DNA of 35,870 nt from Saprospiraceae bacterium. Lineage in GTDB: Bacteria > Bacteroidota > Bacteroidia > Chitinophagales > Saprospiraceae. Below are positions 1-35,870 of this stretch, piece by piece (the first letter of the stretch is position 1; every line of letters starts with the position of its first letter). The translations under genes were made by a program, and so were the position numbers. The notes beneath the pieces were generated by a model. That model did not search any database. It was not told where the DNA came from and saw only the letters and a program-made list of their open reading frames with translations. The stretch covers positions 1 to 35,870 of the forward strand of contig JAIYAV010000239.1 of the NCBI GenBank assembly GCA_027488855.1, written 5' to 3'.

Positions 1-639
1 AGTCAAGGAAGATTGATCCCGGGTGCAACTCATACCAATGTCCCCAATGTTGGTATTGGCAGCGATGATGAGGTGCATGGTGGTCCCAGCCGTATTGGTA
101 TTGACATTGGGCTTAAGTTTCAGGGTACTCAAATCCATGCCAAACATCTTGCGCAAAGCCAGGTAATCCGCCTCCGTGGAGGAGTAAAACTCCCGCAGAT
201 AAGCATCGTTGATTTCTTGTTTCGTCAGCGCTTTGAAGGAATCGGCGTGCAGTAGTTTCGAAGTGTCATCGGGGTCGTCGGTCAGGTAAGGTTTTTCCAT
301 ATCTTCCAGGAAGATGATGTGATCCGGGTTGTAGCCGTACTGACCAGCAGCGGTGATGAATTTTGGATTGGAGCCTATGAGTACTAGGTATTCGCTGGCA
401 TCTGTTTTGCCGTGTTCAGATTTGTAGTCTACGTTCACCACTTTGTACATGTTTTCGGCGTTGTAGGCCACGCGCATGTACATTTTGCTGTCGTTAAAAA
501 TAACCAGTAGTCCCTTGTATTTGACGTTCGCTTTATCGGTAAACTTGATCTCAAACAGGTCTTGTGCAGGTAATAAATGGGCAGCAAAGCACAATACTGC
601 CAAAATGGATAATGCCCGTGTTAAGCATTGTTGTCTCAT
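1..639 (-). CDS. secreted protein, 3' end cut off; possible caspase-like peptidase
   Basis: An open frame of 213 codons starts at the ATG at 637-639 (minus strand) and runs off the left edge with no stop. Residues 1-25 are a signal peptide (basic MRQQ start, hydrophobic LSILAVLCFAAHLL, cleavage near LPA-QD), so the product is exported. The middle part is a small soluble domain that I do not recognise. The last visible residues read MHLIIAANT, then IGMSCTRD. This resembles the first strand of caspase (peptidase C14) domains of the type 'hhhhhA.T....IG.S...D'. If so, the catalytic His and Cys lie outside the window. The peptidase call is inference; only the secreted nature is well supported. 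Confidence 0.6.
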   Translation of the reverse strand, partial: MRQQCLTRALSILAVLCFAAHLLPAQDLFEIKFTDKANVKYKGLLVIFNDSKMYMRVAYNAENMYKVVNVDYKSEHGKTDASEYLVLIGSNPKFITAAGQYGYNPDHIIFLEDMEKPYLTDDPDDTSKLLHADSFKALTKQEINDAYLREFYSSTEADYLALRKMFGMDLSTLKLKPNVNTNTAGTTMHLIIAANTNIGDIGMSCTRDQSSLT

Positions 640-826
640 AGTGTAGCGGTTTTAATGAGCTGGAATCATCAGGCTGACGCCAAACTGCTGAAAGATATTG
701 CTTTGTTTTTCAAGGTATAACTTTTTTTTAAGAAAAATTTCGACCAAAACAGCAAGAAGATCAATACAGCGTCGAAAGCGGTCAATAAAGTATTGGAGGG
801 AGTATTGGAAGCTTGCGTAACTTTGT

Positions 827-925
827 AAATGAAAAGTGAAAAATGAACAATGAAAAATGGCAGCCAATTTTTTTATTGTTTACTTCTCACTTGTTTTCAT
901 TTTTCATTTTTCATTTTTCATTTTT
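827..925. repeat. inverted repeat built of 7-nt words upstream of the MFS gene
   Basis: The left arm has units ATGAAAA, GTGAAAA, ATGAACA, ATGAAAA, ATGG starting exactly every 7 nt from 829. The right arm has TTTTCAT four times in perfect 7-nt register (894-921). The arms are near-complements, so the RNA could fold into a long A/U-rich hairpin with a loop of about 35 nt. The right arm ends against the start codon at 926. Confidence 0.75.
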
Positions 926-2089
926 ATGACTGCGCATTTACGTCTCTTTTTCAACCACAGCACCAGCCGAGCCATCGGTTTGGTTTTTGCCATGCAAGGT
1001 TTGTTGTTTGGCACCTGGTCGTCGATGATTCCCTTCATCAAGCAGAAATTTCAACTGGATGAAGCCCAATTGGGTTTGTTGTTGCTGGCGTTGCCTATCG
1101 GTAGTACCATTATGAACCCTATTTCGGTGAGTATTTTGCATCGTTTGGGTACGGTTAAAACCACCTTGTTGGCCCGTACTTTGGGTTCTATGTTCTTTGT
1201 AGTTCCTTTTTTAATGCCCAACCCATGGTTGACCGCAGCAGCATTGACCTTGCTTGGTACGACTTTTTCTGCCACCAATGTGTCGATGAATACGGCGGCT
1301 ACCACGCTTGAAAATACTGAGGGCATCCGCATCATGGCGACCTGTCATGCATTGTGGTCGAGTGGCGCCATGTTTGGTGCTGCTATTGGCGCTACTGCGG
1401 TAGGAATGGGCGTACACCCGGTCACCCACGTGATGTTGATTGGTTCGGTTCTGCTCTTATCAACACTGCTGATTTACCAGGCTTTTCAGCGAGTGCCCAA
1501 CGAAGTAACGGCGAGCAAAAACAATGGTCCAAGGCCCAAGTTCAAAATGCCCAGTGCGGCTTTGTGGGGCTTGATTGCAATTAGTTTGTGTACCAATCTC
1601 ACCGAAGGGACCATGGCCGATTGGTCGGCGGTGTACATGCGTGAGGTTGTCCAGGCACCTGCGGCATTGTGGGGTTGGGGATTTGCAGCCTATGCGTTTT
1701 TTATGGCCTTGACTCGTTTTATGGGGGATGCCATTCTGAAAAATTACGGAGGTGGCCCGGTTTTGCGGGTCGGTGGAATCATTGCGGCAAGTGGTTTATT
1801 GCTGGCCATTTTGTTGCCTTATGCACCCACTACGTTGCTTGGTTTTGCCATGGTAGGCGCCGGAGTTTCCTTGGGTGCACCCGTGTTGTACAGTGCTGCC
1901 GCCAAGGTGCCGGGCATGGCTCCGGGTGCCGGTCTGGCCACGATGAATACTTTTGCGATGATCGGATTTTTGGGTGGCCCGGCCATCATAGGCTTCATTG
2001 CCAAAGCTTTTAGTTTGCAGATGGCGCTGGGGGTAGTGGTTTTGATGGGCTGTGTGTGGATTTGGCGGGCTGGGTATTTGAAGGCGTGA
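926..2089 (+). CDS. MFS transporter
   Basis: A 387-residue integral inner-membrane protein of the major facilitator superfamily. It has about 12 hydrophobic segments, a basic loop after the second segment (LHRLGTVKTTLLARTLG, the usual position of the MFS motif A loop), and a polar stretch near the middle (VPNEVTASKNNGPRPKFK) joining two six-helix halves. Family members of this type (FucP/YbjJ-like) export or import sugars and other small solutes by proton coupling; the substrate cannot be told. An in-frame ATG at 857 would add 23 residues encoded by the AT-rich inverted repeat. I chose 926 because MTAHLRLFFNHSTSRAIG is a normal MFS N-terminus. It is a single gene, closed downstream by a strong terminator. 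Confidence 0.85.
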   Translation: MTAHLRLFFNHSTSRAIGLVFAMQGLLFGTWSSMIPFIKQKFQLDEAQLGLLLLALPIGSTIMNPISVSILHRLGTVKTTLLARTLGSMFFVVPFLMPNPWLTAAALTLLGTTFSATNVSMNTAATTLENTEGIRIMATCHALWSSGAMFGAAIGATAVGMGVHPVTHVMLIGSVLLLSTLLIYQAFQRVPNEVTASKNNGPRPKFKMPSAALWGLIAISLCTNLTEGTMADWSAVYMREVVQAPAALWGWGFAAYAFFMALTRFMGDAILKNYGGGPVLRVGGIIAASGLLLAILLPYAPTTLLGFAMVGAGVSLGAPVLYSAAAKVPGMAPGAGLATMNTFAMIGFLGGPAIIGFIAKAFSLQMALGVVVLMGCVWIWRAGYLKA

Positions 2090-2093
2090 ACAA

Positions 2094-2135
2094 AAAAAGC
2101 CCCCAACTGCTATGACAAACAATTGGGGGCTTTTT
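2094..2135. terminator. bidirectional intrinsic terminator
   Basis: A perfect 13-bp stem (2094-2106 with 2123-2135) has a GCCCCC/GGGGGC core, an A run on one side and a T run on the other. It lies between the convergent MFS and LysM genes and can serve both. Confidence 0.9.
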
Positions 2136-2156
2136 GTATCGCGTAATCCGCTCCAA

Positions 2157-2552
2157 TTATGGATTTGGAATGTCCAAAACCTGACCAACAACGATCAAAT
2201 CTGGATCCTTCAGCGTGTCTTTGTTCGCTTCAAAGATGGCTACATACTTGCTGGCATCATCGAAGTAGTGCTTGGCAATTTTGCCCAAAGTTTCGCCCGC
2301 AACTACAGTGTGCTTGTGGAAAACACTTTCGTCACTGACTTTGATGTTGGCTTTTACATCCGCGGGAGCAGCATCGTCTTTCTTCAAACCGTTGATGGTT
2401 TTCAGCTTGTCCCAAATGGCGTTGCGCAGGTAAGGTGTAGCTACGGTGCCATTAAAAACGATGTGGCCATCTTCTTCGTGGAAGTTTTCCATTTCGGCGC
2501 CAACTTCTTTGGCATAATCAAGGGCGGATTGGTACTTGTCTTTCAGTGACAT
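2157..2552 (-). CDS. BON/LysM domain protein, Kbp (YgaU)-like
   Basis: A small soluble protein of 131 residues without a signal peptide. Residues 1-75 look like a BON-type domain (alpha-beta pattern with EDGHIVFNGTVATPYLRNAIW). Residues 80-131 are a LysM domain (HTVVAGETLGKIAKHYF through VVGQVLDIP). The order and length match E. coli Kbp (149 aa), a cytoplasmic potassium-binding protein of BON plus LysM; a potassium role here is inference from that architecture. An upstream in-frame ATG (2633) would add 27 residues of unrelated composition. ATG at 2552 gives MSLKDKYQSAL, the natural start. It converges on the MFS gene and shares its terminator. Confidence 0.85.
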   Translation of the reverse strand: MSLKDKYQSALDYAKEVGAEMENFHEEDGHIVFNGTVATPYLRNAIWDKLKTINGLKKDDAAPADVKANIKVSDESVFHKHTVVAGETLGKIAKHYFDDASKYVAIFEANKDTLKDPDLIVVGQVLDIPNP

Positions 2553-2661
2553 TTCAATTGGTTTTTTATAGGTTGAAAAGAAATAGCAACTAGTTTGACA
2601 AATGTTAGCAATAATCATGAGATGAGCAAACATCTGTGGGTTAAATTAAGGTTACGCTTTG

Positions 2662-5600
2662 TCAGGGATGTTGCTCAAAAAACGAATAAGCCATTTCTAC
2701 CACTTTTCCCATCACCTCGTTGGCTAACTTTTCATTTGTCCAGCCTTTAGACAGGAGGGTAAAGGAAAAGTAACGCCCCCCAGGGGAAATTAATAAGGCC
2801 GAATCGTGATGATGGGCCGTAATCCAACCCGTTTTGTGGGCAACCTGCACATCTGCGGGCAGTCGGGTGGGAATGACATTGTTGAATTCCTGATCAGCAA
2901 GAATGGCGAGCATGGCTTTACAATCCTCCGGTCGGCCTGCTTCACCTTTGCCAATGCGCTCCATCAGCAGCATGAGGTCGTAGGCCGTCGTACTGTTGTT
3001 CAAGCCAGCAGCGTAGGCTTTGCTGTCTTCCACTCCCCGGCGTACCATGATGTCGCTTAACCCCAACTCACGCATCGTTTGAGTGGTTTTTTCAGCGCCG
3101 ACCAACTCAATCAGCATATTGGTGGCCAAATTGGAGCTGCGTACAATCATTGCCCGCGCCAGATCAGCAATGCTCACCTTTTGCCCCAAACGCCGATACC
3201 AAATCGAATCCGAATCGTCACTTTCACTCAAGGAATAAGGGCTGCCATCGACTATACTTTTGAATTCATTTTTTAGCGCCAGCGAATCACTGAGTTTAAA
3301 TTTGCCTTGGGCTGCCTGCTTGTACAGTTCCACCAGCACCGGTGTCTTCATGGTACTGGCAGGATGAAGGCTGATTTTTTCATTGATAAAAACGGCATTG
3401 TTCGGATTTTTCAGATCGCGAAAGGCGATATGAAAAGTAGCTTCCGGGCAACGCGCCAGTTCGGATTTGATGGCCTGATTCAAGGCAGCGAGATTTTGTG
3501 GGATTCCACCTTTATTGCTTGGCTCCCGCCGCATTTTGGCTGCCCGAAACAACAAATCTGCTGACATCAACACCTTATTCCGCAAGCGATAGGAAAAATT
3601 GGGGTTTTGCGCCAAAAACTGCCGCACCGTCGCCGCTGCTTCCGCCGAATTGTGCCCACCCAAAACGGCAGAGATCCAACGGCGTGGAAAAAAAATGTCG
3701 CCCGTGCGTTGAATTTCTTCCAGTAGTTCCAATGCTGGGCGGATGTAATGCAGTTTTGCGCTGGCCGGGCGACGAGGATGGTTCAAGTAACCGAGGGCAT
3801 CTTCTACCCAAGGCTCGTAGTCGCGGTTTTCGTCTTTTTTGAGGCTTTCAAAAAAAGCATCGCGTTGGGCCTGCTCGGCAGCAAACACCGGGCGGAGAAA
3901 CTGGAGCCGTTGTTTGCGATCGGGGTTGCTCGTTTCGGCCAATTGTTGCGCCAAAATAGCCTGAGCACGATGAGGCCAGCGCAGTGCAATGGCACAAGCC
4001 AAATCAATGCGTTGACTTTCAGAAAGTGCTAATCCAGGAATAGTGAGGCTTTTGTTCCAAATGCGGTACAATTTCTGTACCCCCGGCCAGGTTTCGACCA
4101 GCGATTGATAAGCGCCAAAATAAGCCAAACGTGCCGAAGGGTCCTTGGCCTGTTGCAACAAACCCCAGAGCAGTTCTTCTATGGCTCCTTTGTTGCTCAA
4201 TTGGAGTTCTGGATCAGCAAAACGCCAGTACAGGGTTTGCAACTGATCGAGCAATTGTTGGCGGTTTAGCGGTTCTTGTTCCTGGGGGAGTGCTGCCAGG
4301 ATGCTTTCAAGTAGGGTAGAAGGGGGCATGGCTTCATGCAAAAACTCTTCCCAAAGGGCCATCCTTGCTGCCCCGCGTAGCAAGGGGTCTTTGATTTTGG
4401 GTGTCTGTTGCAAAAAATAAGTCAGCGAACGCATGTCCAGTCGGCAAAAACCATAACTCATCGGCGAAGTCAACAACAGGCTGGCTTGGGGAAGAGGATA
4501 GCCTTTGACGCGGTTGATTTCGGTTTTTTCTCCTACAATTTCTATGGGCAATGAGGCGACGCTGTCGGGATAAAACAGGGCCAACTGGGTTTGTTCCGGC
4601 CAATATTTGCCAGAAGCGGAAGTTTTAAGTTGGCGCACCACCAGTTTGTCCAATCCCTGCCCATTGCCCACTTGTTCCAATACAAACTGCGGCATGCCCG
4701 CTTCTTTGACCCATACCTGACTCCAAGTGGCGAGGTCTTTGGGGCAGTACTGATCCAAAATGCCAATCAACTGATCCCAGGTGGCATTGCCATAACTATA
4801 GGTGCGCAAATACTCCTGGAGCCCCTTGCGCATTTGTTCTTCGCCCATCATAGCCTCCAGTTGGCGCATCACCACCGGGGCTTTTTGGTAAATGATGCCG
4901 CCGTAGAGGCTACCTGCGTTTTTGAGGTTTTCGAGTTCCTGCTGAATGGGGTGGCTACCCTCCGAGCGATCTTCGGAATAGGCGGTTGGCTGATGCGCTA
5001 GCAAAAAGCGCAATTCGTGATTGATTTTGGGAAAAGAGGGATTGACAATTTTGGCGGCCATAAAATTGGCAAATACCTCTTTGAGCCACACATCGTTGAA
5101 CCAGTTCATGGTCACCAAATCGCCAAACCACATGTGGGCCGTTTCGTGGGCGATCAGACTGGCGCGACCCAGTTTTTGATTTTCGGTGGCATTTTCATCC
5201 AGCATCAGGCTGGCTTCGCGGTAAAAAATAGCGCCGATGTGCTCCATGCCGCCGTATTGAAAGCCGGGCATGAGGGCAAAATCGAGTTTGGCAAAAGGCA
5301 GTTTGATTCCGGTATAGTTTTCCATCCATTCAATGGCGTGGATGTGCAGGTCAAAAATGCTGGCGAGGTTGCGCTGTACCTTGGCTTGATCGGTTTCGCG
5401 GTAGAGCATGGTCATGCTGCGGCCATTGCGGGTTTCAGTCGCTTTTTGGAATTTGCCTGCGCAAAAGGCAAACACATAGGTGCTGAAGGCTTCGGTGGTT
5501 TTGAAGTGCAGTTGTTTGCGCCCAGCATTTTCGCTGCTCTTATCCAGCGGCCCATTGCCCATGGCCTCCCAGTCGCTGGGTACGTCCAGGTGCAGGGTGT

Positions 5601-6090
5601 AGCGGGCTTTCAGATTGGGTTGGTCAAAACAGGGGAATACCGTGGATGCTCTGTCGGGTACCACGAGGGTGTACAGGTAATCGGCGCTGCGGTTGAGGGA
5701 TTGATTACTGGCTTCAAAACTGATTTGCACCTGATTGACCCCAATTTTAAGCTTTTTAGCGGGGAGGATAAAATGCCCTTGACTGTGTTGACCACTTATC
5801 TTTTTTCCATTGATGCTGCATTGTCCCTGCCAGGTTTTGCCGGGTTTAAAATCGAGGAGCAGGTCTTGGTTTTTGTTTTTGAGCTCAAAACTGATGTTGA
5901 CCGTCCCGGTAATGGGATCTGTTTTGGCCAGGGGGATTTGTAGATTCAGGTCATAAACAATGGCGCTGAGGTTTTGGGCCCGCCATTGTGCCAATTCCCA
6001 GCTTACACCTTCTTCCAGTGGGATGGGGGGATTTTTTTGTGCAAAAGCCATAGTGGAACCAATCAGAAGTGCGATGATTACAAGACGCAT
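2662..6090 (-). CDS. M1 aminopeptidase fused to class A beta-lactamase-like hydrolase
   Basis: A 1142-residue exported protein (signal peptide 1-18, ending MAFA-Q). Residues 30-480 are an M1 metallopeptidase: GGMEH at 280-284 (substrate N-terminus site), HETAH at 315-319 with E338 (zinc ligands H315, H319, E338; catalytic E316) and Y401 as the transition-state Tyr. A helical ERAP/ARM-like part follows. Residues about 880-1142 are a serine beta-lactamase/D,D-peptidase-like domain: STMK at 912-915 (nucleophile S912, K915), SSN at 985-987 in the SDN position, and KTG at 1086-1088. All key residues of both domains are present, so both may be active. Likely role: periplasmic peptide trimming plus hydrolysis of a beta-lactam-like or ester/peptide bond; the substrate of the second domain is unknown. 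Single gene, no partner. Confidence 0.9.
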   Translation of the reverse strand: MRLVIIALLIGSTMAFAQKNPPIPLEEGVSWELAQWRAQNLSAIVYDLNLQIPLAKTDPITGTVNISFELKNKNQDLLLDFKPGKTWQGQCSINGKKISGQHSQGHFILPAKKLKIGVNQVQISFEASNQSLNRSADYLYTLVVPDRASTVFPCFDQPNLKARYTLHLDVPSDWEAMGNGPLDKSSENAGRKQLHFKTTEAFSTYVFAFCAGKFQKATETRNGRSMTMLYRETDQAKVQRNLASIFDLHIHAIEWMENYTGIKLPFAKLDFALMPGFQYGGMEHIGAIFYREASLMLDENATENQKLGRASLIAHETAHMWFGDLVTMNWFNDVWLKEVFANFMAAKIVNPSFPKINHELRFLLAHQPTAYSEDRSEGSHPIQQELENLKNAGSLYGGIIYQKAPVVMRQLEAMMGEEQMRKGLQEYLRTYSYGNATWDQLIGILDQYCPKDLATWSQVWVKEAGMPQFVLEQVGNGQGLDKLVVRQLKTSASGKYWPEQTQLALFYPDSVASLPIEIVGEKTEINRVKGYPLPQASLLLTSPMSYGFCRLDMRSLTYFLQQTPKIKDPLLRGAARMALWEEFLHEAMPPSTLLESILAALPQEQEPLNRQQLLDQLQTLYWRFADPELQLSNKGAIEELLWGLLQQAKDPSARLAYFGAYQSLVETWPGVQKLYRIWNKSLTIPGLALSESQRIDLACAIALRWPHRAQAILAQQLAETSNPDRKQRLQFLRPVFAAEQAQRDAFFESLKKDENRDYEPWVEDALGYLNHPRRPASAKLHYIRPALELLEEIQRTGDIFFPRRWISAVLGGHNSAEAAATVRQFLAQNPNFSYRLRNKVLMSADLLFRAAKMRREPSNKGGIPQNLAALNQAIKSELARCPEATFHIAFRDLKNPNNAVFINEKISLHPASTMKTPVLVELYKQAAQGKFKLSDSLALKNEFKSIVDGSPYSLSESDDSDSIWYRRLGQKVSIADLARAMIVRSSNLATNMLIELVGAEKTTQTMRELGLSDIMVRRGVEDSKAYAAGLNNSTTAYDLMLLMERIGKGEAGRPEDCKAMLAILADQEFNNVIPTRLPADVQVAHKTGWITAHHHDSALLISPGGRYFSFTLLSKGWTNEKLANEVMGKVVEMAYSFFEQHP

Positions 6091-6149
6091 GTACTGGTGT
6101 TATGTGGATGAGGGATGAAAATCCTATTGCCTGGAAATATACAACTACC

Positions 6150-6944
6150 TCACCGCTTCAACAAATTTTCATACGTATCTACTACATAATAGACCACATT
6201 CCCTTCAATGGTTTTACCGTGCTTTTGATTCAGCATTTGTCGGCCAAATTTGTTAAACCCTTGTACGTACACACAAATGGTTTGAGGCGGAATAGACAAA
6301 TCTACCCTTTCAGCGTAGTAGCCATCCAATACCAACAAATTTTGTGTCGCATTTTGATACCGCAGCACTTCATTGCCTTTGGCCATGCGGAAGGGGTCTA
6401 TGGGGAGTGTTGTGCCCAAATAGCCACTATCATCCACTTGCAAATGGGTGTTTCCCTGGGCGTCTATTTCGAAAGGCTTTCCGTCGGGCTGATGATAGGC
6501 GATACAAAACTTACCCCTGAATCCTTCAGGAAGGGTGATGATCGTTTTGGGCTCTTTGGAAAAATCGAGGTCTTCAGGCGTTGCTCCGTCTTTGTAAAAC
6601 AAACGGACTTCGTCGATGCAATCCTCCATTCCTTCCCTGTCCTGGAAGCTGTAATACACCATAAAATTGTGTTCAAGCTGAATCCTTCCACGAAAAAGGC
6701 TGTCTACTTCAATGCCATCATAATAGCCCCCGTCTTTGTGAATGGTGTACTTATAGGTCTTTCCAGAAAACCATTCCATATCAGGATTAAACGAAAAATA
6801 TCCGAGCGAGTCAACCTGAATAAAAAATTCGGGTATGGTGGAGTGGTGCCAACGACCCAGGATGGAGTTGTTTTGGGCAAAAAGTAAAATGCTTTGCAGG
6901 AAGAAAATGAGTACTAAGGCGAGTTTAGTCAATTGCGTAGTCAT
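6150..6944 (-). CDS. secreted protein of unknown function
   Basis: 264 residues with a clear signal peptide (MTTQLTKLALVLIFFLQSILLFA-Q). The mature part is beta-rich and aromatic, beginning with NNSILGRWHHSTIPEFFIQ, a 'lipocalin-like' opening (GxW) seen in many small Bacteroidota exported proteins. A second half follows after about residue 130 (KTIITLPEGFRGKFCIAYHQPDGKP). I do not recognise a family or catalytic motif. It starts 59 bp before the M1 fusion gene on the same strand and could be co-transcribed with it. No lipobox Cys and no T9SS C-terminal domain are seen, so the periplasm is the likely location. Confidence 0.75.
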   Translation of the reverse strand: MTTQLTKLALVLIFFLQSILLFAQNNSILGRWHHSTIPEFFIQVDSLGYFSFNPDMEWFSGKTYKYTIHKDGGYYDGIEVDSLFRGRIQLEHNFMVYYSFQDREGMEDCIDEVRLFYKDGATPEDLDFSKEPKTIITLPEGFRGKFCIAYHQPDGKPFEIDAQGNTHLQVDDSGYLGTTLPIDPFRMAKGNEVLRYQNATQNLLVLDGYYAERVDLSIPPQTICVYVQGFNKFGRQMLNQKHGKTIEGNVVYYVVDTYENLLKR

Positions 6945-7012
6945 AATGAGTTAAGTTTTTTACAAAACAACGTTCGTTTATCTCCCGAAAATTGTGACCA
7001 TTTAAAATTTAA

Positions 7013-7165
7013 AAAGCCTTATTTTATCTGCTCAAAGTGGATTACACAGAAGCTGACCCAGAGATAGCGCAGCAGGGCGTAATAGGTTTGCAAATACACG
7101 GGGGTGGAAAAGCATTGGCATCCTACAAAGATATTTCAATTAGGAAAAAAGCACCGTGGAGATAA
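7013..7165 (+). pseudogene. C-terminal remnant of a DUF1080 (3-keto-disaccharide hydrolase-type) gene
   Basis: A frame of about 50 codons with no start codon of its own ends at TAA 7163-7165. It reads KVDYTEADPEIAQQG, then VIGLQIHGGGKALASYKDIS. That is the usual last strand pair of DUF1080 domains ('..VDYTE.DP....G.I.LQIHGG....v.fkDI.I'). A stop codon (7010-7012) closes the frame upstream, and nothing of the 150-200 residue domain body precedes it. So this is the tail of a deleted or broken gene, not a functional one. Confidence 0.7.
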
Positions 7166-7202
7166 AACAAGATTTAGACAAGCGCTTAAAGCCCAAACGA
7201 AA

Positions 7203-7236
7203 AAAGGCTCCTCAATCAACTGATTAAGAAGCCTTT
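7203..7236 (-). terminator. terminator of tRNA-Asn
   Basis: Read on the minus strand just past the tRNA, AAAGGCT pairs with AGCCTTT. Inner pairing AATCA/TGATT extends the stem, and a T run follows. It fits intrinsic termination of the tRNA transcript. Confidence 0.8.
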
Positions 7237-7245
7237 ATCTTTTTG

Positions 7246-7319
7246 CGCCTCAGGTAGGGCTCGAACCTACGACCTACGGATTAACAGTCCGCCGCTCTAA
7301 CCGGCTGAGCTACTGAGGC
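7246..7319 (-). tRNA. tRNA-Asn (GTT)
   Basis: A 74-nt cloverleaf reads on the minus strand. The acceptor stem is GCCTCAG/CTGAGGC, the D-stem GCTC/GAGC, and the anticodon stem GCGGA/TCCGT with loop CTGTTAA (anticodon GTT). The T-arm is GTAGG TTCGAGC CCTAC and the discriminator base is G. CCA is not encoded. It decodes AAC/AAU; the cognate asnS lies in the same window at 30899. Confidence 0.97.
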
Positions 7320-7417
7320 ACTTGCCGGTGCAATTATCGAATTGCGTGTGCAAATGTATGCCAACTCAAAATAATGTGCAATATTTGCGGCATAATTTTT
7401 TCAAAAAACTTTTCATC

Positions 7418-8344
7418 ATGAGTTTACTTGCGGTTGGAACTGTTGCTTTCGACGACATTGAGACCCCCATGGGCCGGGCAGAAATGGCCATTGGCGGGGC
7501 TGCAACCTACATTACGTTGGCGGCATCTCATTTTTTGAATGACTTGCGCCTGGTGTCGGTCATTGGGGATGATTTCCCGCAAGACATGTTGAATTTTATG
7601 CGCCAAAGAGGAATTGACCTCGAAGGCTTGCAGGTGAAGGCAGGCGAAAAGTCCTTCTTTTGGGCTGGCCGCTACCACAACAACATGAATTCCCGCGATA
7701 CACTGGATACCCAGTTGAACGTACTGGCCGATTTTGACCCCGTTTTGCCGGATGCCTATAAAGATACGGATTACCTGATGTTGGGCAACCTGACACCAGC
7801 GGTACAGTTGCGGGTAATCGAGCAAATGAACAAACGCCCCAAGCTGATCGCCCTCGACACCATGAATTTTTGGATGGATATCGCCTGGGACAGCCTGATG
7901 GAAGTGCTGGGCAAAATCGATATGCTGATCATCAACGATGAAGAAGCCCGCCAATTGTCGGGTGAACATTCACTGGTGAAGGCTGCTCACAAAATTCACG
8001 CCTTGGGCCCACGTTTTTTGGTAATCAAAAAAGGAGAGCATGGTGCACTCCTGTTTGAAGGCGATAAGCTCTTCTTTGCTCCGGCCTTGCCACTCCAAGA
8101 AGTGACCGACCCAACTGGTGCTGGTGATACTTTTGCAGGTGGATTCATGGGCTACATTGCCAAAACCCAGGATACTTCCTTCGAAAATATGAAGCGTGCG
8201 ATCATTTATGGTTCTGCGATGGCTTCTTTCTGCGTAGAGCAATTCAGTGTAAATGCACTCAAATCCCTGGACGCCGCCCAAATCAACGAACGGGTTAAAC
8301 GTTTTGTGGAATTGGTGAATTTTGATCTGGTGATGGAGATTTGA
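7418..8344 (+). CDS. PfkB-family carbohydrate kinase
   Basis: 308 residues of the ribokinase/PfkB fold, cytoplasmic. The N-terminal glycine pair lies in MAIGGAATYITLAAS (sugar-binding strand and lid). The C-terminal PfkB signature is DPTGAGDTFAGGF, with the GAGD anion hole and catalytic base D237. The family phosphorylates a sugar, nucleoside or related hydroxyl with ATP; the substrate is not evident. Annotations of close Bacteroidota homologues as sugar or adenosine kinases would be guesses. The frame is open upstream to 7322, but those residues overlap the tRNA flank and are not protein-like. ATG 7418 gives MSLLAVGTVAFDDIETP, the standard first beta strand. It is monocistronic; a REP-like block follows. 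Confidence 0.9.
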   Translation: MSLLAVGTVAFDDIETPMGRAEMAIGGAATYITLAASHFLNDLRLVSVIGDDFPQDMLNFMRQRGIDLEGLQVKAGEKSFFWAGRYHNNMNSRDTLDTQLNVLADFDPVLPDAYKDTDYLMLGNLTPAVQLRVIEQMNKRPKLIALDTMNFWMDIAWDSLMEVLGKIDMLIINDEEARQLSGEHSLVKAAHKIHALGPRFLVIKKGEHGALLFEGDKLFFAPALPLQEVTDPTGAGDTFAGGFMGYIAKTQDTSFENMKRAIIYGSAMASFCVEQFSVNALKSLDAAQINERVKRFVELVNFDLVMEI

Positions 8345-8400
8345 AACCAATGGGGAGTTTCAGCGGTTCTAGAAGAAAGAGATAAATCTAAACGTCTCAA

Positions 8401-8574
8401 AGCCCCGCTAGGGGCGTGATGTGGGTAGTAAATAGTGATTTTCAGCGTTTCCGAAGTCCCGTAGGGACGCAATGTGGGTATCATAGCTATCCAAATACCC
8501 ACATCACGTCCCTACGGGACTCCGATAACATCGGGGTGCTTGTTTACTACCCATATTACGCCCCTAGCGGGGCT
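8401..8574. repeat. nested REP-like palindrome, four units
   Basis: Four related units are arranged two forward, two reverse. The outer pair (8401-8432 with 8543-8574; 30 of 32 positions complementary) carries AGCCCCGCTAGGGGCGTGAT and then GTGGGTAGTAAA. The inner pair (8455-8480 with 8496-8521; 24 of 26) carries AGTCCCGTAGGGACGCAAT and then GTGGGTA. Each unit holds its own mini-palindrome (GCCCC..GGGGC or GTCCC..GGGAC). The design is that of REP/BIME elements spread by RAYT (Y1 HUH) transposases; no RAYT gene is in the window. Confidence 0.85.
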
Positions 8575-8636
8575 TCCGTTGCGTGAAAAGATTACCTCAA
8601 GTTTAATAAAACTTTTTGCACAGCTCAGGATAAACT

Positions 8637-9452
8637 ATGGCAGTAACCATCTCCGAACTCACCACCTACCTCGAAAGCATCGCACCTTCCCATTATCAGG
8701 AAGACTACGACAATTCCGGCCTCCTCGTCGGTGATCCCAATGCGGAAATCACCGGGGTAATGATCGCCCTAGACGCTACCGAAGCCGTTATCGACGAAGC
8801 AGTAGCCAAAGGTTGTAACCTACTGGTGGCGCACCATCCCATCATTTTTCGGGGCCTGAAACGCCTGACTGGTCGCAACTACGTAGAACGTGTGGTGATC
8901 AAAGCCATTCGTGAAGGTGTGGCCCTGTACGCCATCCACACCAACCTCGACAACGTGTACCGCAATGGGGTGAATGGTAAAATTGCTGAAAAACTGGGCC
9001 TGGAAAATACCCGCATCCTGGCGGCTAAACCCTTGCTGAAAAATGGTTTGCCTGCTCCCGACCCCGAAGTGGGCTCAGGGATGATTGGGACTTTGCCCCA
9101 AAGCATGAGCGAAATCGACTTTCTACAGCACCTCAAAAGCAGCATGCAAGTGGGTTGCATTAAATATACCCCCTTGCGCAACCGCGAGGTACGTACCGTA
9201 GCGGTTTGTGGCGGTTCGGGTGGCTTTTTGTTGCCCAAAGCCATTGCCGCTGGTGCCGACGTTTTTGTAACCGCCGACTACAAATACCACGAGTTTTTTG
9301 ACGCCGATGGCCAAATTGTCATTGCTGATATCGGACACTATGAAAGTGAGCAATTTACCATCGAATTATTGCACGCGATTATTTCAAAAAAATATAGTAA
9401 CTTTGCGCGCTATTGCACGAGCGTGAAGACCAATCCCGTTCATTATTATTAA
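8637..9452 (+). CDS. Nif3-like dinuclear metal-centre protein
   Basis: 271 residues, NIF3/YbgI family (GTP cyclohydrolase I type 2-like). Typical metal-site residues are visible: HHPIIF (H66, H67), AIHTNLDN (H101, D105) and DIGHYESEQF (H234, E237). The family forms a hexameric toroid with two metal ions per subunit; its substrate is still debated. The length fits the short bacterial form, without the roughly 100-residue PII-like insert found in some Bacteroidota and Firmicutes members. It is followed after 12 bp by a C4 zinc-ribbon coiled-coil gene, a widespread neighbour pair, so the two probably form an operon. Confidence 0.92.
   Translation: MAVTISELTTYLESIAPSHYQEDYDNSGLLVGDPNAEITGVMIALDATEAVIDEAVAKGCNLLVAHHPIIFRGLKRLTGRNYVERVVIKAIREGVALYAIHTNLDNVYRNGVNGKIAEKLGLENTRILAAKPLLKNGLPAPDPEVGSGMIGTLPQSMSEIDFLQHLKSSMQVGCIKYTPLRNREVRTVAVCGGSGGFLLPKAIAAGADVFVTADYKYHEFFDADGQIVIADIGHYESEQFTIELLHAIISKKYSNFARYCTSVKTNPVHYY
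9398..9405 (+). promoter_or_regulatory. candidate -7 box (TAACTTTG)
   Basis: TAACTTTG followed by C is an exact match to the Bacteroidota -7 element TAnnTTTG. It lies within the last 55 bases of the Nif3 gene, 59 bp before the zinc-ribbon gene. No good -33 TTTG is seen at the right distance. It could give the downstream gene its own transcript. Confidence 0.35.
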
Positions 9453-9464
9453 CAACAACCAAAC

Positions 9465-10238
9465 ATGGCTAACGAAATTACTGTAGCGGAAAAGCTCAAA
9501 ACGCTGTATCAGCTCCAACTCATCGATGCTCAAATTGGTGAAATTGAGGTATTGAAGGGCGAATTGCCCATGGAAGTTAGTGACCTGGAGGATGATATCA
9601 TCGGTTTGGAGACCCGTCTGGAAAAAACGGTAAGCAGCGTCAAGGAATTACAAGCCATTGTAGCTCGCTTCGCAACCAACATCAAAGAGGCAGAAGCCTT
9701 GAAGGTCAAATACAAGACGCAACTCGACAACGTAAAGAACAACCGCGAATACGAAGCATTGACCAAGGAATTGGAAATGCAGGACCTCGATATCCAATTG
9801 GCTGAAAAGCGCATCAAGCAGGCTAGAATTGACGTGGCCAAGCAAGAAGAAAGCCAAGCCAATACGGAAGAACGCCTGGCTAAAAAGAAAGCAGACCTGG
9901 CAACCAAACAGGTGGAATTGAATGAAATCATTTCCAAAACGGAGAACGAAGAACGTACCCTGCGCGCTGAATCGGATGCTGCCCGCGAGCACATCGAGGA
10001 GCGTTTGATCAAGGCTTACGACAAAATCCGTACTTCTTACCGCAATGGTTTGGCCGTGGTAACGATTCAACGTGACTCTTGTGGAGGTTGCTTCAATAAG
10101 ATCCCACCACAGGTTCAGTTGGAAATTTCGATGCGTAAAAAAATCATCGCTTGTGAGCACTGCGGTCGTATTCTCGTGGATGACTACATCCTGACTGGAG
10201 ACAAAATCGCTGAGCACATGGCTGCTGAGATTGGATAG
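9465..10238 (+). CDS. C4-type zinc-ribbon coiled-coil protein
   Basis: 257 residues. Residues about 5-195 are charged heptad-rich helix, a long antiparallel coiled-coil hairpin. Residues 200-245 are a C4 zinc ribbon with C206-GG-C209 and C230-EH-C233. This is the CT398/HP0958-like family (zf-RING_7), whose members act as RNA- or protein-binding adaptors; H. pylori HP0958 (FlgZ) stabilises RpoN and binds flaA mRNA. No flagellar genes are nearby, so the role here is open. It is the second gene of the Nif3 operon and ends in a strong terminator. Confidence 0.9.
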   Translation: MANEITVAEKLKTLYQLQLIDAQIGEIEVLKGELPMEVSDLEDDIIGLETRLEKTVSSVKELQAIVARFATNIKEAEALKVKYKTQLDNVKNNREYEALTKELEMQDLDIQLAEKRIKQARIDVAKQEESQANTEERLAKKKADLATKQVELNEIISKTENEERTLRAESDAAREHIEERLIKAYDKIRTSYRNGLAVVTIQRDSCGGCFNKIPPQVQLEISMRKKIIACEHCGRILVDDYILTGDKIAEHMAAEIG

Positions 10239-10263
10239 GCTTTTTGAAGTCTTGGATAAAAGG

Positions 10264-10298
10264 AAAGAGGGATACAAAGCAAATTTGTATCCCTCTTT
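10264..10298 (+). terminator. intrinsic terminator of the Nif3 operon
   Basis: A perfect 15-bp stem (10264-10278 with 10284-10298), with AGAGGGATACAA in the left arm, a 5-nt loop and a T-rich tail (TTTTTTGT). Confidence 0.92.
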
Positions 10299-10309
10299 TT
10301 TGTATCATT

Positions 10310-10426
10310 ACTTAGGTGAATTCTTAGGTGCCTTTGGTTTCTTAGGTGGTGAAAAGAACAAACCTGCGTAGCAGGGTGTAATTCACCACCTAAGAAACCA
10401 AAGACACTTAAGGATTCACCTAAGGT
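10310..10426. repeat. long inverted repeat built on the word CTTAGGTG
   Basis: Arms of about 44 nt (10310-10353 and 10382-10426) are mostly complementary. The left arm has CTTAGGTG three times at spacings of 12 and 18 nt. The right arm has the complementary words, one decayed to ACTTAAG. The loop holds a second hairpin, CCTGC-gta-GCAGG. The element ends exactly at the stop codon of the aminopeptidase gene (10427). It may back up the terminator just before it. Confidence 0.8.
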
Positions 10427-11728
10427 CTATTCTGAGATCATCACCGCCATCAATTCCTCAATTTCCTCCGCCTCGACCGGAATACCCGCCATCAAATCCA
10501 GCGGCCCATTCTCCGTAACCAGGATGTCGTTTTCGATGCGAATCCCCAATTTTTCATCACGGATGTAAATGCCCGGCTCGCAGGTGAACACCATACCTTC
10601 TTGAATCGGCACATAACGATCCGCCAGATCGTGTACATCCATGCCCAGATGATGAGATGTGCCGTGCATAAAGAATTGCTTGTACAGCGGCAATTCCGGA
10701 TTTTGCTGATCAATTTCTTTGCGGCTCAACAATTTGAGGTCGATGAGCGAGCTTTCCATCATTTTGACCACCTCTTTGCTGTATTCCTCCAGCGTGGTGC
10801 CGGGTACGAGCAATTGTTGGGCTTCCCGCATGATGTGCAGTACCGCGTCGTATACACTACGTTGGCGCTTATTGAATTGGCCACTCACGGGTATGGTGCG
10901 GGTGAGGTCGGAGGCATAATGCCCATATTCTGCCCCAAAATCCATTAGGAGGACATCGCCCGCTTTACACTGCTGGTTGTTGTGGGTATAGTGCAGTACA
11001 CAACTATTGGCACCCGAGGCCACAATGGGGTCGTAGGCGTGCCCGGATGCGCGATTGCGGATGAACTCGTGGGTGATTTCGGCTTCAATTTCGTATTCCA
11101 TGACCCCAGGCCGCACAAATTCGAGCACCCGCTTGAAAGCTTTACCCGTAATCCCGATGGCTTGTTGAATCAGTTCCACCTCGGCCTCCTGCTTGTTCAT
11201 CATCAGTTTTTTGAGGATGGGCTGGGCGCGGTGGTACTTGTGCGCCGGGTAGCGCTCCATGACGTCGCGGGCCATGCGCATGTTGCGCGTGGGCAATTCG
11301 GGGATAAAACGGTCGTGCTCCTCGGTGTTGATGTAAATGCGCTTGGACAACAGGATCAACTCATGTAAAATGGGCCCCATCTCATCCAGCCAATACACTT
11401 TTTGAATGCCAGAAGTTTCGCGGGCCTTTTCTTTGCTGTATTTCTCGCCCTCCCAAATGGCAATGTAATCACTGGTGCGTTTCACAAAAGCCACTTCCTG
11501 AAACCCCTCCTTGATACAATCCGGAAACAAGACCACTACGGTTTCTTCCTGATCCAACCCACTAAGGTAAAACAAGCCCGAATTCTGTCGGAAGGGAAAA
11601 AAGGTGTCTCCGCTACGCGGCATCAAGTCGTTGGAGTAAAAAATGGCCAACGATTCAGGCTGCATTTTGCGCATGAAACGCTTGCGGTTGTTGACAAAAA
11701 ACTCCGGGTTGATCGGATCGTATTTCAT
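10427..11728 (-). CDS. pepP: aminopeptidase P family (Xaa-Pro aminopeptidase)
   Basis: 433 residues: a PepP N-terminal domain (1-155) followed by an M24 'pita-bread' metallopeptidase domain. The five metal ligands are D263 (LLMDFGAEYG), D274 (YASDLTRT), H360 (HGTSHHLGMDVHD), E384 (CEPGIYI) and E399 (GIRIEND). It removes the N-terminal residue from peptides with Pro in position 2, using a dinuclear Mn centre in the cytoplasm (no signal peptide). The start is ATG 11728, with AGGA about 10 nt upstream; a TTG codon 21 nt further upstream is less likely. It is a single gene on the minus strand, with the GT2 gene next on the same strand 145 bp downstream of its start. Confidence 0.93.
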   Translation of the reverse strand: MKYDPINPEFFVNNRKRFMRKMQPESLAIFYSNDLMPRSGDTFFPFRQNSGLFYLSGLDQEETVVVLFPDCIKEGFQEVAFVKRTSDYIAIWEGEKYSKEKARETSGIQKVYWLDEMGPILHELILLSKRIYINTEEHDRFIPELPTRNMRMARDVMERYPAHKYHRAQPILKKLMMNKQEAEVELIQQAIGITGKAFKRVLEFVRPGVMEYEIEAEITHEFIRNRASGHAYDPIVASGANSCVLHYTHNNQQCKAGDVLLMDFGAEYGHYASDLTRTIPVSGQFNKRQRSVYDAVLHIMREAQQLLVPGTTLEEYSKEVVKMMESSLIDLKLLSRKEIDQQNPELPLYKQFFMHGTSHHLGMDVHDLADRYVPIQEGMVFTCEPGIYIRDEKLGIRIENDILVTENGPLDLMAGIPVEAEEIEELMAVMISE

Positions 11729-11873
11729 GGTCGCTTTCCTTTTAAACAAGCCCTAAATTATAAAAGATATTGGATTGCTAGCAAAGGAATTGGGGCTTTT
11801 GCTGGAAAAGCGATGATTTTTTGCTTTCCTGGACAAAGGAGGCAAATAAAAAGAAGAAAATACAAGCAATGAA

Positions 11874-12617
11874 TTACTTCCGGTACATCTTGAGCTTAAG
11901 CAGGCCCACCCGGGTCAAAAAATGCCCAATCGACACCCGCAATACCCCTAAACCATACTTCATACTCCGCCGAAAATTGATCGAAGAAGCCTCTTCAAAG
12001 TATTTGGTGGGGCAGGTCACCTCGGCAATGTCAAAGCCTGCATAGACAATTTGGGAGAGCATTTCGTTGTCAAAAACAAAGTCGTCCGAGTTTTGCTCAA
12101 AATTGATGCCTTCCAGCACCTGGCGACTAAAGGCGCGATACCCGGTGTGGTATTCGGAGAGTTTGTAGTTGATGAGCAGGTTTTGGGAAAAAGTCAAAAA
12201 GCGGTTGGCAATGTATTTGTACATCGGCATTCCTCCCTTGAGTGCGCCCATACCTAGGATGCGAGAGCCCAATACCACGGGATACAACTCGTCCCCAATG
12301 ATGTTGACCATCGAAGGAATCAACAAGGGGGTGTACTGATAATCTGGGTGCAACATGATCACAATATCACCACCCAATTCCAAAGCCTTATTGTACAGGG
12401 TTTTTTGGTTGCCCCCATAGCCCTTGTTTTTTTCGTGTTTGATCACGTGCTGAATGCCAATGCTGCGGGCCAGTTCGGCGGTATTGTCTTTGCTGGCGTC
12501 GTCGCAAAGAATGACCTCATCTACCAGGTCAAAAGGAATCTCCTGATAGGTTTTTTCCAGGGTGCGGGCGGCGTTGTAAGCCGGAAGGACGACGATGACT
12601 TTTTTGCCTTTGTACAT
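11874..12617 (-). CDS. family 2 glycosyltransferase (dolichol-phosphate mannosyltransferase-like)
   Basis: 247-codon frame giving a GT-A fold enzyme: VIVVLPAYNAARTL, first acidic pair at D39-D40 (LCDDASKDNT), GYGGNQKTLYNKAL, and HPDYQY at 90-95 in the usual DxD position. No transmembrane helices are evident, so it is probably a peripheral enzyme like Dpm1. It transfers a sugar from NDP-sugar to a polyprenyl phosphate or lipid acceptor. An in-frame start at 12698 would add 27 residues of poor quality; ATG 12617 gives MYKGKKVIVVLPAYN. The metal motif, with His-Pro in front of the Asp, is slightly unusual but common in this subgroup. Confidence 0.88.
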   Translation of the reverse strand: MYKGKKVIVVLPAYNAARTLEKTYQEIPFDLVDEVILCDDASKDNTAELARSIGIQHVIKHEKNKGYGGNQKTLYNKALELGGDIVIMLHPDYQYTPLLIPSMVNIIGDELYPVVLGSRILGMGALKGGMPMYKYIANRFLTFSQNLLINYKLSEYHTGYRAFSRQVLEGINFEQNSDDFVFDNEMLSQIVYAGFDIAEVTCPTKYFEEASSINFRRSMKYGLGVLRVSIGHFLTRVGLLKLKMYRK

Positions 12618-12691
12618 GCTTGCTTGGATTTCGGGGGCGAAGATAGGGAAAAGGATCGGCCTAGTGATTGAGGAAGAACAATATTTTAGCG

Positions 12692-13189
12692 TTAACAAGC
12701 TTCAATTTTGTAGTCCGATTGTGTTGCTATAATTGGATGATTAGCATCTTGAAATCGGACTGATCGACTGATCAATGATTTGAATTTAAATGTTTTATCC
12801 CTGTTTAAATCAATGTTGGAAATAAAAAGCAACTGTACTTTTTTGAATTTTACAGATAATACCTCTCCGAATTTATTCACAATGAAGTCATTTAAGCAGG
12901 TCTCGAACTTCGCTGCTAACTTGTCAACTTTGAACCCTCTTAACTTTGTAGCTTTTTTTAATTCGACTACAATCAAAGAATATTCTCCATCACCACATTT
13001 TAGGATAACCAGGCAATCTGGAGTGGATGGACGATCATGAATAATTGGTCGGTAGTATTCATCAATATTTAGAATGACATAATCTTCTCTGTGGATTGAT
13101 TCGGAAAAAGCAATACAAACTCCATTCTCCTCGCATTCGTCTCTAAGTAACGTACTTAATTGAGGGTCTTTTTTAATCTTATCAATCAT
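12692..13189 (-). CDS. PD-(D/E)xK nuclease-like protein, partner of an ATPase
   Basis: 165 residues, soluble. I do not recognise a named family, but the core reads TPDCLVI, then 17 residues after D58, VVELKKA: P57-D58 ... E76-L77-K78, a textbook PD-(D/E)xK active site on adjacent beta strands. Helices follow (FKVDKLAAKFETCLNDFI) and another strand pair (VQLLFISNID). The start ATG overlaps the ATPase stop as ATGA (13186-13189), so the two proteins are translationally coupled. It is AT-rich compared with flanking genes. Inference: the nuclease effector of a two-gene defence module. It could also be an inactive regulator. Confidence 0.7.
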   Translation of the reverse strand: MIDKIKKDPQLSTLLRDECEENGVCIAFSESIHREDYVILNIDEYYRPIIHDRPSTPDCLVILKCGDGEYSLIVVELKKATKLRGFKVDKLAAKFETCLNDFIVNKFGEVLSVKFKKVQLLFISNIDLNRDKTFKFKSLISRSVRFQDANHPIIATQSDYKIEAC

Positions 13190-14631
13190 ACTGCACTGTT
13201 CTGCCGTTCAAGGATTTCAATCCGTTCTTCGTAGAGTTTTTCGGCACTTTTTGAGAAGTTCTCATCCATCATGCCATCTTCTGTCGATCGAACTTCAGGG
13301 TTGGCAATACTGCCATAAGCAGACTTAATGAGGTGATAAGCACCAACCAATTTATAATCAATTTTATGATCCAAAATCATATTATTCAGCATATGAAACA
13401 TATAGTCACTGTGAGAAGTCAACACTACCTTAATGTCAAAATCAATTAGTTTGGCGATTATCTCCATTAATTTGATCTGTAGTTGCGGATGAACGTGCGC
13501 CTCAGGTTCTTCGATAAACAAAACACTCTTTCTTACATTAGGCAAAATTGGTGCTTCGTTGAACTCTTCTGAAGGTTGGTTTGAAACAATATGCCTTAAG
13601 AAGAGTACAATCGGCGCTAATTCCATAACCATTGAGGATGAATCTGCCAAAGTAAGCTTTAGCGAGTCTGCCTCATTGGGACGAAACCATATCAAGTTGT
13701 TATCCCTATCGTATTGAATTCTACCTTGAATAATGTGTTTTTCTAGCTCTGATGTAATCCAATACTCTAAATTGGAATTGATAGTCAAGGCGTTTACTCC
13801 AGACAAGCGAATGAAATAATCTGATAAAGGTTCCGCTAATGCAGGGATTTCCAATGTAAGATTGGGCAACAAATCTCTATTTTGAGAAAGTGCTACAATG
13901 GCTGGGCTCAAAGCTTTTAGCCCCTGATAAAGTCCAGATCGTGAAGCGGGCAAAAACAATAATTCTCGGTGATGGTCTCTGAATATCCCCTGCAAGTCAA
14001 TATAATAAACCCTTAAACAGCTAAGTATCTCCATCCAAAACAGGTCAAAGCCATCTTTAGGTACATAATTATATGATGGAATGGCTCGTTTTTGCTCGTT
14101 GACATAAATGGGGAATTCAAGTTTGTTCTTACTCCCTCCATAAACAGTGATTTTATCCTTGATTTTACAAGAGTTTAAAAAAGCCACTCCTTGTTCATTT
14201 GACGCGATCAGAATCTCAAAGTCGTTATTCTCAATTTTTATTGAATAGGGCTGTTTTGAAAACTGGTTGATCGTATTGGATAAACTTGAGAAAGTGTTGG
14301 TCAGTGATTTGTTCAAATTTGGTATAAATACTTTTGAAAGTGCTATTTTTAAGATATTGCCAAAGTCTTCTGATAAATCAATAAATTCTTTTGTAGAAAA
14401 AGATTGAAGTCGCACATAATGTTCTTCGGCTTTCACTCGAATTAATTCGCTCAGGTCAGTATCATTTAAGTTTGCTAAAGGTGAACGATCTATATTCTTT
14501 AACACACAATACAAACAATAACACGCATACGATTTCCCCACTCCATTCTCCCCAATGATAAAATGTAAGTCCTTGTTCAAATCAAAGGTAAAAGACTCAA
14601 TTGGCCCAAAATTTTTGATTTCTACGATCAT
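13186..14631 (-). CDS. AAA/ABC-type ATPase (OLD/RecF-like), candidate defence sensor
   Basis: 481 residues. Walker A GENGVGKS at 27-34 follows the usual 'IKNFGPIESF' first strands. A long helical insert (about 50-330) contains FLPASRSGLYQG (226-237), a motif common in AAA_15/AAA_21 proteins. A weak signature-like region (DSSSMVMELAP) lies near 330, Walker B VLFIEEPEA at 370-378 (E374/E375) and the H-switch TSHSDY with H407. There is no TOPRIM domain at the C-terminus, so it is not a full OLD nuclease. It overlaps the PD-(D/E)xK gene by 4 nt. The layout matches two-gene anti-phage ATPase/nuclease systems, but I cannot assign it to a named one. AT-rich composition suggests transfer. Confidence 0.85.
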   Translation of the reverse strand: MIVEIKNFGPIESFTFDLNKDLHFIIGENGVGKSYACYCLYCVLKNIDRSPLANLNDTDLSELIRVKAEEHYVRLQSFSTKEFIDLSEDFGNILKIALSKVFIPNLNKSLTNTFSSLSNTINQFSKQPYSIKIENNDFEILIASNEQGVAFLNSCKIKDKITVYGGSKNKLEFPIYVNEQKRAIPSYNYVPKDGFDLFWMEILSCLRVYYIDLQGIFRDHHRELLFLPASRSGLYQGLKALSPAIVALSQNRDLLPNLTLEIPALAEPLSDYFIRLSGVNALTINSNLEYWITSELEKHIIQGRIQYDRDNNLIWFRPNEADSLKLTLADSSSMVMELAPIVLFLRHIVSNQPSEEFNEAPILPNVRKSVLFIEEPEAHVHPQLQIKLMEIIAKLIDFDIKVVLTSHSDYMFHMLNNMILDHKIDYKLVGAYHLIKSAYGSIANPEVRSTEDGMMDENFSKSAEKLYEERIEILERQNSAV

Positions 14632-14756
14632 CTGCCAAAATTATAAGGAACGATTAAAGAAACTCAAGATAACAAAAATAGCCCATACCTGCTTAGGATG
14701 CAAGACTTCCGGCTTTTTACTACCTTGCCCCTCGGTTTTTAATTCAAGTAAACGTT

Positions 14757-15308
14757 ATGCAACCCAAACCCGTTTCCCTCTCCCGCACCACCATCACCGA
14801 ACTGATGATTCCTGCCTACGCCAATTTCGGCGGCAAAATCCACGGGGGCATTCTACTCTCCCTCATGGACAAAGTAGCCTACGCATGCGCGGCCAAACAC
14901 GCGGGTGCTTACGTAGTCACCGTATCCGTGGATGGGGTGAATTTTCGGGAGCCCGTTTCGGTTGGGGAGTTGGTGTCCCTACACGCCTCGGTCAACTATG
15001 TGGGGCGTACCTCATTGGTAGTAGGCATTCGCGTGGAATCGGAGAATGTGATCACGGGCGAAAAAAAGCACACCAATACCTCCTATTTCACCATGGTCGC
15101 CAAAGATGCCGAAGGGAAATTGTGTGTGGTGCCGCCCTTAGCACTGGAAGATGACGAAGACATCCGGCGTTGCCTGGAATCCATCAAACGCAAACGGCTG
15201 AAGGAGGCTTTTAGCGATGAGTTCGACAATGAAAAAAACCGCCTGGACTTGGAGGATAACTTGCATTTGTTGAAAAAAGAACGGGTAGAGCTGCCAAGGA
15301 AAAATTGA
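14757..15308 (+). CDS. acyl-CoA thioesterase, hotdog fold
   Basis: 183 residues. The hotdog helix motif FGGKIHGGILLSLMDKVAY (24-42) is the acyl-CoA thioesterase signature of the YciA/ACOT group, with VDGVNFREPV as the following strand. It hydrolyses acyl-CoA to free acid and CoA in the cytoplasm; chain length is unknown. The last 50 residues are a charged tail beyond the usual 130-140 residue domain. It diverges from the ATPase across a 125-bp gap. TACCTTGC at 14720-14727 is a near match to the -7 consensus and could be its promoter. Confidence 0.9.
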   Translation: MQPKPVSLSRTTITELMIPAYANFGGKIHGGILLSLMDKVAYACAAKHAGAYVVTVSVDGVNFREPVSVGELVSLHASVNYVGRTSLVVGIRVESENVITGEKKHTNTSYFTMVAKDAEGKLCVVPPLALEDDEDIRRCLESIKRKRLKEAFSDEFDNEKNRLDLEDNLHLLKKERVELPRKN

Positions 15309-15371
15309 ATTGTAGGCAAAAAATGCTAAACATTTCTAAATTTTTCGTAGTCTAGGGCGCAAAATCGCCGT

Positions 15372-16715
15372 ATGTCTGAAAACCACGCCAGCAAAAGCCA
15401 CCAACTGGGCTTTTCCACCATTACCCTCATCACCGTCAGCCTCATCATTGGGCTGGGGATTTTCAAAACGCCCGCCATCATTGCGGCCAATGCGGGTACC
15501 CAAACCATTTTTTTTGCCGCCTGGATCATCGGAGGCATCACTGCCCTCTGTGGGGCTTTGACCTATGCTGAAATTGGGGCAAGGTACCCGGTCATGGGTG
15601 GTTTTTACCAGATTTTCAACTATGGGTACCACCCCGTAGTCGGCTTTACCGTCAATATCCTGGTCTTGATCGTCAATGCTGCCAACCTGGGGGTGGTGGC
15701 GCTGATTGGCGCGGATTATTTGAGCGATTTGGTATTTGGGCACCCTTCGGGCGTGCTGTTCAATACGGCCATGGCGACCATTGCCGTGGGACTGTTTTAT
15801 GGCGTGAACTTGTTGGGTTTAAAAACCAGCGCCCAAACCCAGAATTTTATGACGGTGTTGAAAATTGGCTTGATCTTAATCCTGATTTCAACGCTGTTCG
15901 CTGGAGTGGTAATAGAACCACATGGTTACGAAAACCAACCCGTACAGACTTTTACGGGCAACAATACGGTGCTGCTTTTGCTCTTGAGCCTCATTGCGGT
16001 ATCTTTTACTTATGGGGGCTATCAACAAACTTTGAATTTTGGAGCGGAAGCCAAACCTGGCCCGGCTTTACACAAAGGCATCGTCGCAGGGACCCTGCTC
16101 GCCATTTTCCTTTATCTGGCGATCAATTACGCTTATGTCCAAGTGATTGGTTTTGAAAAGATGAAGAATGCCACGGCGATTGGCTCCTTGTTGTTTGAAG
16201 CCTGGTTTGGCAAAGTTGGCGGCAAGGTGTTCGACCTGGCCATGTTTCTCTCCGTGCTCACTTACGTCAACATCATCCTGATGAGCAACCCCCGGGTGAT
16301 GTGCGCCATGAGTGAAGATGGGGTCTTGCCTAAAATTTTTAGTCGGCGGCATCCCCGCACGGGTGCGCTGGTGCCTGGGCTGACGGTGTACGCCATCCTG
16401 ACCATCATCATCACGCTGATTGGCAAACAAATCGACCAAATATTGAGCTTCACCATGTTTTTGGACAGCATCGGCATGTGTACTTCTGCGGCGACTTTGT
16501 TTATTTTGCGGAGCAGGGGTGAGGGCGATGCGCGGGTGACCGGGGCTTTGGCAAAGTATACGCCTTATTTGGCGGCGTTTTTTGTGCTGAGTTATTCGAT
16601 GGTGGCGGTGGCCGTGGTGATTCAGAAGCCGGGGGCGGCGGGGATTGGGATGGCGTTGTTGGTTGGGCTGGGGCTGTTGTATTTTGGGGTGATTCAGAGG
16701 CGTTCCCATGGATGA
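15372..16715 (+). CDS. APC-family amino acid permease
   Basis: 447 residues with about 12 transmembrane segments. The first helix has VSLIIGLGIFKTP, matching the unwound GxGIF substrate-binding motif of APC transporters, and ALTYAEIGARYPVMGGFYQIF follows in helices 2-3. It is an inner-membrane uptake or exchange carrier of the LAT/AdiC kind; the substrate is unknown. It lies 63 bp after the thioesterase on the same strand. The last codons (RRSHG, stop) are formed by the first unit of the downstream 15-nt repeat, so the natural C-terminus may have been altered by the repeat. Confidence 0.9.
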   Translation: MSENHASKSHQLGFSTITLITVSLIIGLGIFKTPAIIAANAGTQTIFFAAWIIGGITALCGALTYAEIGARYPVMGGFYQIFNYGYHPVVGFTVNILVLIVNAANLGVVALIGADYLSDLVFGHPSGVLFNTAMATIAVGLFYGVNLLGLKTSAQTQNFMTVLKIGLILILISTLFAGVVIEPHGYENQPVQTFTGNNTVLLLLLSLIAVSFTYGGYQQTLNFGAEAKPGPALHKGIVAGTLLAIFLYLAINYAYVQVIGFEKMKNATAIGSLLFEAWFGKVGGKVFDLAMFLSVLTYVNIILMSNPRVMCAMSEDGVLPKIFSRRHPRTGALVPGLTVYAILTIIITLIGKQIDQILSFTMFLDSIGMCTSAATLFILRSRGEGDARVTGALAKYTPYLAAFFVLSYSMVAVAVVIQKPGAAGIGMALLVGLGLLYFGVIQRRSHG

Positions 16716-16808
16716 GGTTCCCATGGATCAAGCTCCCAGTGATCAATTTCCCACGACTAAAGTCATGGGTTCTTTTTTTGGGTGGCCTCCCACGGATAAA
16801 TCCGTGGG
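16703..16808. repeat. 15-nt tandem units plus two REP-like hairpins
   Basis: Four imperfect units start at 16703, 16718, 16733 and 16748, a strict 15-nt period: TTCCCATGGATGAGG, TTCCCATGGATCAAG, CTCCCAGTGATCAAT, TTCCCACGACTAAAG. The fourth forms a hairpin (CCCACGACT / AGTCATGGG, 16750-16769). A second, perfect hairpin with CCCACGGAT and its complement lies at 16789-16808. The first unit holds the permease stop codon. Confidence 0.8.
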
Positions 16809-16845
16809 TTGGCGTGTTCCTTGGGGAATTTTGCTGGATTTGGAT

Positions 16846-16853
16846 TATATTTG
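16846..16853 (+). promoter_or_regulatory. candidate -7 box of the PARIS-like operon (TATATTTG)
   Basis: An exact TAnnTTTG match 22 nt before the ATPase start. A TTG at 16821-16823 lies 22 nt upstream and could be a weak -33 element. The REP-like block just before it separates this unit from the permease. Confidence 0.45.
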
Positions 16854-16875
16854 AGGATTCAAAACTGAATATTAG

Positions 16876-18126
16876 ATGTTTAGACTGAATAGGATTATAA
16901 TCAATGGGTTTAAAGACCCGAACCGTGTAGTGGATTTAGCGTTTGCGGAGGGGCCAATAACTGTAATTTATGGTGAAAATGGTTCTGGTAAGACAACTTT
17001 GTTGAAAGTTTTACAAGCAGTACTTAGCATTGATAGCTCTCAATTGAGAAAAGAGAAAATTTCTTCTTGTACGCTGAAATTTCAAGATAAACTAGGCAAT
17101 GTTTTAATTCAGACGCTAGAGATTTCAGGGAAGGAGATAAAGACAAAAGCAGAAATTGATTTGAATGGACAAACAACAATACTACCTTATCAAGGATATA
17201 AAGAAATTACTGAATCGGTAACCTCAATATTATTTGGGCTTAATAGAGGCGGGCATGATCTGAGACTGCAAATAATGGATTTGATCAATCAAGATTTAAT
17301 CCAACTTAAAAAACATGTATTAGAAGAAGGTTTAAAGACGATAGATAATCTAATCCTACTTACGACGAAGGTCGATCACAGTAATGACGAGTTAATAAGA
17401 AAAAATCAGCATCTCACTTTAGATGATTTATCTGTTGCAACTATTGAAAAGGCACTTAAAACCGCATATGATAAGGGCCACACAGCTGTACTTACGGGAA
17501 TGAGCAATGCTTTTTTTGCAACCATAGATAATGCCATTAATTTCAATGGTGGAGCCAGTTTATCTAATGATTTCCAATCAAGATTTAATAAACAAAAAAG
17601 ATTTTTTCTTTCATTTGTTGAAAACCTTGATGAGTCTAATACAAAAAAAAGGCTCAAAGATGTATTGAATAAAGAGGCTCCTGATCTTAGTCAAGAGAGC
17701 TCCATATTTAAGGCTTTGCTTGGCAATCTTTTGATTAAAGCAGAACAAGATGAAAGAGAAAATCTCGATTTGAAAGCTATCAATCGAATTGTTGAAATTT
17801 TTAACGATTTTGTTATTTTCGATAAAAGGTTGATAGTTAATTCTGTAGAAACTTACATTGAACTAAATGACGGCCAACGTCACGAACTCAAAGATCTTTC
17901 CAGTGGAGAGCGGCACTTACTAAGCTTCCTGACACTCTTTCTAATCCTGGGACGTGATCGAAACATCTTTCTAATTGACGAACCAGAAATTTCCATGTCC
18001 ATTAAATGGCAAAGAAAATTATTGGACTTGCTCTCTGAATTCTCCCCTCAAGCTCAAATCATCGTTGCCACCCATAGCCCTTCAATAGCTGATGGTCATA
18101 CCGAATATTTAAAAGAATTGGTTTAG
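16876..18126 (+). CDS. AAA_15-type ATPase, PARIS AriA-like
   Basis: 416 residues with an ABC/SMC-type split ATPase: Walker A GENGSGKTT at 33-41, signature LSSGERHL from 341, Walker B FLIDEPE at 365-371, H-switch H400 (VATHSPSIADG). The middle (about 110-330) is helical. Four bases after its stop the DUF4435/TOPRIM gene begins. This pairing and both lengths match the PARIS anti-phage system, in which an AriA ATPase scaffold holds the AriB nuclease and releases it on sensing phage anti-restriction proteins. Assignment to PARIS is inference from architecture; other ATPase/DUF4435 pairs exist. AT-rich, unlike the permease before it and the PLP enzyme after the pair. Confidence 0.85.
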   Translation: MFRLNRIIINGFKDPNRVVDLAFAEGPITVIYGENGSGKTTLLKVLQAVLSIDSSQLRKEKISSCTLKFQDKLGNVLIQTLEISGKEIKTKAEIDLNGQTTILPYQGYKEITESVTSILFGLNRGGHDLRLQIMDLINQDLIQLKKHVLEEGLKTIDNLILLTTKVDHSNDELIRKNQHLTLDDLSVATIEKALKTAYDKGHTAVLTGMSNAFFATIDNAINFNGGASLSNDFQSRFNKQKRFFLSFVENLDESNTKKRLKDVLNKEAPDLSQESSIFKALLGNLLIKAEQDERENLDLKAINRIVEIFNDFVIFDKRLIVNSVETYIELNDGQRHELKDLSSGERHLLSFLTLFLILGRDRNIFLIDEPEISMSIKWQRKLLDLLSEFSPQAQIIVATHSPSIADGHTEYLKELV

Positions 18127-18129
18127 GAT

Positions 18130-19053
18130 ATGGAATTCAAAGTTCGATTGATAGACAGGCTTGTTGAAGCAAGAATAGTTAAAGAACCCTTTATCATTGT
18201 TGAGGGCAAGGATGATCGTCAGATTTATTCAAGACTAGTCAATGAGATAAACAAAGAAGCAAAAGTTCACGCTGTTGCGGAATTCGAAGACTTCCATGCT
18301 GGATGCGAAAATGTTATTCAGTGCATGGAACAATTGCAGCAGAAATTGATCAATGACCCAATTAATCAGCGCTTTGTACTAGGAATCATTGATCGGGATA
18401 GTAGACCATTCAAAGGTGGTGCTAGCTTAGCTGAACTGCTCAACCTGTATATCCTCAGACACTACTCTATCGAGACATATTTTGCTACCTCTTTAAACCT
18501 TTCCCGGCTTATTGAAAAAAGCACTTATGCCACTTTAGAAGATGTTGATCAAGAAATCATTGCCTTTGTTTTAGCGAATGTTCCTGAATCCTTTTCCACC
18601 TTGTATTATATTTCCTTGGATGCATTGAAACAAGAATGTTTAGGACTGGATACCTATAAAGCTTCAGTCGCTTATGGCGATGATGATACTGGAAGCAAAG
18701 TTTCAAGGCAATTTCGGGAGCACTTTGAGCAAAATGTGTTGCCAGAGCGACAAGCAGATCTGGATCTTTTTGCACTGGATAAAGAGATCACTATCGATGA
18801 CCTTAAACTCATCGCCAAAGGCAAATGGTACTTGTATAACTACCTTTATCGGGCAGGTTTTCACATCAAGAAATTGCATGAAAAATGTTTGGCCAATGAG
18901 TTGCGATCAGGGCGTCACTATGGCGATATTTTCAAGTTGCGGATTGAGCGCAACCCGGATCAGCTTGTTGATATTTTTTACCAAGACATTCTCCAATTCA
19001 TCGACCACGAAGAATGCAGTGACATCGTCGAAGCCATCAATTCGTTAGCCTAA
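18130..19053 (+). CDS. DUF4435/TOPRIM protein, PARIS AriB-like effector
   Basis: 307 residues. TOPRIM motifs are clear: FIIVEGKDDRQIYSRL (E25, D28, D29) and LGIIDRDSR (D88, D90). HYSIETYFAT (E115) then fits the conserved E-x-Y of DUF4435. Predicted to be a metal-dependent nuclease; the AriB of PARIS cleaves host tRNA and stops growth. The gap to the ATPase is 3 bases, so they are co-expressed. The C-terminal half (190-307) is less AT-rich and helical. A small imperfect hairpin (GGGCAA / TTGCCC at 19080-19101) follows the stop but lacks a T run. Confidence 0.85.
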   Translation: MEFKVRLIDRLVEARIVKEPFIIVEGKDDRQIYSRLVNEINKEAKVHAVAEFEDFHAGCENVIQCMEQLQQKLINDPINQRFVLGIIDRDSRPFKGGASLAELLNLYILRHYSIETYFATSLNLSRLIEKSTYATLEDVDQEIIAFVLANVPESFSTLYYISLDALKQECLGLDTYKASVAYGDDDTGSKVSRQFREHFEQNVLPERQADLDLFALDKEITIDDLKLIAKGKWYLYNYLYRAGFHIKKLHEKCLANELRSGRHYGDIFKLRIERNPDQLVDIFYQDILQFIDHEECSDIVEAINSLA

Positions 19054-19115
19054 GCCCCTGGAAGAATTAATTTTATCAAGGGCAACCGCAAGGGATTGCC
19101 CCAATAACCCTTCTC

Positions 19116-20276
19116 ATGGAATTATCTTTCATACTCAACGAACTAGGCGAAAACCGCGAAGATTACTTCAACGCCATCGCACCTCCCATCATCCAAACCA
19201 GTAATTTCCAGGTGCGGAAGGTGGATGAGTTGCGGGATTTGTTTGCCGACGAATCTAGCGGTTATTTGTACAGTCGGGGCATCAACCCTACGGTGGATAT
19301 TTTGCGGGAAAAACTGGCGGCGCTGGATCGGGCGGAAGACGCCCTGGTGTTTAATAGTGGCGCGGCGGCCATTTTCGCGGCAGTACTCGCCAACATCCAG
19401 GCGGATGAGCACATCATAAGTGTACAAAAGCCCTATACCTGGGCACAGCGCATGTTTGACAACATCTTGCCCCGCTTCAATGTCGATACCACTTATGTCG
19501 ATGGCACCTTGCTAGAAAATTTTGCAGACGCGATCCGCCCCAACACCCGCATCATTTACTTGGAAAGCCCGAATAGCTGGACTTACGCCCTGCAAGACTT
19601 GCGGGCAGTAGCCGATTTGGCCCGCGATCATGGCATCATCACCATTTGTGACAACAGCTACTGTACGCCCCTGTACCAAAGGCCGATCGAAATGGGGATC
19701 GATTTGGCCCTACAAAGTGCAACCAAGTACATTGGCGGGCATAGCGACACCGTAGCTGGCGTGCTCAGTGGGAGCAGCGCCATGATCAAAAAAATCTTCG
19801 ACAGTGAATACCTCAACATAGGGAGCGGCATCCAGCCTTTTAATGCTTGGTTGCTGATCCGGGGTTTGCGCACGCTTTCTGCGCGGCTGGAGCGGGTTTC
19901 GGCCACTACACCTAAAATTGTAGACTTCCTTAAACAGCATCCCCAGGTTGAAAAAGTATTGTTCCCCTTCGATGTGACCTTCCCACAATACGAACTGGCG
20001 CGCGAACAAATGAGCGGAGCCTGTGGCCTTTTGAGCTTTTACCTCTACGCCGATACGCGGCAGGAGATTGTGCGTTTTTGTGAAGGTTTGCACCACATCA
20101 TGATGGCGGTTAGTTGGGGTGGGCATGAAAGTTTGATCCTGCCAGGTTGTGCCAGTTTGTTGGATGAAGAATTCAACCCGGACAATCCTGCACATCGGGT
20201 TTTGCGCTTATATGTGGGTTTAGAAGATGCTGATTATCTGATCAAAGACCTGGAGCGAGGTTTCGATTGTATGTAA
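19116..20276 (+). CDS. PLP-dependent Cys/Met-metabolism enzyme (cystathionine gamma-synthase/beta-lyase family)
   Basis: 386 residues, fold-type I PLP enzyme. Visible motifs are YLYSRGINPTVDILREKLAA (active-site Tyr/Arg from the neighbouring subunit), FNSGAAAI (phosphate-binding loop), CDNSYCTPLYQRP (Asp to the pyridine N) and SATKYIGGHSD with the Schiff-base K204. Family members make or cleave cystathionine, methionine or homocysteine C-S bonds. The exact reaction cannot be read from the sequence. The protein starts without signal or extension. It lies 62 bp after the DUF4435 gene, probably as the resumption of the core chromosome. Confidence 0.9.
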   Translation: MELSFILNELGENREDYFNAIAPPIIQTSNFQVRKVDELRDLFADESSGYLYSRGINPTVDILREKLAALDRAEDALVFNSGAAAIFAAVLANIQADEHIISVQKPYTWAQRMFDNILPRFNVDTTYVDGTLLENFADAIRPNTRIIYLESPNSWTYALQDLRAVADLARDHGIITICDNSYCTPLYQRPIEMGIDLALQSATKYIGGHSDTVAGVLSGSSAMIKKIFDSEYLNIGSGIQPFNAWLLIRGLRTLSARLERVSATTPKIVDFLKQHPQVEKVLFPFDVTFPQYELAREQMSGACGLLSFYLYADTRQEIVRFCEGLHHIMMAVSWGGHESLILPGCASLLDEEFNPDNPAHRVLRLYVGLEDADYLIKDLERGFDCM

Positions 20277-20609
20277 GCAAACCTGATAATTTCACTAGCA
20301 TGGCCAAAGGTTTAGAAAAAAAACTGTGCACGGGACAATTATTTTTTTGTTGTTTAATTGTCAGATGCGTGACGTTTAACAAATCCATGCGTATAAAAGG
20401 TTGATTGCAAGTGATTTCGTATAAAAATCAACACACAAAAAGTTTTGCTCCTTGGCAATGAGTTTTCTGTGTCTGTGCTTTAGTAAATGTCAGTTGCATC
20501 TTACGTAATATTCCCCTAATTTTCGTTCGCTTTTGGTCACTCTAGAGCGTGTTTCAAATCAGTTTACCCCAGGGTTACTTTTTTCAAAACACAAGCCTTA
20601 ATCGAAGTT
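20277..20609. other. 333-bp intergenic region, no gene found
   Basis: AT-rich spacer with stops in all frames. I see no clear terminator, repeat or RNA structure. It should contain the promoter of the anti-sigma/ybeY pair, but no TAnnTTTG box stands out. Confidence 0.6.
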
Positions 20610-21014
20610 ATGCTGAAATTACCTTCCGATCCGCGCAGCGTCGCTAGTATTGAGTCCTTCTTGGACAAGATGGTAAACAAGTACAAAATCAACCCAGACC
20701 TTTACGGAAACATCCTGATCAGCCTTACTGAAGCAGTGAATAACGCGATTATTCACGGCAACAAGCAAGATGCCTCCAAACATGTGCAAATCCAAATGCA
20801 CAAGTCGGCAGATTGTATTGCAGTGCGGGTTTCAGACGAAGGTCGTGGTTTTGATTACCGTAGCTTACCAGATCCTACTCAACCGGAAAACCGCTGCAAA
20901 TGTGGTGGCCGTGGAGTATTCATGATGCAGCAATTTTCGGATGGCATCCGTTATTGCGACAATGGCCGCACTGTAGAAATGCAGTTTCGCCTCAATTGTG
21001 GCAACAATCGCTAA
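20610..21014 (+). CDS. anti-sigma-factor-type histidine kinase-like ATPase (RsbW family)
   Basis: 134 residues, the length of a lone HATPase_c_2 domain. The N box is EAVNNAIIHGN (41-51), G1 is DEGRGFD (76-82) and G2 is GGRGVFMM (99-106). Such proteins are Ser/Thr kinases that bind a sigma factor or phosphorylate an anti-anti-sigma (STAS) protein. No STAS or sigma gene is in the window, so the partner is unknown. The stop is 17 bp before ybeY; the two appear to form an operon. Confidence 0.92.
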   Translation: MLKLPSDPRSVASIESFLDKMVNKYKINPDLYGNILISLTEAVNNAIIHGNKQDASKHVQIQMHKSADCIAVRVSDEGRGFDYRSLPDPTQPENRCKCGGRGVFMMQQFSDGIRYCDNGRTVEMQFRLNCGNNR

Positions 21015-21031
21015 TTTTTCACCAAACTTTT

Positions 21032-21505
21032 ATGGATGATTTTGAACTTTACGATGATTTAGAAGAAGAAGGCCAAAGTGACCCAATTTCTTTTTTTGCA
21101 GAAGAAATTGATTTCGAACCTGCCAATCCCGCCTTGTTGCGCCGATGGATAGAAAAGGTTATAGCGCACGAAAAGGCGGAGCTCAATTTTATCAACTATA
21201 TTTTTTGTGATGACCCTTATCTACTGAAACTCAATCAAGAGTACCTTCAGCACGACACCCTCACCGATATCATCACTTTTCCGTACCACGATCCACCCGT
21301 TGTAGAGGGAGACGTGTTCATCAGCATCGACCGCATTCACGACAATGCCCACCAATTTGGGGTTACTTTTGAGCAGGAGCTGCACCGGGTGATTATCCAT
21401 GGGGCGCTTCACCTCTGTGGATACGAGGATAAGGATCCTGCTGATAAAGCAAAAATGACCGAGAAGGAAGACGAAGCCCTAGAGTTGTTAAAAACAGTAG
21501 GCTAA
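21032..21505 (+). CDS. ybeY: endoribonuclease YbeY (rRNA maturation)
   Basis: 157 residues, UPF0054. DTLTDIITFPY, GDVFISIDRI and HGALHLCGYEDKD are all diagnostic. Metal ligands H123 and H127 are present; the third ligand position (His in E. coli HGxLHLxGYDH) is D133 here, as I recall for other Bacteroidota. YbeY matures 16S rRNA 3' ends and takes part in ribosome quality control. The start at 21032 gives MDDFELYDDL; an acidic N-terminal extension of about 25 residues precedes the usual fold. The frame is open upstream to 20900, inside the anti-sigma gene, and is not coding there. Confidence 0.93.
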   Translation: MDDFELYDDLEEEGQSDPISFFAEEIDFEPANPALLRRWIEKVIAHEKAELNFINYIFCDDPYLLKLNQEYLQHDTLTDIITFPYHDPPVVEGDVFISIDRIHDNAHQFGVTFEQELHRVIIHGALHLCGYEDKDPADKAKMTEKEDEALELLKTVG

Positions 21506-21517
21506 ATTGCAAATGGC

Positions 21518-22309
21518 TTATTGTGATGATTTGCTAACCTTGCCATAGGCTACAAAATGTGGATTCAACAGATTTTCCTTGTTGTACCGCAAAGGCTCTT
21601 GGGTATTCTGATCAATAACCATTCCCCCAGCCTCTTCCAGCACAATTTGCGCAGCGCCGGTATCCCATTCCATCGTTGGCCCCATGCGTGGGTAAACGTG
21701 CGCCTGCCCCTGGGCAATCATCAAAAACTTGAGCGAGCTGCCTCGTGAAACCAACTCGGGTTGATCCAGTGCATTGATGAATGCTTCGGTCTCCGGATTC
21801 ATGTGTGAACGCGAACAAACTACTTTCAGCCCGGCATCTTTTAGTCCAAAAGACAATGCTTGCAATTGCTCAACTTTCCCATCTTTTTCAAAAAACGCTC
21901 CTTCGCCTTTCAGTGCATAGTACATTTCATCATAAACCGGAACGTACACTACGCCCAATTCAATGACGCCATTGTTGATCAGGGCGATGTTGACCGTAAA
22001 ATCCCCATTGCGTTTGACAAATTCCTTGGTGCCATCCAGTGGATCAACCAACCATGCTTTGCTGAAATGTTGGCGCTCGCTGTAAGGCTGCAATTTATTT
22101 TCTTCCGAAATGATCGGGTATTGTACAGGTAGTGCTTCCAGAGCGCTACAGATGATGGCGTTGGCCGTACGGTCGGCGATGGTTAGGGGAGAAGTATCAG
22201 CCTTGTGTTCAACCTGAAAATCGGCTTCGTTGGCGTAAATGTCCAGAATAGCCGCCCCAGCCTGACGAGCAATTTGGGTTATTTCAGCAATGAGTTGTTT
22301 GTTCTGCAT
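21518..22309 (-). CDS. cysQ: 3'(2'),5'-bisphosphate nucleotidase CysQ
   Basis: 263 residues of the inositol monophosphatase-like superfamily. Metal-binding motifs are ISEEN (E69/E70), WLVDPLDGTKEF (D89, D92) and EWDTGAA near the C-terminus. It removes the 3'-phosphate of PAP/PAPS, protecting sulfur metabolism and RNA turnover. The start is ATG 22309 (MQNKQLIAEITQIARQAG). A TTG at 22333 would add eight residues and enter the galE promoter space. It diverges from galE with 35 bp between start codons, so their promoters must overlap. Confidence 0.92.
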   Translation of the reverse strand: MQNKQLIAEITQIARQAGAAILDIYANEADFQVEHKADTSPLTIADRTANAIICSALEALPVQYPIISEENKLQPYSERQHFSKAWLVDPLDGTKEFVKRNGDFTVNIALINNGVIELGVVYVPVYDEMYYALKGEGAFFEKDGKVEQLQALSFGLKDAGLKVVCSRSHMNPETEAFINALDQPELVSRGSSLKFLMIAQGQAHVYPRMGPTMEWDTGAAQIVLEEAGGMVIDQNTQEPLRYNKENLLNPHFVAYGKVSKSSQ

Positions 22310-22344
22310 TGAATGGGTATTTTTGAGCCGCAAAACTAATACAA

Positions 22345-23355
22345 ATGAGCAAGATTCTCGTTACGGGTGGCTGCGGCTACATCGGCAGCCATACCCTGGT
22401 TGATTTGATCGACAATGGTTTTGAAGTAGTTTCCATTGATAACCTGATCAATGCATCGGAAAGTATCCTCGCTGGGGTCAAAGCCATCACGGGGAAAACG
22501 GTGCAAAATTATCCCGTCGACCTCTGCGATAAAACAGCAACCAAGGCCGTATTCCAAGCCCATCCCGACATCTCCGGCATCATCCATTTTGCCGCGCTTA
22601 AATACGTAGGCGAAAGTGTGGAAAAACCGCTGCGCTATTTTCACAACAACCTCGACAGTTTGCTCAATGTCCTGGAGTGCATGTTGGAGTTTGGGGTGAA
22701 AAACATCATTTTCTCTTCCTCCTGCTCCGTTTACGGCAATGCTACTGAACTGCCCGTGACCGAAAGCACCCCCTTCCAAAACGCCGAGTCACCCTATGCT
22801 CGCACCAAACAGATGGGCGAGCACATCTTACACGACTTCTGTTTTCAGGAAAAAAATACCAACGCGGTCATCCTGCGCTATTTCAACCCGGCAGGGGCCC
22901 ACGAAACGACCCTGATCGGTGAAGCGGCTACGGCAGCCACCAACCTCGTGCCCGTAATCACCGAAACAGCAGCGGGCAAACGCGCCAGCATGACCGTTTT
23001 CGGGGATGACTACCCAACCCGTGATGGCAGTTGTGTACGCGACTACATCCACGTGATGGACCTGGCCAACGCCCATACCAAAGCCATTCAATACCTCCTG
23101 GCCAATCAGCAGGAGAGCAATTGCGAAACCTTTAACCTGGGCATTGGTGAAGGCGTAACGGTGCTGGAGGCCATCAAAGCCTTTGAAGCCGTGTCCGGCC
23201 AAAAACTCAATTACATCATTGGCCCTCGCCGGGCTGGCGATGTGGTCGCGATTTATGCCAACAACAACCGGGCTACTGAGCGCCTCGGCTGGCAGGCCCA
23301 ACGCGGAATTAGTAACATCATGCGTACGGCCTGGGAGTGGGAGCAAAAACGTTGA
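22345..23355 (+). CDS. galE: UDP-glucose 4-epimerase
   Basis: 336 residues, extended short-chain dehydrogenase. NAD-binding GGCGYIG at 8-14; catalytic S124-126 region (SSSCSVYG), Y151 and K155 (YARTK); RYFNPAGAH for sugar nucleotide binding; RDYIHVMDLA. Length and motifs are those of GalE, which interconverts UDP-glucose and UDP-galactose for the Leloir pathway and surface polysaccharides. It is a single gene with a terminator just after it. Confidence 0.95.
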   Translation: MSKILVTGGCGYIGSHTLVDLIDNGFEVVSIDNLINASESILAGVKAITGKTVQNYPVDLCDKTATKAVFQAHPDISGIIHFAALKYVGESVEKPLRYFHNNLDSLLNVLECMLEFGVKNIIFSSSCSVYGNATELPVTESTPFQNAESPYARTKQMGEHILHDFCFQEKNTNAVILRYFNPAGAHETTLIGEAATAATNLVPVITETAAGKRASMTVFGDDYPTRDGSCVRDYIHVMDLANAHTKAIQYLLANQQESNCETFNLGIGEGVTVLEAIKAFEAVSGQKLNYIIGPRRAGDVVAIYANNNRATERLGWQAQRGISNIMRTAWEWEQKR

Positions 23356-23373
23356 TTTTTCATCTAGTTGATC

Positions 23374-23426
23374 ATAAAATGAAAAAAGCCGGCTTCCATC
23401 AATGAGTCGGGTTTTTTTCATTTTAT
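23374..23426 (+). terminator. terminator after galE
   Basis: ATAAAATGAAAAAAGCC pairs with GGGTTTTTTTCATTTTAT. The stem is long with an AT-rich base, has a short bulge in the G/C top, and contains a T7 run in its 3' arm. Confidence 0.8.
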
Positions 23427-23668
23427 GCTAGCCAGATTTCTTGTCATGAATTTAATTTAAATTAGATGTATTTTTAATGAGTAATCAATAATTTCGAAAA
23501 CAATCTTCTACAATCGGCGTTTTTGATTTTTAAAAGTATTACTATTTTTCTATTACAATTGAAATGATTTTAATACATTTGTTACGACTTTCCAATTGAG
23601 CCATTTTAAGAGCGCGTTACCTACCATTCTTATCTACCATTTCCTCATTCATTAAAATTTTTACTCCC

Positions 23669-25018
23669 ATGAAGCACTTAATACGCTTGTGCTTGGCGCT
23701 GTTTATGCTAGGCTTGGTCACGGCTTGCGATACTGATGACCAAGAAGTTACCTTTCTCCCTACTGCGGATGAGTACGACTCGGAGCTCGTCCAAGACTGG
23801 ATGGATCTTACCCTGCAACTCACCAAAGAAACCGCAGGCTATACCCCACCAGTTGCCGCCCGGATGTTTGGATACGTTAGCTTGGCTTTATTTGAGTCGG
23901 TTCGCCCCGGAATTCCTAAGGGGCTGAGTATGGCCGGGCAGGTTTCGGGCTTGGAAGCTTCTAATTTACCTCAAATTGATCCCAACCTGGAGTACCACTG
24001 GCCATTGGTGGGCAATGCAGCTTTGGCCCAAATAATAAAGGCCTGCTATGCGCCCACTTCGGAGCAGAACAAGTTTTTGATCGGCAGTTTGGAGCAAAAG
24101 TACAATGAACGCTATCGGAATAAAATTCACGACGACATTCACAAACGATCCACCGAGTATGGCAAAGCAATGGCGGATGCCATCGCCAACTATGCGAATA
24201 GTGATGGCCAGCAATTTTGTTACCAAACCAACTTTCCGGCCAGTTACACCGTACCTACTGGAGCAAGTTTGTGGGTGCCTACCGCACCAGCTTTCCAAAA
24301 AATACCACTCCAGCCTTTTTGGGGTAAAGTGCGGACTTTTTTCCCAAACAATGCTGATATTTCGATGTTGCCTGCACCACCTACCTACTCCACCGACAAA
24401 ACTTCGCCTTTTTATCAGCAAGCGTTGGAAGTATACACAACCGGTAAAAATCTGACGGTGGAACAAAAAACCATTGCTGAATATTGGAGTGATGATCCTG
24501 GAAAAACCTTTACTCCACCAGGGCACTCCATTGCCATAACCAGGCAGGTATTGGACAAGGAAGAAGCCAGCCTGGCAGTTGCTGCTGAGGCTTTTGCCCG
24601 CGTTGGGATGGGGGTACACGATGCTTTTGTGTCGTGCTGGAATGCTAAGTACATCTATAACCTGATGCGGCCCATCACTTACGTCAAAGCTCAAATTGAT
24701 GCCTCTTGGAATGCGCATCTGAACACGCCTCCTTTCCCTGAGTACACCTCGGGGCATTCCACCCAATCGGGGGCAACGGCGCAAATTTTATCCGATTTAT
24801 TCGGTTACAATTATGCCTTTACCGATCGGGCACACACAGCTCGCACCGACATCAACGGTGGTCCACGTACGTTCGGCACATTTTTTGAATTTGCCAACGA
24901 GGCCGCCGTCAGCCGTTTGTACGGCGGGATTCACTACCGTTTCGGCAACGAACAGGGGCTTTTACAAGGTATCCGGGTAGGAAAAAACATCAGTAAATTG
25001 AAATTCAGAGACCAATAA
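23669..25018 (+). CDS. vanadium-dependent haloperoxidase/PAP2-like lipoprotein
   Basis: 449 residues. Lipobox LVTAC with Cys20 marks a lipoprotein. The C-terminal half carries the vanadate/phosphate site of the haloperoxidase-acid phosphatase superfamily: K327 and R334 (AKYIYNLMRP), S361-G-H363 (EYTSGHSTQSG), R416 and H422 (RLYGGIHYRF). The spacing between these motifs is that of vanadium chloroperoxidases rather than of small PAP2 lipid phosphatases. It may oxidise halides with H2O2 or act as a phosphatase; the sequence alone does not decide. The surface or periplasmic side of a membrane is expected. Single gene; 242 bp of AT-rich spacer precede it. Confidence 0.88.
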   Translation: MKHLIRLCLALFMLGLVTACDTDDQEVTFLPTADEYDSELVQDWMDLTLQLTKETAGYTPPVAARMFGYVSLALFESVRPGIPKGLSMAGQVSGLEASNLPQIDPNLEYHWPLVGNAALAQIIKACYAPTSEQNKFLIGSLEQKYNERYRNKIHDDIHKRSTEYGKAMADAIANYANSDGQQFCYQTNFPASYTVPTGASLWVPTAPAFQKIPLQPFWGKVRTFFPNNADISMLPAPPTYSTDKTSPFYQQALEVYTTGKNLTVEQKTIAEYWSDDPGKTFTPPGHSIAITRQVLDKEEASLAVAAEAFARVGMGVHDAFVSCWNAKYIYNLMRPITYVKAQIDASWNAHLNTPPFPEYTSGHSTQSGATAQILSDLFGYNYAFTDRAHTARTDINGGPRTFGTFFEFANEAAVSRLYGGIHYRFGNEQGLLQGIRVGKNISKLKFRDQ

Positions 25019-25032
25019 GTTGAGGAATAAAA

Positions 25033-25086
25033 GGCTGGCGCAAATTGATGCGCCAGCCATATAGCCTGCTACTCACGGCAGGTTTT
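25033..25086 (+). terminator. tandem hairpins, second with T tail
   Basis: A perfect 10-bp stem GGCTGGCGCA / TGCGCCAGCC (25033-25058) is followed by CCTGC / GCAGG (25065-25082) and TTTT. Together they can terminate the haloperoxidase transcript and, on the other strand, the hydrolase. Confidence 0.7.
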
Positions 25087-25097
25087 CAGCATATCTT

Positions 25098-25997
25098 TTA
25101 CAGCATGCGCTGCAAAGCACCCAATACTTCCCTCCACAAGGAATCCTTGAACTGGGTCCGAAACACTCCGTAATGGTCAATTTTGGGCGTATTCCAATCT
25201 TGAGGCCGCAATACCTGAAAGCTCAAACCATCCTCACTTTTTACATGACTCCAAAAAGCTGGTACTGAACGGGCATTGCTGATGGGGTCGTCCGTGGTCC
25301 AAAAAACGTGGATGGGAAAAGGCATTTGATCAAATGCGCCGATTGGAACACTTTTTCCATAAAATTTCGGGTCAAAAAAATAGTTGACCTTGCTGCACCA
25401 GGCCCGCCATTGCGTCACCACTTTGCGTGGCAAATCCTCCATGATTTTGAACCTCTTGGCAGCGACATAGCCCTTCAACAAAATACTCAGGGGTGCAAAC
25501 AAATAAAAAAAATAATAACTCTTGAGCCGATAGCCCCAGGGCATATAAGGCAAGTACCCCACCGAAGTGGCTACGGCCACCAAACCTTGTACCTTGTGTA
25601 CATTGGGCATAAACCCCACTTGTTGGCCCCCGACACTGTGCCCCAATATCAGTTTAGGTAAGTCAGGGTAACGGGTATCCAAAAAATCCAATACGGCAGG
25701 CATGTCTTTTTGCCCATAATCCAAAAAAGCATAGTCACACTGGCGCATGTCTGCTGGTTTTGACTCACAAGTTCCCCGATAATCATATACAATGGTGGCC
25801 AGGCCATGCTCAGCCAGGTAGTTAGCCAGCGGCAGGTAAAACTCTTTTTTAAATCCAGTGCCTCCACTGAGCATAATGGCTGCACGAGCTTGAGCGGGGG
25901 CGCAAAGCATTGCAGAAAGGGGAACCCCATCAGCACAGGTGATGGTGAGTTTTTCAGTTTGCGCCAAAGGGCTTCGGGTCGGGATGTTTGCGGACAT
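25098..25997 (-). CDS. alpha/beta hydrolase
   Basis: 299 residues. Nucleophile elbow GHSVGG with S121, an oxyanion region LSGGTGFKKEFY, and a C-terminal His (KIDHYGVFR). The acid may be in TTDDPIS. The group resembles predicted serine hydrolases annotated as 'alpha/beta hydrolase, UCP037442-type'. Substrate unknown; soluble, apart from one hydrophobic cap segment (YYFFYLFAPLSILL). It follows the TetR gene on the same strand, with 57 bp between, and shares a putative operator with it. So it is probably the target of that regulator. Confidence 0.88.
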   Translation of the reverse strand: MSANIPTRSPLAQTEKLTITCADGVPLSAMLCAPAQARAAIMLSGGTGFKKEFYLPLANYLAEHGLATIVYDYRGTCESKPADMRQCDYAFLDYGQKDMPAVLDFLDTRYPDLPKLILGHSVGGQQVGFMPNVHKVQGLVAVATSVGYLPYMPWGYRLKSYYFFYLFAPLSILLKGYVAAKRFKIMEDLPRKVVTQWRAWCSKVNYFFDPKFYGKSVPIGAFDQMPFPIHVFWTTDDPISNARSVPAFWSHVKSEDGLSFQVLRPQDWNTPKIDHYGVFRTQFKDSLWREVLGALQRML

Positions 25998-26016
25998 GGT
26001 TATGGATGTTTTTTAT

Positions 26017-26038
26017 TTTATTGATCGTTCGTTAAAAA
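26017..26038 (-). promoter_or_regulatory. putative TetR operator before the hydrolase
   Basis: On the plus strand this 22-mer starts with TTTATTGA and ends with TCGTTAAAAA. It matches the site at 26634-26655 at 19 of 22 positions. It lies 20-41 nt upstream of the hydrolase start. The inner part, ATCGTTCGTT / AACGAACGAT, has the AACGA-type half-sites often bound by TetR proteins. Confidence 0.6.
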
Positions 26039-26054
26039 TATGAGGCAAAAAAAA

Positions 26055-26612
26055 TCAACGACTGGCGATGCGCTCCAAAGCTTGCTTCAAATAGTTTTCA
26101 TCGGCAAATAAACGGGTGAGTAGCAAGGCACCTTCAAACTCTTGTAAGGCCTGCACCGCCATTCTAGCAGCTTCACCGGCTGGATATTTTTCGCCATAAA
26201 TCTGGGTCAGGTACTCGATAAAAGTGCTGAAAAATTGGCGCACGATGGGTAAAAAAGCATAGTCTTTACCTACGGATTCCAGCGCAGTATTGGCCATCAA
26301 GCATCCATTGGAATAGCCATTAAAGTCATAAAAGCGGGCCATCTTGCTGGCCAATTTTTGCAGTTTACCGGATGTATCCAGCTCTGGGTTTTCGACAATG
26401 CGTTGGAGTATTTGGGTGAATTTCTCCAACATATAGCTTAGGATTTCCATCATGAGGTCTTCCTTGCCTTTGAAATAGTAGTAAAAATGGGATTTGGCAA
26501 TGCCCAAAGTGATGGCTAGATCCCCAATACTGGTATCATGGTAGCCTTTCTGCCAAATCAAAAGCAAGGACTTTTGCAGAATTTCCTCCTTACTGGTTTT
26601 AATTGTGGGCAT
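26055..26612 (-). CDS. TetR/AcrR-family transcriptional regulator
   Basis: 185 residues. N-terminal helix-turn-helix (residues 8-54): ILQKSLLLIWQKGYHDTSI, then DLAITLGIAKSHFYYYFKGKEDL with the canonical FYYYFKGKEDL recognition helix. The C-terminal ligand-binding domain is helical (55-185) with no recognised ligand. It precedes the alpha/beta hydrolase on the same strand, and a 22-bp motif occurs at about the same distance before both genes. This suggests self-repression and control of the hydrolase. It diverges from the DUF4197 gene. Confidence 0.93.
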   Translation of the reverse strand: MPTIKTSKEEILQKSLLLIWQKGYHDTSIGDLAITLGIAKSHFYYYFKGKEDLMMEILSYMLEKFTQILQRIVENPELDTSGKLQKLASKMARFYDFNGYSNGCLMANTALESVGKDYAFLPIVRQFFSTFIEYLTQIYGEKYPAGEAARMAVQALQEFEGALLLTRLFADENYLKQALERIASR

Positions 26613-26633
26613 GCGTTGAATTTATGGGCTCAA

Positions 26634-26655
26634 TTTATTGAACAATCGTTAAAAA
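26634..26655 (-). promoter_or_regulatory. putative TetR operator before its own gene
   Basis: TTTATTGA ... TCGTTAAAAA with inner bases ACAA, 22-43 nt upstream of the TetR start. Near-identical to the copy before the hydrolase (three mismatches, all in the centre). Confidence 0.6.
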
Positions 26656-26778
26656 AGCGAGTTTTTGCGCCAATTTTTGACAAAATAGAGATTAAAGAAA
26701 CGTTAAACCCACTTTTGGTTTGCTACTTTGGAGTACGGCTACCGTCAAAATAGCGTTCTTGTAACAAAAAAAATTACC

Positions 26779-27519
26779 ATGCGCGGACGTTACCTAGTAC
26801 TGCTGCCCCTTCTAACCTGGGGTATCTTACACAATTCAGTAGAAGCCCAATTGGGCGGTTTGGTCAACAAAGCCAAAAACGCCGTACTCGGCAAAGGTGG
26901 TGACCTGAGTGCAGACGAGGCTGGCTCTGGTCTTAAAGAGGCTTTAAACGTTGGCATTGATCAGGCGGTAAGTTTCCTTTCTGCCAAAGACGGCTATTAT
27001 ACCAGCCCTTACAAAATTTTGATGCCCGAAGAAGCCAAAACCATGGCGGCCAAGTTGAAAATCATTCCTGGCTTTGCCAAGTTTGAGGAGGATTTATTGG
27101 AAAAAATGAACCGGGCAGCAGAAGATGCGGCCTCACAAGCCAAACCCATCTTCGTCAATGCCATCAAACAAATGACCTTTAAGGATGCGATGAACATCCT
27201 GATGGGTGAAAAAAATGCAGCTACCCAGTACCTGCAAACCACCACGACTACCCCTCTGACAGCGGCCTTTTTGCCCGTGATTCAAACGTCACTGGACAAA
27301 TTTAAAGCCCGCGAATATTGGGCTAGCGCAGTGACTGCCTACAACAAAATTCCATTGGTGAAAAAGATGAACCCGGAACTGGACAAATACGTGACTGACA
27401 AGGCACTCTTAGGCATGTTCCAACTGGTGGCCAAAAAGGAATTGGAAATTCGTGAAAATGTAGATTCCCGGAGCAGCGACTTGTTGAAGAAGGTGTTTGC
27501 GAAGCAAGACAAGAAATAG
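26779..27519 (+). CDS. DUF4197 exported protein
   Basis: 246 residues, signal peptide MRGRYLVLLPLLTWGILHNSVEA-Q. The mature protein is helical and matches DUF4197 features: LKEALNVGIDQAVSFLS, YYTSPYKILMPEEAKTMAAKL, and the LxxKMNRAAEDAASQAKPIF / AIKQMTFKDAMNIL stretch. Function unknown; periplasmic by signal peptide. The frame is open 17 codons further upstream, but ATG 26779 opens a proper signal peptide. It converges with the second alpha/beta hydrolase through the palindrome at 27525. Confidence 0.9.
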   Translation: MRGRYLVLLPLLTWGILHNSVEAQLGGLVNKAKNAVLGKGGDLSADEAGSGLKEALNVGIDQAVSFLSAKDGYYTSPYKILMPEEAKTMAAKLKIIPGFAKFEEDLLEKMNRAAEDAASQAKPIFVNAIKQMTFKDAMNILMGEKNAATQYLQTTTTTPLTAAFLPVIQTSLDKFKAREYWASAVTAYNKIPLVKKMNPELDKYVTDKALLGMFQLVAKKELEIRENVDSRSSDLLKKVFAKQDKK

Positions 27520-27524
27520 GACGA

Positions 27525-27605
27525 GTGACGAATGATTCGAATGACGAATGACGAAATTTCCGGGCAGCCCTTTATTCGTCATTCGTCATTCGAATCATTC
27601 GTCAT
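27525..27605. repeat. inverted repeat built on the word TGACGAA
   Basis: Arms of 31 nt (27525-27555 and 27575-27605) are complementary at 30 of 31 positions, with a 19-nt loop. Each arm contains TGACGAA (or its complement) three times, two of them directly in tandem, around a TTCGAA centre. It occupies nearly the whole 88-bp gap between two convergent stop codons and could act as a bidirectional terminator although it lacks a T run. Confidence 0.85.
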
Positions 27606-27607
27606 TC

Positions 27608-28663
27608 CTATTGCTTTTTCATCCATTGTTCAATAGCCGAGAAGGCTTTTTCCCGAACAGGCAAAGGCGATAGAAAGATATCGTGAAGCCCACCGGGAAT
27701 GGGTTTGCTGCTTACATTTTTGCCTAGTTTCGTGGCCTTGGTTCGGATAGTGGGGGCATCGAGTACTACATCTGAGCGCATCGCTTCGGGACCAAGCTCG
27801 CCACCCGAATAACTTTGCTGGGAAGTAAGCATGAGCACAGGACATTCGATGTTCAAGCCCTGATCAACTTTGCGGTGGCCATTGATAATGGCATTGGCCC
27901 AGGATTGGTAAAAGGGAAAACCAGTACGTGGCCGCCAGGCAAAATTGAAATCCCATTCCCCCTTTTCGCTCGTATGGATGGTTTGGGTGTAAAGGGGACT
28001 ACCTTCGCGGGGCAAAACGGCATTGTAATTAAAACGCCCTAGAAAGCCATAAAAACGCAGTACGTTCATGCTCAGACCGTCAGCCTTAAAGCCTAAAAAA
28101 GGGCTATTCAGGACCAGTCCATCAATGGCTTTGCGCTGATTTCCCTGGGATGCGTACAGTGCACCAGTAAGCCCGCCCGTAGAATGTCCAAAAAGCAACA
28201 AATGCTGGTGGCCATCTCGTTGGGTGACGCGTTGAATAGCACTGTCCAGTTCGGGGAAATATTCTTGCAAATCCCGGCAATAATTGGGTTTTTGGTGCGG
28301 AAGTAGAGAGCGGCCATATTTGCGCAATTCCAGGGCGTAAAAATCATAACCTTGCTCGTTGAACCATTCTGCCACATGATCGTGGAAAAAATAATCGGCC
28401 CAACCATGGAGGTAAATGACTGCACTATCGCTGGGGCTGGGAGCGGGTTTCGCCAATAGGGTTGCAACTACCTTTCCTTCATAGTCATCAGGAAGTGTAA
28501 TGGTTTCAATCCGATAGCTTTGATTGATTTGTTGATCCAGGCTGGACAGTTGAACCGGTTTTTGGTACAAAAAAGTTTGTTGCTTTGGCAGTCCGGAATA
28601 ATAAATGAGACCGATCAAACTCACTGGAACCAGGAACCAAAGTAGTCGACGTTTTTTCATCAT
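27608..28663 (-). CDS. alpha/beta hydrolase, membrane-anchored (serine aminopeptidase S33-like)
   Basis: 351 residues. One N-terminal transmembrane helix (LLWFLVPVSLIGLIYYSG) serves as anchor or uncleaved signal. Oxyanion HGW at 86-88, nucleophile GHSTGG with S161, C-terminal His in GGLHDIFLS. It resembles the lysophospholipase/monoglyceride lipase group. Substrate unknown. Two ATG codons in tandem (28663 and 28660) are both possible starts. Single gene, converging with DUF4197. Confidence 0.88.
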   Translation of the reverse strand: MMKKRRLLWFLVPVSLIGLIYYSGLPKQQTFLYQKPVQLSSLDQQINQSYRIETITLPDDYEGKVVATLLAKPAPSPSDSAVIYLHGWADYFFHDHVAEWFNEQGYDFYALELRKYGRSLLPHQKPNYCRDLQEYFPELDSAIQRVTQRDGHQHLLLFGHSTGGLTGALYASQGNQRKAIDGLVLNSPFLGFKADGLSMNVLRFYGFLGRFNYNAVLPREGSPLYTQTIHTSEKGEWDFNFAWRPRTGFPFYQSWANAIINGHRKVDQGLNIECPVLMLTSQQSYSGGELGPEAMRSDVVLDAPTIRTKATKLGKNVSSKPIPGGLHDIFLSPLPVREKAFSAIEQWMKKQ

Positions 28664-29002
28664 GAGTCATTAAAATATACACTATACAAAGCAGGGCGTC
28701 TGCATAGACGCCCTGAATAACCCCAAAAAACCAAATGAAAACAATCTACATATGAATACTCTTTTTCAAGAGAAAAGAAATCTACATCCAATATTGCAAA
28801 AAAACGCAGCTATTCGCTTATTTTTCAGCTTTTAACAACATTTTAACTTAAAAAAAAGCAAAGTAAAAAATGTTTACTACTTGTGTTTTACAGAACGTTA
28901 AAACCTTTAGAAAAATATATGGAGTCCGAAGCATTTTTTTTCGAGCCACTTTTTTGCTCTTTTCTCAAGTTAATGTTTTAATTTTGATCACAAACCAACA
29001 AC
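28664..29002. other. 339-bp divergent intergenic region
   Basis: AT-rich spacer between the divergent hydrolase and radA. It holds the small GC-rich palindrome at 28692-28715. TAATTTTG at 28979-28986, with a TTTG 22 nt further upstream, may be the radA promoter. No reading frame of note. Confidence 0.6.
28692..28715. repeat. small REP-like palindrome
   Basis: CAGGGCGTCT-GCAT-AGACGCCCTG: a perfect 10-bp GC-rich stem with a 4-nt loop in an AT-rich spacer and no T run, so it is not an ordinary terminator. It may sit in the 5' leader of the hydrolase transcript. Confidence 0.65.
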
Positions 29003-30382
29003 GTGGCTAAAGTAAAAAAAATATTCGCCTGTTCAGAATGTGGAGCCACTGCCCCCAAGTGGGTCGGTAAATGTCCCGCTTGCGGCGAATGGAATACCTA
29101 CCAGGAAGAAATCATCTTTAAAGAAACCCCGCAGGAAACCGCAAAGAATGCCTGGAAGCCCAAAGCAGGCCCCTTGGATGGCCCTAAGCCCATTGCTCTG
29201 CCTGAAATCAGTGCCAGCAACGTAATGCGCCTAGTGACGCCCGACAATGAGTGGAATCGAGTTTTGGGCGGCGGGATTGTGCCTGGGTCTTTGATCTTGA
29301 TCGGTGGCCAACCCGGTATTGGCAAGTCCACCCTCTTGTTGCAGGTGACTTTGCAGTTAAAAAACAAGGTCTTGTACGTTTCTGGGGAAGAAAGTGAAGA
29401 ACAAATCAAGATGCGTGCCGATCGACTTCCACACTCGCAGGATCATTGCTACATCCTGACCGAAACCAATGTGAGCAAAATCATCGCTTTTGCCAGCGAA
29501 TTGGAACCCGACTTGGTCATCATTGATTCCATTCAAACCTTACAATCGCCGTACATAGAATCTACCCCAGGGAGCATCTCGCAAGTGCGCGAATGTGCGG
29601 GAGATTTGCAACGTTTTGCCAAAACCAGTCACGTTCCCGTAGTCATCATTGGACACATTACCAAAGACGGATCCATTGCCGGGCCTAAACTTCTTGAACA
29701 CATTGTGGATGCGGTACTGCAATTTGAAGGCGACCAGCACTACACTTACCGCATTCTCCGGACCATCAAAAACCGCTTTGGTTCTACCGACGAGATGGGC
29801 ATTTATGAAATGCAAGCCAATGGCCTGCGCGAAGTATCGAACCCTTCAGAGTTGTTGCTTTCCCAAAAAGAAGAGGATTTAAGTGGCAGTGCAGTGGCTG
29901 CAACGATGGAAGGGATGCGCCCCATGTTGATTGAAACCCAGGCACTGGTGAGCAAAGCGGTGTATGGTACTCCCCAACGCTCGGCTACGGGTTTTGACCT
30001 GCGGCGTTTGAGTATGCTCCTGGCCGTATTGGAAAAAAGAGGGGGTATGCCCTTTGGGATGAATGACGTATTCCTCAACATTGCTGGTGGAATTCGGGTA
30101 GATGACCCAGCGATTGACCTCGCCATAGTGAGTGCGCTGATTTCTTCTCTGGAAGATGTGGCGGTACCCAGCAACATTTGTTTTGCTGCCGAAGTGGGGC
30201 TATCTGGTGAAATCCGCGCCGTCAACCGCATCGAGCAGCGCATTCAGGAGGCCGAGCGCTTAGGATTTAATGAAATTTATTTTTCCAAATACAATTTGAA
30301 GGGCCTGGATCAGAAACGTTTCGGCATAAAATTGCGCCCAATTAGCAAGGTAGAGGAACTGTATCAAGCTTTGTTTGTTTAG
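29003..30382 (+). CDS. radA: DNA repair protein RadA
   Basis: 459 residues, GTG start (MAKVKKIFACSECG). Zinc finger C10-x2-C13 ... C24-x2-C27; RecA-like ATPase with Walker A GGQPGIGKST (101-110); RadA motif KNRFG at 256-260; C-terminal Lon-protease-like domain (NIAGGIRVDDPAIDLA, SGEIRAVNRIEQRI). It promotes branch migration of recombination intermediates. All diagnostic residues are present and length is typical. No ATG start fits, as residue 1 must be just before AKVKK. Confidence 0.96.
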   Translation: MAKVKKIFACSECGATAPKWVGKCPACGEWNTYQEEIIFKETPQETAKNAWKPKAGPLDGPKPIALPEISASNVMRLVTPDNEWNRVLGGGIVPGSLILIGGQPGIGKSTLLLQVTLQLKNKVLYVSGEESEEQIKMRADRLPHSQDHCYILTETNVSKIIAFASELEPDLVIIDSIQTLQSPYIESTPGSISQVRECAGDLQRFAKTSHVPVVIIGHITKDGSIAGPKLLEHIVDAVLQFEGDQHYTYRILRTIKNRFGSTDEMGIYEMQANGLREVSNPSELLLSQKEEDLSGSAVAATMEGMRPMLIETQALVSKAVYGTPQRSATGFDLRRLSMLLAVLEKRGGMPFGMNDVFLNIAGGIRVDDPAIDLAIVSALISSLEDVAVPSNICFAAEVGLSGEIRAVNRIEQRIQEAERLGFNEIYFSKYNLKGLDQKRFGIKLRPISKVEELYQALFV

Positions 30383-30389
30383 TTTAGAG

Positions 30390-30453
30390 GTTGAGGAGTT
30401 GAGAAGTTTAGAGACTTCCGATGCTCAACTCCTCAACTTCTCAACTCCTCAAC
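30390..30453. repeat. inverted repeat built on the word GTTGAGGA
   Basis: The left arm (30390-30413) has GTTGAGGA, GTTGAGAA, GTTTAGAG in exact 8-nt register. The right arm (30429-30453) is complementary with one or two mismatches and continues the 8-nt period. It fills the gap between the radA stop (30382) and the next start (30458). Confidence 0.85.
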
Positions 30454-30457
30454 TAAC

Positions 30458-30850
30458 ATGAAACCAGTAGTTCTCTTCGACGGGGTATGTAATCTTTGCA
30501 ACGGGTTTGTACAAACCCTCATCAAGATTGACCCAACAGGTAAATTCCAGTTCGCGGCGCTGCAGTCTGAATTTGGGCAAGAGGTAATGGCTAAGGCTCA
30601 ATTGCCGGGCAATGCAATCAGTACGGTGATTCTTTACGACAACGGGAAAATTTTTACCCATTCAGATGTTCCGCTGGAGATTTGCCGACAATTGGGTGGC
30701 GTCTGGAGTTTATTCCTGGTATTTAAACTGATTCCACGTTTCTTGCGCAACCGTCTTTACAACTGGGTAGCCCGCAATCGGTACCGCTGGTTCGGACAAA
30801 AAGAAAGCTGTATGATTCCAACTCCCGAATTACGGCAACGGTTTTTATAA
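30458..30850 (+). CDS. DCC-family (DUF393) thiol-disulfide oxidoreductase-like protein
   Basis: 130 residues. The DCC signature DGVCNLCN (8-15, with C11 and C14) lies at the N-terminus and the second conserved block (ARNRYRWFGQKESC) near the end. The fold is thioredoxin-like, and C11-x2-C14 is a plausible redox pair. Cytoplasmic or membrane-associated (VWSLFLVFKLIPRFL). Physiological substrate unknown. It follows radA with a hairpin between, so it may be read through from radA or have its own promoter. Confidence 0.92.
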   Translation: MKPVVLFDGVCNLCNGFVQTLIKIDPTGKFQFAALQSEFGQEVMAKAQLPGNAISTVILYDNGKIFTHSDVPLEICRQLGGVWSLFLVFKLIPRFLRNRLYNWVARNRYRWFGQKESCMIPTPELRQRFL

Positions 30851-30869
30851 ACTCTTCAATTTTTCTCCC

Positions 30870-30877
30870 TATTTTCG
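30870..30877 (+). promoter_or_regulatory. candidate -7 box of asnS (TATTTTCG)
   Basis: TATTTTCG followed by C, one base off TAnnTTTG, 21 nt before the asnS start in a pyrimidine-rich spacer. No clear -33 element. Confidence 0.35.
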
Positions 30878-30898
30878 CCCCCGTTTAAAAATAGACAA

Positions 30899-32332
30899 AT
30901 GAGAAGGACCGAAATTGCTAAAGTATTGGCTCAACCTGTACTCAATGAATCAGTTACTGTAATGGGTTGGGTGCGGGCTTTTCGTGGCAACCGCTTCATT
31001 GCCCTCAATGATGGCAGCACCCCGCATACTTTGCAAATTGTGTTGGATGCGGAAAAAATGGAGGAATCCATCCTCAAAAAAATCAAATTCCACGCCTGTT
31101 TGAGTATAACTGGCCAATTGGTGGCTTCCCAAGGAGCTGGTCAGGCGGTAGAAGTATTGGCGGAAAATGTAGAAATATTGGGTGAATGTAACCCTGAAGA
31201 TGGCTACATGATGCAGCCCAAGGCTCAAACCATGGAGTTTTTGCGCACCAATGCGCACTTCCGCATGCGGACGAGCACTTTCAGTTCAGTATTTCGTTTG
31301 CGCCATGCCGTAGCTTTTGCGGTCAATAAGTTTTACAACGACCGGGGCTTCTTTTACATGCATACCCCCATCATTACGGGGAGTGATGCTGAAGGGGCTG
31401 GCGAGATGTTTCACGTCACCACCCTGGACGTCAACAATCCACCCCGTACGGAAGAGGGCGGCGTAGATTTCGGCCAGGATTTTTTCGGAAAAGCGACCAA
31501 TCTTACCGTTTCTGGCCAGTTGCAAGGTGAAATTGCGGCTTTGGCATTGGGGAAAATTTACACTTTTGGGCCTACTTTCCGGGCTGAAAACTCCAATACT
31601 CCCCGTCACCTGGCGGAATTCTGGATGATTGAACCAGAAGTGGCCTTTAACGACATTTACGACAATATGGACTTGGCGGAGGAATTCACCAAGTACTTGA
31701 TTAATTATTGCCTCGAAAATCATCTGGCTGATCTCGAACTCTTAGACAAACGTTTGGCCGAAGAGCAAAATGCTTTGCCTAAAGACAAGCGCCGGGCCAT
31801 GGGTTTGATTGAGCAATTGCGTTTTGTGGTCGACAATGCATTTGAACGCATTACCTATACCGAGGCGGTGGAGATTTTGATGAAATCCAAACCGTACAAA
31901 GAGAAAAAATTTGAATTTCCGGTAGAGTGGGGGATTGACTTACAATCGGAGCACGAGCGCTACCTGGTGGAAAAGGAATTCAAAAAACCGGTCATCGTAC
32001 GCAACTACCCCAAGGAAATCAAGGCTTTTTACATGCGCCTAAACGACGACGACAAAACCGTTGCCGCAATGGACGTATTGTTCCCGGGTATTGGGGAAGT
32101 GATTGGTGGTTCACAACGTGAAGATCGCCATGATGTGTTGCTTGAACGGGTGAAAGCAGTAGGTATTCCAGAAGAAGAACTATGGTGGTACCTGCAATTG
32201 CGCCAATTTGGTGGTGCGCCACACGCAGGATTCGGTCTGGGATTCGAACGGATGGTGCAATTTATTACCGGGATGTCGAATATTCGGGATGTGATCCCAT
32301 TTCCACGGACGCCGGGGAACGCAGAGTTTTAG
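30899..32332 (+). CDS. asnS: asparaginyl-tRNA synthetase
   Basis: 477 residues, class IIb aaRS. The N-terminal OB fold (VTVMGWVRAFRGNRFIALND) binds the anticodon. Motif 2 is FRAENSNTPRHLAEFWMIEPE (split here: FRAENSNTPRHL, then AEFWMIEPE, near 225-245) and motif 3 GFGLGFERMVQF (444-455). The insertion and SNTPRH discriminate AsnRS from AspRS. It charges tRNA-Asn, the tRNA encoded at 7246 in this window. A weak hairpin terminator follows. Confidence 0.97.
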   Translation: MRRTEIAKVLAQPVLNESVTVMGWVRAFRGNRFIALNDGSTPHTLQIVLDAEKMEESILKKIKFHACLSITGQLVASQGAGQAVEVLAENVEILGECNPEDGYMMQPKAQTMEFLRTNAHFRMRTSTFSSVFRLRHAVAFAVNKFYNDRGFFYMHTPIITGSDAEGAGEMFHVTTLDVNNPPRTEEGGVDFGQDFFGKATNLTVSGQLQGEIAALALGKIYTFGPTFRAENSNTPRHLAEFWMIEPEVAFNDIYDNMDLAEEFTKYLINYCLENHLADLELLDKRLAEEQNALPKDKRRAMGLIEQLRFVVDNAFERITYTEAVEILMKSKPYKEKKFEFPVEWGIDLQSEHERYLVEKEFKKPVIVRNYPKEIKAFYMRLNDDDKTVAAMDVLFPGIGEVIGGSQREDRHDVLLERVKAVGIPEEELWWYLQLRQFGGAPHAGFGLGFERMVQFITGMSNIRDVIPFPRTPGNAEF

Positions 32333-32347
32333 CGAAAAGAGCAATTG

Positions 32348-32374
32348 GAAAGGGTGGCCGAAAGGTCACCTTTT
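32348..32374 (+). terminator. weak terminator after asnS
   Basis: AAAGGGTGGCC pairs imperfectly with GGTCACCTTTT across a short GAAA loop, ending in TTTT. Confidence 0.5.
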
Positions 32375-32502
32375 GACATACCCTATTTATAGTATTTTTT
32401 AAAAATCCATATAATTTTTCCCCTACTTTGAAATATTGTCCCTATACTTGTACCATTGTGACTTTGTTATGACAATTCAACGCTATTCGTTGAGTTCAGG
32501 GC

Positions 32503-32531
32503 AAAAAAAAAGCCGTACTCTGATGCACGGC
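32503..32531 (-). terminator. intrinsic terminator, minus strand
   Basis: On the minus strand a GCCGT/ACGGC stem (32512-32516 with 32527-32531) is followed by nine T. It lies about 160 bp after the T9SS cargo gene and would end that transcript. The 32333-32693 spacer otherwise shows no gene. Confidence 0.7.
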
Positions 32532-32639
32532 CTCACGCTAATAACAAATCATAATCTCATGAAAAAATAAGACGACCTAAAAATCTTTATTAGAACGAGC
32601 TAATGTCAAGTTTTGTTGCCTAAAACAGCTTGATTATGG

Positions 32640-32672
32640 AAGGTTCCCCGCATTTTTTTCGCGAGGAACCTT
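32640..32672. terminator. hairpin next to the T9SS cargo stop
   Basis: AAGGTTCC (32640-32647) pairs with GGAACCTT (32665-32672), with an inner GC/GC pair around a T7 loop. TTTT follows on the plus strand; no T run on the minus strand. Possibly a first, leaky stop for the cargo gene. Confidence 0.5.
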
Positions 32673-32693
32673 TTAAAGTTTATGGGACTATGA

Positions 32694-35612
32694 TTACCGC
32701 ACGACCAACTTGCCTGTGTTGATTAGTTGCCCTTCAGATGTTAACCGATACGAATAAATACCGGCGGCTAGTTGATCACGATAAACATGACAAATATTGC
32801 TGTTAAAGAACTTTTGCTGAATCAATTTTCCACTTAGATCATAGACGCTCAGCTGTAGTCTATTGTATTGACGGCCTTTGACCTCCAAAGTCACCATCTC
32901 ACTAAAAGGATTGGGATAGATGTCTACTTTTACACCAGGGACGAACACTTCCTGACTCGAACTGATAATGCTCACAAAATCAGGGAAGCGATCGACCATC
33001 CAGCGCACGGTGTTGGTTCCGGAGGGTAAACGGTAATCGAAATACACAGTAGCGCGATTGTCGATCACCGTCCCCTTAGGGTTGTTCGGTTTTTGGGATG
33101 CCCGGAATTCAACGTATCCGTATGTTTTTTGCGTTGTGCCGCCGTTGGCGGGCAGCAGATTGATACTATCGAATGTAATCTTCAGGATACCACCTTCATA
33201 TACTTCTAAAAAGTAAGGATGGCTACTGGCACCAGGTATGACTGTGGTGGGGTCTATTGCCTGGCTCAGGGTATCTCTGATTACTACACGTTGAACGGTA
33301 TCACTGCCGGAGTTTTGGAAGAATACTGTAAATGTCAAATCGGTTTTTGCATCAATGGTACTTTGTTTACCATAGCCTTTGGGATGGCCTCTTAATGCCA
33401 CCGGCTGCACAACGCTTAAAATCTCTTGTATGTCAACCGAGACAAAAGCATCCTGATCGTCTTCAGGAAACTGGGTTACTTGTCCCGTTTTTATTGGTGT
33501 CCCCGTTTCGGCGCATCCTTCCACTGCCACTGTTGGCAAGCTTCTTCCTGGGTGACCTGTCGATTGTTCTGCGAACAAGCGCAAGGTTGATCCCGCAGGA
33601 TTAGGAATACGGACCTCAATGGTTTGTCCACTTTGCAATTGATAGCTTGGGGTAACATTGCGCAAGATCACGTCATCCTGAATCACGATTCCTTTTTTCC
33701 GTTCCAGCATATTGCCTTTGCCAATATTCTGGATTTCAAAAATCACCGTGTCTATTTTACATGCGCCGCGTAAAACGATGCTTGAGCGATCCCAGCGGGG
33801 ATCAAGATCCAAGCAAAATGTATCTGGGAAAACCCTAGCTGAAACCAGTCCACTTTGGCCGTTTGCGATACCACTACAAGCAAGTGCAGTGCGAATCGAA
33901 AAAGAGCCACAGTCATTGGCTGGTACGGTGCCGAGGCGGAAACGCAATTTACCGTTGCTGAGTTGTTCTGCCGAGATGCTAGATGACTTGAAGGTCAGCT
34001 TGTTATCCAAAGCCAGATCAACGTAGGCGTTTGTGGCATTTGCCGTTCCGGTGTTGCAATAGTTGACGACATAATCTACGTCGCTGCACTGAGCAAGGAA
34101 TGGAGTTGTAATGTCCAGTTCCATGTAAGGGCATTCTACCGCTGCCTTTGCACCAAAATCAACCCGCAAAGAATCGTAAAACTCACGAAGGCGTACGTTT
34201 ACTCCTTCTGCATTACAAGCTGCCCAGTAGCGATTGGGTGGCAGTACTTTTAAGTTGTACACTCCAGTATCTACCAGAATGCTGTAATTGCCATTTTCGT
34301 CGCTGGTACCGTATACTACTTCAATACCTTTGGTTGCTTTGATGATCCAACCTGAGAGGGGAGCCTCTCCGTTGTCATAATCGCATTGGTTGTCGCGGTC
34401 CACAAAAACCCGGCCGTTGAGGCGATTGGTAATGGTGTTTCCCGAGGCATCCGTTTTGACCAGAATGAGGTCGTTAAAAGTATTGAGTAGCTGGCCGTTG
34501 TAACCGGTAATAATGTATCCACCTGCTTTGGTGGCTTGTATATCGCGGCCTTCTTCAGTAAATTCTGCATCGCCGATGGCTTTTTCCCATAGTATGTTGC
34601 CTTTGGCATCAACTTTTGCGACCAGAAGGTCTACGTTTGCAGCACTTACCAATTTCAGGCCAGTGATAACCAAACTGCCATCCTTTAATTCGGTAATGGC
34701 GTTGGCCTCTTCTTCTACTTTATCGTCTCCGATGGAGCGCATCCAGCGCTGATTGCCATTCGCATCGTATTTTACGATGAGGGCGTCAGCATTGTCGTTG
34801 ATCACTCCTGCAACCGCTAATCCATTGTCTTGTGTAGTGATAATGGCGCGGCCTTCTTCGCGGAAACTATTGGCGATCCGGCGTTCCCAGATGATGTTAC
34901 CCGTGTTGTCAACTCGATAAAGAACGATGTTATTGTCGAATCCAGTTTCGCTGCGGCTGTTGCCCAACAATGCGTAACCATCTCCGATGCGACTCAGGCT
35001 TTTGCCTTCATCTTTGCGCGGCGTACCATAGGTTTTTGACCAGATCGCTGTGCCATCGGCGTTGAACCGAACCAATAAGATGTTCTCATCTGCTTCTGTG
35101 GTTGCTTTGCTGGTTCCAATCACGGAGAACCCTCCGTCTGGATTGAGAACAACGTCGCTTGCGCGCTCGTTACCTGCTCCACCAAATTGCTTACTCCACA
35201 GTAGACCGCCTTTGCGATCTATTTTTAAAAGGTATATGTTTTCCCTCTCGCCTGGTTTGCCAACAATGTTGCCAACGATGAGGTAATTTCCATCAGCCGT
35301 AGGGATGATTGCTCTTGCTTGTTCCTGAAAACCTTCGTCGTAGTACTTGGTCCATAAAATGGTACCATCAATATCGGTACGTACTACGAAGATGTTCTGG
35401 TCATTGTCTGTTCCGAAAGATTCACCGAACCCAACTACGATAAATCCTTCGTCTTCAGCTTGTAGAACCGCCCAACCTTCGTCCTCTTTAGAACCGCCAA
35501 AGTTGAACTGCCATCCCTGTGCTTTCAATCCGCCTGCAGTTGTTATCAATAACATGATCGCAACTACAAAAGAGTGCAATGAGATCATGTTATTTGCAGG
35601 TCGGAGTTTCAT
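32694..35612 (-). CDS. T9SS-secreted seven-bladed propeller protein
   Basis: 972 residues. Signal peptide to about residue 32 (GGLKA-Q). Residues 33-393 contain seven repeats of about 50 residues of the form 'W...(F/Y)G...EEG.AI....DGG.I..G......N..L.K.D..GN', which suggests a seven-bladed beta-propeller. Residues 398-487 are a CNA-B/SdrD-like domain (GRVFVDRDNQCDYDNGEAPLSGW). Cys-containing beta-sandwich domains follow. A DUF11/DUF7619-like region lies at about 750-885 (FTVFFQNSGSDTVQRVVI). The last 77 residues (896-972: VDIYPNPFSEMVTLEV ... GKLVVR) are the T9SS type A sorting domain. Expected to be secreted or bound to the cell surface, perhaps in adhesion. The upstream open frame to 35735 is not signal-like; ATG 35612 (MKLRPANN) or 35588 opens the signal peptide. 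Confidence 0.92.
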   Translation of the reverse strand: MKLRPANNMISLHSFVVAIMLLITTAGGLKAQGWQFNFGGSKEDEGWAVLQAEDEGFIVVGFGESFGTDNDQNIFVVRTDIDGTILWTKYYDEGFQEQARAIIPTADGNYLIVGNIVGKPGERENIYLLKIDRKGGLLWSKQFGGAGNERASDVVLNPDGGFSVIGTSKATTEADENILLVRFNADGTAIWSKTYGTPRKDEGKSLSRIGDGYALLGNSRSETGFDNNIVLYRVDNTGNIIWERRIANSFREEGRAIITTQDNGLAVAGVINDNADALIVKYDANGNQRWMRSIGDDKVEEEANAITELKDGSLVITGLKLVSAANVDLLVAKVDAKGNILWEKAIGDAEFTEEGRDIQATKAGGYIITGYNGQLLNTFNDLILVKTDASGNTITNRLNGRVFVDRDNQCDYDNGEAPLSGWIIKATKGIEVVYGTSDENGNYSILVDTGVYNLKVLPPNRYWAACNAEGVNVRLREFYDSLRVDFGAKAAVECPYMELDITTPFLAQCSDVDYVVNYCNTGTANATNAYVDLALDNKLTFKSSSISAEQLSNGKLRFRLGTVPANDCGSFSIRTALACSGIANGQSGLVSARVFPDTFCLDLDPRWDRSSIVLRGACKIDTVIFEIQNIGKGNMLERKKGIVIQDDVILRNVTPSYQLQSGQTIEVRIPNPAGSTLRLFAEQSTGHPGRSLPTVAVEGCAETGTPIKTGQVTQFPEDDQDAFVSVDIQEILSVVQPVALRGHPKGYGKQSTIDAKTDLTFTVFFQNSGSDTVQRVVIRDTLSQAIDPTTVIPGASSHPYFLEVYEGGILKITFDSINLLPANGGTTQKTYGYVEFRASQKPNNPKGTVIDNRATVYFDYRLPSGTNTVRWMVDRFPDFVSIISSSQEVFVPGVKVDIYPNPFSEMVTLEVKGRQYNRLQLSVYDLSGKLIQQKFFNSNICHVYRDQLAAGIYSYRLTSEGQLINTGKLVVR

Positions 35613-35756
35613 GAGTGCTAATTCTAATTGCTTTACTGCTGAATGCAATACAAAGATGCAGCACCTTTCTGCTGGAAACAAAGACAAAAATCGGCAATTG
35701 TTGAAAAAAAACACCTTTTCTCGTTGCGGTATCATGGTATTTTAGCTTTTTTATTT

Positions 35757-35783
35757 TTTGATTGACAATGTTTTATAACTTTG
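35757..35783 (+). promoter_or_regulatory. candidate promoter for the right-edge gene
   Basis: An exact -7 box TAACTTTG (35776-35783) followed by C, 43 nt before an ATG at 35826. TTTG at 35757-35760 is 15 nt upstream, closer than the usual 19-20. It lies in the divergent spacer beside the T9SS cargo gene. Confidence 0.5.
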
Positions 35784-35825
35784 CATGCATCGAAAATTCT
35801 GTTGAAAAAACATTTTTTTAAACCC

Positions 35826-35870
35826 ATGCAAAATAGTCAACTCACCCACATTTTATTTGCACTTTCCAAG
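35826..35870 (+). CDS. start of a gene cut by the window edge
   Basis: An ATG followed by 14 open codons (MQNSQLTHILFALSK) to the end of the window, preceded by a good -7 box. The residues resemble the amphipathic first helix of a large family of Bacteroidota proteins of unknown function ('..LL.IL..LSK.EL..F..F'), but 15 residues are too few to be sure. Confidence 0.45.
   Translation, partial: MQNSQLTHILFALSK

Follow-up and report, generated by a model that had tools for sequence, protein, structure and literature searches.

The window analysed here, that is, the whole stretch of 35,870 nucleotides from a Saprospiraceae bacterium, carries on its minus strand two open reading frames of 481 and 165 amino acids, which a preliminary description of this DNA had placed at 12692-14631 and proposed as an ATPase coupled to a compact nuclease. 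These coordinates proved exact, and the locus comprises the following features:

13186..14631, minus strand: OLD-type ABC ATPase gene, 481 aa, no TOPRIM (open reading frame, Pfam, motifs; Foldseek to PtuA of retron and Septu systems)
12692..13189, minus strand: predicted PD-(D/E)xK nuclease gene, 165 aa, with D58, E76-x-K78, K94-F95 and F102 (open reading frame, alignment, AlphaFold2, Foldseek)
13186..13189, minus strand: ATGA stop-start overlap of the ATPase and nuclease genes (ends of the reading frames)
12647..14754, no strand: accessory segment of 2108 bp, which replaces an unrelated 90-bp intergenic stretch of genome G674
11874..12617, minus strand: left flank, family-2 glycosyltransferase, from its likely ATG (Pfam; syntenic in G674)
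14757..15308, plus strand: right flank, 4HBT thioesterase (Pfam; syntenic in G674)

The ATGA overlap, confirmed from the ends of the two frames, joins the TGA stop of the ATPase gene to the ATG start of the nuclease gene, with four bases common to both, an arrangement by which the two genes are likely translationally coupled. The AT-richness and the ordinary metabolic neighbours reported earlier were also recovered: the GC content is 36.5% in the ATPase gene and 33.5% in the nuclease gene against 46.1% in the whole window, and Pfam assigns the flanking genes to a family-2 glycosyltransferase and a 4HBT thioesterase, beyond which, on the right side, lies an amino-acid permease.

The 481-aa protein contains G27-N29-G32-K33-S34, E374/E375, H407 and S333-M334, which we take to be its Walker A motif, Walker B motif, H-switch and OLD-type signature, respectively. 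Across 31 aligned pairs of ATPase and nuclease, described below, G27, G32, K33, S34, P228, R231, G233, S333, M334, E374, E375, P376, E377, H379, H407, S408, N458, F459 and E469 are each invariant (31/31), N29 is kept in 29, and the C-terminal tail G453..D456-N458-F459..E469 is conserved. A Pfam search of this protein returned AAA_15, AAA_21 and AAA_23 above the cut-off and no TOPRIM, in agreement with the initial reading of Walker A, Walker B and H-switch motifs in an ATPase lacking that domain. Its predicted model (pLDDT, 80.9; pTM, 0.85) retrieved with Foldseek PtuA of retron and Septu systems, with a best E value of 7.6e-10 and a poor global superposition.

In the nuclease, D58 and E76 are present in 31 and K78 in 30 of the 31 aligned pairs, the L020 protein having R in place of K78, and K94, F95 and F102 are each found in all 31. 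P57 is conserved in only 8 of them and is therefore deemed incidental, so that of the motif first proposed, P57-D58 followed by E76-x-K78, the D58, E76 and K78 residues stand and P57 does not. In the AlphaFold2 model, built on a 22-row alignment (mean pLDDT, 89.4; pTM, 0.86), D58 lies just ahead of a strand spanning 59-64, E76 and K78 close the strand 70-78, and a long helix, 88-106, follows and bears K94-F95. The structural search that had been suggested for the 165-aa protein did find type II restriction enzymes, the best PDB matches including EcoO109I (E value, 0.0087; probability, 0.87), SgrAI, Bse634I, FokI and BspD6I, at weak scores (TM, 0.34 and about 0.35); in neither PDB nor BFVD did any match reach an E value of 0.001 or lower, and BFVD gave nothing clear. 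Since the invariant motif joins these weak fold matches, we regard the prediction of a PD-(D/E)xK nuclease, as made in the preliminary description, as sound. Pfam retrieved nothing above its cut-off for this protein, the best sub-threshold match being a TnsA-like endonuclease (E value, 0.0021); a reading as a TnsA or transposon component was dropped because the segment has only two genes.

Four cysteines, namely, C19, C59 (beside the catalytic D58), C65 and C165, are all present in 19 of the 31 nucleases. They are mostly kept or lost jointly and are found in most chromosomal members; C19 and C59 occur together in 20 nucleases, and both are missing in the other 11, which belong to Bacillota and to viral contigs. 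This joint pattern could reflect either a metal or redox site or shared descent.

Relatives of the pair were collected from both of its sides. A nuclease search of 298 genomes of the same order gave matches in seven at an E value of ≤0.01, five of them strong and the window's genome included, and an alignment of the five nucleases led to 21 loci in the genome collection, mostly from Bacteroidota, with two from Deltaproteobacteria, three from Lachnospiraceae/Eubacterium and one from a Helicobacter-labelled metagenome-assembled genome (MAG). Among 395 genomes of the phylum, the nuclease profile matched at least seven at an E value of ≤0.01, five strongly, including the window's own, and the ATPase-side search detected at least five close relatives; these counts are lower bounds, as the best nine nuclease and the best four ATPase candidates per genome were scored. 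Thirty of 31 profile-matched frames exceeded 100 bits, and all 30 sit immediately downstream of an ATPase of the same family; they correspond to 25 distinct loci, since L003, L004, L005, L006 and L030 duplicate others. A search of viral contigs with the ATPase returned 34 loci, of which the eight close ones (L060 to L067) raise the number of distinct loci with the pair to 33, labelled as Bacteroidota, Deltaproteobacteria, Helicobacter, Bacillota and, for these eight, viral contigs. Because the pair is repeated at 33 distinct loci, chance pairing is ruled out. The preliminary description had held that homologous ATPases lacking the small partner would speak against its proposal; among the close relatives of the clade we encountered none, the nuclease being present in five of five from the 395 Bacteroidota genomes (best four candidates of each) and in eight of eight from viral contigs. 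Other searches were negative within their scope: a close-homologue scan of genome contigs with the nuclease alone found nothing, tblastn with the nuclease gave no match in plasmids (E limit, 0.01) or phages (E limit, 0.1), and alignment A1 had no match in the viral contigs. The candidates L002 (E value, 0.099), L007 and L008 (0.007 to 0.01), L034 (5e-4), L035 (0.003; 19.6 bits) and L036 were dropped as noise.

The counts over 31 pairs given throughout omit L025, whose ATPase is cut by the contig end, and L023, in which the frame of the ATPase is split in two. The latter locus (6592-8011) lies in the Deltaproteobacteria MAG of L022, where it duplicates the pair, and its split ATPase reflects either decay or a sequencing error. 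In 29 other pairs, the nuclease frame has its first start codon within a range from 107 bases upstream to 7 bases downstream of the point where the ATPase gene ends, and the nuclease frames of the clade measure 165 to 204 aa. The ATPases of the 31 pairs have a mean identity of 36% and the nucleases one of 33%, and the pairwise distances of the two proteins correlate with an r of 0.88, a value that is descriptive because the rows are related, and thus not independent, and have no control pair. Outside the clade, at least 14 remoter Bacteroidota ATPase matches were recorded, 10 of 14 having an adjacent downstream frame of more than 80 aa; L048 has an overlapping 209-aa frame, L055 an overlapping frame that resembles the L050 partner and starts outside the distance rule of this count, L057 only a 64-aa frame downstream and L058 no partner.

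Comparison with genome G674, of the same genus, reveals an empty site. Its glycosyltransferase (C249:4606-5346) and thioesterase (C249:5468-6013) lie 121 bp apart without the cassette, and the identity of about 90% between the window and G674 ends at 12646 and restarts at 14755. The 90 bp that G674 has in between admit no sensible alignment to the 2108 bp of the window. Together with the constant pairing, this empty site corroborates a conserved accessory cassette. The nuclease profile matched none of the four other genomes of the genus at an E value of ≤0.01, and the reading frames of the segment amount to the two genes, with no integrase; as to how the cassette arrived, our guess is that recombination within the genes on either side exchanged the segment. 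A separate module lies 2.2 kb from the cassette, at 16876-19053 on the plus strand, and is PARIS-like: it consists of a 416-aa ATPase (PADLOC AriA; E value, 1.2e-30) and a 307-aa DUF4435 protein (AriB; 7.6e-14), whose genes are 3 bp apart with a GC content of 37%. This module is absent from genome G182, where its flanking sequences are about 150 bp apart, and its DUF4435 protein has no match in any of the genus's four other genomes. From the empty sites of G674 and G182 it follows that the thioesterase-permease pair is flanked by two accessory defence-like insertions.

As to a location of the homologues in defence islands, a question also raised at the outset, methylases and phage genes occur at some loci; as judged by eye from the starts of the reading frames, the surroundings of most relatives on chromosomes are ordinary genes. 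A phage integrase is encoded just upstream of L062 and a phage tail-fibre gene near L066; a relaxase, an N6/N4 methylase and a BglII-like endonuclease are found beside the L011 pair, a C5 methylase near both L028 and L063 and another AAA_15 ATPase near L018. The ten neighbours considered were picked out by eye for a likely role in mobility or defence, and two gave no match; we treat this uncontrolled evidence as supportive.

We then asked how far existing models recognise the clade. The 165-aa nuclease of the window has no match in PADLOC, NCBIfam or PHROGs. For 22 nucleases of the clade, NCBIfam gave no match (0/22), PADLOC one match each to SduA, PDC-M47B and Cas11f (E values, 0.0003 to 0.007) and Pfam matches to 12 families with one or two members each (E values, 0.002 to 0.08), while, of two further nucleases from viral contigs, that of L060 matched PD-T4-4_B (0.0043) and that of L062 a PHROG of unknown function (0.0061). 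Such weak, scattered matches mean that no model of PADLOC 2023, Pfam, NCBIfam or PHROGs clearly recognises the nuclease of this clade. PADLOC does name other branches, assigning both genes of L037 and the nuclease of L039 to PD-T4-4 and both genes of L038 to PDC-M47. In a 55-row ATPase tree, obtained by a quick method that issued long-branch warnings, the window falls in clade I (26 rows; SH-aLRT, 100); outside it, the PD-T4-4-like and PDC-M47-like rows group with the Enterococcus rows (99), and the WonA-like rows stand by themselves (99).

In the literature consulted, the nearest tested system with a studied target is WonAB of a Vibrio WASA-1 prophage, whose OLD-ABC ATPase and PD-(D/E)xK nuclease are both needed for protection according to the available excerpts of PMC12137116. 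In these excerpts, WonA K34, R182, E300 and H333 and WonB K71 are each required for protection, chromosomal DNA stays intact while translation halts, WonB is toxic only alongside working WonA, and a model in which the ATPase senses and the nuclease acts is proposed from genetics; PD-T4-4 and a group found in silico, "OLD-ABC ATPase + Novel REase," are called relatives of WonAB (PMC12137116). According to excerpts of PMC12839542, BREX and related systems include OLD-ABC ATPases that are paired with nucleases of the PD-(D/E)xK, HNH and PIN types. With WonAB, as excerpted, the window's clade shares the organisation of genes for an OLD-type ABC ATPase and a small PD-(D/E)xK nuclease in one operon, a conserved C-terminal ATPase tail and likely counterparts of the required residues, namely, K33, R231, E375 and H407 (31/31) and K78 (30/31), assigned by motif and not by alignment; a difference is in nuclease size, WonB having 16.1 kDa (about 145 aa) and the nuclease frames of the clade 165 to 204 aa (PMC12137116). 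Three loci, L112, L115 and L116, are called WonA-like here by residue numbering and size, and not by the WonAB sequences. The numbering of K33, R180-183, the Walker B glutamate pair (296-305) and H332-338 in their ATPases is near that of WonA K34, R182, E300 and H333, and the 145-aa L112 nuclease has its lysine at position 71. Their ATPases read EEPEAHLFP where the window's clade reads EEPEAHxHP, and the quick tree sets these WonA-like rows, which are not WonA itself, apart from clade I.

PD-T4-4 likewise combines an ATPase and a PD-(D/E)xK nuclease (excerpts of PMC9519451, PMC10952713 and PMC12137116). The ATPase profile of a PD-T4-4-like set (L037, L118 and L120) aligns with that of the clade over nearly its full length at an E value of 4.7e-22, compared with 1.1e-15 for the WonA-like set, both being clear matches, and differs from that of the clade by a Walker B of DEPELNLHP and by ERTG where the clade has SRSG. 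The window ATPase has partial matches to PD-T4-4_A, the best at 294-420, and its nuclease none to PD-T4-4_B; in contrast, L037 matches PD-T4-4_A over its full length (6e-185). The PADLOC candidate PDC-M47 has the same architecture, but its ATPase clade is separate and only one of 22 relatives matches PDC-M47B (0.0025); in the window, PDC-M47A covers 298-420 at best and PDC-M47B does not match the nuclease. Profile comparison of the nucleases is marginal, with E values of 0.071 against the WonB-like set (three rows), 0.019 against the PD-T4-4_B-like set and 0.0063 against the PDC-M47B-like/Enterococcus set, whose three rows, two of them PDC-M47-like and the third from Enterococcus, aligned on IKxD...D...ExK, the hhalign probabilities for these sets being 0.8 to 6%. 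To the "Novel REase" group, whose exemplar is from Anaerovibrio, the pair can be likened by description alone (excerpts of PMC12137116 and PMC12409358).

More distantly, the ATPase shares its superfamily with those of PARIS, Septu, Gabija and OLD. The partners in these systems are a TOPRIM/DUF4435 protein, an HNH nuclease or a TOPRIM fusion with or without a helicase. These partner types are in part given in excerpts of PMC12839542. The window nuclease matches neither the AriB type (DUF4435) of PARIS nor the HNH protein PtuB of Septu, and an ATPase of 481 aa without TOPRIM next to a 165-aa partner does not correspond to Gabija or OLD. ATPase motifs without TOPRIM and a D/ExK nuclease encoded directly downstream do correspond to the broad kind of OLD-ABC ATPase with a small PD-(D/E)xK nuclease. 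The pair is thus of the same kind as WonAB and PD-T4-4, and not a demonstrated member of a named system; PADLOC run on it did not yield the perfect match to a described system that would have counted against the original proposal. The statement that this pairing matched no nameable system needs qualification, as its logic is known from WonAB, PD-T4-4 and the "Novel REase" group (excerpts of PMC12137116), although it does hold for the libraries searched, in which the nuclease of the clade has no clear model.

On these grounds, we predict that the two-gene cassette is an anti-phage defence made of a sensor ATPase and a nuclease, with a probability of about 80%, judging from sequence, structural models and analogy. 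By analogy with WonAB, the OLD-type ABC ATPase would dimerise upon ATP and detect a cue of infection; its conserved C-terminal tail would hold the nuclease and switch it on, in a complex such as WonAB suggests, and the nuclease, supplied by the coupled second gene, would cut nucleic acid and stop the infection. The preliminary description had the ATPase sense a phage signal and release or activate the nuclease; sensing and activation agree with the model proposed for WonAB (excerpts of PMC12137116), whereas release is less likely than joint action of the two proteins, because WonB needs a working ATPase to be toxic. The outcome is probably abortive, with killing or arrest of the cell, for example by the cutting of tRNA or rRNA suspected for WonB, being more probable than site-specific cutting of phage DNA.

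It is unlikely, if worth serious consideration, that the cassette instead acts in restriction, with a nuclease that cuts invading DNA once the ATPase has marked it, by its ends, modified bases or replication intermediates, and with a host that survives. Type II restriction enzymes are the best matches of the nuclease model, the L011 relative adjoins a methylase and a BglII-like nuclease, and the weak Pfam match to a TnsA-like endonuclease under the cut-off points the same way; the cassette, however, has no methylase, and in WonAB chromosomal DNA remains intact and translation halts (excerpts of PMC12137116). Within the defence reading, we give a low chance to clade I being a separate type of defence, distinct in both trigger and target, in which the cysteines could form a metal or redox site, absent from the Bacillota and viral-contig members, for the tuning of the nuclease. 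A toxin-antitoxin function, with the ATPase as a simple antitoxin to a toxic nuclease and a role in addiction or stress and not in phage defence, would suit an overlapping gene pair with one small nuclease whose presence varies within the genus, yet the first gene encodes the larger, ATP-binding protein, whose catalytic set, needless for a mere antitoxin, is kept in 31 of 31; for WonAB, the need of WonB toxicity for working WonA was counted against such a model (excerpts of PMC12137116), and we consider it improbable here. Least probable is a housekeeping DNA-repair pair akin to RecF/Rad50-type ATPases: the ATPase has an SMC/RecF-type fold, but the four other genomes of the genus have no match, strong matches are patchy (5 in 298 genomes of the order, the window's included), the genes are AT-rich and viral contigs carry the pair.

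Read as a sensor-ATPase/nuclease defence, the cassette would extend the young family of WonAB and PD-T4-4 to a clade present in several phyla. As this clade is missed by PADLOC 2023, Pfam, NCBIfam and PHROGs, current counts of defences of this type are probably too low, most of all for Bacteroidota. The set of 33 loci offers material for a detection model and for residue-level tests, and the clade a comparison set for which regions of the ATPase choose the trigger.

Further branches of the ATPase were noted along the way. The loci L046 to L051, L055, L056 and L058 represent additional Bacteroidota branches with ATPases of 507 to 542 aa, six of the nine having adjacent partners of 150 to 183 aa with a D and an ExK motif. 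Genome G553 holds at least four ATPase matches, and L053 and L054 encode 359-aa ATPases, each with a 294-aa downstream partner. In viral contigs, L071 to L074 and L092 form a separate ATPase branch of 467 to 492 aa (five rows; tree support, 100). For L073, PADLOC returned no match to the partner at an E value of ≤0.01 and none to the ATPase at ≤1e-30. The downstream proteins of L072 to L074 and L092 measure 208 to 212 aa and contain an ELK or EMK motif.
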